This document shows, piece after piece, positions 1 to 64,000 of a stretch of DNA of 64,000 bases. The notes beneath the pieces are model-generated. The model was not told where the DNA came from, made no database searches, and saw only the letters and a list, made by a program, of their open reading frames with translations. The translations under genes and the position numbers were made by a program. The stretch lies in the NCBI RefSeq assembly GCF_009363155.1, contig NZ_CP045302.1, positions 4,013,001 to 4,077,000 of the forward strand. The letters run 5' to 3'. The stretch's first letter is position 1. Each line of letters begins with the position of its first letter. The DNA comes from Azotobacter salinestris (lineage in GTDB: Bacteria > Pseudomonadota > Gammaproteobacteria > Pseudomonadales > Pseudomonadaceae).

Positions 1-357
1 CCATTCGACCGTGTAGGGCGTGCCGTCCTTGCGGTAGTTGACGGTCGAGCTCCGGAAGTGGCGTCCCGTGCGCAGGTGCTCGCGCAGGGATTCGAGCACC
101 GCAGGATCGGTCTGCGGCCCCTGCAGCAGGCGCGGCGTCTTGCCGAGGAGTTCTTCCACGGCATAGCCGGTCATCCGGCAGAACGCCGGGTTGGCGTACA
201 GGATGCGCGGCCCCGAGGGGCCGGGCTGGGCGTCGGTGATCAGCACGGCGTTGAACGCCTGCCTGATGGCCTGCTGGAGCAGGGCGGGCAGGATGTCCGG
301 TTCGGGAATGAGCGTATCCCTCTCCAGCGTGCCCGTGGTGCCCGGAGCGGGTGCCAT
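1..357 (-). CDS. PAS-domain sensor protein, N-terminal part (runs off window)
   Basis: The minus strand from the ATG at 357 reads an uninterrupted 119 codons to the window edge. Residues about 25-119 form one PAS domain, with the landmarks ANPAFCRMTGY, EELLGKTPRLLQG and NYRKDGTPYTVEW. This layout resembles the PAS/LOV modules at the front of diguanylate cyclases and sensor kinases. The LOV photoreactive cysteine motif (GxNCRFLQ) is replaced by GKTPRLLQG, so no flavin photocycle is expected. The output domain lies outside the window and cannot be named. The start is uncertain: no strong ribosome site sits just upstream of 357, but no closer in-frame ATG exists. It is divergent from the SMC operon. 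Confidence 0.75.
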   Translation of the reverse strand, partial: MAPAPGTTGTLERDTLIPEPDILPALLQQAIRQAFNAVLITDAQPGPSGPRILYANPAFCRMTGYAVEELLGKTPRLLQGPQTDPAVLESLREHLRTGRHFRSSTVNYRKDGTPYTVEW

Positions 358-496
358 GTCGTCGTGCAGGGGGCGTGAAGAGGAAATGGCCGGGTTCTCC
401 AGAGAGGGCTCTTGAGGTCCGCAGGCGAAACCTGACGGATCCAGGGTTCGACAGTGCAACGCGCGGAATGGATGCGAAACATTAAACACAGGACAA

Positions 497-515
497 AAAG
501 CCCGTCGAGGGCTTT
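497..515 (-). terminator. Short perfect hairpin with a T-run toward the PAS gene
   Basis: AAAGCCC (497-503) pairs with GGGCTTT (509-515) around the loop GTCGA. Read on the minus strand the stem is followed by a run of five T, as in an intrinsic terminator. On the plus strand only three T follow. It sits in the 270-bp divergent region between the PAS gene and the SMC operon. It could insulate the PAS gene or attenuate its leader; the role is inferred. Confidence 0.5.
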
Positions 516-627
516 CGTCCGTCGCGGGGCCCGCCGAGAAAAACCCGGCCCTTCGCAAATTCCCTCCAGGCGCTACACTGCCTGTCCCCTCTTTCAGCCG
601 CCACCACCGTTTTTCCGAAGGTCCTGC

Positions 628-3600
628 ATGCCCAGCCTGAACCGCATCATCCTGATCAACACCCACCTCCAGGGCGTGGTGGAATTGGTCGTGGACGACC
701 ACACCAACATCTGCGGCACCAACGCCTCCGGCAAGACCACCCTGCAGCGGCTGGTGCCGGTGTTCTACGGCGAATACCCGAGCCGCGTGGTGCCGGCCAC
801 CCGCGACAGCTTCGAGCGCTGGTACCTGCCCACCGAGCAGAGCTTCATCGTCTACGAATACCAGCGCATGGACGGCCAGCTCTGCCAGGCCGTGCTGGCC
901 GCCGCCGCCGACGGCAAGGGCGTCGCCTACCGCCTGGTGCAGAAGGCCTTCGTCCTCGACGACTACATCAAGAGCCGCCAGGGCGATGCCATCACCTGCC
1001 TGAGCATGACCGAACTGGGCCGCCAGCTGAAGCAGGCCGGTATTTTCGCCACCACCCTGCTCAACACCCGGCAGTTCCGCGCGATCATCCAGAACGACCG
1101 CGGCCTGCTCGCCGCCGACGGCCAGCGTGCCGAGCTGCGCAGCTGGGCCCGGCAGTTCTCCCTCTGCGACCCCGAGCACTCCCTGCGCCACATCGAGAAG
1201 CTGGCCAGGGCCGTGCATTCCCGGGAAGGCAAGATGGAGACCATCAAGTCGATGATCGCCGCCATCCTCGAGGAGGACGGCGTCAGTCCGCCGGCCTCCC
1301 ACCTCAACCTGCAGCGGGTCGAGGCATGGATCCGCGAGAGCCTGCTGATCCAGGGCTTCAACGCCATCCGCCCGGAGTTCGACAAGCTCGAGCGCGAATA
1401 CCAGGAACTGCTCGCCTGCGAGCGCCGCCTCGGCGGCCTGCTGCAGGGCTACCGGACCGAGGAGCCGCGCCTGTACCAGCGCCAGGAGGAGAACGCCGCG
1501 ACCATCGAGCAGACCGGCTTCCAGCTCCGCCAGCTGGAAGAGCGCTGGAAGGACCAGCGCGACGCCCTCAACCTGGACCTCTCCGCGGCCAGGGGCGACA
1601 TCGCGCGCAGCGAGGACGAGCTGGACCGGATCGAAAGCCAGTATCAGGCCTTCCTCGATGCCGACATCGAGCAGGCCAAGGCCGACTTGGAGCAGGTCGG
1701 CGCCTGGCGCGACGACCTGGACAACCTGCAGGCCCGCCACCGCCTGCTGACCGAGCAGCATCAGGACGTGGAGCGCGCCTACCTGGAGCGCCAGCAGGCG
1801 ATCAAGGACCAGCGCGAGGCCGCCCTGGAGCAGTTGCGCGAGCAGCAGGAGGCTCTGCAGGAGGAGCGCGCCCTGCAACGCGAGCAGCAGGCAGAAGCGC
1901 TGGCCAGCCTGGAGCAGGGCTTCAACCAGCGCCGCCAGCAGGGCCAGGACGGCTTCCGCGAGCGCGAATACCAGCTGCAGCTGGAGCAGAACCGCCTGCA
2001 GCAGCAGATCGCCAGCGCCGGTTACAGCGAGGAAGAGAACCGCAGCCTGACGATCTTCGACCAGCGCCTGGAGCGCGCCGATGAGGACGCCGAGACGGCC
2101 GAAGCCCGGGTTCGTCAACTCGAAATGCAGGAGCGCCAGCTGCGCAGCCGGCGCGACGAGGCCAACACGGCCTTCTCGCTGACCAGCCGGCGGGTGGTCG
2201 AGCGCCAGGAGCAGCTGAGCGATGTAGAGCGGATGCTCTATCCCGGCCACCAGACCCTGCTGGAGTTCCTCCGCCGCGAGCAGCCCGGCTGGGAGAGCCG
2301 CCTCGGCAAGGTGATCCATCCGGCGCTGCTGCAGCGATCCGATCTCAAGCCGACGCTCGGCGCGGCGGACGCGGACGGCCTGTTCGGCGTGCGCCTGGAC
2401 CTGGCCGCCATCGACACCCCCGAGCACGCGGCCAGCGAGCAGGAGCTGCGCCAGCGCCTGCAGGTCGCCAGGGATGCCCTACAGGATGCGCAGAACCAGC
2501 AGCAGGAGGCGGAAAAGCTGCTGGTCGAGGCCGGCGCCGCGCTGGACGAACTGCAGCGCCAGCTGGTGTTCGCCCGCACCGAACTGCAGAACCGCCGCGA
2601 CGACCGCCAGCGCCTCAAGGACGAGCGGCGAGCCCAGAAGGACAAACTCGACGCCGCCCTGCAGGAGCGCAAGCTCAAGGCCAGGAAACAGCTCGCCGAA
2701 CTCGGCGGCGCCCTGCAGCAGCTCGCCGGCGAGCGCGACCAGTGGCTGGCCGAGCTCAAGGAGCAGCACGGCGAGGCCCGCCTGGAGAAGGCCGCCCACT
2801 GGCAGCAGGTCATCGGCAGTCTCGATGCCCAGATCCAGCAGCTCAAGTCGGCCGCCGACGAGCGCCGCGGCAAGGCCAGGGCCGAACTCGACGAGTGCGA
2901 GCGCTGGTACAGGGCCGAGCTCAAGTCCCGCGGCGTCGACGAGAACGCCATCGTCGCGCTCAAGCAGCAGATCCGCAGCCTGGAGCAGAGAATCCAGCGC
3001 ACCGAGCAGCGCCGCTCCGAGGTGCTGCGCTACGACGACTGGTACCGGCACAGCTGGCTGCTGCGCAAGCCCAGGCTGCAGGGCGAGCTCGGCGAGAGCC
3101 GCAGCCGGGCGAGCAGCCTGGACCAGCAGCTGAAGAGCGCCTCGGCCGACTACAAGGCCGAACGCAGCCGGCTGGAGGAGGCCCGCCAGCAGGCCCTGCA
3201 GGAGAAGGGCGCCCTCGACGAGGCGCTGGCCCGCCTGAAATCCCTGCTGCGCCGCCTGGGCGAGCTGAAGCTGCCGCGCGAGGGCGAGCCCGCCGCCGGC
3301 GAGCTGGACGAGCGCCTGCGCCTGGGCGAGGAGCTGCTGCACGGCCGCGAGCAGATGCTCTCGGCGATCAGGGGCCATGTGGAGCACTTCGACAGCGTGA
3401 TCGCCGGCCAGTCCGGCTCCAGCCTGGCGGAAACCTGGGAGCGCAGCCGCGAGGAGTGCACCCTGGTCAGCGACCGCGGCATCCCGAGCCTGGACTACCG
3501 CCGGCTGGTGCCGCACCTGGAGCAGTTGCTCAACGTGATGGTGCCGCAGAGCCTCACCGCCCTGCGCGAGCAGGGCAAGATCTTCGGCATCGACCTCAAC

Positions 3601-4302
3601 AACTACTACGACGTGCTGGCCGACATCGACCGGCGCATCGCCTCGCAGAGCGCGCGGATCACCCGCGAGGTGAGCGAGGAACTGTTCCTCGAGGGTGTCT
3701 CCGACTCGGCGGTGCGCATCCGCTCGCGGATCAGCGAGCTGGAGTTCTGGCCGGAACTCAAGGCCTTCATCAAGGCCTTCCGCGACTGGCGCGAGGCCGG
3801 CTTCAGCGAGCTGCCCGGCGAGGACTACACCAGCAGCATGCGCCGGGCGCTGGACATCATCGGCCGCTCGGCGCTTTCCGGCGGCATCGCGGGGCTGCTG
3901 GAGATCGAGCTGCGCCTGCGCGAGGGCAACAGCGACCTGGTGATCCGCACCGACCGCCAGCTCAACGAGTCCTCCAGCCACGGCATGGCCTACCTGATCC
4001 TCTGCAAGTTCCTCCTGGCCTTCACCCGCCTGCTGCGCGGCCCGTCGCCGGCGACCATCCACTGGCCGATCGACGAGCTGGGGACCCTGCACCACAACAA
4101 CGTGAAGAAGATCTTCGAGGCCTGCCGCAACAACAACATCCGCGTGCTCGGCGCCTTCCCCAACCCGGACTCCGAGGTGCTGGCGCTGTTCGCCAACCGC
4201 TACATCGTCAACAAGCAGACGCGCCAGCTGCAGATGGTCAAGCCGCGCCCGGACGCGATCGCCGAGAGGCTGAAGAAACTGCACACCGAGGAGGCGCTGT
4301 AA
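628..4302 (+). CDS. SMC-like ATPase of a MukBEF/Mks/Wadjet-type complex (DUF3584-like)
   Basis: This 1224-residue protein has SMC architecture. Residues 1-40 carry a Walker A motif, GTNASGKT (30-37). Two long Gln/Glu/Arg-rich coiled coils (about 215-530 and 605-960) flank a non-coiled hinge-like segment (about 534-605). The C-terminal head has a signature-like NESSSHGMAY (from about 1113) and a Walker B ending in DE (1149-1150, IHWPIDELG). Length and P-loop fit Pfam DUF3584. The start at 628 is preferred over upstream in-frame codons because GAAGG lies 6 bases ahead and residues 1-30 already look like an ATPase N-terminus. The next gene begins directly after its stop. In this family the ATPase extrudes DNA loops; in Wadjet it drives cleavage of small circular plasmids. 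A role in plasmid defence here is inferred from the operon. Confidence 0.85.
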   Translation: MPSLNRIILINTHLQGVVELVVDDHTNICGTNASGKTTLQRLVPVFYGEYPSRVVPATRDSFERWYLPTEQSFIVYEYQRMDGQLCQAVLAAAADGKGVAYRLVQKAFVLDDYIKSRQGDAITCLSMTELGRQLKQAGIFATTLLNTRQFRAIIQNDRGLLAADGQRAELRSWARQFSLCDPEHSLRHIEKLARAVHSREGKMETIKSMIAAILEEDGVSPPASHLNLQRVEAWIRESLLIQGFNAIRPEFDKLEREYQELLACERRLGGLLQGYRTEEPRLYQRQEENAATIEQTGFQLRQLEERWKDQRDALNLDLSAARGDIARSEDELDRIESQYQAFLDADIEQAKADLEQVGAWRDDLDNLQARHRLLTEQHQDVERAYLERQQAIKDQREAALEQLREQQEALQEERALQREQQAEALASLEQGFNQRRQQGQDGFREREYQLQLEQNRLQQQIASAGYSEEENRSLTIFDQRLERADEDAETAEARVRQLEMQERQLRSRRDEANTAFSLTSRRVVERQEQLSDVERMLYPGHQTLLEFLRREQPGWESRLGKVIHPALLQRSDLKPTLGAADADGLFGVRLDLAAIDTPEHAASEQELRQRLQVARDALQDAQNQQQEAEKLLVEAGAALDELQRQLVFARTELQNRRDDRQRLKDERRAQKDKLDAALQERKLKARKQLAELGGALQQLAGERDQWLAELKEQHGEARLEKAAHWQQVIGSLDAQIQQLKSAADERRGKARAELDECERWYRAELKSRGVDENAIVALKQQIRSLEQRIQRTEQRRSEVLRYDDWYRHSWLLRKPRLQGELGESRSRASSLDQQLKSASADYKAERSRLEEARQQALQEKGALDEALARLKSLLRRLGELKLPREGEPAAGELDERLRLGEELLHGREQMLSAIRGHVEHFDSVIAGQSGSSLAETWERSREECTLVSDRGIPSLDYRRLVPHLEQLLNVMVPQSLTALREQGKIFGIDLNNYYDVLADIDRRIASQSARITREVSEELFLEGVSDSAVRIRSRISELEFWPELKAFIKAFRDWREAGFSELPGEDYTSSMRRALDIIGRSALSGGIAGLLEIELRLREGNSDLVIRTDRQLNESSSHGMAYLILCKFLLAFTRLLRGPSPATIHWPIDELGTLHHNNVKKIFEACRNNNIRVLGAFPNPDSEVLALFANRYIVNKQTRQLQMVKPRPDAIAERLKKLHTEEAL

Positions 4303-4944
4303 ATGCTCTCGACGAAAGGACAGGTCATCGAGCGCCTGCTCAAGGGCGACTTCATCTGCCGCACCACCGACGAGGACGGCTGGCGCTTCCTGAAGAACGC
4401 CGCCAACCGCGCCCAGGTGGACGACTACCTCGCCCAGCTCAACCGCATGGTCGCCCAGGTCGGCGCCAATGCCGACGGCGAGGTGTTCTTCTGCGGCTAC
4501 CGGCAGCTCGGCGAGGACGAGCGCAAGGTCATCGGCCAGCAGTTCCGCGACATCTGCAACGCCCTGACGCCGCTGGTCGAGTGGCTGGTGCTGGTGCAGG
4601 AGGCCGGCGCCCAGGATGCGCCGCTGACCGAGGGCACGCCGGTGCGCCTCAACGAGCTGCAGGGCATCGTCGAGGACACCCCGGCGTTCCGCGAGCAACT
4701 GGCGCGGATCAGCCACTACCGGCTGTTCGGCTCCACCAGCGCCAGCGTCGACGGGCAGATCAAGCAGGTCTTCAAGCGCCTGTGCGAGCTGGGCTACCTG
4801 ACCCGCCCCAATCCGGACAAGCAGATCTACCTGGCCACCGGCAAGCTGGACTACCTGTACGAGGTGATCCGCTTCATCGACGAGACCGAGGGCCTGGACC
4901 TCGAAGGCCGCGCGGAAAGCGCCAGCCAGGGGCAGCTCATATGA
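4303..4944 (+). CDS. MksE/JetB-like accessory subunit of the SMC complex
   Basis: A 213-residue acidic protein with no membrane segment. The ATG abuts the stop codon of the SMC gene, with GAGGAGG inside the end of that gene as ribosome site, so translation is probably coupled. The C-terminal part (about 145-195; SASVDGQIKQVFKRLCELGY, then PDKQIYLATGKLDYLY) has the pattern of a winged-helix domain, as in MksE/MukE/JetB KITE subunits, which bind the kleisin. Size (MksE/JetB about 200-230 residues) and position between the ATPase and a kleisin-like gene support the call. Sequence similarity to named families could not be tested, so the assignment rests mainly on context and size. Confidence 0.65.
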   Translation: MLSTKGQVIERLLKGDFICRTTDEDGWRFLKNAANRAQVDDYLAQLNRMVAQVGANADGEVFFCGYRQLGEDERKVIGQQFRDICNALTPLVEWLVLVQEAGAQDAPLTEGTPVRLNELQGIVEDTPAFREQLARISHYRLFGSTSASVDGQIKQVFKRLCELGYLTRPNPDKQIYLATGKLDYLYEVIRFIDETEGLDLEGRAESASQGQLI

Positions 4945-6161
4945 GCGGCAACCTGCATCAGGCCGGGGTGCGCTTCCTGCGCCAGCTGGGCCGGCACGCC
5001 GAGCCGATCATGGCCGCCTACCTGTCCGGCTCGGTGCCGGACCAGGCGCTGGAGCCGGCGGTCGAGGAGCGGCTGGTCAAGGACGGCATCCTCTACCGGC
5101 CCGAGCCCGGCGCCGACCTGCACCTGCGCCGGGCGGTGCGCGCCCTGCTGGAGGAGGCCCTGCGCGACGACCGCAACCGGCAGATCGATGCCAACACCGG
5201 CTCCGCGCTGGCCACCTTCAAGACCCTCGCCGCCCACTACAAGGAGGCCCGCCACCAGGGCGACTACGCCGCGGCGGACGCCTACCTGGGCGACCTCAAG
5301 GAGCACGTCTACGCCTTCGGCGAGACCCTGAGCCACAGCATCCGCGTACTGTGGAGCCGGCTGAACAACGAGTTCGGCTACGTCGGTACCCTCAACGCGA
5401 AGATCCGCGAGAACGAACTGGCCCAGTCCCAGGTGAGCGAGCTGCTCGCCGGGCTGGAGATGATCAGCTTCGAGGAGCTGGCGGAGACCGCCGGCGACCT
5501 GCGCGAGCTGCGCCGTCTGCTGGTCACCAGCCTGCAGCGCACGGTCAGTGCCTGCGCCCAGGAGCTGAGCGTGGTCCAGGGACGCCTGCTGGAGCTGCTC
5601 GGCCGCTTCCGGCAGATCCGCGGCCGCACCCGCCTGCTCAAGGGCTGGCTGCTGCACATGGAGCAGCAGCCGGACTATCGGGTGGGCAACCACGCCGCCC
5701 ACCCGAACGTGCCGCAGCTGTTCAACCTGGCGGCACCCGTGCTGGCGCCGGCGGCGCTGGACATCCACAGCCCGCAGCACGAAGCCGACCTGCTGGCGTT
5801 GGTGGCGCAGATCCGCGCCCTGCAGCCGCCGGACCGCTTCGCGCCGCCGCCGGGCGAGGCCGGCGAGCTGATCCTCGGCGAGGTGGAGGCCTTCGAGGTG
5901 CAGGGCAACCCGATCCGCGAAGCCGTCGAGGCCTATTTCTGCAGGGTCATCGACAGTGGCGAGCGGCTCTCGGCCCTGGAATACCGGGATCGGCACCACC
6001 TTCCCTGGGATGCGGAAAGCTGGCTGTACCAGGTGATCGGCGGCTATGAAGGTCTGCCCGAGGAGCAGAAGCGCCACTTCGAGCTGGACGCCATCGGCGA
6101 ACCGCATCCGCTGTATTCCGGCAATTTCATCGTCCGGGACGTGGCGCTGTGGCTGGCCTGA
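4941..6161 (+). CDS. MksF/JetA-like kleisin subunit of the SMC complex
   Basis: A 406-residue protein whose ATG overlaps the preceding stop by four bases (ATGA at 4941-4944). Residues 1-75 look like a winged helix (MSGNLHQAGVRFLRQLGRHA, then EERLVKDGILYRPEPG). Residues 80-250 are helical and rich in Leu/Glu/Arg, as in the middle of MukF/MksF kleisins. The C-terminal 130 residues are a mixed domain ending PLYSGNFIVRDVALWLA. Proteins of this kind are, I believe, sometimes labelled phosphoenolpyruvate carboxylase in databases, but no carboxylase motif is visible. A kleisin would bridge the two SMC heads. The gene order ATPase-MksE-MksF differs from the JetA-B-C-D order of classical Wadjet type I. 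Confidence 0.65.
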   Translation: MSGNLHQAGVRFLRQLGRHAEPIMAAYLSGSVPDQALEPAVEERLVKDGILYRPEPGADLHLRRAVRALLEEALRDDRNRQIDANTGSALATFKTLAAHYKEARHQGDYAAADAYLGDLKEHVYAFGETLSHSIRVLWSRLNNEFGYVGTLNAKIRENELAQSQVSELLAGLEMISFEELAETAGDLRELRRLLVTSLQRTVSACAQELSVVQGRLLELLGRFRQIRGRTRLLKGWLLHMEQQPDYRVGNHAAHPNVPQLFNLAAPVLAPAALDIHSPQHEADLLALVAQIRALQPPDRFAPPPGEAGELILGEVEAFEVQGNPIREAVEAYFCRVIDSGERLSALEYRDRHHLPWDAESWLYQVIGGYEGLPEEQKRHFELDAIGEPHPLYSGNFIVRDVALWLA

Positions 6162-6172
6162 ACCGGAGACAC

Positions 6173-6394
6173 ATGCAGGCCGTCCATCGCCTGCTGCGCG
6201 AGCGCCTTGAGCGGGTCGAGCTGAATTCGCTCTGGAAGCCGATTCACGCGGCCTTCGAGGTGGGCGAGGCGCTGGGCAACTGGCTGCATTTCAACCGGGA
6301 GCAACGGGAAATGCTCCGGGAACTGGCCCGGCGCGCATGGGGCTTCGACCCGCTGGAGGCGTTCCGGACGGCACGCGCCGGGAGGTGGCGATGA
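6173..6394 (+). pseudogene. JetD-like TOPRIM protein, N-terminal piece (apparent frameshift)
   Basis: A 73-codon frame starting at ATG 6173 with GGAG five bases upstream, 11 bases after the kleisin-like gene. It encodes a charged helical segment (for example HFNREQREMLRELARRAWGF) and stops at 6394. The last ten codons (RTARAGRWR) look like out-of-frame arginine-rich readthrough. The other frame at the same place reads PDGTRREVAMTAIDEKLA, a natural continuation into the next open frame. One extra C in TTCCGG near 6361-6366 would fuse both into one protein of about 270 residues, close to JetD-type size. The alternative is a genuine two-gene arrangement with a four-base ATGA overlap. Confidence 0.5.
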
Positions 6395-6975
6395 CGGCCA
6401 TCGACGAGAAGCTCGCCCGCCAGCGCCCCGACGATGGCTTCGTGCTGGTCAAGGGGCGCCTGCCTGCGCCGCTTCCTCCATTGGGCTCGGAGTTGAGTCT
6501 GCGCGTGCCGCTGGTTGGCCTGGACCTCGGGGCCGTCGCGTCGGTCGTGGTGATCGAGAACCTCGACAGCTTCGACGATTGGCACGCCTATCCGGCCCCG
6601 GCCGGGCTGACCGACAGCCTGGTGGTGTACCGCGGCCACGGCGGCCTCGCCCGCGGCGCATGCCGGCTGCTGGCGATGCTGCCGGCAGGCTGCGAAGTCA
6701 CCGTCTTCCCCGACTGGGACCCGGCGGGCCTGTTCATCGCCCAGACTCTGCCGCGGGCCGATGCCTTGCTGGTGCCGCAGTCGATCGAGCCCCTGCTGGT
6801 CTTGGGCAGCCGGGAACACTTCGACCGGCAGCATCTGGCTGCCCGTCATCTGGAAGCGGCCGAACTGGACGGCTGGCAGGGCATCTGGGAAGCGATGAAG
6901 GCCGCACAGGTCAGTGTGAAGCAGCAGCACATGCTGGCGCTCGGCACTGTCCTGCGGCAGGTGCCACGTCACTGA
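6391..6975 (+). CDS. JetD/MksG-like TOPRIM nuclease subunit, C-terminal piece or separate ORF
   Basis: A 194-residue frame from ATG 6391, overlapping the stop of the previous frame by four bases. It carries the TOPRIM core: a glutamate after a hydrophobic strand in VVVIENLDSF (Glu about 56) and a DxD in VFPDWDPAG (Asp about 107 and 109). The same pattern occurs in the C-terminal nuclease domain of Wadjet JetD/MksG and in topoisomerases. In Wadjet JetD cuts plasmid DNA captured by the SMC complex. The usual N-terminal arm domain is absent from this frame but is largely encoded by the preceding one, which suggests a frameshift. Functional only if the two frames are rejoined or act as separate chains; this cannot be decided from sequence. 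Confidence 0.6.
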   Translation: MTAIDEKLARQRPDDGFVLVKGRLPAPLPPLGSELSLRVPLVGLDLGAVASVVVIENLDSFDDWHAYPAPAGLTDSLVVYRGHGGLARGACRLLAMLPAGCEVTVFPDWDPAGLFIAQTLPRADALLVPQSIEPLLVLGSREHFDRQHLAARHLEAAELDGWQGIWEAMKAAQVSVKQQHMLALGTVLRQVPRH

Positions 6976-7067
6976 CTCGAAAAGATTTTCACCTCGACCT
7001 TCGCAAGGTTCGCCGCTTCGCTTGAGGGAGTAGACTGGAGGCTCCTCCCGGCTGCTCCTTCCCGCGT

Positions 7068-8705
7068 ATGCAACTTCTCTACACCATCCTGATCATGCTG
7101 CTGGTCGTCGGCGGCACGCGCATCACTGCGCAGTTCATCCCCATCCCGCTGCCGCTCATCCAGATCGCCATCGGTGCGCTGCTGGCGGTGCCGGCGCTGG
7201 GGCTGCACGTGCGGCTCGATCCCGAGCTGTTCCTGCTGCTGTTCATCCCGCCCTTGCTGTTCGTCGACGGCTGGCGGATGCCCAAGGGCGAGTTCTGGCG
7301 GCTGCGCACGCCGATCCTGCTGCTGGCCTTCGGCCTGGTGCTGTTCACCGTGCTGGGCGCGGGCTGGCTGATCCATCTGCTGTTCCCGGGCATTCCCACG
7401 GCGGTGGCCTTCGCCCTGGCAGCGGTGCTGTCGCCCACCGATGCCGTGGCGGTGTCGGCGATCGTCCACGGCCGCCTGCCGCGCACCTTGATGAACATCC
7501 TCCAGGGCGAGGCGCTGATGAACGACGCTTCCGGCCTGGTGGCCTTCAAGTTCGCCGTGGCGGCCGCGCTGACCGGGGCCTTCTCGCCCGCCGAGGCCGG
7601 TCTGGAATTCGTCCTGGTAGCCCTCGGCGGACTGGCGGTCGGGGTCGCCCTGAGCTATGCGCTGGGGCGCTTTCGCGCCTGGATGATCGGCCTCGGCTGG
7701 GAAGAGCCGGCGCCGCACGTGATGTTCATGCTGCTGCTGCCGTTCGCCGCCTATGTGGCGGCCGAGCACCTGGGCGTCTCCGGGATTCTCTCGGCGGTGG
7801 CGGCGGGCATGATGCAGAGCCGTCTCGACCTGCTGCCGCGGCAGACCACCACGCGGCTGCTCAACCGCAGCGTCTGGGCGCTGCTGGAGTTCACCTTCAA
7901 CGGGCTGATCTTCCTGCTGCTCGGCCTGCAGCTGCCGGACATCGTCAAGGCCTCGCTGGAGGAGGGCGAGCTGCTCTGGGCGAGCGCCGGACAGCTGGCG
8001 CTCTACGTGGGCCAGGTGTACCTGGCGCTGATCCTGCTGCGCTTCGTCTGGACCTGGCTCTACTGGCTGGTGTCCGGCGCGCTGCGTCGCTGGCGCGGCC
8101 TGCCCAGCGGCTTCGCCGGGCAGTCGTCGCTGCGTCTGGCCGCGCTGCTCACCCTGAGCGGGGTGCGCGGCGCCGTGACCCTGGCCGGCGTGCTGTCGCT
8201 GCCCTTGCTGCTGGGCAATGGCGAGGCCTTCCCGCAGCGCGACCTGCTGATCTTCATCGCCGCCGGAGTGATCCTGCTGTCGCTCCTGGTCGCCACCCTC
8301 GGGTTGCCGCTGCTGCTGCGCGGTCTGCCGGCGGACAATGAGGAGGCGCGCGAGCAGGAGCTGCGGCGCCAGCGGGCGAAGACCATCGAGGCGGCGATCC
8401 GCGCCCTGGAGGCGCAGAGCGACGACCCCGGCCTGAGCCCCGAGGGCATGGCGCTGGCCGCCGAGGTCAAGGCCAGGATCATGGCCGAGTACCGCCAGCA
8501 GCTGGAGCGCGACGATTCCGGGGAGGCGCGCACGCGCCTGCGCCAGATGGATGCGCTGGAGCAGCGCCTGCGTCTGCAGGCGCTGCGCTCCCAGCGTCTG
8601 GAGCTGTACCGCCTGCGCCACCGCAACCAGGTCGACGACGACCTGCTCGGCGAGATCCTGCGCGAACTGGACATCAGCGAGGCACGGCTGTACCGCAGCA
8701 GTTGA
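7068..8705 (+). CDS. CPA1-family Na+/H+ antiporter
   Basis: A 545-residue inner-membrane protein. Residues 1-420 hold about 11-12 hydrophobic segments, then a charged cytoplasmic tail of about 120 residues rich in Arg, Glu and Gln. The signature SPTDAVAV (about 122-129) and NDASGL (about 149-154) carry the acidic residues of the ion-binding site of NhaP/YjcE-type exchangers. The family exchanges cytoplasmic Na+ (or K+) for protons in pH and salt homeostasis. No strong ribosome site precedes ATG 7068, but the next residues already start the first membrane span. It converges with dapC. An antiporter beside dapC-glnD is the usual order in Pseudomonas. Confidence 0.9.
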   Translation: MQLLYTILIMLLVVGGTRITAQFIPIPLPLIQIAIGALLAVPALGLHVRLDPELFLLLFIPPLLFVDGWRMPKGEFWRLRTPILLLAFGLVLFTVLGAGWLIHLLFPGIPTAVAFALAAVLSPTDAVAVSAIVHGRLPRTLMNILQGEALMNDASGLVAFKFAVAAALTGAFSPAEAGLEFVLVALGGLAVGVALSYALGRFRAWMIGLGWEEPAPHVMFMLLLPFAAYVAAEHLGVSGILSAVAAGMMQSRLDLLPRQTTTRLLNRSVWALLEFTFNGLIFLLLGLQLPDIVKASLEEGELLWASAGQLALYVGQVYLALILLRFVWTWLYWLVSGALRRWRGLPSGFAGQSSLRLAALLTLSGVRGAVTLAGVLSLPLLLGNGEAFPQRDLLIFIAAGVILLSLLVATLGLPLLLRGLPADNEEAREQELRRQRAKTIEAAIRALEAQSDDPGLSPEGMALAAEVKARIMAEYRQQLERDDSGEARTRLRQMDALEQRLRLQALRSQRLELYRLRHRNQVDDDLLGEILRELDISEARLYRSS

Positions 8706-8752
8706 GGGAGGGCGGACGGAGCGCCTGGGGCGCCCCGCCGACGGCGTTTGGC

Positions 8753-9949
8753 TCAGCCCGCGCGGACGAAGTCGCGGATGCGCTCGGCGGCTTCCACGCA
8801 TTCGGCCAGCGGCGCGACCAGGGCCATGCGCACGCGCTGGGCGCCGGGGTTGAGGCCGTTCACGCTGCGCGACAGATAGCTGCCCGGTACCACGGTCACG
8901 TGCTCGCGGGCGAACAGCTCGCGGGTGAAGGTCTGGTCGTCCACCGGGGTGCGTGGCCACAGGTAGAAGCTGCCGTCCGGGCGCTTGACGTCGAGCACCG
9001 GCTGCAGGATGTCCAGCACGGCGTCGAACTTCTCCCGGTACAGCACCCGGTTGGCGCGGACGTGAACTTCGTCGTTCCAGGCCGCGATGCTGGCCAGCTG
9101 GGTGGGCACCGACATGGCGCAGCCGTGATAGGTGCGGTAGAGCAGGAAGCTCTTGAGGATCTCGGCGTCGCCGGCGACGAAGCCCGAGCGCAGGCCCGGC
9201 AGGTTGGAGCGCTTGGACAGGCTGTGGAACACCACGCAGCGGCGGAAGTCGCTGCGGCCCAGCTCGGCGCAGGCGGTGAGCAGGCCGGGCGGCGGGTTCT
9301 GCTCGTCGAAGTACAGCTCGCTGTAGCACTCGTCGGCAGCGATCACGAAGTCGTGCTCGTCGGCCAGGGCGATCAGCTTCTTCAGGGTGGAAAGCGGCAC
9401 CAGGGCGCCGGTGGGGTTGCCCGGCGAGCAGAGGAACAGCAGTTGGCAGCGCTGCCAGACGTCCGCCGGCACCGCGTCGAAGTCGGGGTTGAAGCCGTTC
9501 TCCTCGAGGCACGGCAGGTAGTGCGGCGTGGCCCCGGCGAGCAGGGCCGCGCCTTCGTAGATCTGGTAGAAGGGGTTGGGGCTGACCACCAGGCCGTCGC
9601 TTGCGCGGTCCACCACGGTCTGGGTGAAGGCGAACAGCGCCTCGCGGGTGCCGTTGACCGGCAACACGTGGCGCGCCGGGTCCAGCCAGCCGGTCGGCAC
9701 CCGGAAGCGCCGCTCGCACCACTGGGTGACGGCTTCGCGCAGCGCCGGCAGGCCGAGGGTGGTGGGATAGACCGAGAGCTGCTCGAGGTTGGCGGTCAGG
9801 GCCTCGGCGACGAAGCTCGGCGAGCGGTGCTTGGGTTCGCCGATGGACAGGGCGATGGGCTTCTTGTCGGCCGGCGGCTGCACGCCGGCGAGCAGCGCGC
9901 GGAGCTTCTCGAAAGGATAGGGTTGCAGCAGGTTCAGGGCGTCGTTCAT
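8753..9949 (-). CDS. dapC: N-succinyldiaminopimelate aminotransferase
   Basis: A 398-residue fold-type I PLP aminotransferase. It makes N-succinyl-LL-2,6-diaminopimelate in the succinylase route to meso-DAP and lysine. The PLP lysine lies in SLSKRSNLPGLRSG near residue 244, with the usual SPGNPTGA and AADECYSELYF motifs before it. The N-terminus MNDALNLLQPYPFEKLRAL is typical of the pseudomonad enzyme. It lies downstream of glnD on the same strand; the 70-base gap holds a long GC-rich hairpin. The function is assigned from the family look and the glnD neighbour, which marks DapC rather than a general aspartate aminotransferase. Confidence 0.9.
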   Translation of the reverse strand: MNDALNLLQPYPFEKLRALLAGVQPPADKKPIALSIGEPKHRSPSFVAEALTANLEQLSVYPTTLGLPALREAVTQWCERRFRVPTGWLDPARHVLPVNGTREALFAFTQTVVDRASDGLVVSPNPFYQIYEGAALLAGATPHYLPCLEENGFNPDFDAVPADVWQRCQLLFLCSPGNPTGALVPLSTLKKLIALADEHDFVIAADECYSELYFDEQNPPPGLLTACAELGRSDFRRCVVFHSLSKRSNLPGLRSGFVAGDAEILKSFLLYRTYHGCAMSVPTQLASIAAWNDEVHVRANRVLYREKFDAVLDILQPVLDVKRPDGSFYLWPRTPVDDQTFTRELFAREHVTVVPGSYLSRSVNGLNPGAQRVRMALVAPLAECVEAAERIRDFVRAG

Positions 9950-9973
9950 GGGGCTTTCCTGGTGGCCGCAGGC

Positions 9974-10005
9974 GGCGGCCGCCCGTGGCTTCGGGGCGGG
10001 CCGCC
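9974..10005 (-). repeat. GC-rich stem-loop between glnD and dapC
   Basis: GGCGGCCGCCC (9974-9984) pairs with GGGC-g-GGCCGCC (9994-10005), an 11-bp stem with one bulged base and a nine-base loop. It lies after the glnD stop and just before the dapC ribosome site on the minus strand. No T-run follows, so it is not a classical terminator. It may trim or stabilise the processed mRNA or limit readthrough. Confidence 0.45.
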
Positions 10006-10019
10006 GTCTGCTTCAAGGT

Positions 10020-12719
10020 TCAGATGCTGATCCGGCTCGGCTGGATGTGGCTGTCGCCATCGGCCAGCTGTTCGACGATCGCCAGCTGCAGGCGGGCGCA
10101 GAACTCCGGATCTGACAGCGGCTGGTGGTGCGCGTCGGTGACGAAGAACACGTCCTCGATCCGCTCGCCCAGGGTGGCGATCTTGGCGTTCTGCAGCGAC
10201 AGGTCGAAGTCCAGGAAGATCTTGCCGATCCGCGCCAGCAGGCCGGGGCGGTCCGGGGCGATGATCTCGAGGATGGTCACCGGGCGCAGGGCATCGTTGT
10301 GGATGGTGACCTGTGGCGCGAAGGCGAAGTGCTTGAGCTGGCGCGGCACGCGGCGCTGGATGATGGTGGGGTAGTCGGCCGGGTTGCGCAGGGCCTCCAC
10401 CAGCCCCTGGCGGATCTCCTTGATGCGCGCCGGGTTGTTGCCGATCGAGCCGCCGTCGGCGTCGAGCACTATGTAGGTGTCGAGGGTGAACTGGCTGGTC
10501 GAGGTGATGATGCGGGCGTCGTGGATGCTCAGGTTGAGCTGGTCCATGGCGGCCACGGTCACGGCGAAGAAGTCGTGCTGATCCGGTGCGTAGATGAAGA
10601 TCTGGGTGGCGCCCTCGAATTCGCGCTGGGTGGTTTCCTTGATCAGCACCAGCGGTCCGCCGTTGCTCGGGTGCTGCAGGATCGCCTCGGTGTGCCAGGC
10701 GATGTCGTTGGAGGTGTGGCGCAGGAAGTAGTCGTCGCCCAGCTGCGTCCAGAGGTGTTCGGCGTCGTCGGGGTCGGTGCCGCTGCGCACCAGGATGTCC
10801 AGCGCGGCGTTCTGCGTCTGGCGGATCTGCTCCTCGCGGGCGACCGGCTGCTCCAGGCCGCGGCGCAGGGCATGCTTTGTCTCGGTGTAGAGCTGGCGCA
10901 GCAGGCTGGCCCGCCAGGAGTTCCAGAGGGTCGGGTTGGTGGCGTTGATGTCCGCCACGGTCAGCACGTAGAGGTAGTCCAGGTAGGTCTGGTCGCGGAC
11001 CTTCTGGGCGAAGTCGAAGATCACCTGCGGGTCGGAGAGGTCCTTGCGCTGGGCGGTGGTCGACATCAGCAGGTGGTTGCGCACCAGCCAGACGATCAGT
11101 TGGGTATCCCAGCCCGGCAGCTGGTGGCGCTGGCAGAAGGCCAGGGCGTCGGCGGCGCCGAGGTCCGAATGGTCGCCGCCGCGGCCCTTGCCGATATCGT
11201 GGTAGAGCCCGGCCAGGTAGACCAGTTCGGGCTTGGGCAGCTTCTCGATCAGCTTGCTGGCCAGCGGGTATTTTTCCGCCAGTTCCGGCCAGAAGAGTTT
11301 GCGCAGGTTCTTGATCAGGTGCAGGGTGTGGGCGTCGACCGTATAGATGTGGAACAGGTCGTGCTGCATCTGGCCGACGATATGGCCGAACTCCGGCAGA
11401 TAGCGCCCGAGGATGCCGTAGCGGTTCATGCGCCGCAGGTTGCGGTGGATGCCCTGGCGGCTCTTGAACAGCTCGATGAACAGGCCGGTGTTGTGGGGAT
11501 CGCGGCGGAAGGCATCGTCGATCAGGTAGCGGTGGTCGCGCAGCAGGCGGATGGTGTCGGCGCGCACGCCGCGGATTTCCGGGTGCCGAGCCAGCAGCAC
11601 GAAGATCTCCAGGAGGGCGGAAGGGGTTTCCTGGAAGACCTTGCCGTGGGTGATCTCCAGATAGCCGTCGCGTACCTGGAAGCGCTCGTTCAGCGGCTCG
11701 ACGCGCCCGGCGCTGTCGCCGGGCAGGATGACCTCCTCGAAGTGCTGGAAGACCAGCTCGGTCAGCTCGGCGATGCCCATCACCACCCGGTAGTACTTCT
11801 GCATGAAGCGCTCGACGGCGAGCTTGGCGTCGCTGTCCTCGTAGCCGAGCAGGCCGGCGATCTGCCGCTGCAGGTCGAACAGCAGACGGTCCTCGGCGCG
11901 TCCGGCGAGCATGTGCAGGGCGTAGCGCACCTTCCAGAGGAACTCCTGGGAGGCGGCGAGCAGGGTGTATTCGCTTTCCAGCAGGAAGCCCTGGCCGACC
12001 ATGGCGTGCAGGTTGATGGTGCCGAACTGGCGGCGGGCGATCCAGAGAAGGGTCTGGATGTCGCGCAGGCCGCCGGGCGAGCCCTTGACGTTGGGTTCGA
12101 GGTTGTATTCGGTGTCGTTGTAGCGGGCGTGACGGGCCTTCTGCTCGTCGCGCTTGGCGAGGAAGAAGGCCCGGCTCGGCCACATCCGCTGCGCGCTGGT
12201 GACTTCCTGCATGCGCTGGCGCAGGTGTTCGGGGCCGGCGAGGGTGCGGCTTTCCATCAGGTTGGTGATCACCGTCAGGTCGGCCTGCGCCTCCTCGGCG
12301 CACTCGGCCAGCGAGCGCACGCTCTGCCCGACTTCCAGGCCGATGTCCCAGAGCAGGGTGAGAAAGCCCTCGATCGGCTCGCGGAAGACCTCATGATCCG
12401 CGCCGTCCATCAGGATCAGCAGGTCGATGTCCGAGTAGGGGTGCAGCTCGCCGCGGCCGTAGCCGCCGACGGCGATCAGGGCGATGTCGGCGTCCTCGCT
12501 CCAGTCGAAGCGGTTCCAGGCCAGGGCGAGAATCTGGTCGACGAACCAGGCCCGGTCCTCGATCAGCCGGCGGATGTCGCGGCCTTCCCGGAAGCGTGCG
12601 TCGAGCACCTCCCGGGCGCGCCGCAGGGCCTTCTTGAAGGCGGGGATGGGACTGGACTTCAGGGCCAGCTCGGCCTGGAACTGGCCAGGGTCGAACAACT
12701 CGGGATCCACCTGCGGCAT
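10020..12719 (-). CDS. glnD: Bifunctional uridylyltransferase/uridylyl-removing enzyme (PII sensor)
   Basis: An 899-residue cytosolic nitrogen sensor that uridylylates PII when glutamine is low and deuridylylates it when glutamine is high. Residues 80-103 carry the nucleotidyltransferase motif [19 protein letters not shown]. The HD hydrolase motif [13 protein letters not shown] lies near residue 505. Two ACT domains fill the last 200 residues ([20 protein letters not shown], then [19 protein letters not shown]). Length equals the Pseudomonas/Azotobacter family. In Azotobacter GlnD is needed, through PII, for NifA activity, so the gene matters for nitrogen fixation as well as assimilation. It sits between map and dapC, the standard order. 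Confidence 0.97.
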
Positions 12720-12766
12720 GGCGTCACCTTTCTACTGCGGTCGGATATTCATGGGCCGGTACGGGA

Positions 12767-13549
12767 TCAGCGCGGCGTGCGGGCAAGGGTGTCGTCGCGG
12801 CGCAGGGTCAGGACCTCGTAGCCGTCGGCGGTGACCAGTACGGTGTGCTCCCACTGGGCGGAGAGCTTGCGGTCCTTGGTGATGGCGGTCCAGCCGTCGC
12901 CGAGCAGGCGGGTTTCCGCGCGTCCCTGGTTGATCATCGGCTCGATGGTGAAGGTCATGCCTTCCTTGAGCTCCAGACCGGTGCCGGCACGGCCGTAGTG
13001 GAGCACCTGGGGCTCCTCGTGGAACACCGCGCCGATGCCGTGTCCGCAGTATTCGCGGACCACCGAGAAGCCGTTCTTCTCGGCGTGCTTCTGGATCGCC
13101 TCGCCGATGTCGCCCAGGTGGGCGCCCGGGCGCACCAGTTCGATGCCTTTGTACAGGCATTCCTGGGTCACCTGGCACAGGCGTCTCGCCCAATCCGGGG
13201 TGTTGCCGACCAGGAACATCATGCTGGTGTCGCCGTGATAGCCGTCCTTGATCACGGTGATGTCGAGGTTGACGATGTCGCCGTCCTTCAGCGGCTTGTC
13301 GTTGGGGATGCCGTGGCAGACCACATGGTTGACCGAGGTGCAGATCGACTTGGGAAAGCCCTTGTAGTTGAGCGGGGCGGGAATGGCGTGCTGCACATTG
13401 ACAATATGGTCGTGGCAGATGCGGTCCAGTTCCTCGGTGGTGACGCCCGGCCTGACGTGTTCGCCGATCATTTCCAGCACCTCGGCGGCCAGGTGGCCGG
13501 CTGCGCGCATTTTTTCGATTTCCTCGGGCGTCTTGATGGTGACGGTCAT
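12767..13549 (-). CDS. map: Methionine aminopeptidase, type I
   Basis: A 260-residue metalloprotease that removes the initiator methionine from nascent proteins. Metal-ligand motifs are in order: NLDITVIKDGYHGDTSMMF (two Asp), YCGHGIGAVFHEEP (His), FTIEPMIN (Glu) and SAQWEHTVLVT (Glu). The start at 13549 (MTVTIKTPEEIEKMR) was chosen over an ATG 21 codons upstream because it matches the family N-terminus and has GAGAG just ahead. It is divergent from rpsB; the 273-base gap carries both promoters. Confidence 0.95.
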   Translation of the reverse strand: MTVTIKTPEEIEKMRAAGHLAAEVLEMIGEHVRPGVTTEELDRICHDHIVNVQHAIPAPLNYKGFPKSICTSVNHVVCHGIPNDKPLKDGDIVNLDITVIKDGYHGDTSMMFLVGNTPDWARRLCQVTQECLYKGIELVRPGAHLGDIGEAIQKHAEKNGFSVVREYCGHGIGAVFHEEPQVLHYGRAGTGLELKEGMTFTIEPMINQGRAETRLLGDGWTAITKDRKLSAQWEHTVLVTADGYEVLTLRRDDTLARTPR

Positions 13550-13678
13550 GCGGACTCTCTCTCGGCGCCTGAGGCGCGGGGCATACGTTCGGAAGGCGCG
13601 ATGATAAACCAAATTGCCCGCGTGCCGCGCGGAAGGCAGGGGCTGTCATCTGTCAGCCGGTAGCCTGCGGTCGGCTTT

Positions 13679-13689
13679 TATGCTATAAA
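13679..13689 (+). promoter_or_regulatory. Candidate rpsB -10 region
   Basis: The sequence TATGCTATAAA followed by a GC-rich CGCGCCGC stretch resembles a sigma-70 -10 element with the GC-rich discriminator usual for stringently controlled ribosomal-protein promoters. No convincing -35 was found. It lies 134-144 bases before rpsB, leaving room for the long leader usual for rpsB autoregulation. Confidence 0.35.
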
Positions 13690-13822
13690 ACGCGCCGCTC
13701 GGCGGACTTGTCGTTCGCGAGCACCAAACCCCACACACGTATCGGCACGGTATCCTGGGTGCCCGCAAGGGTTGGATATCGGGATGCGTGGAGGCTTAAC
13801 CCGACTCGATCGAGGAATTGAA

Positions 13823-14563
13823 ATGTCCCAAGTCAATATGCGCGACATGCTGAAGGCCGGTTGCCACTTCGGCCACCAGACCCGTTACTGGAACCCGAAG
13901 ATGGGCAAGTACATCTTCGGTGCGCGCAACAAGATTCACATCATCAACCTGGAAAAGACCCTGCCGATGTTCAACGAAGCCCTGAGCTTCGTCGAGAAGC
14001 TGGCAGCGGGCAAGAACAAGATCCTGTTCGTCGGCACCAAGCGTTCCGCCGGCAAGCTGGTCCGTGAAGAGGCCGCCCGTTGCGGCATGCCCTACGTCGA
14101 CCACCGCTGGCTGGGCGGCATGCTGACCAACTACAAGACCATTCGCGCTTCCATCAAGCGTCTGCGCGAACTGGAAACCCAGTCCCAGGACGGCACCTTC
14201 GCCAAGCTGACCAAGAAAGAGGCGCTGATGCGCACTCGCGATCTGGAGAAGCTGGAGCGCAGCCTGGGCGGCATCAAGGAGATGGGCGGTCTGCCGGACG
14301 CCATGTTCGTGATCGACGTCGACCACGAGCGCATCGCCATCTCCGAAGCCAACAAGCTGGGCATTCCGGTCATCGGCGTGGTCGATACCAACAGCAGCCC
14401 CGAGGGCGTCGACTACATCATCCCGGGTAACGACGACGCCATCCGCGCCGTGCAGCTGTACCTGAGCGCCGTGGCCGATGCCGTGCTGCGTGGTCGTCAG
14501 AACGCCGGCGCCGGTGACGAGTTCGTCGAGGAAGTTGCTGCCTCCGAGGCTGCGGAAGGCTAA
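13823..14563 (+). CDS. rpsB: 30S ribosomal protein S2
   Basis: A 246-residue protein of the small subunit, bound on the solvent side near S1. The N-terminus [20 protein letters not shown] and the segments [15 protein letters not shown] and [15 protein letters not shown] are family hallmarks. ATG 13823 follows GAGGAATTG. An upstream in-frame codon at 13772 was rejected because the added 17 residues do not fit the family. It is followed by a strong hairpin before tsf, the usual rpsB-tsf pair. Expression is likely autoregulated by S2 through the 5' leader, from family knowledge. Confidence 0.98.
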
Positions 14564-14596
14564 GCGCGGGGCGCCAGGCGGTACCCGCTGCGCAAG

Positions 14597-14619
14597 AAAG
14601 GGGGCTAGGCCCCCTTTTT
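14597..14619 (+). terminator. Intrinsic terminator or attenuator between rpsB and tsf
   Basis: AAAGGGGG pairs with CCCCCTTT around a short loop and is followed by TT. The hairpin lies 34 bases after rpsB and 81 before tsf. In enterobacteria a similar hairpin partly terminates rpsB mRNA so that tsf is made at a lower level. Confidence 0.8.
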
Positions 14620-14699
14620 GCCACTTTTACATTTGAAGATCGGAAACGCCCGGCCCAGCGGGCGGAATGGTTGAAAACCTTTTCAAGAGGATTGCGAAC

Positions 14700-15569
14700 A
14701 TGGCAGAGATTACCGCGGCGCTGGTCAAGGAACTGCGCGAGCGCACCGGCCAGGGCATGATGGAGTGCAAGAAGGCTCTGGTCGCCGCCGGTGGCGACAT
14801 CGAGAAGGCCATCGACGACATGCGTGCCTCTGGCGCAATCAAGGCTGCCAAGAAGGCCGGCAACATCGCCGCCGAAGGCTCCATCGCGGTCAAGGTGTCC
14901 GACGACAACAAGGCGGCCGTGATCATCGAGGTCAATGCCCAGACCGACTTCCTGGCCCTGCAGGACGACTTCAAGGCGTTCGTGGCCGACAGCCTCGAGA
15001 AGGCCTTTGCCGGCAAGCTGACCGACGCCGCTCCGCTGGTCGCGGCCCAGGAGCCGGCTCGCGAGGCTCTGGTGGCCAAGTGCGGCGAGAACGTCAACAT
15101 CCGCCGTCTGACCCGTGTCGAGGGCGACGTGGTGGGGGCCTATCTGCATGGTCACCGCATCGGTGTTCTGGTCAGCCTGAAGGGCGGCAGCGCCGAGCTG
15201 GCCAAGGAAATCGCCATGCACGTGGCGGCCAGCAACCCGCAGTTCCTGGACCCGTCCCAGGTGTCCGAGGAGGCGGTCGCCAAGGAGAAGGAGATCTTCC
15301 TGGCGCTGAACGCCGACAAGATCGCCGGCAAGCCGGAAAACATCGTCGAGAACATGGTCAAGGGTCGCATCAACAAGTTCCTCGCCGAAGCCAGCCTGGT
15401 CGAGCAGCCGTTCGTCAAGGATCCGGAAGTCAAGGTGGGCGATCTGGCCAAGAAGGCCGGGGCCGAAATCGTCTCCTTCGTCCGCTACGAAGTGGGTGAG
15501 GGCATCGAGAAGGCCGAAGTCGACTTCGCTGCCGAAGTGGCTGCCCAGCTCGCTGCCAGCAAGCAATAA
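14700..15569 (+). CDS. tsf: Elongation factor Ts
   Basis: A 289-residue guanine nucleotide exchange factor that recycles EF-Tu. The N-terminal UBA-like domain has the signature [16 protein letters not shown] (residues 12-27), followed by the core ([15 protein letters not shown] near 80) and the dimerisation region. ATG 14700 follows AAGAGGATTGCGAAC. An ATG 33 bases upstream in frame lacks the family N-terminus [12 protein letters not shown]. Length fits the Pseudomonas protein. It is separated from pyrH by 305 bases. Confidence 0.98.
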
Positions 15570-15874
15570 GACGGCTTCGACTCCGTCGTCCCGACAAGAG
15601 GCTGCCCGCTCGCGCGTGCGGCCTCTTTGTCGAATGGCGGCCCGCGGTTTGCCGGTCCGGCGCCCGACGGCTCGGGACATGGCGATGGGTGATATTGCTG
15701 GCCGCAGCACCGGAGTCGGTCGTCAAACCAATTTGCAGGCAGCCGGGGCAACTGGGGCAGCCGCTTCGCCAGCCGCTTCCCGGCCGTCGGTCCGCGCTGG
15801 CTGCGGTGCAGGGCAACGGCAGGCACGCGTGCCTGTTTCGACTGATACAGATAGAGCCGCAGGAGAGATACGCA
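15570..15874 (+). other. 305-base gap between tsf and pyrH
   Basis: No convincing gene. It holds a terminator-like hairpin (15593-15631) in the first 65 bases. The rest (about 240 bases) presumably carries the pyrH promoter, but I cannot pick a convincing -35/-10 pair. The ribosome site AGGAGAG for pyrH is at the right end. Confidence 0.6.
15593..15631 (+). terminator. Hairpin after tsf, probable terminator
   Basis: GACAAGAGG (15593-15601) pairs with CCTCTTTGTC (15622-15631) with one bulged base, around a GC-rich 20-base loop that can itself pair further. A three-T run lies in the 3' arm. It is a plausible end for the rpsB-tsf transcript. Confidence 0.55.
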
Positions 15875-16624
15875 ATGGCCCAGCAGGTGAGTGGTCGTCA
15901 ACCTCGCTATAAACGCATTCTGCTCAAGCTCAGCGGCGAAGCTTTGATGGGCTCCGAAGAGTTCGGCATCGATCCCAAGGTACTGGACCGCATGGCGCTG
16001 GAGGTCGGTCAACTGGTCGGCATCGGCGTGCAGGTCGGCCTGGTGATCGGCGGCGGCAACCTGTTCCGCGGCGCCGCGCTGTCCGCCGCGGGCATGGACC
16101 GGGTCACGGGCGACCACATGGGGATGCTGGCCACGGTGATGAACGCCCTGGCCATGCGCGATGCCCTCGAGCGCTCCAATATTCCGGCGACCGTCATGTC
16201 GGCGATCTCCATGGTCGGGGTGACCGATCACTACGACCGACGCAAGGCCATGCGCCATCTGGTTTCCGGCGAAGTAGTGATTTTTGCCGCGGGAACCGGC
16301 AATCCCTTCTTCACCACGGACTCGGCCGCCTGCCTGCGTGCCATCGAGGTCGATGCCGACCTGGTACTCAAGGCCACCAAGGTGGATGGTGTCTATACGG
16401 CTGATCCCTTCAAGGATCCGAATGCCGAGAAGTTCGAGTACCTGACCTACGACGAGGTGCTGGATCGCAAGCTGGGCGTGATGGATCTGACCGCCATTTG
16501 TCTATGTCGCGATCACAAGATGCCGCTGCGCGTCTTCAATATGAACAAGCCGGGAGCCCTGCTGAACATCGTGGTCGGCGGTGCTGAAGGAACCCTGATC
16601 GAGGAAAGCAAGCATGATCAATGA
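15875..16624 (+). CDS. pyrH: UMP kinase
   Basis: A 249-residue amino-acid-kinase-fold enzyme that converts UMP to UDP, allosterically controlled by GTP and UTP. Motifs are [13 protein letters not shown] (residues 13-25), [10 protein letters not shown] and [22 protein letters not shown] 15875 has AGGAGAG ten bases upstream; the in-frame upstream extension does not resemble the family. It overlaps frr by 11 bases, so the two are translated together. Confidence 0.97.
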
Positions 16625-17171
16625 GATCAAGAAGGACGCGCAGGCGCGCATGAAGAAGAGTCTGGAGTCGCTGGAGCACGCCTTCGCCAAGATTCGTACC
16701 GGTCGGGCCCACCCGAGCATCCTGGATGGCGTCATGGTTTCCTACTACGGTGCCGATACCCCGCTGCGCCAGGTCGCCAACGTGGTCGCCGAGGATGCGC
16801 GCACCCTGGCCCTGACCGTGTTCGACAAAAGCATGATCCAGGCTGTGGAAAAGGCCATCATGACCTCCGATCTGGGGCTCAATCCGGCGACTGCCGGCAC
16901 CACCATTCGCGTGCCGATGCCGGCTCTGACCGAGGAAACCCGCAAGGGCTATACCCGCCAGGCGCGCGCCGAGGCGGAAAACGCCCGCGTCGCGGTGCGC
17001 AACATCCGCCGCGATGCCCTGGCCCAGCTCAAGGACCTGGTCAAGGAGAAGGAGATCAGCGAGGACGACGAGCGCCGTGCGGCCGATGAGGTGCAGAAGC
17101 TCACCGACAAGGCCATCGCCGAGGTCGACAAGGCGCTGGAGGCCAAGGAGGCCGACCTGATGGCCGTGTAG
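16614..17171 (+). CDS. frr: Ribosome recycling factor
   Basis: A 185-residue tRNA-shaped factor that, with EF-G, splits post-termination ribosomes. The sequence [34 protein letters not shown] and [15 protein letters not shown] is characteristic. Length is exactly that of the family. The start lies inside pyrH, and uppS follows after 23 bases, so pyrH-frr-uppS-cdsA-dxr form one transcription unit. Confidence 0.98.
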
Positions 17172-17194
17172 TCGCGGCTGCTACGGGAAATTTC

Positions 17195-17950
17195 ATGGAT
17201 AAATACAAGACCGCTGCTCCTGCTGTGGTGCCGCGCCATGTCGCCATCATCATGGATGGCAACAACCGCTGGGCGAAGAAGCGCCTGCTGCCCGGCATTG
17301 CCGGGCACAAGGCGGGAGTCGATGCGGTGCGCGCAGTGATCGAGGTGTGCGTCGAGGCGGGGGTCGAGGTGCTGACCCTGTTCGCCTTCTCCAGCGAGAA
17401 CTGGCAGCGTCCGGCCGCCGAGGTCAGCGCCCTGATGGAGCTGTTCCTGGCGGCCCTGCGGCGCGAGGCGAAGCGCCTCGGCGAGAACGGCGTCTGCCTG
17501 CGCATCATTGGCGATCGCTCGCGCTTCAGCTCCGAATTGCAGGCTGCCATGCGCGAGGCGGAACTGCAGACTGCCGGACAAACGGGCCTGCTTCTGCAGG
17601 TCGCCGCCAACTACGGCGGGCAATGGGACATCGCCCAGGCTGCACAGCGTCTGGCGCGCGAGGTTCAGGTCGGCCATCTGCAGCCGGACGACATCACTCC
17701 GCAGCTCCTGCAGAGCTGTCTGTCGACCGGCGACCAGCCGCTGCCGGACCTGTGCATTCGCACCGGGGGAGACCATCGCATCAGCAACTTTCTGCTCTGG
17801 CAGCTGGCCTATGCCGAGTTGTACTTCACCGATCAATACTGGCCAGACTTCAAGCAGGACGCCATGCGTCAGGCATTGGCCGACTTCGCTTCCCGTCAGC
17901 GCCGCTTCGGCAAGACCAGCGAACAGGTGGAAGCAGAGGCACGAACCTGA
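17195..17950 (+). CDS. uppS: Undecaprenyl diphosphate synthase (cis-prenyltransferase)
   Basis: A 251-residue enzyme that adds isoprene units to farnesyl diphosphate to make the C55 lipid carrier for peptidoglycan and O-antigen. The diphosphate-binding motif IIMDGNNRWAKKR (Asp at about 21) and the C-terminal DLCIRTGGDHRISNFLLWQL are conserved. Its stop shares a base with the cdsA start, so translation is coupled. Confidence 0.97.
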   Translation: MDKYKTAAPAVVPRHVAIIMDGNNRWAKKRLLPGIAGHKAGVDAVRAVIEVCVEAGVEVLTLFAFSSENWQRPAAEVSALMELFLAALRREAKRLGENGVCLRIIGDRSRFSSELQAAMREAELQTAGQTGLLLQVAANYGGQWDIAQAAQRLAREVQVGHLQPDDITPQLLQSCLSTGDQPLPDLCIRTGGDHRISNFLLWQLAYAELYFTDQYWPDFKQDAMRQALADFASRQRRFGKTSEQVEAEART

Positions 17951-18753
17951 TGCTCAAGCAACGAATCCTCACGGCGCTGGTGCTGCTGCCCCTCGCTCTG
18001 GCCGGTTTCTTCCTGCTCGAGGGCGGAGTCTTCGCGCTGTTCATCGGTGCGGTGGTCACTCTCGGCGGCTGGGAATGGGCGCGGCTCGCCGGCTTCGCCG
18101 GGCAACTGGTCCGGCTGGGCTTCGCCGCGGCGATCGCCGCGCTGCTGCTCCTTCTCTATTGGTTGCCGGTGCTGGCGGCCGGGGTCATGGTGCTCGGCAT
18201 CCTCTGGTGGCTGCTGGCCGTGCCGCTGGTCCTGAGCTACCCGCAGAGCAGTCATTGCTGGGCAGGTAGGGAGAGGCGGCTGGCAATCGGTCTGCTGATT
18301 CTTCTGCCGGCCTGGCAAGGTCTGCTGTTACTCAAACAGTGGACGCTGGGCAATCAGCTGATTCTGGCGGTGATGGCGCTGGTCTGGACCGCGGATATCG
18401 GCGCCTATTTCGTCGGCCGGGCCTTCGGGCGACGCAAGCTGGCGCCGCAGGTCAGTCCCGGCAAGAGCTGGGAGGGGGTGGCTGGTGGCCTGCTCGCCTG
18501 CCTGGTACTCACCGTCGCCGTCGGGCTGTTTCGCGGCTGGCTGGCGGGCGAGTTGGTGCTGGCCCTGGCCGGCACGACCCTGGTGGTACTGATCTCGGTG
18601 GTCGGCGATCTGACCGAGAGCATGTTCAAGCGCCACGCCGGCCTCAAGGACAGCAGCAATCTCCTGCCTGGACATGGGGGGGTGCTGGATCGTATCGACA
18701 GCCTGACCGCGGCCATCCCCATGTTCGTCATCATGCTCTGGTTCGCGGGTTAG
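17950..18753 (+). CDS. cdsA: Phosphatidate cytidylyltransferase
   Basis: A 267-residue integral membrane enzyme that makes CDP-diacylglycerol for all phospholipids. Seven or so hydrophobic segments are visible. The family signature SxxKR..KD..N..PGHGG..DR.D is present as [14 protein letters not shown], then [14 protein letters not shown] at about residues 217-245. The segment [13 protein letters not shown] is also typical. The ATG at 17950 overlaps the uppS stop by one base. Confidence 0.95.
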
Positions 18754-18761
18754 GGGGTATT

Positions 18762-19949
18762 TTGAAGCCGCAGCAGATAACCGTGCTAGGTGCCACCGGC
18801 TCCATCGGCCTGAGCACCCTGGATGTGATTGCCCGTCATCCCGAGCGTTACCGGGCCTTCGCGCTGACAGGGTTTGCCCGCCTGGAGGAGTTGCGCGTCC
18901 TCTGCCTGCGTTTTGCTCCCCGCTATGCCGTGGTGCCCGAGGAGGGGGCGGCTCGCCGGCTTGAGGACGAGCTGCGCGCTGCCGGACTGACCACCCGGGT
19001 ACTGGCCGGCGGCGAGGGGTTGTGCGAGGTGGCGGCCCATCCCGAGGTGGATGCGGTGATGGCGGCGATCGTCGGTGCTGCCGGACTGCGTCCCACGCTG
19101 GCGGCGGTGGAGGCGGGCAAGAAGGTTCTACTGGCCAACAAGGAGGCGCTGGTGATGTCCGGCGCCCTGTTCATGCAGGCGGTACGCCGCAGTGGTGCGC
19201 AATTGCTGCCGATCGATAGCGAGCATAATGCCATCTTTCAGTGCCTGCCCGCCGCCTATGGGAACGGCCTGTCGGCGGTCGGAGTGCGTCGCATCCTGCT
19301 GACTGCCTCTGGTGGGCCGTTCCGGGAAACCCCTGCAGTCGAACTGGCCGAAGTGACGCCGGCGCAGGCCTGTGCCCATCCCAACTGGTCGATGGGGCGG
19401 AAGATCTCCGTGGATTCGGCCAGCATGATGAACAAGGGGCTGGAGCTGATCGAGGCCTGTTGGCTGTTCGATGCGCGTCCCGCGCAGGTCGAGGTGGTGG
19501 TTCACCCCCAGAGCGTGATTCATTCCCTGGTCGATTACGTCGATGGCTCGGTGCTGGCGCAGCTGGGCAATCCGGATATGCGCACGCCGATCGCCCATGC
19601 GCTGGCCTGGCCCGAGCGAATCGATTCCGGCGTCGCGCCCCTGGACTTGTTCGCCATCGCCCGTCTGGACTTCCAGGCGCCCGACCATGCGCGCTTTCCC
19701 TGTCTGCGCCTGGCCCGGGAGGCGGCCGAGGCCGGCAGCAGCGCGCCGGCCATGCTCAATGCCGCCAACGAGGTGGCCGTGGCGGCCTTCCTCGACGGGC
19801 GCGTCCGCTTTCCGGAAATCGCGAGTATCATCGAGGAAGTCTTGCAGGGCGAACCGATCGTAACCATCGACGACCTCGAGACCGTGCTGCACGTCGATGG
19901 CCAGGCCCGGGCGCGGGCCGAGGCCTGGCTGCGGCGTCACGATCGCTGA
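18762..19949 (+). CDS. dxr: 1-deoxy-D-xylulose 5-phosphate reductoisomerase
   Basis: A 395-residue NADPH-dependent enzyme, the first committed step of the MEP isoprenoid pathway (IspD and IspF are in this window too). The N-terminal nucleotide motif [15 protein letters not shown] starts at residue 8, and the metal and substrate residues lie in [15 protein letters not shown] and [19 protein letters not shown]. The start is a TTG at 18762 preceded by AGGGGG. No ATG fits, and [15 protein letters not shown] is the natural N-terminus. It lies eight bases after cdsA. Confidence 0.95.
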
Positions 19950-20142
19950 GCTTGGCTGACGGGCCCGGCCGGCGAGCATTCTTCTGCTGTGCCATGCCGG
20001 GGCTGGCCGGCCAGTAACAAAGGTGGCGCATGGCGAAGGGGCGAGCACGTCTCTTCCGGCAGGGGGCGGAGTCGCCAGCCTGTTCCGGAGCCTACACCAC
20101 GACTTGCGTCTGGCGTCACGATCGCCGGACCGGAGGAGTTCA

Positions 20143-21495
20143 ATGAGCGCTCTGTATATGATCATCGGCACTCTGGTCGCGCTCGGGGTGCTGGTCACCT
20201 TCCACGAGTTCGGCCACTTCTGGGTTGCCCGTCGCTGCGGAGTCAAGGTGCTGCGCTTTTCCGTCGGCTTCGGTGCGCCCTTGCTGCGCTGGCATGATCG
20301 ACAGGGAACCGAGTTCGTGATCGCCGCGATTCCCCTGGGTGGTTACGTCAAGATGCTCGACGAGCGCGAGGGCGAGGTTCCTCCGGCGTTGCTCGAGCAA
20401 ACCTTCAATCGCCAGGGCGTCCGTCGGCGCATCGCCATCGTGGCGGCTGGTCCCGTCGCCAACTTCCTTCTCGCCCTGCTGTTCTTCTGGGTGCTGGCCA
20501 TGCTCGGCAGCCAGCAGCTGCGTCCGGTCATCGGTGCCGTGGAGGCAGGCAGCGTGGCGGCGGCTGCAGGGCTGCAGGCTGGCGAGGAGGTCCTCGCCGT
20601 GGATGGCGAGGAGGCGACCGACTGGGCGGCGGTCAACCTGCAGATGGTGCGGCGCCTGGGGGAGAGCGGCACGCTCGAGATCACCGTGCGCGAATCGGGT
20701 TCCAGTGTGGCTGCCCAGCGTCATCTGGTTATCAAGAACTGGCTCAGGGGTGTCGAGGACCCCGATCCCATAGCGAGTCTCGGCATTCGCCCGTGGCGGC
20801 CTGCACTGCCGCCGGTACTGGCGCGGCTGGATCCGAAGGGGCCGGCGCAGGCGGCCGGCCTGCAGGAGGGTGACCGCCTGCTTGCGCTCGACGGGGTGCC
20901 TCTGGAGGATTGGCAGCAAGTCGTCGATCGGGTGCGCGCCCGTCCCGGTGCCCGCGTCGTCTTCCTGTTCGAGCGGGACAGGCAGCGCGTCGAGCTGCCG
21001 GTCGAGCTGGCGGCGCGTGGTGAAGGCGAAGCGCGCAGCGGCTATCTCGGGGCCGGGGTGGAGCCGGTCGGATGGCCGCCGGAAATGGTCCGTGAAGTCC
21101 GTCACGATCCCTTGGAAGCGGTCGGCGAGGCCCTCCGGCGGACCTGGAACATGAGCGCTCTTACCCTTGATTCTCTGAGAAAAATGCTCTTTGGCGAGCT
21201 CTCGGTAAAAAACTTGAGCGGGCCGATAACCATTGCTAAAGTGGCGGGCGCTTCAGCCCAGTCAGGGGTGGGAGACTTCCTGAATTTTCTCGCCTATCTG
21301 AGCATAAGCTTGGGGGTGCTCAATTTGCTGCCGATTCCAGTGCTCGATGGCGGGCACCTGCTTTTCTATTTCGTCGAGTGGGTCCGGGGGCGCCCCTTGT
21401 CGGAACGAGTCCAGGCTTGGGGAATGCAGATTGGGATCAGCCTTGTCGTTGGGGTCATGCTGTTGGCTTTGGTCAATGATCTAAGTCGCTTGTGA
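20143..21495 (+). CDS. rseP: Site-2 intramembrane zinc metalloprotease
   Basis: A 450-residue inner-membrane protease that cuts the anti-sigma factor (RseA/MucA) to release the envelope-stress sigma factor; in Azotobacter and Pseudomonas this also governs alginate. The zinc site HEFGH lies in the first membrane segment (residues 21-25). The second motif LNLLPIPVLDGGHL is near residue 395, and two PDZ domains lie between. ATG 20143 has CGGAGGAG eight bases upstream; the longer frame upstream is not family-like. It ends 72 bases before bamA, with a terminator-like hairpin between. Confidence 0.95.
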   Translation: MSALYMIIGTLVALGVLVTFHEFGHFWVARRCGVKVLRFSVGFGAPLLRWHDRQGTEFVIAAIPLGGYVKMLDEREGEVPPALLEQTFNRQGVRRRIAIVAAGPVANFLLALLFFWVLAMLGSQQLRPVIGAVEAGSVAAAAGLQAGEEVLAVDGEEATDWAAVNLQMVRRLGESGTLEITVRESGSSVAAQRHLVIKNWLRGVEDPDPIASLGIRPWRPALPPVLARLDPKGPAQAAGLQEGDRLLALDGVPLEDWQQVVDRVRARPGARVVFLFERDRQRVELPVELAARGEGEARSGYLGAGVEPVGWPPEMVREVRHDPLEAVGEALRRTWNMSALTLDSLRKMLFGELSVKNLSGPITIAKVAGASAQSGVGDFLNFLAYLSISLGVLNLLPIPVLDGGHLLFYFVEWVRGRPLSERVQAWGMQIGISLVVGVMLLALVNDLSRL

Positions 21496-21512
21496 CGCAT
21501 TGCCGAGTTTCG

Positions 21513-21538
21513 AAACTGCCGCGTTTCGCGGCGGTTTC
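21513..21538 (+). terminator. Hairpin between rseP and bamA
   Basis: AAACTGCCGCG pairs with CGCGGCGGTTT (one mismatch) around TTT/TTC, followed by CTTTATT. It probably limits readthrough from rseP into bamA rather than fully ending transcription. Confidence 0.6.
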
Positions 21539-21566
21539 TTTATTGTCAGTTGAAAAAAAGGACTTC

Positions 21567-23942
21567 ATGAAACGCCTGCTGCTGCCTGCGGTCCTCGCCG
21601 CCATGATGATCGCCGAGGTTCACGCCGAGTCCTTCACCATCTCCGATATCCGTGTCAATGGTCTGCAGAGGGTTTCCGCCGGTAGCGTATTCAGCGCCTT
21701 GCCGCTCAGCGTTGGCGATCAGGTGGACGACCGGCGCCTCGTGGAGGGTACGCGTGCCCTTTTCAAGACTGGTTTCTTTCAGGATATCCAGCTTGGTCGC
21801 GATGGCAATGTCCTGATCATCACGGTCGTCGAGCGGCCTTCCATTTCCAGTATCGAACTGGAGGGCAACAAGGCTATCAAGTCGGAAGACCTGCTGAACG
21901 GACTGAAGCAGTCCGGCCTGGCCGAAGGCGAGATCTTCCAGCGGGCGACCCTGGAAGGGGTGCGCAACGAGCTCCAGCGCCAGTATGTGGCCCAGGGCCG
22001 CTATTCAGCCTCGATCGAGGCCGAAGTCGTGCCGCAGCCGCGCAACCGGGTAGCGCTGAAAATCAAGATCAACGAAGGTTCGGTCGCCGCCATCCAGCAC
22101 ATCAACGTGGTGGGCAACACGGTCTTTTCGGACGAGACCCTGCTCAGCCTGTTCGAGCTGAAGACCACCAACCTGCTGTCCTTCTTCCGCAACGACGACA
22201 AGTATGCCCGCGAGAAGCTGTCCGGTGACCTGGAGCGTCTGCGCTCCTACTACTTGGATCGTGGCTACATCAACATGGATATCGCCTCCACCCAGGTATC
22301 CATCACGCCGGACAAGCGCCATGTCTACGTCACCGTCAATATCGACGAGGGCGAGAAGTACAGCATCCGCGACGTCAAGCTCACCGGCGACCTGAAGGTG
22401 CCGGCCGAGGAGATCGAGTCCCTGCTGCTGGTCAAGGAGGGGCAGGTGTTCTCCCGCAAGGTGATGACCAGCACCTCCGAGCTGATCACCCGGCGCCTGG
22501 GCAACGAGGGCTATACCTTCGCCAACGTCAATGCCGTGCCCGAGCCCCATGACGAGGACAAGACGGTTTCCGTGACCTTCGTGGTCGATCCGGGCAAGCG
22601 GGCCTATGTCAACCGCATCAACTTCCGCGGCAACACCAAGACCGAGGACGAAGTGCTGCGTCGCGAGATGCGTCAAATGGAAGGCGGCTGGGCCTCGACC
22701 TATCTGATCGACCAGTCGAAGACCCGTCTCGAGCGCCTGGGCTTCTTCAAGGAAGTCAGTGTCCAGACGCCGCAGGTGCCGGGTACCGACGATCAGGTCG
22801 ACGTCAATTTCACGGTCGAGGAGCAGGCTTCCGGCTCCGTCACCGCCAGCGTCGGTTTTGCCCAGAACGCCGGTCTGGTGCTCGGCGGTTCGATCAGCCA
22901 GAACAACTTTCTCGGCAGCGGCAACAAGGTTACCATCGGTCTGACCCGCAGCGAGTACCAGTCCAACTACAATTTCGGCTTCGTCGATCCCTACTGGACC
23001 GAGGATGGCATCAGCCTCGGCTACAACGTGTTCTTCCGGACCACCGACTACGACGATCTGGATGTGGACTATTCCAGCTACTCGGTGGACAGTTTCGGCA
23101 CCGGCGTCAATATCGGCTATCCGATCAGCGAAACCTCGCGCCTGAGCTTCGGTCTCACCGCCCAGCAGGATACCATCGATACCGGAACCTACACGGTCGA
23201 CGAGATCTTCGAGTTCCTCGACGAAGAAGGCGACAATTACCTGAACCTCAAGGCCTCGGCAGGCTGGTCGAAATCGACCCTGAATCGCGGGGTGATGCCT
23301 ACCCGCGGTGCCTCGCAGAGCCTGACGTTCGAAACCACGCTGCCCGGCAGCGATCTGTCGTTCTATAAAATTGATTACAACGCCCAGATGTTCAAGGCGT
23401 TGACGGACGACTACACCCTGCGTTTTCATACCAAGTTCGGCTATGGCGACAGCTTCGGCTCCACGTCGAAGATGCCCTTCTACGAGCACTACTATGCCGG
23501 CGGCTTTTCCTCGATCCGCGGCTTCAAGGACAACACCCTGGGTGCGCGCAGTACGCCGAGCCGGGGCGAGGCGGTAACCGGCAACGAAGGAACCGAGGAG
23601 GATCCGGATCAGGACGAACAGCCGTTCGGCGGCAACGTGCTGATGCTCGGCGGCGTCGAAATGATGTTCCCGATGCCGTTCGTCAAGGATCAGCGTTCGC
23701 TGCGTACCTCCGTATTCTGGGATGTGGGTAACGTGTTCGATACCAACTGCAGTTCCTCGCAGGAGGAGCGTAACGACGAAAGTTGCGATATCGACTTCAG
23801 CAACATGGCCAGCTCCATCGGGCTGGGCGTGACCTGGGTCAGCGGCTTCGGTCCGCTGAGCTTCAGTCTGGCCGTGCCGGTCATGAAGCCTGACGATGCC
23901 GAAACCCAGATATTCCAGTTCTCAATGGGTCAGAGCTTCTAA
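21567..23942 (+). CDS. bamA: Outer-membrane protein assembly factor BamA
   Basis: A 791-residue Omp85 protein, core of the BAM complex that folds beta-barrel proteins into the outer membrane. It has a signal peptide (MKRLLLPAVLAAMMIAEVHA, cleavage at AHA-like EVHA/ES), five POTRA domains (about residues 22-425) and a 16-strand barrel ending in an aromatic residue (QFSMGQSF). The lid-lock motif FSSIRGFKDNTLGAR in loop 6 is present near residue 650. Start 21567 is preferred over the upstream in-frame codon because it gives a proper signal peptide and has AAAAGGA ahead. Confidence 0.97.
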   Translation: MKRLLLPAVLAAMMIAEVHAESFTISDIRVNGLQRVSAGSVFSALPLSVGDQVDDRRLVEGTRALFKTGFFQDIQLGRDGNVLIITVVERPSISSIELEGNKAIKSEDLLNGLKQSGLAEGEIFQRATLEGVRNELQRQYVAQGRYSASIEAEVVPQPRNRVALKIKINEGSVAAIQHINVVGNTVFSDETLLSLFELKTTNLLSFFRNDDKYAREKLSGDLERLRSYYLDRGYINMDIASTQVSITPDKRHVYVTVNIDEGEKYSIRDVKLTGDLKVPAEEIESLLLVKEGQVFSRKVMTSTSELITRRLGNEGYTFANVNAVPEPHDEDKTVSVTFVVDPGKRAYVNRINFRGNTKTEDEVLRREMRQMEGGWASTYLIDQSKTRLERLGFFKEVSVQTPQVPGTDDQVDVNFTVEEQASGSVTASVGFAQNAGLVLGGSISQNNFLGSGNKVTIGLTRSEYQSNYNFGFVDPYWTEDGISLGYNVFFRTTDYDDLDVDYSSYSVDSFGTGVNIGYPISETSRLSFGLTAQQDTIDTGTYTVDEIFEFLDEEGDNYLNLKASAGWSKSTLNRGVMPTRGASQSLTFETTLPGSDLSFYKIDYNAQMFKALTDDYTLRFHTKFGYGDSFGSTSKMPFYEHYYAGGFSSIRGFKDNTLGARSTPSRGEAVTGNEGTEEDPDQDEQPFGGNVLMLGGVEMMFPMPFVKDQRSLRTSVFWDVGNVFDTNCSSSQEERNDESCDIDFSNMASSIGLGVTWVSGFGPLSFSLAVPVMKPDDAETQIFQFSMGQSF

Positions 23943-23986
23943 CGAGTCTGCCCAATCACGTAAATGCTGCAAAGCGGGAGTTCATC

Positions 23987-24490
23987 GTGCGCAAGCTGAC
24001 TCAATGGGTTTTGTTCAGTGCTGCCCTTCTGGCGACACCGGCCTTCGCGGAAATAAAGATTGCCGTGCTCAATTATCAGATGGCCCTGCTCGAGTCCGAT
24101 GCGGCGAAGAAATATGCCGTGGATGCTGAGAAGAAGTTCGGGCCTCAGTTGAACAAGCTGAAAACTTTGGAGAGTGATGCCAAGCGTATCCAGGATCGCC
24201 TGGTGAAAGAGGGTGAGAAGATGCAGACTGCCGAGCGCGAGCGTCTCGAGCTCGAGTTCAAGCAGAAGGCCCGTGACTTCCAGTTCCAGTCCAAGGAGCT
24301 GAACGAGGCCAAGGCAGTCGCCGACCGCGACATGCTCAAGCAGCTCAAGCCCAAGCTGGACAAGGCTGTCGAGGAAGTCATCAAGAAGGGAAGCTACGAC
24401 CTGGTGCTCGAGCAGGGCTCGGTGGTCGAGGTCAAGCCTCAATATGATATCACTCGCCAGGTCATCGAGCGCATGAACCAGATGCGTTGA
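23987..24490 (+). CDS. skp: Periplasmic chaperone Skp/OmpH
   Basis: A 167-residue periplasmic holdase that carries unfolded outer-membrane proteins to BAM. It starts with GTG at 23987 (GGGAG six bases upstream). A signal peptide is visible ([18 protein letters not shown], cut before EIKIAVLN). The rest is a Lys/Glu-rich helical pair, matching the tentacles of the Skp jellyfish fold, and ends with the short beta region [20 protein letters not shown]. It lies between bamA and lpxD as in most gammaproteobacteria; the lpxD start overlaps its stop. Confidence 0.95.
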
Positions 24491-25560
24491 TGATGAGCAT
24501 GCCCGCATTCACTCTCGGCGAGCTGGCCGAGCGCCTCGGCGCCACGTTGCGCGGTGCGGCGGACAGAACCGTCCGCGGGCTTGCCACCCTGGAGGAGGCG
24601 GGCCCGGAGCATCTGAGCTTTCTCGCCAACTCGAAGTACCGCAAGTATCTGGGGAGCACCCGTGCCGGTGCCCTGCTGCTGACCCCGGAGGACGCCGAGT
24701 CCTACGCAGGGGATGCCCTGCTGCTGGGCAATCCCTATCTGGCTTACGCGCAGCTGTCGCATCTGTTCGATCCGAAACCTGCAGCTCCCGCCGGGGTGCA
24801 CGTCACTGCCCTGGTCGCACCGGATGCCAGTATCCATCCGACGGCCAGCATCGGCGCCTACGCGGTGATCGAGGCCGAGGCGCGGATCGAGGCGGGGGTC
24901 ACGGTCGGTGCCCACTGTTTCATCGGCGCCCGCAGCCTGATCGGCGAGGGTGGCTGGCTGGCCCCGCGGGTGACGCTCTACCACGACGTGCGGATCGGCC
25001 GGCGGGTGGTCATCCAGTCCGGTGCGGTGATCGGCGGAGAAGGGTTCGGATTCGCCAACGAAAAGGGTGTCTGGCGCAAGATCGCCCAGATCGGCGGGGT
25101 GACCATCGGCGACGATGTGGAAATCGGTGCCAATACCACCATCGACCGCGGTGCGTTGGCCGACACCCTGATCGGCAACGGTGTGAAGCTGGATAACCAG
25201 ATCATGATCGCGCACAACGTGCAGATCGGCGATCACACCGCGATGGCCGGCTGCGTCGGTATTTCCGGCAGCACCAAGGTCGGCAGGCACTGCATGATCG
25301 CCGGCGGTGTCGGCATGGTGGGGCATATCGAGGTATGCGACGGGGTGTTCGTCACCGGGATGACCATGGTCACCCGCTCGATTCACGAGCCGGGCGCCTA
25401 TTCCTCCGGCACGGCCATGCAGCCTGCCGCCGAATGGAAGAAGAGTGTCGCCCGCATTCGCCAGCTGGACGATCTGGCGCGGCGCCTGCAACAGATGGAA
25501 AAGCGTCTGACGGCCGTGACCTCCGGCGGAGATGCTACATCAGAGGCTGACCCACTTTGA
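24490..25560 (+). CDS. lpxD: UDP-3-O-acylglucosamine N-acyltransferase
   Basis: A 356-residue cytoplasmic acyltransferase of lipid A synthesis that transfers a 3-hydroxyacyl chain from ACP to the 2-amino group of UDP-3-O-acylglucosamine. It has an N-terminal uridine-binding domain (about 1-100), then a left-handed beta-helix of hexapeptide repeats (about 105-310), with the catalytic His in [14 protein letters not shown] 24490 shares a base with the skp stop. A 37-base gap precedes fabZ. Confidence 0.95.
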
Positions 25561-25597
25561 TGTGCGTCCCCAACTTTACCTACAGGCTTCCCTGGAA

Positions 25598-26038
25598 ATG
25601 ATGGACATTAACGAGATTCGCGAATACCTGCCGCACCGCTACCCTTTCCTTCTGGTGGATCGGGTGGTGGACCTTGATGTTGAAGGCCAGCGCATTCGCG
25701 CCTACAAGAATGTCAGCATCAACGAGCCGTTCTTCAACGGCCATTTTCCCCAGCATCCGATCATGCCGGGCGTGCTGATCATCGAGGCAATGGCCCAGGC
25801 TGCCGGTATCCTGGGTTTCAAGATGCTGGACGTGAAGCCTGCCGACGGCACCATCTACTACTTCGTGGGGTCGGACAAGATGCGCTTTCGTCAGCCGGTG
25901 ATGCCGGGCGATCAGCTGATCCTCGAAGCCAGGTTCCTCAGCGCCAAGCGCAGCATCTGGAAGTTCGAGTGCCAGGCCATGGTGGACGACAAGCAGGTCT
26001 GCTCGGGCGAAATCATTTGTGCGGAACGTAAGCTATGA
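25598..26038 (+). CDS. fabZ: 3-hydroxyacyl-[ACP] dehydratase FabZ
   Basis: A 146-residue hot-dog-fold dehydratase of fatty acid elongation; it competes with LpxA/LpxD for 3-hydroxyacyl-ACP. The catalytic His and Glu lie in [20 protein letters not shown]. The start at 25598 gives [17 protein letters not shown], which fits the Pseudomonas FabZ start as I know it; an upstream in-frame ATG overlapping lpxD does not fit. The stop overlaps lpxA by four bases. Confidence 0.97.
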
Positions 26039-26811
26039 GTTTGATTGATCCTCGCGCCATCATTGACCCGACCGCTACCCTGGCGCCCGATGTACGTATC
26101 GGTCCCTGGACCCTGATCGGGCCGAACGTGCATATCGGCGAAGGCACCGAGATCGGACCCCATGTGATCGTCAAGGGACCCACCTGGATCGGCCGGCACA
26201 ACAAGATCTTCCAGTTCTCCACCATTGGCGAGGACACCCCCGACCTGAAATACAAGGGCGAGCCGACCCGGCTGGTGATCGGTGACCACAACGTGATCCG
26301 CGAGGGGGTCACCATCCATCGCGGCACCGTCCAGGACCGTTCGGAGACCACCATCGGCGATCACAACCTGATCATGGCCTATGTGCACATCGGCCATGAC
26401 AGTGTGATGGGCAGTCACTGCATCCTGATCAACAATGCCTCCCTGGCCGGCCATGTGCACGTGGGCGATTGGGCGATCCTCTCCGGCTATACCCTGATCC
26501 ACCAGCATTGTCAGATCGGCGCACACAGCTTCGTCGGCATGGGCAGTGGTGTGTCCAAGGATGTGCCGGCCTTCGTCACCGTTCTCGGCAGCCCGGCCCA
26601 GGCCCGCAGCATGAACTTCGAGGGCATGCGCCGGCGCGGCTTCACGCCCGAGGTGATGAATGCGCTGCGTCGGGCCTACAAGGTGGTCTACCGCCAGGGG
26701 CTGACGGTGGAGCAGGCGCTGGTGGAGTTGGAGGAGGCGGCCGCGCAGTTCCCCGAGGTCGCCCTCTTCCGCGACTCCGTCCGCGCCTCCACCCGCGGCA
26801 TCACCCGCTGA
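26035..26811 (+). CDS. lpxA: UDP-N-acetylglucosamine O-acyltransferase
   Basis: A 258-residue acyltransferase that starts lipid A synthesis by adding a 3-hydroxyacyl group to the 3-OH of UDP-GlcNAc. Hexapeptide repeats run from residue 3 to about 185, with the catalytic His in [12 protein letters not shown], followed by a helical C-terminal domain. The ATG overlaps the fabZ stop (ATGA), so translation is coupled. Confidence 0.97.
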
Positions 26812-26812
26812 G

Positions 26813-27955
26813 ATGGCTAAAATGCTGCGCGTGGCCCTGGTGGCCGGCGAGGCGTCGGGCGACATTCTCGGCGCTAGCCTGATGCAAGCCCTGAAGGCGG
26901 CCCGCCCGGACATCGAGTTCATCGGCATCGGTGGCCCGCGCATGCAGGCTGAGGGCTTGCAGTCGTATTTCCCCATGGAGCGCCTGGCGGTCATGGGCCT
27001 GTTCGAGGTACTCGGCCGCCTCCCCGAGCTGCTGCTGCGCCGCCAGCGGCTGATTCGCACCCTGATTGAAGCCCGGCCCGATGTGTACATCGGCATCGAT
27101 GCGCCGGATTTCAACCTGGGGGTCGAGCTCAGGCTGCGTCGCGCCGGCATTCGTACCGTGCATTATGTCAGTCCGACCGTCTGGGCCTGGCGCCAGAAGC
27201 GCGTGCTGAAGACTCGCCAGGCGTGCGACTTGATGCTCACTCTGTTTCCCTTCGAGGCGCAGTTCTACGAGGCACAGGACGTACCGGTCCGCTTCGTCGG
27301 CCATCCGTTGGCCGATCAAATTCCCCTGCAGACCGATCGCGCCGCCGCCCGCGCCGCGCTGGATCTGACCGCCGGGGAAGCCATCATCGCCCTGCTACCA
27401 GGCAGCCGCGGTGGCGAGTTGGCCCGTCTCGGCCCGCTGTTCCTCAAGGCTGCCGAGCGTCTGCTGGTACTGCATTCCGGGGCGTTGCGCTTCGTGGTGC
27501 CCTGCTCCAGTCCCGAACGGCGCAGGCAGCTTGAGGAGATGCTCAGCCATACCCGCCGCGACCTGCCGGTGATGCTGCTCGACGGTCGCTCCCACGAGGC
27601 GCTGGCTGCTTGCGACGCGGTGCTCATCGCTTCCGGTACCGCGACCCTGGAGGCCCTGCTGTACAAGCGGCCGATGGTCGTGGCCTATCGCCTGGCGCCG
27701 CTGACCTATCAGGTCGCTAGGCACCTAGTGAAGACGCCGTTCTTCTCCCTGCCCAATCTGCTCGCCGGCCGAGCGCTGGTGCCCGAGTTGCTGCAGGATC
27801 GCGCGACTCCCGAGGCGCTGGCCGAGGCCTTGATGCCGCTGCTGGAGATTGGGCGGGAGCAGACCGAGTGCTTCGATGCCATCCATCGCTCGCTGCGCCG
27901 GGATGCCTCGCGCCAGGCGGCCGAGGCGGTGCTCGAGCTGGCGGAGCGCGCCTGA
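26813..27955 (+). CDS. lpxB: Lipid-A-disaccharide synthase
   Basis: A 380-residue GT-B-fold glycosyltransferase (family GT19) that joins UDP-2,3-diacylglucosamine and lipid X. Motifs are [18 protein letters not shown] (near residue 11), [10 protein letters not shown] and [21 protein letters not shown] second ATG at 26822 is an alternative start, three codons in. It follows lpxA by one base and overlaps rnhB by one base. Confidence 0.96.
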
Positions 27956-28590
27956 TGCAGTTGGGCCTGGATTTCGGCCGGGTCGAGGCGCTGGTCGCCG
28001 GCGTCGACGAAGTTGGTCGCGGCCCGCTCTGCGGGGCGGTGGTCACTGCTGCAGTGATCCTCGATCCGGCGCGGCCGATCCTGGGGTTGAACGATTCGAA
28101 GAAGCTTTCCGAAGCCCGGCGCGAGGCGCTGTTCGAGGAGATCCGCGAGAAGGCGCTGGCCTGGTGCATTGCCCGTGCCGAGGTGGAGGAGATCGATCGG
28201 CTGAACATCCTCCAGGCAACGATGCTGGCCATGCAGCGTGCCGTCGAAGGACTCGCCGTGACGCCGCGTCTGGCGCTGATCGACGGCAACCGCTGTCCGA
28301 AGCTGACGATACCCTGTGCGCCGGTAATCAAGGGTGACGCCCAGGTGCCGGCCATTGCCGCGGCCTCCATCCTCGCCAAGGTTGCCCGGGACCGGGAAAT
28401 GCTCACGCTCGACGCCCTTTATCCCGGCTATGGGCTGGCCCGGCACAAGGGCTATCCCACGGCCATGCACCTGGAGGCCCTGGTCCGTCTGGGGCCGAGT
28501 CCGATCCATCGGCGCTCCTTCGCACCGGTGCGCGAGCTGCTCGACGCCGCCTCCCGCTACTGTGCTCTATCCGACGCTCCGGCTTCCTGA
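27955..28590 (+). CDS. rnhB: Ribonuclease HII
   Basis: A 211-residue nuclease that removes single ribonucleotides and RNA primers from DNA. The catalytic Asp/Glu pair is in [14 protein letters not shown] (residues 16-29), with further acidic residues in LIDGNRCP and the [16 protein letters not shown] motif near the C-terminus. The start overlaps the lpxB stop by one base. The lpxB-rnhB-dnaE order is the common one. Confidence 0.96.
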
Positions 28591-28627
28591 GCGAACGCGC
28601 GTCGCCAACAGTTGCCGTTGGGCCGGT

Positions 28628-28633
28628 TACAAT
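28628..28633 (+). promoter_or_regulatory. Candidate -10 box of dnaE
   Basis: TACAAT (five of six matches to the sigma-70 -10) lies 38 bases before the dnaE start in the 80-base gap after rnhB. A weak -35 (CCAACA at 28605-28610) sits 17 bases ahead. Confidence 0.3.
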
Positions 28634-28670
28634 TCCGCCTCTGCCGTTTCCCTGTGAGTCAAGGTCTGCC

Positions 28671-32198
<3,528 letters not shown>

Positions 32199-32226
32199 GA
32201 CGAATGCCGGCGGAATCATCGTGCGC

Positions 32227-32255
32227 GAGGATCGTTCCGGATTGCTCCGATCCTC
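32227..32255 (+). repeat. Inverted repeat in the dnaE-accA gap
   Basis: GAGGATCG (32227-32234) and CGATCCTC (32248-32255) form an eight-bp stem with a 13-base loop. No T-run follows. It could be an operator or mRNA structure upstream of accA; the function is unknown. Confidence 0.35.
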
Positions 32256-32340
32256 GACGCCAGGTGCCCGATCCCGTAAGGTTGGGGCGCCAAACGGAAC
32301 AGCAAACGGCCGCCTGGCCGTCGACTCAAGACGGAAACTT

Positions 32341-33291
<951 letters not shown>

Positions 33292-33422
33292 TGCGCAGCG
33301 GCCGGCGATACTCCGCTGGAGCCGGGCGGCGATGCCTGGTCCGTCAGGCCTCTGCCTGGCGACCGGCATGCCGCATGGCGGCTCCCGCTCCGTCGTGTTG
33401 AGGCCTTCCAGGTTTCCCCGGC

Positions 33423-34730
33423 ATGTCCCTGGAATCCCGTCTGCTCGCCGCCCTGGCGCCCTGGCGCGATGCGCCGGCCTGGCGCCTGGCCTTCTCCGGC
33501 GGGCTGGACTCCACCGTTCTCCTGCATCTGCTGGTACGGCTCGCCCAACATCATGCTCTGCCGCCGCTGACAGTCCTGCATGTCCATCATGGGCTGCAGC
33601 GCGTGGCCGACGGCTGGCCGGAGCATTGCCGGCAGGTCTGCGCGCGGCTGGGGGTTCCTCTGGATATCCGCCGGGTTCGGGTCGAGACGGGGGCCAGCCT
33701 GGAGCGTGCTGCCCGCGAGGCGCGCTATCGGACCTTCGCCGACGTGCTCGGCGAGGGCGAACTATTGCTGACCGCCCAGCACCGCGACGATCAGGCGGAA
33801 ACCCTGCTGTTTCGCCTGCTGCGCGGTGCCGGTGTGCGCGGTCTGGCGGCCATGCCGGACGTGCGTCGGCTCGGTCGTGGCTGGCTGGCGCGGCCGCTGC
33901 TGGAGGTCTCCCGCAGCGAACTGGAGCAGTATGCCGTCTCGCAGGGCTTGCACTGGGTCGAGGACCCGTCCAACCGGGATCTGCACTTTTCCCGCAATTT
34001 CCTGCGTCATCGGATGCTGCCGCTGCTTGCCGAGCGCTGGCCGCAGGCCGTACGGAGCATGGCCCGCAGCGCTGCGCATATGGCCGAAGCGCAGGAGTTG
34101 CTGGACGATCTGGCGCGGCTGGATCTGGCCGCCGCCGAGGGGGAGGGCGACTTCGCCTGGCTCGGCCTGCCATCGCTGGCCCGGGTGCCGCTGCTCGGGT
34201 TGTCTCCGGCGCGCCAGCGCAATGCCCTGCGCCATTGGCTGGGGTCCTTCACGGCCCTGCCGGACACTGCCCACTGGGCGGGCTGGGAGGCGCTGCGCGA
34301 TGCGGCGGCGGATGCCTCGCCAGTCTGGCGGCTGGCCAGCGGCGAGTTGCATCGCGCCTCGGGGCGGATCTGGTGGCTTGCCGAGGATTGGCTGCGTCCG
34401 CCCGTCGGGCCGCTGTCCTGGAGCCGGCCGGCCGAGCCCCTGATGCTGCCGGGCAATGGTTGCCTGCGGCTGCAGGGCAGGGCGCCGGACGGTCCTCTCG
34501 AGGTTCGCTACCGGCGGGGCGGCGAAACGCTGACAGTGCCGGGGCGCGGCCATCGAGACCTCAAGCGGCTGCTCAACGAGCGCGGGCTGCCGGCCTTCGC
34601 CCGTGGTCGCCTGCCGCTGCTCTACCGCGGAGGCGAGCTGCTCGCCGTGGCCGCGCTGCCCGGCCTCGACGGGCCGGTCGAGGGGACCTGGCGGCTGCTC
34701 TGGAGGCCGCCGGGCAATGTCGAGGTTTGA
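33423..34730 (+). CDS. tilS: tRNA(Ile)-lysidine synthetase
   Basis: A 435-residue N-type ATP pyrophosphatase that makes lysidine at C34 of tRNA-Ile(CAU), so that it reads AUA. The P-loop-like AFSGGLDSTVLLHLLV lies at residues 22-37, followed by HVHHGLQ and TAQHRDDQAETLLFRLLRGA. The C-terminal TilS domain holds LNERGLPAFARGRLPLLY. Its accA-tilS-pyrG position is conserved in Pseudomonas. Confidence 0.96.
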   Translation: MSLESRLLAALAPWRDAPAWRLAFSGGLDSTVLLHLLVRLAQHHALPPLTVLHVHHGLQRVADGWPEHCRQVCARLGVPLDIRRVRVETGASLERAAREARYRTFADVLGEGELLLTAQHRDDQAETLLFRLLRGAGVRGLAAMPDVRRLGRGWLARPLLEVSRSELEQYAVSQGLHWVEDPSNRDLHFSRNFLRHRMLPLLAERWPQAVRSMARSAAHMAEAQELLDDLARLDLAAAEGEGDFAWLGLPSLARVPLLGLSPARQRNALRHWLGSFTALPDTAHWAGWEALRDAAADASPVWRLASGELHRASGRIWWLAEDWLRPPVGPLSWSRPAEPLMLPGNGCLRLQGRAPDGPLEVRYRRGGETLTVPGRGHRDLKRLLNERGLPAFARGRLPLLYRGGELLAVAALPGLDGPVEGTWRLLWRPPGNVEV

Positions 34731-37371
<2,641 letters not shown>

Positions 37372-37405
37372 ACCCTGTCGCTTGCAGCTATCTATGGAGT
37401 GTTGA

Positions 37406-38701
<1,296 letters not shown>

Positions 38702-38718
38702 TCTCGCGGTAGGCTTTG

Positions 38719-38746
38719 AAAAGGGGCGGCGCAAGCTGCCCCTTTT
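38719..38746 (+). terminator. Intrinsic terminator after eno
   Basis: AAAAGGGGCgGC pairs with GCtGCCCCTTTT around GCAA. The stem is long and ends in TTTT. It separates the pyrG-kdsA-eno unit from ftsB-ispD. Confidence 0.85.
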
Positions 38747-38824
38747 CGTATGTCAGGCGAGCCAATCCAATGAGCGGAGGCCTGGAGAGGCCTCTGTGCC
38801 CCGGTACCCAAGCGAAGTGTCGAC

Positions 38825-39108
38825 ATGTCATTCCTGCGTAGTCACTACTGGCTTTTCGTCGTGCTGGCCCTGCTGCTGGGGGGGCTGCAGTATCGCCTGT
38901 GGGTGGGCGATGGCAGCCTGGCGCAGGTGGCGGACCTGAAGCGGCAGATCGCCGAGCAACAGAGCGAGAACAAGCTCCTGCACGAGCGCAACCGGATTCT
39001 CGAGGCCGAGGTGCGCGAGCTGAAGAAGGGGATGGAGACCGTCGAGGAACGCGCCCGCCATGAGCTCGGCATGGTCAAGGACGGCGAAACCCTCTATCAG
39101 TTGACCAA

Positions 39109-39112
<4 letters not shown>
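38825..39112 (+). CDS. ftsB: Cell division protein FtsB
   Basis: A 95-residue bitopic inner-membrane protein. A short cytoplasmic N-terminus is followed by one membrane span (WLFVVLALLLGGLQYRLWV) and a periplasmic leucine-zipper-like coiled coil (residues about 35-75). It forms the FtsQLB complex that signals septal peptidoglycan synthesis. It overlaps ispD by four bases (ATGA), the conserved order. Confidence 0.95.
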
Positions 39113-41047
<1,935 letters not shown>

Positions 41048-41074
41048 AGGGGACGGCTGCAGGCCTCGTGACCT

Positions 41075-41096
41075 CGTCCACGCTCCGGCGTGGACG
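41075..41096 (+). repeat. Perfect stem-loop between frmA and fghA
   Basis: CGTCCACGC and GCGTGGACG form a nine-bp perfect stem with the tetraloop TCCG, in the 80-base gap of the operon. No T-run follows. It may stabilise or process the mRNA so that the two genes differ in level. Confidence 0.5.
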
Positions 41097-41127
41097 CTCC
41101 ATTCCGGGATACTGCTCAGGAGCATCC

Positions 41128-41973
41128 ATGACTCTCGAATTGCTCTCCAGCCAGAAAAGCTTCGGCGGCCGGCACAACCGCTACCGTCACCGCTCCGACA
41201 CCCTGCAGTGCGACATGGTGTTCGCCGTCTACCTGCCGCCGCAGGCAGGGCAGGGCGGCCTGCTGCCGGTGCTCTACTGGCTGTCGGGACTGACCTGCAC
41301 CGACGAGAATTTCATGCAGAAGGCCGGTGCGCATCGGCTCGCCGCCGAGCTCGGCCTGGTGCTGGTCGCACCGGACACCAGCCCGCGCGGTGCCGATGTG
41401 CCGGGCGATCCGGACGGCGCCTGGGACTTCGGCCATGGCGCCGGCTTCTACCTGAATGCCAGCCAGGAGCCCTGGGCGCAGCATTACCGCATGCACGACT
41501 ACGTGGTGCATGAGCTGCCGGCCCTGGTCGAAGCCGGCTTTCCGGTGAGCGATCGGCGGGGCATCAGCGGACACTCCATGGGCGGCCATGGCGCGCTGGT
41601 CTGCGCCCTGCGCAATCCGGGGCGCTACCGCTCGCTGTCGGCCTTCGCGCCGATCGCCAACCCGATCAACTGCCCTTGGGGCGAGAAGGCCTTCAGCCGC
41701 TATCTGGGCGCAGACCGCAAAACTTGGAAGAGCTGGGATGCCTGCGCACTGCTCGCCGAGGCTCGGGAGCGTCTGCCGATCCTGGTCGACCAGGGCGATG
41801 CCGACGGCTTTCTCGCCGACCAGCTCAGGCCCGAGGCCCTGCAGGCTGCGGCGGCCACCGCTGGCTATCCCCTGACCGTGCGTCTGCAACCCGGCTACGA
41901 CCACAGCTACTACTTCATCGCCAGCTTCATCGATGACCATCTGCGTCATCATGCCACTGAGCTGAATCTGTAG
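41128..41973 (+). CDS. fghA: S-formylglutathione hydrolase
   Basis: A 281-residue alpha/beta-hydrolase (esterase D family) that splits S-formylglutathione to formate and glutathione. The nucleophile elbow [10 protein letters not shown] has Ser near residue 150. The catalytic Asp lies in [14 protein letters not shown] and the His in [19 protein letters not shown] 41128 has CAGGAG seven bases upstream. Confidence 0.96.
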
Positions 41974-42006
41974 GCACAGGCAGGCTTTTGCCGGGCGCAA
42001 GTCCTG

Positions 42007-42012
42007 TAGAAT
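42007..42012 (+). promoter_or_regulatory. Candidate -10 box of ispF
   Basis: TAGAAT followed by CGCGGCCC, 31 bases before the ispF start, matches the -10 pattern common upstream of pseudomonad housekeeping genes. A weak -35 (CTTTTG at 41985-41990) has a 16-base spacer. Confidence 0.35.
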
Positions 42013-42042
42013 CGCGGCCCGACTTCTCAGGGCGTTCTTATC

Positions 42043-42516
42043 ATGCGTATCGGCCACGGCTATGACGTGCACCGCTTCGCCGAGGGAGATTTCGTCACCC
42101 TCGGCGGGGTACGAATTCTCCACCGTTTCGGGCTGCTCGCCCATTCCGACGGCGATGTGCTGCTGCATGCGCTCTGTGACGCGCTGCTCGGCGCCGCAGC
42201 GCTGGGCGATATCGGCCGGCACTTTCCGGACAACGACCCGCAGTTCAAGGGAGCCGACAGCCGCGTGCTGCTGCGCCACGTCGTGGCGCTGGTACGGGAA
42301 AAGGACTGGCGGGTCGGCAACGTCGACGCCACCATCGTCGCCCAGGCGCCGAAGATGGCTCCGCATATCGAACAGATGCGCCTGCTGATCGCCGAGGACC
42401 TGCAGGTGAGTGTGGAGCAGGTCAACGTCAAGGCCACCACCACCGAGAAACTCGGTTTCACCGGCCGCGAGGAGGGTATCGCCGTGCATGCGGTGGCCCT
42501 GCTGCTGCCGCTATGA
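42043..42516 (+). CDS. ispF: 2-C-methyl-D-erythritol 2,4-cyclodiphosphate synthase
   Basis: A 157-residue trimeric zinc enzyme, fifth step of the MEP pathway. The metal motif [13 protein letters not shown] (Asp and His at residues 8 and 10) and the conserved [19 protein letters not shown] are intact. The stop overlaps truD by four bases. It heads the ispF-truD-surE-pcm run. Confidence 0.97.
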
Positions 42517-43571
42517 GCGAACTCGAACTGCTCGGTCCCAGGGCGTATGGCGAAGCCTGCGGCCAGGCGCTGCTCAAGGCCTGTGCAGAGGACTTCCAGG
42601 TCGACGAGGTGCTGGATATCCCGCTGAGCGGGCAGGGCGAGCATCTCTGGCTATGGGTGGAGAAGCGCGGGTTGAACACCGAGGAGGCAGCAAGGCGTCT
42701 GGCCCGTGCCGCCGGAGTGCCGCTGAAGGCAGTCAGCTATGCCGGCCTGAAGGATCGTCAGGCACTGACCCGCCAGTGGTTCAGCCTGCACCTGCCGGGC
42801 AAGGCCGATCCCGATCTCGCTGCTGCGGAAGGCGACGACCTGCGCATCCTCGAGCGCATCCGCCACTTGCGGAAGCTGCAGCGCGGCGCCCATGCGGCCA
42901 ACGGCTTCACCCTGCGGCTAACCAGTCTCGCCGCCGATCGCCCGGCGCTGGATGCGCGTTTGGAGCGGCTTGGCCGCGAGGGGGTGCCCAACTACTTCGG
43001 CCTGCAGCGCTTCGGCCACGATGGTGGCAATCTCGCCGCGGCCCGGGCCTTCGCCGCGCAGCGGGAGCTGCCGGGCCAGCGCAACCTGCGCTCGCGGCTG
43101 CTCTCGGCGGCACGCAGCTACCTGTTCAACCAGGTGCTGGCCGAGCGGGTCGCAGCAGGCAACTGGAACCGGGCGCAGCCGGGGGACCTGCTGGCCTTCA
43201 CCGACAGCCGCAGCTTCTTTCTGGCGGGAGAGGCCGAATGCGCGGACCCGCGCCTGGCGCTGCTCGACCTGCATCCCACCGGACCGCTCTGGGGCGCGGG
43301 CGACTCTCCGGCCGGCGCGGCTGCCAAGGCGCTGGAGGAAGCCGTCGGCCGGCGCGAGGCGCCGTTGTGCGACTGGCTGGGAGATGCAGGCCTGGTGCAC
43401 GAACGGCGCATCCTGCGCCTCCCCATCGACCGGCTGGCGTGGCATTATCCCACTACCGACATCTTGCAACTGGAATTCGCCCTGCCGGCCGGCTGCTTCG
43501 CCACTGTTGTGGTTCGCGAGCTCGTCGATCTGTTGCCGGCGGGCCCAATGGACACTTCATGCGTATTCTGA
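42513..43571 (+). CDS. truD: tRNA pseudouridine(13) synthase
   Basis: A 352-residue pseudouridine synthase that modifies U13 of tRNA-Glu. The catalytic Asp is in [18 protein letters not shown] (about residue 80), and the TRUD insertion domain lies between about 150 and 305. The segments [20 protein letters not shown]-like (here [18 protein letters not shown]) are family marks. It overlaps surE by 13 bases. Confidence 0.95.
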
Positions 43572-44308
43572 TCGCCAACGACGACGGGGTTTATGCTCCC
43601 GGCATAGCCGCGCTTCACGACGCCCTGGCCGACATGGCCGAGTGTGTGGTCGTCGCCCCCATCAAGGACATGAGTGGCGTCAGCAGTTCGCTGACCCTGG
43701 ACCGGCCGCTGCACCCGCAGCCGCTGCCGAGTGGCTTCATTGCCCTCGACGGAACCCCCACCGACTGCGTCCACCTGGGACTCAACGGCCTGCTGGACCC
43801 GGTCCCGGATATGGTGGTGTCCGGCATCAACCTGGGCGCCAATCTGGGGGACGACGTGCTCTATTCGGGGACCGTGGCTGCGGCCATCGAGGGACGCTTC
43901 TGCAACCGGCCGGCCTTCGCCTTCTCGCTGCTATCGCGTGAGCCGGACAACCTGCCCACGGCCGGGCACATCGCCCGCATCCTGGTCGAGCATCATGAGC
44001 AGCTCAAGCTGCCGCCCCGTACCGTGCTCAGCGTGAACGTTCCCAACCTGCCCTTGGACCATATCCGCGGCATCCGCCTGTGCCGCCTCGGTCACCGGGC
44101 CCGGGCCAAGGCACCGGTCAAGGTGGTCAATCCACGCGGCAGGGAAGGCTACTGGATCTCGGTGGCCGGCGATGTCGAAGATGGTGGGCCGGGAACTGAT
44201 TTCCATGCCGTGATGCAGGGCTATGTATCCATCACTCCGCTACAGCTCGACCGCACCTTCCACGAGGCCTTCGCCGGCCTCGACAGCTGGCTGGAGGACT
44301 TGCTCTGA
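43559..44308 (+). CDS. surE: 5'/3'-nucleotidase SurE
   Basis: A 249-residue metal-dependent nucleotidase tied to stationary-phase survival. The active-site start [15 protein letters not shown] (Asp-Asp near 8-9) and [20 protein letters not shown] are characteristic. ATG 43559 lies inside truD. pcm begins on its last base; surE-pcm-nlpD-rpoS is a classical stationary-phase cluster. Confidence 0.97.
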
Positions 44309-44988
44309 TGCGCCGCCGGCCTGAAGACCTGCTGCACAGCGGCATCGGCATGACTTCGCAGCGTACCCGCGAACGGCTGATCCAGCGTCTCTGCGAGGAG
44401 GGGCTGTCCAGTGCCGCGGTGCTCGAAGTGATCCGCCGCACACCACGCCATCTGTTCGTCGACGAGGCCCTGGCGCATCGGGCCTACGAGGACACCGCTC
44501 TGCCGATCGGCCACAACCAGACGATTTCCCAGCCTTACATGGTCGGTCGCATGACCGAGCTGCTGCTTGCCGGCGGCTCGCTCGACAAGGTGCTGGAGAT
44601 CGGCACCGGTTCCGGTTACCAGACCGCGGTACTGGCGCAACTGGTGGAGCGGGTGTTCTCCGTCGAGCGGATCCAGACGCTGCAGGAGCGTGCCAAGGCG
44701 CGGCTGCTCGAACTCGGGCTGCGCAATGTGGTCTTTCGCTGGGGCGATGGCTGGGAGGGCTGGCCGGCGCTGGCAACCTACAATGGCATCATGGTCACTG
44801 CCGCCGCTTCGGATGTCCCTCCGGCATTGCTGGAGCAGCTGGCTCCCGGCGGGCGTCTGGTGATTCCGGTCGGCATCGGCGACGAACAGCAGCTGTTGCT
44901 GATCGTGCGCGAGTCCGATGGCAGCTTTCGCCGCCATGTACTGGAGACCGTGCGGTTCGTGCCCTTGCTCCAAGGCTCCTTGTTCTGA
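44308..44988 (+). CDS. pcm: Protein-L-isoaspartate O-methyltransferase
   Basis: A 226-residue SAM-dependent repair enzyme that methylates isoaspartyl residues in aged proteins. The SAM motif [15 protein letters not shown] lies near residue 95, preceded by [20 protein letters not shown] 44308 overlaps the surE stop and has GGAGG nine bases upstream. The P. aeruginosa protein corresponds to the internal ATG at 44350 ([14 protein letters not shown], 212 residues), so that start remains possible. Confidence 0.94.
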
Positions 44989-44996
44989 CCGTTCGG

Positions 44997-45944
44997 ATGG
45001 ACTCCGTGAAAGCTTCTCTGCTGCTTTTCCTGAAAGGCGCCGCCATGGGGGCGGCCGACGTCGTACCCGGCGTCTCCGGTGGTACCGTCGCCTTCATCAC
45101 CGGTATCTATGATGAATTGCTGCACTCCATCGGTCGTCTGCCCGACGCGCTGCCGCTGCTGTTGCGCGGGCGTGTCGCGGAGGCCTGGCAGCGTGCCAAT
45201 GCGACCTTCCTGCTGATCCTGCTGAGCGGCATCCTGGGCAGTGTGTTCAGCCTGGCGCGCTTGATCACCTGGCTGCTGGAGCATCAGCCGATCCCGCTCT
45301 GGTCGTTCTTCTTCGGCCTGATCCTGGTGTCGAGCTGGCTGGTCGGGCGCGAGATCAGCCGCTGGAGCTGGCCGAGCTGGCTGAGCCTCGTGGTGGGCGC
45401 ATCGCTCGCCTGGTGGATCACCGTGTCGGCGCCGATGCAATGGGGACACGACCCGCTGAGCCTGTTCTTTGCCGGCGCCATCGCCATCTGCGCGATGATC
45501 CTGCCGGGGATTTCCGGCAGCTTCCTGCTGGTGCTGATGGGGCTGTATGGCTTCGTGCTCGATGCGGTCAAGGGGTTCGATCTGTCCGTGCTGCTGGTGT
45601 TCGCCGCCGGCTGTGCCTGCGGCCTGCTCAGCTTCGCCCGTCTGCTGAGCTGGATGCTGGACAACATACGCAACCTGACCCTGACCTTTCTCACCGGCCT
45701 GATGATCGGTTCGCTGAACAAGGTCTGGCCCTGGAAGCAGACGCTGGCTTGGCAGACCGGCAGTCATGGGAAGCCTGTGGCGATACTGCAGGAAAACCTG
45801 CTGCCGACCGACTTCGCTGCCGTCAGCGGGCAGGATCCGCAGCTGTTGCTCGCCATTGTCCTGGCCCTGTCCGGTATCGGACTGGTGCTGTTCCTCGAGT
45901 CGCTGGCAGGGCGCCGCCAGCCGGCAGGCAATGCGGCCGAGTAG
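44997..45944 (+). CDS. DUF368 membrane protein, probable undecaprenyl-phosphate translocase (PopT type)
   Basis: A 315-residue inner-membrane protein with about eight hydrophobic spans. The N-terminus FLKGAAMGAADVVPGVSGGT is the DUF368 signature, repeated in inverted-topology form by MILPGISGSFLLVLMGLYG near residue 165. DUF368 members were recently shown in other bacteria to flip C55-phosphate back across the inner membrane; the substrate here is by family only. It begins nine bases after pcm and precedes nlpD, so it is probably expressed with stationary-phase and cell-wall genes. Confidence 0.85.
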   Translation: MDSVKASLLLFLKGAAMGAADVVPGVSGGTVAFITGIYDELLHSIGRLPDALPLLLRGRVAEAWQRANATFLLILLSGILGSVFSLARLITWLLEHQPIPLWSFFFGLILVSSWLVGREISRWSWPSWLSLVVGASLAWWITVSAPMQWGHDPLSLFFAGAIAICAMILPGISGSFLLVLMGLYGFVLDAVKGFDLSVLLVFAAGCACGLLSFARLLSWMLDNIRNLTLTFLTGLMIGSLNKVWPWKQTLAWQTGSHGKPVAILQENLLPTDFAAVSGQDPQLLLAIVLALSGIGLVLFLESLAGRRQPAGNAAE

Positions 45945-45994
45945 CCAGGGCTCGTCTGAATTCCAGAGTCACGTCATCGAAAGGGGATGCACGG

Positions 45995-46861
45995 GTGCGT
46001 TTCAGAGTTCTTCAATTTCGGATTGGCGGTCGTATTTCCCGGCTTGCGCTGGGAGGGGTCGCCTTCACCCTGCTGTTGGCCGGTTGTGCCAACTCCTCCC
46101 GGGATAACGTGCAGGTGGTGGAGCGCCAGGAGGTTCCGCGCGTCACCAGCGGTCACCATGTGGTCAGTCGTGGCGAGTCGATCTCATCCATCGCCATGCG
46201 CTATGGCTGGGACTGGCGGGAGCTGGCCGCCCGCAATGGCATCGCCGCACCCTATATGATCCATCCGGGCCAGAAAATTCAGCTGGGGCCGGTGCAGCAG
46301 ACCGGCGCCTCGCCGGTCGTTCGGCAGCCGGCTCCGGCTCCGGTTCCGGCAGCGGCCAGGGCTCCAGTCGCCTCCCCGACGAGCCCGCCTGCCATGGCGG
46401 CGCCTCAGGTCAGGCCGGCTCCCGAGAAAGTCCAGCCGAAACCTGCGCCAACGGCGCCTGTCGCGCAGCCGGCGGCGCCTGCCCGATCGCCCTCGGGCTG
46501 GGCCTGGCCGGCCGAGGGGCCTTTGGTGGGACGCTTTTCCTCAAACGGCAGTTTGAATAAAGGCATTGATATCGGCGGTCAATTGGGCCAGCCTGTTCTG
46601 GCTGCGTCTGATGGATCGGTTGTGTACGCCGGAGGTGGTTTGCGGGGCTACGGCGAGCTGATCATCATCAAGCATAGCGACATTTACGTCAGTGCCTACG
46701 GCCATAACCGCAGGCTGCTGGTTCGGGAAGGACAACAGGTCAAGGCGGGGCAGGTTATTGCCGAGATGGGATCGACGGGCACTGATCGGGTGAAGCTCCA
46801 TTTCGAGATTCGCCGCCAGGGAAAACCAGTGAATCCTCTGCAATATCTACCTTCGCGCTGA
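45995..46861 (+). CDS. nlpD: Lipoprotein NlpD, amidase activator
   Basis: A 288-residue outer-membrane lipoprotein. Start GTG 45995 follows GGGGAT. The lipobox LLLAGC places the lipidated Cys at about residue 31. A LysM domain (about 55-98; HHVVSRGESISSIAMRYGWD) is followed by a Pro/Ala-rich linker and a LytM (M23) domain. Zinc-site residues are lost (NKGIDIG for HKGID, KLHFEI for the HxH motif), so it should activate an amidase (AmiC type) rather than cut peptidoglycan. In Pseudomonas the main rpoS promoter lies within nlpD; I could not pinpoint it here. Confidence 0.94.
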   Translation: MRFRVLQFRIGGRISRLALGGVAFTLLLAGCANSSRDNVQVVERQEVPRVTSGHHVVSRGESISSIAMRYGWDWRELAARNGIAAPYMIHPGQKIQLGPVQQTGASPVVRQPAPAPVPAAARAPVASPTSPPAMAAPQVRPAPEKVQPKPAPTAPVAQPAAPARSPSGWAWPAEGPLVGRFSSNGSLNKGIDIGGQLGQPVLAASDGSVVYAGGGLRGYGELIIIKHSDIYVSAYGHNRRLLVREGQQVKAGQVIAEMGSTGTDRVKLHFEIRRQGKPVNPLQYLPSR

Positions 46862-46960
46862 ACCGTCGCAGCCCGTTCCAGTCAGAAATAAGGGCTCAGG
46901 TATCCGCCATGGGATGGTGGCGCCGGAGCTTGTTGTTGAACATAGCAGGGGACAGCAACG

Positions 46961-47965
46961 ATGGCTCTCAATATAAAAGCAAAAGAAGCGCCGGAGTTTG
47001 ATGTGGACGATGATGTGCTCCTGATGGATGCCGATATCGTGCTGGAGGATGTCCTGGACGAAGAGCCGGACCTTCCTGTCGCGAAATCCAAGCAGGCGAA
47101 CCTGAAGCAGCACAAATACATCGACTACAGTAGGGCGCTGGATGCGACCCAGCTCTACCTCAATGAAATCGGCTTCTCGCCGCTGCTGACGCCGGCGGAA
47201 GAGGTGCATTTCGCACGGCTGGCGCAGCGGGGCGACCCGGCTGGCCGCAAGCGGATGATCGAAAGCAACCTGCGACTGGTGGTCAAGATCGCCCGCCGCT
47301 ATGTCAACCGCGGTCTGTCGCTGCTCGATCTGATCGAGGAGGGCAATCTGGGCCTGATCAGGGCGGTGGAAAAGTTCGACCCGGAACGCGGCTTCCGTTT
47401 CTCGACCTACGCTACCTGGTGGATTCGCCAGACCATCGAACGGGCCATCATGAACCAGACCCGGACCATCCGTCTGCCGATCCATGTGGTCAAGGAGCTC
47501 AACGTCTATCTGAGGGCGGCGCGCGAGCTGACCCAGAAGCTCGATCACGAGCCTTCGGCCGAGGAGATCGCCAACCTGCTGGAGAAGCCGGTCGCCGAGG
47601 TCAAGCGCATGCTCGGACTCAACGAGCGAGTCACCTCCGTCGATGTCTCGCTGGGCCCGGACTCGGACAAGACCCTGCTCGACGTGCTGACCGATGATCG
47701 TCCCTCCGATCCTTGCGATCTGCTGCAGGACGATGATTTGTCGCAGAGCATAGACCAGTGGTTGTTCGATCTGACCGAGAAGCAGCGGGAAGTGGTGGTG
47801 CGCCGCTTCGGTCTGCGCGGTCACGAGAGCTGTACGCTGGAGGAGGTGGGCCAGGAGATCGGTCTGACCCGCGAGCGGGTACGTCAAATCCAGGTCGAAG
47901 CGCTCAAGCGCCTGCGGGAGATTCTCGAGAAGAATGGCCTTTCCAGCGATGCGCTGTTCCAGTGA
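46961..47965 (+). CDS. rpoS: RNA polymerase sigma factor RpoS (sigma-38)
   Basis: A 334-residue stationary-phase sigma factor. Region 1.2 starts [20 protein letters not shown], region 2 has [20 protein letters not shown] and [11 protein letters not shown] (-10 contacts), and region 4 has [20 protein letters not shown] (-35 contacts). The first 50 residues are acidic and variable. In Azotobacter RpoS controls encystment lipids and stress survival, from family knowledge. ATG 46961 follows GGGGACAGC. It is followed by a highly structured 3' region. Confidence 0.98.
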
Positions 47966-48000
47966 GGGCTTCGCTGGAGAAAAATCAGATAGCAAAGCAA

Positions 48001-48054
48001 TCGCACATATGACTAGCCGGAAAGGCCCCGGCTAGCCGGCTAGTTGGTGTGCGA
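48001..48054 (+). repeat. Two-tier stem-loop in the rpoS 3' region
   Basis: Outer arms TCGCACA (48001-48007) and TGTGCGA (48048-48054) enclose inner arms ACTAGCCGG (48012-48020) and CCGGCTAGT (48036-48044). A second copy of CCGGCTAG (48028-48035) competes for the same 5' arm, so two alternative folds exist. A small palindrome TGCGAGTCTCGCA (48050-48062) overlaps the outer arm. It starts 35 bases after rpoS. Confidence 0.65.
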
Positions 48055-48064
48055 GTCTCGCAGG

Positions 48065-48120
48065 TGCAAGCCAATATGTAGCGCCTGTGTACTGCTGTAA
48101 GAGCAATTGAGCGGCTTGCA
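48065..48120 (+). repeat. Inverted repeat TGCAAGCC / GGCTTGCA
   Basis: Eight-base perfect arms at 48065-48072 and 48113-48120 enclose 40 bases. Directly after it lies the ten-base palindrome TCCGTACGGA (48129-48138). Both lie within the presumed rpoS 3' untranslated region. Confidence 0.5.
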
Positions 48121-48142
48121 GCTCGTGATCCGTACGGACTCG

Positions 48143-48174
48143 AAAGGGTGGAAGTGTGGCTTCCGCCCTTTTTC
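48143..48174 (+). terminator. Intrinsic terminator, probable end of rpoS mRNA
   Basis: AAAGGGTGGAAG (48143-48154) pairs with CTTCCGCCCTTT (48160-48171), 12 pairs including one G-T, with loop TGTGG, followed by TTCATTTT. It is 177 bases downstream of rpoS, giving that mRNA a long structured 3' end. Confidence 0.85.
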
Positions 48175-48319
48175 ATTTTCTGCGGCAGACTTTGATCGCT
48201 CCAGAACGATTGGCGGAAAGCTTGTCGGCCAATCACTCGCCTGCCTTTCGAGCCCAAAGGACAGGAGCCGGCTTCTCCGTGCTCCTCTGCATCATCCGGC
48301 CTGCTTTTCGCTCTATGGG

Positions 48320-48348
48320 GGCATGGTTCACGAGAGAGTGAGCATGCC
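48320..48348. repeat. Inverted repeat upstream of the chemoreceptor promoter
   Basis: GGCATG (48320-48325) and CATGCC (48343-48348), with inner CAC/GTG pairing, lie about 200 bases before the sigma-54-like promoter. A possible activator site or remnant; unassigned. Confidence 0.3.
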
Positions 48349-48546
48349 TCGATCGCGGCTGACCGGCCAAGCGCCCTTGCTCCATACCAATGGTGCTTCT
48401 GTGCGGGGGACGCAATAGGTCGAAGCGCTTCCGATTGGTGTTTCCCGGTACGCTTTAATGGCGTAAAGCTATCAATGTGCCCTGGAAATTTTGTCGGAAA
48501 GCCTGCATTTTTTGTGCTGTCCCGGAAAATCGGGCTCTGCAAAATG

Positions 48547-48562
48547 TGGCTCATTTCTTGCA
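48547..48562 (+). promoter_or_regulatory. Candidate sigma-54 (-24/-12) promoter of the Aer-type receptor
   Basis: TGGCTC-N5-TTGCA keeps the invariant GG (48548-48549) and GC (48560-48561) exactly ten bases apart, the spacing required by RpoN. The match to the consensus TGGCAC-N5-TTGCA is nine of ten at the usual positions plus A12. The predicted start is about 85 bases before ATG 48660. No classic TGT-N10-ACA NifA site was found upstream. Confidence 0.5.
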
Positions 48563-48659
48563 AAATCCTAATTTAGAGTTCTCCCCTATGGCAGCCCATA
48601 CCTGACCGCTGCCTCTCCATGGCGCTCCACTCCCTGCATGCATATCCAAGGTAGTCGAC

Positions 48660-50477
48660 ATGAAGTCCAGTTGTCTTGTTACCCAGCATGAATACGAGTT
48701 GAGGGACGATCAGAACCTGCTCTCCAGGACTGACCTGAATGGACGCATCACCTACGCCGCACCCGGCTTCATCGAGGCCAGCGGCTACAGCCGAGAGGAG
48801 TTGATCGGTGCACCCCATAGTCTGGTACGTCACCCGGACATGCCTGGAGAGGCCTTCGCCAATCTCTGGGAAACCCTCCAGCACGGAGAGGTCTGGACGG
48901 GACTGGTCAAAAACCGTCGCAAGAATGGAGATTTCTACTGGGTTCGCGCCAATGTGGCGCCAATCATCGAAAGCGGCAAGGTGCTTGGCTATTCGTCGGT
49001 CCGCGTCAAGGCCAGTCCTCAGGAGCGGGCAGAAGCCGAGCGGGTCTACGCGCGGATTCGTGCAGGCGACACCCGGGGCATCCGCCTCGAACGTGGAGCC
49101 ATCGTTCGAACGGGGATTCCCGGATGGTTCCGGCACCTCAATACGAGTGCCTTCAAGGTCTGTCTGAGCGGCATGATCGGCCTGAATCTGGTATTGCTCG
49201 CCATCTGTATCGGTCTTGGTTATCTCGGATACGAGCGGGCCGGCAGCTATATCCAGCAGCTCCAGGCAGACTTGGAGGGCAGTACTTCAGCCACGCTTTT
49301 GGTGGCCCTGCAGGATCATCAGCAAAGTCTTTTCTGGGCCCAGCTGGGGTTGCTTCTGCTGGTTGGTTCGGTGATGTCGGTGGCTGGTCTGGCAGTAATG
49401 CGTGGCTTCCTGCGCCAGCTTCGGGAGGCCGTGGATTTTTCCATGCAGATCGCCACTGGCAATCTTGCGGCCACGCCGCCAGCTCCGACGAGCAGCGAGA
49501 TCGGCACGCTGATGGACATGCTGATCATCATGCGCAAGAGCCTCAGCAATATCGTCACCGACGTCTATCAGTGCCTGGGGGAGGTTCAGCCGGCGACCCA
49601 GTCGATCGCCAAGGGCAACGTCGATCTGTCCGGGCGTACCGAGCAACAGGCGGGCGCCCTGCAGCAGACTGCTTCGAGCATGGAGCAGATTACCGCCACC
49701 GTGCAGCAGAACGCAGCCAATGCGCGGCAAGCCAGCGCCTTGTCCAATAGTGCCGCCGCGGAGGTGCAGGCCACCGGCTCGGCGATGAAGTCGGTGGTGC
49801 AGAGCATGGAGCGGATCAGTACCAGCTCCGCAAAGATCGCCGAAATCATCCAGGTCATCGACAGCATCGCCTTCCAGACCAACATTCTTGCCCTCAATGC
49901 CTCGGTCGAGGCCGCCCGGGCCGGCGAGCACGGGCGTGGTTTCGCGGTGGTCGCCAGCGAGGTGCACAACCTCGCTACCCGGAGCGCAGCTGCCGCGCAA
50001 GATGTACGGGCGCTGATCGAGCTGTCGGGTCGCGAGGTTCATGCCGGCGAGCAGCATGTCGCAAAGGCCGAAGCAGCCATCCAGCAGGTGGTCGAGGCGG
50101 TGCTCAGGGTCAACGGCATCATGAACGAGATTGCCGCAGCCTCGGATGAGCAGACCCGCGGCATCGAGCTGGTCAACCAGGCGGTCGCGCAGATGGACGA
50201 AGTCACCCAGCGCAACGCCGAACTGGTCCAGCAGTCGGCCAGGAATGCCGCGAACCTGGATACCCAGGTGGCCGACCTGTCCAACGTGATCTCGGTGCTG
50301 AGGCTCGGCGGACGGGGCCTGGAGCATGTGAGCCGCGAGGCTCGCTTCGCCGCCCGTGCCGCTCGGCGGCACAGCGAGACTGGTCGGATTGTTGCTGCCA
50401 GAAGCGGCAAGGTGGGTTCGCTTCCCAAGCCAGGAGGCGCTGCCGCCACACCTCAAGAACAATGGACTGGATTCTGA
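48660..50477 (+). CDS. Aer-type methyl-accepting chemoreceptor with N-terminal PAS domain
   Basis: A 605-residue energy- or aerotaxis transducer. The PAS domain (about 15-115) has [16 protein letters not shown] and [19 protein letters not shown], the pattern of FAD-binding Aer PAS domains. Two hydrophobic segments (about 166-190 and 225-250) are followed by a HAMP-like stretch and the signalling domain, with the conserved tip [20 protein letters not shown] near residue 410. No CheR-binding pentapeptide ends the protein. ATG 48660 was taken because the PAS domain follows at once. It lies between rpoS and fdxA, convergent with fdxA, behind a sigma-54-like promoter. Confidence 0.9.
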
Positions 50478-50491
50478 GCGTCTTGCCCCAA

Positions 50492-50525
50492 CGAAAAGGG
50501 CCCGCCGATTGGCGGGCCCTTTTCG
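50492..50525. terminator. Bidirectional terminator between the receptor gene and fdxA
   Basis: CGAAAAGGGCCCGCC pairs perfectly (15 bp) with GGCGGGCCCTTTTCG around GATT. A-rich 5' and T-rich 3' flanks make it work in both directions, serving the two convergent genes. Confidence 0.9.
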
Positions 50526-50537
50526 TTTCTTGCCAGC

Positions 50538-50861
50538 TCAGCGTTCCAGGTGCTGCAGCTTGCCCTTCACGCCATCCCAGTCTTCGGCGTCCGGCAGGGC
50601 CTCTTTCTTCTCGGTGATGTTCGGCCAGACCTCCGCCAACTCGGCGTTCAGCTGGATGAACTCCTGCATGTCCTCGGGCACTTCGTCTTCGGAGAAGATG
50701 GCCTGGGCAGGGCACTCGGGCTCGCAGAGCGCACAATCGATGCACTCGTCCGGATGGATGACCAGAAAGTTCGGCCCTTCGTAGAAACAGTCTACCGGGC
50801 AGACTTCAACACAATCGGTGTACTTGCATTTGATGCAGTTGTCGGTGACGACGAAGGCCAT
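50538..50861 (-). CDS. fdxA: Seven-iron ferredoxin [3Fe-4S][4Fe-4S], ferredoxin I type
   Basis: A 107-residue electron carrier. Cysteine spacing [13 protein letters not shown] and [11 protein letters not shown] fits one [3Fe-4S] and one [4Fe-4S] cluster. The sequence is, from memory, nearly identical to A. vinelandii FdI, differing in the stretch [11 protein letters not shown]. FdI there is linked to oxidative-stress control of the NADPH:ferredoxin reductase and is not essential for nitrogen fixation. It is upstream of nothing on its strand here and downstream of mutS, with its own candidate promoter. Confidence 0.97.
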
Positions 50862-50921
50862 TCCTGTGTTCTCCTCAGGCGCAGCTGTGGAGCCGAGCCG
50901 GCTCCCTGCTTGTATGTGAAG

Positions 50922-50954
50922 GGCGCCGGGCTTCAGGCTAAAGGTTCCGGCGCC
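50922..50954 (-). repeat. Stem-loop between mutS and fdxA
   Basis: GGCGCCGG (50922-50929) and CCGGCGCC (50947-50954) form an eight-bp perfect stem with a 17-base loop, in the leader of fdxA on the minus strand. No T-run follows. Confidence 0.4.
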
Positions 50955-50969
50955 TCCTGAAAGCGCGCG

Positions 50970-50975
50970 ATTCTA
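50970..50975 (-). promoter_or_regulatory. Candidate -10 box of fdxA
   Basis: On the minus strand TAGAAT followed by CGCGCG, 109 bases before the fdxA start, has the same form as the ispF -10 candidate. No clear -35. Confidence 0.3.
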
Positions 50976-50995
50976 GCAGTTTACTCGGGTATGCG

Positions 50996-53569
50996 TTAGA
51001 GCCGCGTTTTCCAGGTGTATAACAGTTCAAGCGCCTGGCGCGGGCTCAGATCGTCCGGCTTGAGATATGCCAATTCCTCCAGCAGGGGATGCGGCAGGCT
51101 GGCAAACAGATCGTTCTGGATCGGCGGCTGCGGTTTCCCCGCCTCGCGGCGCGGTGCCTCGTGGGGCAGGCTGGTGGTTTCCAGGCGCGCCAGGTGTTCG
51201 CGGGCGCGGGCGATCACCGGACCCGGCACGCCGGCCAGCTGGGCGACCGCCAGGCCGTAGCTCTGGCTGGCCGGCCCCGGCAGCACATGGTGCAGGAAGA
51301 CGATGCGCTCGTTGTGCTCGGTGGCCGAGAGGTGCACGTTGGCTACCACGGGATGGCTCTCTGCCAAGGCGGTCAGCTCGAAGTAGTGGGTGGCGAACAG
51401 GGTCCAGGCGCGCAGCCCGGCCAGGTGTTCGGCCGCCGCCCAGGCCAGCGACAGGCCGTCGAAGGTGCTGGTGCCGCGGCCGACCTCGTCCATCAGCACC
51501 AGGCTGCGTTCGCTGGCATTGTGCAGGATGTTGGCGGTCTCGCTCATCTCCACCATGAAGGTGGAGCGTCCGCCGGCCAGGTCGTCGCTGGAGCCGATGC
51601 GGGTGAAGATGCGGTCCACCAGCGACAGCTCGCAGCTCGCCGCCGGGACGAAGCTGCCGATGTGGGCAAGCAGCACGATCAGCGCGGTTTGCCGCATGTA
51701 GGTGGATTTACCGCCCATGTTCGGCCCGGTGATGATCAGCATCCGGGTGCTGTCGTCGAGTTCCAGGTCGTTGGCGACGAAGGGTGTGTCCAGCACCTGC
51801 TCGACCACCGGGTGGCGGCCCTGGCGGATGTTCAGACGGGGCTCCTCGACGAAGCGCGGGCGATTGAAGTCGAGGTTCAAGGCCCGTTCGGCGAGGTTGG
51901 CCAGCACATCCAGCTCGGCGAGGGCGGCTGCGGTCTCCTGCAGTGGCGCCAACTGGGCGATGAGGGTCTCCAGGAGTTCCTCGTAGAGCGCCTTTTCCCG
52001 TGCCAGGGCGCGGCTCTTGGCCGACAGGGCCTTGTCCTCGAAGGCCTTGAGTTCGGGGGTGATGAAGCGTTCGGCGCCCTTCAGGGTCTGCCGGCGGATA
52101 TAGTCGGCTGGTGCCTGCTCGGCCTGCACCCGGGGCAGTTCGATGTAATAGCCGTGGATGCGGTTGTAGCCGACCTTGAGGTTGGGCAGGCCGGTTCGCG
52201 CCTTCTCCCGCGCCTCCAGGTCCATGAGGAACTGGCCGGCGTTCTCGCTGAGCGAGAGCAGCTCGTCCAGCTCGGCATCGTAGCCCTGCTTGAGCACGCC
52301 GCCGTCGCGGATCACCGCCGGCGGATTGTCGATGATGGCGCGTGCCAGCAGCTCGGCCAGTTCCGGATAGGTCCGGATGCTGCCGGCCAGTGTCTGCAGG
52401 TGCGGCGCCTCCAGAGGGGTCAGCGCCGTCTGCAGCTGCGGCAGCGCGGCGAGGGCGTCGCGCAGGCGGGCGAGGTCGCGCGGGCGAGCGTTGCGCAGGC
52501 CGATGCGGGCGAGGATCCGCTCCACATCGCCGATCTCCTTGAGCTGCGGCTGCAGGCTCTCGAAGCGATAGTTCTCCTGCAGGCAGGCGATGGCATCCTG
52601 GCGCGCCATCAGCACGACGCGGTCGCGCAGCGGGCGGTTCAGCCAGCGGCCGAGCAGGCGACTGCCCATGGCCGTCTGGCAGCGGTCGACCACCGACTGC
52701 AGGGTATTGTCGCGTCCGCCGGCAAGATTGACGTCCAACTCCAGGTTGCGGCGGCTGGCGCCGTCGAGGATCACGGTATCGTCCAGGCGCTCGTGGCGCA
52801 GGCTGCGCAGATGCGGCAGGGCGGTGCGCTGGGTTTCCCTGGCGTAGGCCAGCAGACAGCCGGCGGCGCCGATGGCCAGGCTCAGGCCGTCGCAGCCGAA
52901 TCCCTTCAGATCCTGAGTGGCGAACTGTTGGCAGAGGCTCTTGTACGCACTGTCGCAATCGAAGTCCCAGGGCGCGCGGCGGTGCGCGCCGCGGCGCTTC
53001 TCCAGCGGCAAGCCGGTCGGCCAGTCGTCGGGATACAGCAGCTCCGCGGGGTTGAGGCGTTCCAGTTCGGCCAGCAAATTCTCCCAGCCCTTGATTTCCT
53101 GCACGCTGAAGCGCCCGCTGGTGATGTCCAGCACTGCCAGGCCGAACAGCCGCTCATCGCCGAGCACCGCAGCCAGCAGGTTGTCGCGGCGCTCGTCGAG
53201 CAGGGCCTCGTCGCTGACCGTGCCGGGAGTGATGATGCGCACCACCTGGCGCTCCACCGGCCCCTTGGTGGTGGCCGGGTCGCCGATCTGCTCGCAGATC
53301 GCCACCGACTCGCCGAGCTTGACCAGCTTGGCCAGGTAGCCCTCGACCGAGTGGAAGGGAATGCCGGCCATGGGAATCGACTTGCCGGCCGACTGGCCGC
53401 GGGCGGTGAGGGTGATGTCGAGCAGCTTGGCGGCTTTCCTGGCGTCCTCGTAGAACAGCTCGTAGAAGTCGCCCATGCGGTAGAACATCAGCTGGTCCGG
53501 ATGCTCGCGCTTGAGCTTCCAGTATTGCTGCATCATCGGGGTGTGTGCGGAGAGGTCTGGTTTATCCAT
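50996..53569 (-). CDS. mutS: DNA mismatch repair ATPase MutS
   Basis: An 857-residue mismatch-recognition protein. The N-terminal mismatch-binding motif [15 protein letters not shown] (Phe-x-Glu type) lies near residue 30. Connector, lever and clamp domains follow, then the ABC ATPase with GPNMGGKST and [16 protein letters not shown]. The last 60 residues hold the helix-turn-helix and tetramer tail. ATG 53569 ([16 protein letters not shown]) fits the Pseudomonas start. mutS-fdxA and cinA-recA diverge as in P. aeruginosa. Confidence 0.97.
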
Positions 53570-53778
53570 CAGGATCAATAACTTGTGAAATGATCGGGCA
53601 TGTGGGGCGGGGGGCTATTCAAGCACGGTTTCGCCTCTTTGGGCGCGGGTGGTGCGCTGGAATCCGCCGGGCAGGCGGCTGTGCGATGCGGTCTGGCCGC
53701 TGCGACCGTCCGAGCGCTTGCCCCGTGCCCGCATTGGAGTAGGGTATCGTCCTGCTGCGATTCTGCTTGGAGAACACC

Positions 53779-54312
53779 ATGGACGAAATCACCCGACTCG
53801 CCGCCGAACTCGGCGAGGGTCTGCGCGCGCGCGGCGAGCAGGCGAGTACCGCCGAGTCCTGTACCGGCGGCGGCATTGCCGAGGCGATCACCCGCATTCC
53901 CGGCAGTTCGGCCTGGTTCGAGGCCGGCTACGTCACCTATTCGGACCGTCAGAAGAGCGCCCAGCTGGGTGTGCCGACCGACTTGCTCGAGCACTTCGGT
54001 GCGGTCAGCCGAGAGGTGGTCGAGGCCATGGCGCGCGGTGCCCAGGCGCGCAGCGGTGCTCGCTATGCCGTGGCGGTGAGCGGCGTCGCCGGCCCCGATG
54101 GCGGCTCGCCGGAGAAGCCGGTCGGCACCGTCTGGCTGGCCTGGGCCGATGGCGAGCGCTTGTCCGTGATGCGTCGGCAGTTTCCCGGCGATCGTGGCGA
54201 AGTGCGCCGACGAACGGTGCAGGCTGCCCTGGCCGGTCTGATCCGCCTGATTGCCGGCGAGACGTCCGAAGGAGGTGTCGGGCATCACGGAAATGGAGCG
54301 GTCCAGGGGTAG
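53779..54312 (+). CDS. pncC: Nicotinamide-nucleotide amidohydrolase (CinA C-terminal type)
   Basis: A 177-residue single-domain protein equal to the C-terminal part of CinA. It deamidates NMN to nicotinic acid mononucleotide in NAD recycling. The active-site motif STAESCTGGGIAEAIT (Ser near 30) and VSGVAGPDGGSPEKPVGTVW are present. ATG 53779 follows GGAGAACACC. It lies just before recA, as in Pseudomonas. Confidence 0.93.
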   Translation: MDEITRLAAELGEGLRARGEQASTAESCTGGGIAEAITRIPGSSAWFEAGYVTYSDRQKSAQLGVPTDLLEHFGAVSREVVEAMARGAQARSGARYAVAVSGVAGPDGGSPEKPVGTVWLAWADGERLSVMRRQFPGDRGEVRRRTVQAALAGLIRLIAGETSEGGVGHHGNGAVQG

Positions 54313-54340
54313 GCGGACGGACTTTTCCTGTGCTCTAATA

Positions 54341-54356
54341 CTGTCTACTTATACAG
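54341..54356 (+). promoter_or_regulatory. LexA (SOS) box upstream of recA
   Basis: CTGTCTACTTATACAG matches the CTG-N10-CAG LexA operator with an AT-rich core close to CTGTATATATATACAG. It ends 43 bases before the recA start, as expected for SOS control. Confidence 0.9.
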
Positions 54357-54399
54357 TGTGTGGTGGCCGTCAGGCCCTTCTGAATACGCGAGGTCTTCA

Positions 54400-55449
54400 A
54401 TGGACGAGAACAAGAAGCGTGCCTTGGCTGCGGCCTTGGGCCAGATCGAAAAGCAGTTCGGCAAGGGCGCGGTGATGCGCATGGGCGACCACGAGCGCCA
54501 GGCGATTCCGGCCATTTCCACCGGCTCCCTGGGTCTGGACATCGCGCTTGGCATCGGCGGCCTGCCCAAGGGACGGATCGTCGAGATCTATGGCCCCGAG
54601 TCCTCCGGCAAGACCACCCTGACCCTGTCGACCATCGCCGAGGCGCAGAAGCAGGGCGCCACCTGCGCCTTCGTCGACGCCGAGCACGCGCTCGATCCGG
54701 ACTATGCCGCCAAGCTCGGGGTGAACGTCGACGACCTCTTGGTCTCGCAGCCCGATACCGGCGAGCAGGCTCTGGAGATCACCGACATGCTGGTGCGCTC
54801 CAACGCAGTGGACGTGATCATCGTCGACTCCGTGGCAGCACTGGTGCCCAAGGCGGAGATCGAGGGGGAGATGGGCGACCAGCACGTCGGCCTGCAGGCG
54901 CGTCTGATGTCCCAGGCCCTGCGTAAGATCACCGGCAACATCAAGAACGCCAACTGCCTGGTCATCTTCATCAACCAGATCCGCATGAAGATCGGCGTGA
55001 TGTTCGGCAACCCGGAAACCACCACCGGCGGCAATGCCCTGAAGTTCTACGCCTCCGTGCGTCTGGATATCCGCCGTACCGGCGCGGTGAAGGAGAGCGA
55101 CGAGGTGATCGGCAGCGAGACCCGCGTCAAGGTGGTGAAGAACAAGGTCGCGCCGCCGTTCCGCCAGGCCGAGTTCCAGATTCTCTACGGCAAGGGCATC
55201 TACCGCAACGGCGAGATCATCGACCTCGGTGTGCAGCTCGGCCTGCTGGAGAAGTCCGGCGCCTGGTACAGCTACCAGGGCAACAAGATCGGCCAGGGCA
55301 AGGCCAATGCGGCCAAGTTCCTCGAGGATAATCCGGAAGTCGCTGCAGCCATCGAGAAGAGCATCCGCGATCAACTGCTCGCCTCGCCTGCCAATGCCCG
55401 TCCGGCAGCCTTGGCCGAAGAGCCCGCCGATGCGGATCTTGACTACTAA
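54400..55449 (+). CDS. recA: Recombinase RecA
   Basis: A 349-residue ATPase that forms filaments on single-stranded DNA, drives strand exchange and triggers LexA self-cleavage. Walker A is GPESSGKTT (residues 67-75). The L2 region has [20 protein letters not shown], and the acidic tail ends [13 protein letters not shown] 54400 ([17 protein letters not shown]) follows GAGGTCTTCA. Under LexA control; recX follows after 11 bases. Confidence 0.99.
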
Positions 55450-55460
55450 GTTCGTCGGCA

Positions 55461-55928
55461 ATGGGCCCGCTCGACAATCCCGCCGCTGTGCGGCGGGCTG
55501 CCATGGACCTGCTGGCCCGTCGTGAGCACGGGCGGGTCGAACTGGCCCGCAAGCTGCTCCGGCGCGGTGCCTCGCCTGAGCTGGTCGAGACTGCCCTCGA
55601 CCGTCTGGCGGACGAGGGGCTGCTCAGCGAGTCCCGCTATCTGGAAGCCTTCGTGGCCAGCCGTGCCCGTGCCGGCTACGGTCCCCTGCGGATTCGCGAG
55701 GAGCTGGCCCAGCGCGGTCTTCCGCGGCAGGCCATCGAGCAGGCGCTGCGCGAGAGCAGCTTGGACTGGGCCGAGCTGCTGACCGACACCTGGCGACGCA
55801 AGTTCGCCGGCTGCCTGCCCGGCGACGCGCGCGAGCGTGCCCGCCAGGGGCGTTTCCTTGGCTACCGCGGTTTCCCTCCAGAAATGATCAACCGCTTGCT
55901 GCGTGGTGGCTTGTCCGGCGACTGCTGA
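55461..55928 (+). CDS. recX: Regulatory protein RecX
   Basis: A 155-residue all-helical protein of three tandem three-helix repeats that caps and inhibits RecA filaments. Typical segments are [20 protein letters not shown] and [20 protein letters not shown], then [20 protein letters not shown]. Closely downstream of recA, so SOS-induced by readthrough. Confidence 0.95.
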
Positions 55929-56122
55929 GTCTTGCCACTTGCGGAGGCGCCCGGCTGTCGTGGCGTTGGTTCAGCGTAGAGCGACCTTCCGCATTCCTGC
56001 CGTTCAGGGCCAGGGCGCTCGCTGCCATGCCATGCATGGCGGCGCGTGCCGAGTGTGGTGGGCATTGCGCTGTGTCTGCGCGGCCGGTGGCCTGGCTGTG
56101 CAGGCCTTGGCATCGCGCGGGG

Positions 56123-57202
56123 TCAGGCCTTGACGGCCCAGTTCCGCGAGAGGTTGATGAAGTTGAGCAGTTCGCGCAGCCGGCCGTGGTCGCGGGCATT
56201 GAAGATGAAGCTCAGACGCGTCAGATGGCAGAGTTCCGGTTCGTCCTGTTCGCTTTCGCAGGAGCCCTGCTGCTCGAAGGTGCCACTCAGGCAGAGGTCG
56301 GCGAACTCGTCGCACAGGTGGGTCAGCGCTGCCTCGCTCAGGAGGTGATGCATGCGGATGACGAAGCGGTCCTTGATCCAGCGACTGGAGTGGTAGTTGC
56401 GGTAGAACTGGGCAATTTCCTCGGCCGCTTCCTCGGCGCTGTTGGCCAGGTTGAGCAGATGCATGTCGCTGGGCAGGATGTAGCGGTTGCCTTCCAGCTG
56501 CTTGCGGATGAACTGCAGGGCATCCGCCCAGTAGGTGCCGCCCGGCTCGTCCAGCAGGACCACCGGAACCAGCGGGCTCTTGCCGGTCTGGATCAGGGTC
56601 AGCACCTCCAGCGCCTCGTCCAGGGTGCCGAAGCCGCCGGGGCAGAGGATCAGCGCATCGGCTTCCTTGACGAAGAACAGCTTGCGCACGAAGAAGAAGT
56701 GGAAGGACATCAGGTTCGGCGTGCCTTCGACCGTGGGGTTGGCATGCTGTTCGAAGGGCAGGGTGATGTTGAAGCCGAGGCTGTTTTCCAGCCCGGCGCC
56801 TTCGTGGGCGGCGGCCATGATGCCGCCGCCGGCTCCGGTGATGACCATCAGGTCATGACGTGCCAGGGTGCGGCCGAGTTCGCGTGCCAGGGCGTACAGC
56901 GGGTGTTCGATCGGCGTGCGCGCCGAGCCGAATACGGTGACCTTGCGGCGACGCTTGAACTGCTCGAGGCGGCTGAAGGCCTGCTCCATTTCACGCAGGG
57001 TCTGCAGCATGATCTTGGCGTCCCAGCGGTTGCGGTCGGCCTGGGCCATGCGGATGACGGTGTACAGCATCTCCCGGTAGAGGGGGAGGTTGGGGCTGGT
57101 TTCAGGAACGATTTCATCGACCAGGGCATCGACGAGCGCATTGATGTCGACGCCGCTGGTCTGGAAATGACGAGAAAGGAACTCGTCCGATTCGAAAGGC
57201 AT
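56123..57202 (-). CDS. LOG-family nucleotide hydrolase (TIGR00730-like)
   Basis: A 359-residue protein with a central Rossmann-like LOG domain (about 95-265). The motifs are TGAGGGIMAAAHEGA and CPGGFGTLDEALEVL, the PGGxGTxxE signature of LOG/PpnN-type phosphoribohydrolases. These split nucleoside monophosphates to base and ribose 5-phosphate. The extra N-terminal (about 90 residues) and C-terminal (about 90 residues) helical parts give it the longer form. Exact substrate unknown. Reads opposite to recX. Confidence 0.85.
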   Translation of the reverse strand: MPFESDEFLSRHFQTSGVDINALVDALVDEIVPETSPNLPLYREMLYTVIRMAQADRNRWDAKIMLQTLREMEQAFSRLEQFKRRRKVTVFGSARTPIEHPLYALARELGRTLARHDLMVITGAGGGIMAAAHEGAGLENSLGFNITLPFEQHANPTVEGTPNLMSFHFFFVRKLFFVKEADALILCPGGFGTLDEALEVLTLIQTGKSPLVPVVLLDEPGGTYWADALQFIRKQLEGNRYILPSDMHLLNLANSAEEAAEEIAQFYRNYHSSRWIKDRFVIRMHHLLSEAALTHLCDEFADLCLSGTFEQQGSCESEQDEPELCHLTRLSFIFNARDHGRLRELLNFINLSRNWAVKA

Positions 57203-57347
57203 GGACTTCTCCTTGGGCGCGGAATCTTGACGATGCTGTGGACAGCATCGCTCCGATGGCAGGCCTGGTCATCATGACGGCCCGGTATGGCGGCGGTCGG
57301 TCCATTTTTTATTCCGGCTCGCTCGGCCATCTTACTGCCGCTTTGCC

Positions 57348-58754
57348 TTAGATTGCTATTTGCTCACCTCGCTCGGGAATGGTGGCTGTCCAGTTCAGGC
57401 GTTCATGCAGGACCTGCTGCAGGACCTGCATCTTTTCCCGTTCTCCATGTACCAGATATAGCTCGGGACGGTGATCGAAGTGCCGCACCCAGTCGATTAG
57501 CTGGGACTGACCGGCATGGGCTGAGAAGCCGCCGAGGGTATGCACCTGGGCGCGCACGGCGATGCGCTGATGAAGCACCTTGACGTTGCTGGCGCCGTCG
57601 ACGATGCGTCGTCCCAGAGTGCCCTGTGCCTGGAAGCCAGGGAACACCAGATGGCATTCCTGACGCCACAGGTTGTGCTTGAAGTGATGCACGATGCGCC
57701 CGCCGGTGCACATGCCGCTGCCGGCGATGATGATGGCGCCGCTCTTGATCCGGTTGATTGCCATCGATTCCTCCGGGGTGGGCGTCGTGCGCAGGATCGG
57801 CAGCCAGTCTTCGGCGCGCTTGACCCCCTTGGCCTGCAGCAGGCTGCGATCCACCGGGTCGAACTCTTCCGCGAAGTGCGAATAGATGGCATTGGCGCGG
57901 ATCGCCATGGGACTGTCGAGGAACACCGCCTGCTGAGGCAGGCGACCCTCCTGGTAGAAGCGCCCCAGGTAGAAGAGCAGGTCCTGGGTGCGGCCGACGG
58001 CGAAGGAGGGGATCAGCACGTTGCCGCCGTCGCGATGGGCCTTCTGCAGGATCTCGGCGAACTCTTCGAGGGTTTCTTCGCTGTTGCGGTGGTCTCGATC
58101 GCCGTAGGTGGATTCGAGCAGCACCAGGTCGGCCCGCGACAGTGGCGTCGGGTCGCGCATCAGGGGAGTGCAGGTGTTGCCGAGGTCGCCGGAGAACACC
58201 AGATGGCGAGTCAGGTGGTGATCATGCAGCTCCATCTCGACGATGGCCGAGCCGAGGATATGCCCGGCCTGGTGAAAGGTGACGATCACGCCCGGTGCCA
58301 CCTCCAGCGGGGTACCATAAGGCTGCGGGCGGCACAGGGAGAGCGCCTTCTCGGCGTCGGCCGTGGTGTAGAGCGGCTGCACCGGCGACTTGCCGAGACG
58401 GGCCCGCCACTTGTTCTCCCATGCCGCGTCGTTTTCCTGCAGGTGGGCTGCATCCAGCAGCATCAGGTCCATCAGTTCGCAGGTGGCTTCGGTGGCGAAG
58501 ATCGGCCCCCGGTAGCCGGCGGCGGCCAAGCGCGGCAGCAAGCCGCTGTGATCGATGTGCGCATGGGAAATGACCACGGCGTTGAGGCTGCCCGGGTCGA
58601 AGGGAAACGGCCGGGCGTTGACCTCCTCTTCCTCGCGGCGGCCTCCCTGGCGCATGCCGCATTCGAGCAGCACGCGGCTGCCGTCGCGCGTCTCGACCAG
58701 GTAGCAGGAGCCGGTCACTTCTTGAATCGCACCGAGAAAGCTGAGCAGGGCCAT
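57348..58754 (-). CDS. Metallo-beta-lactamase / beta-CASP family ribonuclease
   Basis: A 468-residue protein with an MBL domain and the zinc motif SHAHIDHSGLLPRL (about residues 63-76). The beta-CASP insert and C-terminal RMMBL region have SGMCTGGRIVHHFKHNL and TLGGFSAHAGQSQLIDW. This layout fits YSH1/CPSF-like RNA exonucleases or endonucleases. ATG 58754 (MALLSFLGAIQEVTGSCYLV) has AAGGA nine bases upstream; the longer frame would add 51 unrelated residues. Divergent from the phosphoketolase-like gene. Confidence 0.88.
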   Translation of the reverse strand: MALLSFLGAIQEVTGSCYLVETRDGSRVLLECGMRQGGRREEEEVNARPFPFDPGSLNAVVISHAHIDHSGLLPRLAAAGYRGPIFATEATCELMDLMLLDAAHLQENDAAWENKWRARLGKSPVQPLYTTADAEKALSLCRPQPYGTPLEVAPGVIVTFHQAGHILGSAIVEMELHDHHLTRHLVFSGDLGNTCTPLMRDPTPLSRADLVLLESTYGDRDHRNSEETLEEFAEILQKAHRDGGNVLIPSFAVGRTQDLLFYLGRFYQEGRLPQQAVFLDSPMAIRANAIYSHFAEEFDPVDRSLLQAKGVKRAEDWLPILRTTPTPEESMAINRIKSGAIIIAGSGMCTGGRIVHHFKHNLWRQECHLVFPGFQAQGTLGRRIVDGASNVKVLHQRIAVRAQVHTLGGFSAHAGQSQLIDWVRHFDHRPELYLVHGEREKMQVLQQVLHERLNWTATIPERGEQIAI

Positions 58755-58833
58755 GTTATTTCCTTGACTGCGGACAATGGGGGGCAGAGTGTCGGCGCTG
58801 ACCGTCAGCTCGCCCTGATATGAATCATCATAG

Positions 58834-58861
58834 TTGCAGACCGAACTAATCGATCTATAAG
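58834..58861 (+). promoter_or_regulatory. Candidate sigma-70 promoter of the phosphoketolase-like gene
   Basis: TTGCAG (58834-58839) and TATAAG (58856-58861) are 16 bases apart, about 145 bases before the start. A second -10-like TAGACT lies at 58972-58977, much closer to the gene. Confidence 0.35.
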
Positions 58862-59005
58862 AACGCTCCCCGTGGCTGCCTGGCCAGGAAAGGGCAGCCG
58901 GCTGCACTGTGCCCGGGTTGCCGGCCGGCCGAGAGACCCCGTCGATGAGTTCAGGCGCGGGGAAGATGGCATAGACTGCAATGGATATTCATGATGGAGC
59001 CCGCA

Positions 59006-61435
59006 ATGCCTCAGATTCTCCCGCCCCTCGCCGAGCTGGACGAGCACGCCCGGGTCGAGCCTTCGTTTGAGCAGTGGCGCCAGGGCTATGGTCCCCTGCA
59101 GCATGCCGCCGAAACCCAGGCCGGAGTATTCCGTCTGGCCCACCAACTGGTCCAGGCCGGCCTGCAGCCCGATGTGGCCAGCGTCTACCGCCTGCTGTAC
59201 GCGCTCGACCGTCTGGCCGCCGCGGGGCTCTGGCTGGTGGTGCACATGACCTATGCCCGGCGCGTGCGCCTGGATGGCACGCCGCTCGAGGCCGAGGACT
59301 TCAAGGCCAATCCGGAAGGCCATACCGGCGGCGCGCTGAACATGGTGCCGGCTTATGCCGGCTATCTCGCCCTGAACGTCCTGAGCGGCGAGAACCGCGG
59401 CTGGCTGATGGGCCAAGGACATTGCGTGGCGGCCATCGACGCGCTCAACCTGCTGACCGGCAACCAACTGCCCGAGCAGGCTCGTGCCTATCCCGGCGAC
59501 GAGGCCGGCATGACCCGTCTGGTGCAGGATTTCTACAGCTACCGGCAGGCTGCCGACGGTCGTCCGGCCGTGCCGCTGGGCAGCCATGTCAATGCCCATA
59601 CCGCCGGCGGGATCGCCGAAGGCGGCTACCTGGGCTTCGCCGAGCTGCAGTATGCGCACCTGCCCCTGCCCGGGGAGACCTTGGTGGCCTTCCTCTCCGA
59701 CGGCGCCGCCGAGGAGCAGCGCGGCAGCGACTGGATGCCGCGCTGGTGGCGCGCCGAGGACTGCGGCGCGGCGCTGCCGGTGATGATCGCCAACGGCCGG
59801 CGCATCGAACAGCGCACCGAACTGGGCAGCCACGAGGGGCTGGAGGGTTTCCGCCAGCACTTGCGCCGCTGTGGCTTCGATCCGATCGGCTTCGACGGTC
59901 GTGATCCGGCGGCCTTCGCCTGTACGCTCTGGGAAATGCAGCAGCGCCTGGGGCGGCGGGTGGAGGAGCTGGAGCGGGGCATCCTCGGCTACCCGCTGCC
60001 GATTCCCTATGGCATCGCCGAGACGATCAAGGGTTTCGGCTTTTACGGTGCCGGCAGCAATGCCGCACACAATCTGCCGCTGCCGGGCTGCCCGCAGCGC
60101 GACGCCGATTCGCGGGTGCTGTTCAACCGCCATGCCGCAGCGCTGTGGGTTCCACCACAGGAGCTTTCGGCCGCCTGCGCGCTGTTCACCGGCGCGCGCC
60201 AGGGCCGTCCGTTGCCGCGCGACAACCCGCTTGCCCTGCGCCATCCGCCGGCACCGGCAATGCCTGCACTGCACTACTGCAAGCCGGGCGAGCGGATATC
60301 GCCGATGGCGGCGCTGGACCGTTTCTTCGTCGATCTGGTGCTGGCCAATCCGGAGCTGCGCCCGCGCGTCGGCAATCCCGACGAACTGGCCAGCAACCGT
60401 CTGGGCAGTGTGCTCAAGGCGCTCAAGCATCGCGTCTGTCAGCCCGAGAGCGAACTCGAGGCGCTGGACGGCAAGGTCATCACCGCGCTGAACGAGGAGG
60501 CGGTGGTCTCCGCCTGTCTGGGCAACCAGGGCGGGCTCAACCTGGTGGCCAGCTACGAGGCCTTCTGCGTGAAGATGCTCGGCGCGGTGCGGCAGTGCCT
60601 GATCTTCGCCCGCCAGCAGAAGGAGGTCGGCCGACCGGCCGGCTGGCTGGGCTGGCCGCTGGTGGCCACCTCGCATACCTGGGAAAACGGCAAGAACCAG
60701 CAGTCGCACCAGGACACCACCTTCAGCGAGGCGCTGCTCGGCGAGATGGGCGACATGCTGCGGGTGCTCTTCCCGGCCGACCACAACAGCCTGCTCGCTC
60801 TGCTGCCGTCACTCTACGAGGCACGCGGACAACTGGCCTGCCTGGTCGTGCCCAAGCGCGACCGCCCGGTGCTGTTCGATCGCTCGCAGGCCGAGCAATT
60901 GGCACGCGAGGGGGCATTGATCGTCGAGGAGTTGGCCGGAGCCGAACCGTTGCTGCTGATCGCCAACGGCAGCTACCAGCTGGCGGAGATGTGCCGCGCG
61001 GCCGAGCGTCTGAGGGCGGCCGGCCAGGCCTATCGGCTGGTCTATCTGCAGGAGCCGGGACGCTTCCGCGCACCGCGCGATCGCTGGGAGTCGGCGGCGC
61101 TGGCCAATCCTCAGGTGATCGCTCGGCTGTTCCCGGACAGCCACGCGCGCCGTGTGCTGCTGACCCACATGCGTCCGGAGGTCGCCCGTGGACATCTCTG
61201 GTCGATCCTGCCGGATGCGCGCCGCACGCTGGCACTTGGCTACCGCAATGTCGGGGGTACCTTGGACGAGGCCGGCATGCTGTTCGCCAACCACGCCAGC
61301 TGGGCCCATGTCCTGGAGGCCTGCGCCACGCTGCTGGAGGTGCCGGCCACCACGCTGCTTACCCGGGAGGAGGCCGACATTCTCGCCGGGCGAGGCGATC
61401 CGGCGCAGCTGCATGCGTCCTGTCAGGGCGTTTGA
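59006..61435 (+). CDS. Divergent phosphoketolase-family (XFP) thiamine-diphosphate protein
   Basis: An 809-residue homologue of xylulose/fructose 6-phosphate phosphoketolase in length and layout. Alignable marks are NPDELASNRLGSV (classical PDETASNRL), LVASYEAFCVKML, and SHTWENGKNQQSHQDTTFSE (classical SHQDP). Several key residues differ: GPGHG becomes GQGHC, and the GDGEAETG cofactor motif becomes SDGAAEEQRG. Phosphoketolase would make acetyl phosphate from pentose phosphates; related Pseudomonas proteins are, I believe, sometimes named xylulose 5-phosphate 3-epimerase. Activity is uncertain. ATG 59006 has GGAG seven bases ahead; ATG 58991 or 58994 are alternatives. Confidence 0.8.
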   Translation: MPQILPPLAELDEHARVEPSFEQWRQGYGPLQHAAETQAGVFRLAHQLVQAGLQPDVASVYRLLYALDRLAAAGLWLVVHMTYARRVRLDGTPLEAEDFKANPEGHTGGALNMVPAYAGYLALNVLSGENRGWLMGQGHCVAAIDALNLLTGNQLPEQARAYPGDEAGMTRLVQDFYSYRQAADGRPAVPLGSHVNAHTAGGIAEGGYLGFAELQYAHLPLPGETLVAFLSDGAAEEQRGSDWMPRWWRAEDCGAALPVMIANGRRIEQRTELGSHEGLEGFRQHLRRCGFDPIGFDGRDPAAFACTLWEMQQRLGRRVEELERGILGYPLPIPYGIAETIKGFGFYGAGSNAAHNLPLPGCPQRDADSRVLFNRHAAALWVPPQELSAACALFTGARQGRPLPRDNPLALRHPPAPAMPALHYCKPGERISPMAALDRFFVDLVLANPELRPRVGNPDELASNRLGSVLKALKHRVCQPESELEALDGKVITALNEEAVVSACLGNQGGLNLVASYEAFCVKMLGAVRQCLIFARQQKEVGRPAGWLGWPLVATSHTWENGKNQQSHQDTTFSEALLGEMGDMLRVLFPADHNSLLALLPSLYEARGQLACLVVPKRDRPVLFDRSQAEQLAREGALIVEELAGAEPLLLIANGSYQLAEMCRAAERLRAAGQAYRLVYLQEPGRFRAPRDRWESAALANPQVIARLFPDSHARRVLLTHMRPEVARGHLWSILPDARRTLALGYRNVGGTLDEAGMLFANHASWAHVLEACATLLEVPATTLLTREEADILAGRGDPAQLHASCQGV

Positions 61436-61465
61436 GGCGATATCGGGCGTCGCCGGCTGTGCTGC

Positions 61466-61864
61466 TTACAGGTTGCAGTCGGCGGCGCGGTAGCGTTCTG
61501 TGGTCACCGGGCGGTTGCTCTGGTACTCGGTGAACTGGTAGCGCAGCACTGCGCCCTTGGCGAGCAGTTGGCGAAAGCCCCGGTTGCTGCACACGCTGCC
61601 GAGCAGCTGGCTGCGCACGGCATCGGGATGGGCACGCATCTGCTGGGCGTGCGAGGTCCGCACGCTGAGGTGGTTGACCAGCTCGTTGCCCTCCACCGTA
61701 TAGCCTTGGTCGAGGATGTCTTCGTTGATCGCGCGCGGGGTGCCTGTGCTGCTTTCCTTGGCCACCTTCTCCAGCATCCTGGTCAGCTCGTAGTCCTTCA
61801 GGGAGGCGGCCAGGGCCGCTGCCGGCAGAAGAAGGAGGAGGGCAAAAGCAGTCGGTCGCAACAT
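61466..61864 (-). CDS. Small secreted protein, similar to P. aeruginosa PA3611
   Basis: A 132-residue protein with a clear signal peptide (MLRPTAFALLLLLPAAALAA) and two cysteines in the mature part (GSVCSNRG and the C-terminal ADCNL) that could form a disulfide. Sequence tone, length and position near a phosphoketolase-like gene fit the PA3611 family, a secreted quorum-linked protein of unclear function in P. aeruginosa. That match is from memory. Periplasmic or secreted. Divergent from the DTW gene. Confidence 0.75.
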   Translation of the reverse strand: MLRPTAFALLLLLPAAALAASLKDYELTRMLEKVAKESSTGTPRAINEDILDQGYTVEGNELVNHLSVRTSHAQQMRAHPDAVRSQLLGSVCSNRGFRQLLAKGAVLRYQFTEYQSNRPVTTERYRAADCNL

Positions 61865-62071
61865 GGGAATCTCCTGGAGTGGGGTGCCGGCGATCCGGGC
61901 CGATATTCCGGCAGTCGAGGCGTCGCATTATAGGTGCGTCTGCAGTGGGGACAATGTCGGACTTCCCGTCCGCCGGGCTGGGCTTGTCCGGGGCTCTGCT
62001 AGACTGCCGCTCCCCGATTCCTGCCCGTACCGACGATCGTGCCCATTTCCCATGACCTTTGCGCCATACCC

Positions 62072-62782
62072 GTGAGCCATGCCGTGTCCCGCCTGCGCGA
62101 GGAGCGTCTGACACGCAGCCTGAAGCCCTTCCAGGCGCGCGGTTCGCGAACGCCACGCTGTCCGGCCTGCCGGGTACCCGTCAGCCATTGCCTGTGTGCC
62201 TGGCGTCCGCGGATCGCAACCGAGTCCGGCGTCTGCCTGCTGATGCACGACATCGAGCCGCTCAAGCCGAGCAACACCGGATGGCTGATCGCCGACGTGG
62301 TGGCCAATACCACCGCCTTCGGCTGGTCGCGTACCGCGGTGGATGCGCGTCTGCCGGCGCTGCTCGACGATCCGCAGTGGCAGCCCTATGTGGTGTTTCC
62401 CGGCGAGTATGCGGCGCCGCAGCGGGTGGTGGGCGAGGTGTGCCGGGAGGAGGGTCGGCGGCCGCTGTTCATTCTCCTCGATGCCACCTGGACCGAGGCG
62501 CGCAAGATGTTCCGCAAGAGCCCCTATCTCGATGATCTGCCGGTGCTCGGCCTGCAGCCGGAGCAGCTGTCGCGCTACCGTCTGCGCCGCTCGAAGCGCG
62601 ACGACCACCTGTGCACCGCGGAGGTTGCCGCACTCTGCCTTGAGTTGGCTGGCGACGAGCGGGCTGGCGAGGCGTTGGCCGCCTACCTGGATGTGTTCAC
62701 CGATCATTACCTGGCGGCCAAGCGGAATCGCCCCCTGGATTTCAACGACGAGCTTCATCGGCGCCTGCGTACCTTTCTCTGA
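62072..62782 (+). CDS. DTW-domain tRNA aminocarboxypropyltransferase (TapT-like)
   Basis: A 236-residue protein with the DTW domain. A CxxC-x6-CxC zinc-like motif (CPACRVPVSHCLC) near residue 38 is followed by LLMHDIEPLKPSNTGWLI, FILLDATWTEARKMF (the DxTW motif) and YRLRRSKRDDHLCTAE. DTW proteins such as TapT add the acp group to U47 of tRNA. The start is uncertain: GTG 62072 (VSHAVSRLREERL) is preferred by family N-terminus, GTG 62039 is an alternative. A -10-like TAGACT lies at 62000-62005. Confidence 0.88.
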   Translation: MSHAVSRLREERLTRSLKPFQARGSRTPRCPACRVPVSHCLCAWRPRIATESGVCLLMHDIEPLKPSNTGWLIADVVANTTAFGWSRTAVDARLPALLDDPQWQPYVVFPGEYAAPQRVVGEVCREEGRRPLFILLDATWTEARKMFRKSPYLDDLPVLGLQPEQLSRYRLRRSKRDDHLCTAEVAALCLELAGDERAGEALAAYLDVFTDHYLAAKRNRPLDFNDELHRRLRTFL

Positions 62783-62862
62783 GGCACGAAAACTCTGCGC
62801 AGGACAAGCGAAGCGCCCCCGCCCGCCGCGAAAAACGCGTAAACTGCTGTTTTCCGCCTGAA

Positions 62863-62904
62863 TGACCGGCCACACCCGTCCTGCGGGTGTGGAGCCGCTG
62901 GTCA
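62863..62904. repeat. Long palindrome in the erdR leader
   Basis: CCACACCCG (62870-62878) and CGGGTGTGG (62884-62892) are perfect nine-base arms around TCCTG. Outside them TGACC (62863-62867) pairs with GGTCA (62900-62904). The palindrome ends 61 bases before erdR. It could be an operator or an mRNA hairpin; no T-run follows. Confidence 0.55.
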
Positions 62905-62965
62905 GATTGTCCTGTCCCGGCTCGCTGTCGCATCAGGTCTACACGACAAGAAACGGGATCCGCCA

Positions 62966-63613
62966 ATGCTTTCTTATGAAATCCTGATCGCCGATGACCA
63001 TCCGCTGTTTCGCAGTGCCTTGCAGCAGGCCCTGACCCTCGGGCTGGGTCCCGTGGTGCGGCTGGTGGAGGCGGACAGCATCGCCGCGCTGGAGGCCCGC
63101 CTCGAGGAAAAGGCGGACTGGGACCTGGTCCTGCTCGATCTCAACATGCCTGGCGCTCATGGTTTTTCCGGGCTGGTCCTGCTGCGCGGACAGTACCCGC
63201 AGATTCCGGTGGTGATGATCTCTGCCCAGGAGGACGCCGCAGTGGTGGCGAGAGCCCGCGAATTCGGTGCGTCCGGCTTCATTCCCAAATCGAGTCCCCT
63301 GGAGACCCTGCAGCAGGCGGTGCGTGCGGTGCTCGACGGCGACGAGTGGTGGCCCCCGCAGATCCAGGAAACGGTCAGCGTTTCCGCCGAGGCCAAGGCC
63401 GCCAGCGCCGGCCTGGCCAGCCTGACGCCCCAGCAGTTCCGCGTGCTGAGCATGGTCTGCGACGGTCTGCTGAACAAGCAGATCGCTTATGAGCTGAACG
63501 TCTCCGAAGCGACCGTCAAGGCCCATGTGACGGCGATCTTCCGCAAGCTCGGAGTGCGCACCCGCACCCAGGCGGCCCTGCTGCTGCAGCAGCTGGAGTC
63601 GCTGCCGGCCTGA
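62966..63613 (+). CDS. erdR: NarL/LuxR-family response regulator ErdR
   Basis: A 215-residue two-component regulator. The receiver domain has IADDHPLFR, the phosphoacceptor in VLLDLNMPGAHG (Asp about 54) and the conserved Lys in FIPKSS. The LuxR-type helix-turn-helix lies at about 150-210 (LTPQQFRVLSMVCDGLLNKQ, then SEATVKAHVTAIFRKLGV). ErdR in Pseudomonas controls ethanol oxidation and acetyl-CoA synthetase (acsA); this assignment rests on sequence look and on the recA-side neighbourhood. No partner kinase is adjacent. Confidence 0.85.
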   Translation: MLSYEILIADDHPLFRSALQQALTLGLGPVVRLVEADSIAALEARLEEKADWDLVLLDLNMPGAHGFSGLVLLRGQYPQIPVVMISAQEDAAVVARAREFGASGFIPKSSPLETLQQAVRAVLDGDEWWPPQIQETVSVSAEAKAASAGLASLTPQQFRVLSMVCDGLLNKQIAYELNVSEATVKAHVTAIFRKLGVRTRTQAALLLQQLESLPA

Positions 63614-63636
63614 GCCGCCGATGCAGCCGCCGCTCG

Positions 63637-64000
63637 TCAAGCGATCGGCGGCAGGACAATCTCGTCGCTGCGCCGCACTCCGGCGGTCAGTGCCCGGCAC
63701 TGTTCGAGAAATTCGCGCATGGCCGCGGTATGCAGCTTCTGCTTGTGCCAGAGGAAGCAGAACTGTCGCCTCAGATCCAGCTCTGGAGTTTCCACCGGCA
63801 CCAGGCTGCCGCGGCGAAAGGCGTCGCGCAGGGCCAGGCGGGAGATGCAGCCGATTCCCAGGCTGGACTCGACCGCACGCTTGATCGCCTCGGTATGCTC
63901 CAGCTCCAGACGGATATTCAGCGCCGGGCAATGATGGCGCATGGCCTGATCGAAGGTCAGGCGCGTGCCTGAGCCCTGTTCGCGAAGGATCCAGGCCTCG
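63637..64000 (-). CDS. LysR-family transcriptional regulator, C-terminal part (runs off window)
   Basis: The minus strand is open from the window edge to the stop at 63637 and encodes the C-terminal 120 or so residues of a LysR effector-binding domain. EAWILREQGSGTRLTFDQAM is typical of the start of subdomain II in CbbR/CysB-like regulators, followed by ESSLGIGCISRLALRDAFRR and FCFLWHKQKLHTAAMREFLE. The DNA-binding domain and the target genes are outside the window, so the regulon cannot be named. Confidence 0.85.
   Translation of the reverse strand, partial: EAWILREQGSGTRLTFDQAMRHHCPALNIRLELEHTEAIKRAVESSLGIGCISRLALRDAFRRGSLVPVETPELDLRRQFCFLWHKQKLHTAAMREFLEQCRALTAGVRRSDEIVLPPIA

Follow-up and report, generated by a model that had tools for sequence, protein, structure and literature searches.

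We report an operon of Azotobacter salinestris that probably encodes a chromosomal condensin replacing MksBEF and that would have arisen from a Wadjet-like mobile module as it shed its nuclease; we put the probability of this reading at roughly 0.6. The gene order, family assignments, distribution, losses of the nuclease subunit and relative rates that follow are computed from the genomes. Judging by these, a chromosomal branch of the family seems to be losing its nuclease subunit and may substitute for the usual bacterial chromosome organiser.

Layout of the operon

The window (the whole stretch of DNA that was analysed) is 64,000 nt from A. salinestris (GCF_009363155.1, NZ_CP045302.1, 4,013,001..4,077,000, forward strand). 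In window positions, the genes are:

628..4302, + strand: SMC-like ATPase, 1224 amino acids, PF12128 (DUF3584) at 1319.8 bits
4303..4944, + strand: E, MksE/KITE-like subunit, 213 amino acids, from MksE profile matches
4941..6161, + strand: F, weakly MksF/kleisin-like subunit, 406 amino acids, from profile comparison
6173..6394, + strand: N-terminal piece of D, 73 amino acids, in a different frame from the TOPRIM piece
6391..6975, + strand: TOPRIM piece of D, 194 amino acids from the ATG at 6391, DUF7281 (PF23947)

The order is SMC-E-F-D. SMC and E abut with zero gap, the genes for E and F share 4 bases, and the N-terminal piece of D begins 11 bases downstream of F. The two pieces of D overlap by 4 bases (ATGA), and the open frame of the TOPRIM piece extends upstream of its ATG. 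An earlier note on this DNA described four genes with overlaps of one to four bases; SMC, E and F do adjoin, but the fourth gene does not form a single uninterrupted open reading frame. The note also placed the operon in a defence-island setting, which we could not confirm: inspection by eye of the open reading frames listed in about 12.8 kb around it turned up no defence gene. A promoter and terminator scan of the locus gave nothing useful.

Similarity of the subunits to Mks and Wadjet proteins

The ATPase, whose DUF3584 look had been pointed out earlier, matches that Pfam family over nearly its full length (residues 8–1196 on profile positions 1–1191, far over the cut-off of 31 bits). Its intact motifs GTNASGKTT (residues 30–38) and IHWPIDEL (D1149 and E1150), which we take to be Walker A-like and Walker B-like, fall in columns that are invariant across the family alignment. 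When profiles were compared with hhalign, SMC matched MksB at a probability of 99.8 (E = 2.1e-29), from residue 1 onward and over 864 columns, and matched type-I JetC at 93.5 in the C-terminal part only. By this measure, SMC is nearer to MksB than to type-I JetC. PDB sequence profiles gave eight weak matches, eukaryotic SMC3 and SMC5 chains among them. SMC also has weak matches to the Rad50 and Smc models, as might be expected of a DNA-repair SMC (RecN/SbcC/Rad50-like) that is unrelated to condensins. However, those matches are far under the curated cut-offs, with their best stretches in mid-protein, the match to MksB is long, and E and F resemble condensin partners, so we consider a repair SMC very improbable.

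The small second subunit is MksE/KITE-like by its profile matches. MksE (Pfam) matches 27 of 29 members of the E family at E ≤ 1 (best 6.2e-10), although E from the window itself, at 23.1 bits, is under the curated cut-off of 27. The profile of E matched MksE at 25.3 when built from 29 sequences and at 82.4 when built from 67; there was no convincing match to PDB sequence profiles. The profile of F matched MksF at 85.0 (P = 6.3e-6, residues 40–176) with 64 sequences but at 3.9 with 28, so the signal comes only from the deeper alignment, and it matched JetA at just 0.4. F had no convincing family in Pfam and no match among PDB sequence profiles.

As for D, the TOPRIM piece is over the cut-off for DUF7281 (Pfam, 175.7 bits), and the conserved acidic residues are intact in it and kept in relatives. 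D matched an MksG-like profile at 96.5 and type-I JetD at 91.0; its sole match among PDB sequence profiles was MksG, at E = 0.55.

Overall, the window has an SMC ATPase with both Walker motifs and a long likeness to MksB, and a KITE subunit of the MksE/JetB kind, with the window protein itself below the cut-off, but the TOPRIM nuclease gene that Wadjet and MksBEFG systems have intact is in two frames. The parts list drawn up earlier (SMC, E, kleisin and TOPRIM) holds as a set: SMC, E and D match their Mks/Wadjet counterparts, and the kleisin is the least firm part, given the depth-dependent match of F. The TOPRIM nuclease gene that was part of that list is recognisable by its DUF7281 match but is split here.

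Like MksBEFG/Wadjet (JetABCD), the family combines an SMC, a KITE, a putative kleisin and a TOPRIM nuclease in one operon and is carried on plasmids, and its D is similar to MksG-like and type-I JetD proteins. The order differs. MksBEFG is arranged F-E-B-G (PMC10123090), and we found F-E-B(-G) in Mks loci L097, L099, L101–L103, L052 and L096. In place of F(A)-E(B)-B(C)-G(D), every locus of the DUF3584-E-F family that we read has SMC-E-F-D. D of this family also differs in being compact, in having its own Pfam family and in being optional in the chromosomal clade, and the PADLOC Wadjet models gave weak or no matches (five window proteins and eight proteins of three plasmids). Both DUF3584 and DUF7281 are Pfam families with unknown function. 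Among the papers searched, five mention DUF3584, a single time each and never under a condensin title, and DUF7281 is named in none.

Spread of the operon and loss of D

The linkage of SMC, E and F is conserved in other genomes, far beyond chance: the three genes are colinear at all family loci where the contig continues. D is more variable. If the split window copy is counted, 24 of 37 carrier genomes have it; among the other 36, it is complete in 22, interrupted by a contig end in 1 and absent from 13, which have SMC-E-F alone, without the nuclease. (Weak matches in other Mks-like loci, L050–L053 and L096, were not counted as carriers.) To look for remnants of D, we ran tblastn (E ≤ 1e-3) over the 2.5 kb behind F. 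On the SMC tree, copies without D make up 16 of 46 rows of the core, or chromosomal, clade and 0 of 17 rows outside it. Carriers that have no D include Shewanella salipaludis (L054) and Salinimonas chungwhensis (L055). The state of D changes 8 times on the SMC tree, 8 times on the F tree and 8 times on the tree of SMC heads. The SMC tree was built without L021, L026–L028, L094 and L095 (cut by contig ends) and without L114 and L115 (SMC in pieces); L025 was scored as having D, which sits on another contig of the same genome (L026). Core copies mostly retain D (30 of 46 rows, with the split window copy scored as present), which argues that it still does something. A draw of 185 genomes from the class held only 4 DUF3584 carriers, a number too small to test; a pattern search of genome contigs gave at least three named loci.

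Since the two pieces of D form a single open reading frame in relatives (266–312 amino acids), we counted D as split in the window. The frame change might instead be a sequencing or assembly error in an intact gene, or the ATGA overlap might couple two polypeptides. D is whole in the three other genomes drawn from the genus (L012, L013 and L014), and the TOPRIM piece keeps its motifs. On the other hand, the adjoining SMC, E and F are intact and loss of D is frequent in the core clade. We lean against either of these explanations, though not strongly.

MksBEF and MukB in the carriers

MksBEF (as in Pseudomonas aeruginosa) is an SMC-KITE-kleisin complex without a nuclease, as SMC-E-F would be, and its SMC is the MksB that matched ours. 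In our comparison set (F-E-SMC loci with a strong Pfam MksE match), the order is reversed relative to the window family and SMC has 933–950 amino acids (eight loci, L097–L104) instead of 1224. The two complexes never occur together: among 109 genomes of the host's family, nuclease-free MksBEF-type MksE (at least 138.9 bits) is found in 0 of 26 carriers of core DUF3584 versus 63 of 83 others, a presence/absence contrast among related genomes whose significance is inflated by shared ancestry. (The exclusion was examined in those 109 genomes and, outside the family, in the core carrier G063.) Only two genera (g10 and g11) hold both core carriers and MksBEF-type genomes. Because 20 of the 109 genomes have neither complex, having one of them is not obligatory. 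A possible nuclease-free MksBEF in G494 was rejected, as its MksE match (119.3 bits) sits in an F-E-SMC-D locus (L096).

SMC-E-F would be a machine of the same general type as MukBEF. The MukB model was over its cut-off in 0 of the 26 core carriers, in a search that covered only core carriers from their families, and in only 3 of the 185 genomes of the class draw, weakly; the MukB N-terminal family PF04310 had no match in genome G000. The lack of MukB from core carriers may thus count as weak evidence for replacement.

Evolutionary rates

To compare rates, we used 29 core and 15 other four-gene loci, with the window left out. The tree length of D relative to SMC was 2.01 in the core and 0.81 outside, a contrast whose significance is overstated by shared ancestry and which long branches could blur. 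The corresponding ratios were 0.66 and 0.68 for E and 1.01 and 1.04 for F. (Terminal branches were compared for the 23 core and 15 other loci whose SMC branch exceeded 0.02.) At matched depth (SMC identity of 0.30–0.45), D was at 0.21 in 214 core pairs versus 0.38 in only 5 other pairs, which agrees in direction. The gene-wide dN/dS of D was 0.12–0.54 and exceeded that of SMC and F in 10 of 10 core pairs, some of which share a genome and one of which is saturated in dS. As dN/dS was below 1 in all 10 pairs, we rejected gene-wide positive selection on D, although single sites could still be selected; these values point to weaker constraint.

Relatives on plasmids and a phage

D follows F in 16 of 16 plasmid records found and in one phage. 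The four-gene module is carried, for example, by an Azospira and a Marinobacter plasmid. Two plasmid records matched D but not F by tblastn; when read, the Polaromonas record proved to have the whole SMC-E-F-D module, and the Cupriavidus record F and D, with no SMC or E within the stretch read. By blastn, the window operon had no match on plasmids, but protein searches did find these relatives. Among viral contigs, the SMC profile found 0 relatives in 600 candidate stretches and the F profile 0 in 58. The plasmid and phage copies, whose annotations read just "ATP-binding protein" or "hypothetical protein," are a candidate new Wadjet type.

Condensin or defence

The operon could be a chromosomal plasmid-defence system, a new type of Wadjet, in which copies without D decay or borrow a nuclease and an arms race speeds the evolution of D. 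All four parts do have Wadjet/Mks counterparts, the acidic residues of D persist in relatives, purifying selection acts on D, and its place after F is constant in the mobile copies. But SMC-E-F remains intact once D is lost; E and F (measured on copies with D) show the same constraint relative to SMC as elsewhere; D is no faster in mobile copies, where conflict should peak; and a defence system would not be expected to exclude MksBEF. We find this explanation improbable. The defence function proposed in the earlier note suits the plasmid and phage relatives better and fits the window copy poorly. A double role, in which the chromosomal condensin restricts plasmids too wherever it has D, would account for both the purifying selection on D in the 10 core pairs and the condensin-like pattern of SMC-E-F. 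However, D is often absent, and we view a double role as unlikely, if less so than defence alone.

The repeated loss of D, its split in the window, the conservation of SMC-E-F and the lack of MksBEF (in the family) or MukB from carriers favour a condensin over a defence island. Under this preferred reading, SMC, E and F would form a condensin of the MukBEF/MksBEF type: powered by ATP, this ring would draw chromosomal DNA into loops, and E would be its KITE and F its kleisin. The core complex would organise the chromosome in bacteria without MksBEF and MukBEF and would descend from a four-part Wadjet-like module that plasmids and a phage still carry. In that module, D would cut DNA once the SMC motor had looped it completely. 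The chromosomal clade would be able to do without D, as suggested by its weaker constraint, its frequent loss and the frame change in the window genome. Because the trees are unrooted, the direction from mobile to chromosomal is one that we infer.

Tentatively, with the odds slightly against it, living species may preserve the steps from weapon to condensin: a mobile four-part form, a form with weakly constrained D, forms with a split or remnant D, and a three-part form. The three-part condensins would be those of lineages grouping with Salinimonas and Shewanella, and of some species of the host's family, where MksBEF would have been replaced. The family, in which close relatives differ in D, would be a second one for studying the transition raised with the review PMC10586767. 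It may also add a new type of Wadjet, on plasmids and a phage, from genes with uninformative annotations. If our reading is true, gammaproteobacteria without MksBEF would have an extra condensin.

The operon in the window

The host genome (G000) is 5.29 Mb in three contigs, and the window corresponds to G000:C2:4013001-4077000. The operon consists of the following genes, with SMC, E, F, and D denoting the ATPase, the MksE-like, the kleisin-like, and the TOPRIM genes.

Genes of the operon in the window
628-4302, forward strand: SMC, 1,224 amino acids, full-length DUF3584 match (1319.8 bits)
4303-4944, forward strand: E, 213 amino acids, weak MksE match
4941-6161, forward strand: F, 406 amino acids
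6173-6394, forward strand: D, first piece, 73 amino acids
6391-6975, forward strand: D, second piece, 194 amino acids, DUF7281 match (175.7 bits)

By eye, we take the downstream neighbors to be a CPA1-like Na+/H+ antiporter (7068-8705), a DapC-like aminotransferase (8753-9949), and GlnD (10020-12719). The antiporter also lies downstream of the operon in three other drawn genomes of the genus (loci L012, L013, and L014).

D is whole in those three genomes, and in relatives generally it is a single reading frame of 266-312 amino acids that, in most loci, starts near the stop codon of F. In the window, D occupies two different frames; the earlier note described a single TOPRIM gene, mistaking the second piece for the whole. 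The second piece retains the conserved acidic residues. The frame change may be a mutation or an assembly error. Between L012 and L014, dS is 0.91 for D versus 0.14-0.21 for SMC, E, and F; D alone may have been exchanged.

Identity of the four proteins

The Mks/Wadjet parts that the earlier note recognized were borne out by profile matches for SMC, E, and D, but F gave a signal only with a deeper alignment. The SMC profile matched MksB with a probability of 99.8 over 864 aligned columns versus 93.5 for type I JetC (C-terminal part only), and this comparison puts SMC with MksB rather than with type I JetC. The window's E scored 23.1 bits against Pfam MksE, which is below the cut-off of 27. At E ≤ 1, MksE matched 27 of 29 E family members and DUF4194 matched 20 of 29; the probability of the E profile against MksE was 25.3 when built from 29 sequences and 82.4 from 67. 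Among 24 D rows (two of which are the window's own pieces), 23 matched DUF7281, seven matched JetD_C, and four matched the TOP6A-Spo11 TOPRIM domain (E ≤ 1). The D profile scored 96.5 against MksG-like proteins and 91.0 against type I JetD.

The window's F had no match in Pfam, PADLOC, or NCBIfam up to E = 1. The F profile scored 3.9 against MksF when built from 28 sequences and 85.0 (P = 6.3e-6, F residues 40-176) when built from 64; its scores were 37.9 for MksE and 0.4 for JetA, and a control comparison of MksF with JetA scored only 8.9. F is likely, though not proven, to be kleisin-like, and it is the weak point among the four identities. PADLOC reported just weak JetC3 (1.8e-4) and JetD1 (1.2e-5) matches for the window's proteins.

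Linkage and distribution

DUF3584 was over the cut-off in 16 of 57 relatives (DUF7281 in 14) and in 22 of 398 genomes drawn from the phylum (DUF7281 in 12); all 22 belong to the window's class. With G000 common to both draws, this gave 37 carrier genomes, and we read one locus of each. In this survey, of the kind that the earlier note proposed, SMC, E, and F follow one another on the same strand wherever the contig runs on; D is absent from 13 of the 37 genomes. In the other 24 (counting the window's split D), it lies behind F or, where the locus is broken, on a different contig. Carriers without D include Shewanella salipaludis and Salinimonas chungwhensis; Billgrantia campisalis has it. Whole-genome searches of the 13 found no DUF7281 over the cut-off and one match below it (G388, 21.5 bits, at another Mks-like locus). 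Among 12 more loci from the host's family, 11 have D.

Copies on plasmids and a phage

Searching with F proteins (tblastn) identified 14 plasmid records, from Azospira, Marinobacter, Aromatoleum, Rhodoferax, Enterobacter, Pseudomonas (three), and Vibrio (six). Polaromonas and Cupriavidus plasmids were matched by D alone, and F was also present once they were read. In 16 of 16 records, D is the gene immediately after F, in the same orientation, based on the regions read for 13 and on hit positions for the other three (all Vibrio). SMC and E are upstream of F in 12 of the 13 regions; the exception, a Cupriavidus plasmid (NZ_CP017759.1, L123 5682-7735), has F and D, with neither SMC nor E in the region that was read, and is perhaps a remnant. 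In Enterobacter plasmid pVIM-Exn692 (L114 1025-5997), an IS256-type element interrupts SMC; a SAVED-domain gene lies downstream. SMC and F are each annotated as two pieces on a V. campbellii plasmid. Dolichospermum phage Dfl-JY45 (209 kb; PP438435.1, L116) carries a complete SMC-E-F-D module at 6974-13329. Pfam found DUF7281 in seven of seven mobile D proteins tested and MksE in two of two E proteins; for eight proteins from three of the plasmids, PADLOC reported only weak JetC3 and JetD2 matches.

Weak constraint on D in the chromosomal clade

In a tree of 63 SMC proteins, 46 chromosomal copies including the window's (the core) are separated from 17 others (nine plasmid, one phage, and seven divergent genome copies) with SH-aLRT support of 93; a tree of SMC heads with a mixture model gave the same split (support 93). 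No single branch of the F tree sets the core apart from the rest, but a constraint that keeps the core together was not rejected (p = 0.365). We found no D in 16 of 46 core rows versus 0 of 17 others (Fisher's exact test, 0.003, uncorrected for ancestry), and its presence or absence requires at least eight state changes on each of three trees. One locus without D (L016) has a 37-residue remnant of it (59% identity, E = 2.7e-7); no remnant was found in the 15 others.

We compared rates as tree lengths on a fixed topology. Relative to SMC, the length for E was 0.66 in the core and 0.68 outside it, for F 1.01 and 1.04, and for D 2.01 and 0.81. In 10 hand-chosen core pairs, gene-wide dN/dS of D was 0.12-0.54, which exceeded that of SMC and F in all 10 and that of E in nine. 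By these ratios, weak constraint within the core clade is limited to D and that purifying selection persists where D remains.

MksE and MukB in carriers

Among 109 genomes from the host's family, 28 have DUF3584 over the cut-off (26 core and two divergent, G006 and G468; a weak match in G502, below the cut-off, was left out of the count), and 63 have strong MksE (at least 138.9 bits). Strong MksE is present in 0 of 26 core carriers and in both divergent carriers, and 20 genomes have neither core DUF3584 nor strong MksE. Two genera of the family (g10 and g11) hold both kinds, in separate species. Outside the family, the MksE search covered one core carrier (G063), whose sole match was its own E gene. 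In each of seven strong-MksE loci read (L097-L101, L103, and L104), SMC is 933-945 amino acids and a D-profile search (E ≤ 0.01) found no D; this profile detects MksG-like D (L050-L053 and L096) and, of five type I JetD loci (L105-L109), one, weakly.

One genome, G494 (MksE, 119.3 bits), was ruled out as combining the core operon with a nuclease-free MksBEF, as its MksE is part of an F-E-SMC-D locus. G494 has this nuclease-bearing Mks locus (L096 1452-6938) plus a DUF3584 operon without D. Another order, D-SMC-F-E with an SMC of 978-998 amino acids, occurs at L050 5755-11502, L051 3982-9849, L053 320-5711 (where the contig stops after F), and L110 533-6276.

MukB was over the cut-off in one of 34 carriers (G301, divergent and with D) and in 0 of 26 core carriers (G339 matched weakly, 20.6 versus a cut-off of 23); this search covered DUF3584 carriers alone.

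Possible roles of the two forms

Petrushenko 2011, reportedly the founding MksB paper, lies outside the literature that we searched, and its MksB homologs may include some members of the SMC-E-F-D family; we found no description of the family in the searched set. The family did not appear among the matches listed for MksB, Wadjet types, or plasmid-borne Wadjet. DUF3584 is named in a few papers with incidental titles (one on phage, one on plasmids). No paper was found there for DUF7281 or Dfl-JY45, or for condensin/MksBEF with Shewanella and Halomonas (three or more terms together).

For the activities of the operon's products, all of which we infer, we draw an analogy with work on MksBEFG and Wadjet (PMC10123090, PMC10586767). 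By this analogy, loop extrusion by the mobile form would end in cutting of circular DNA once its two motors meet, with D as the putative cutter, and the core form would have retained the motor for the chromosome.
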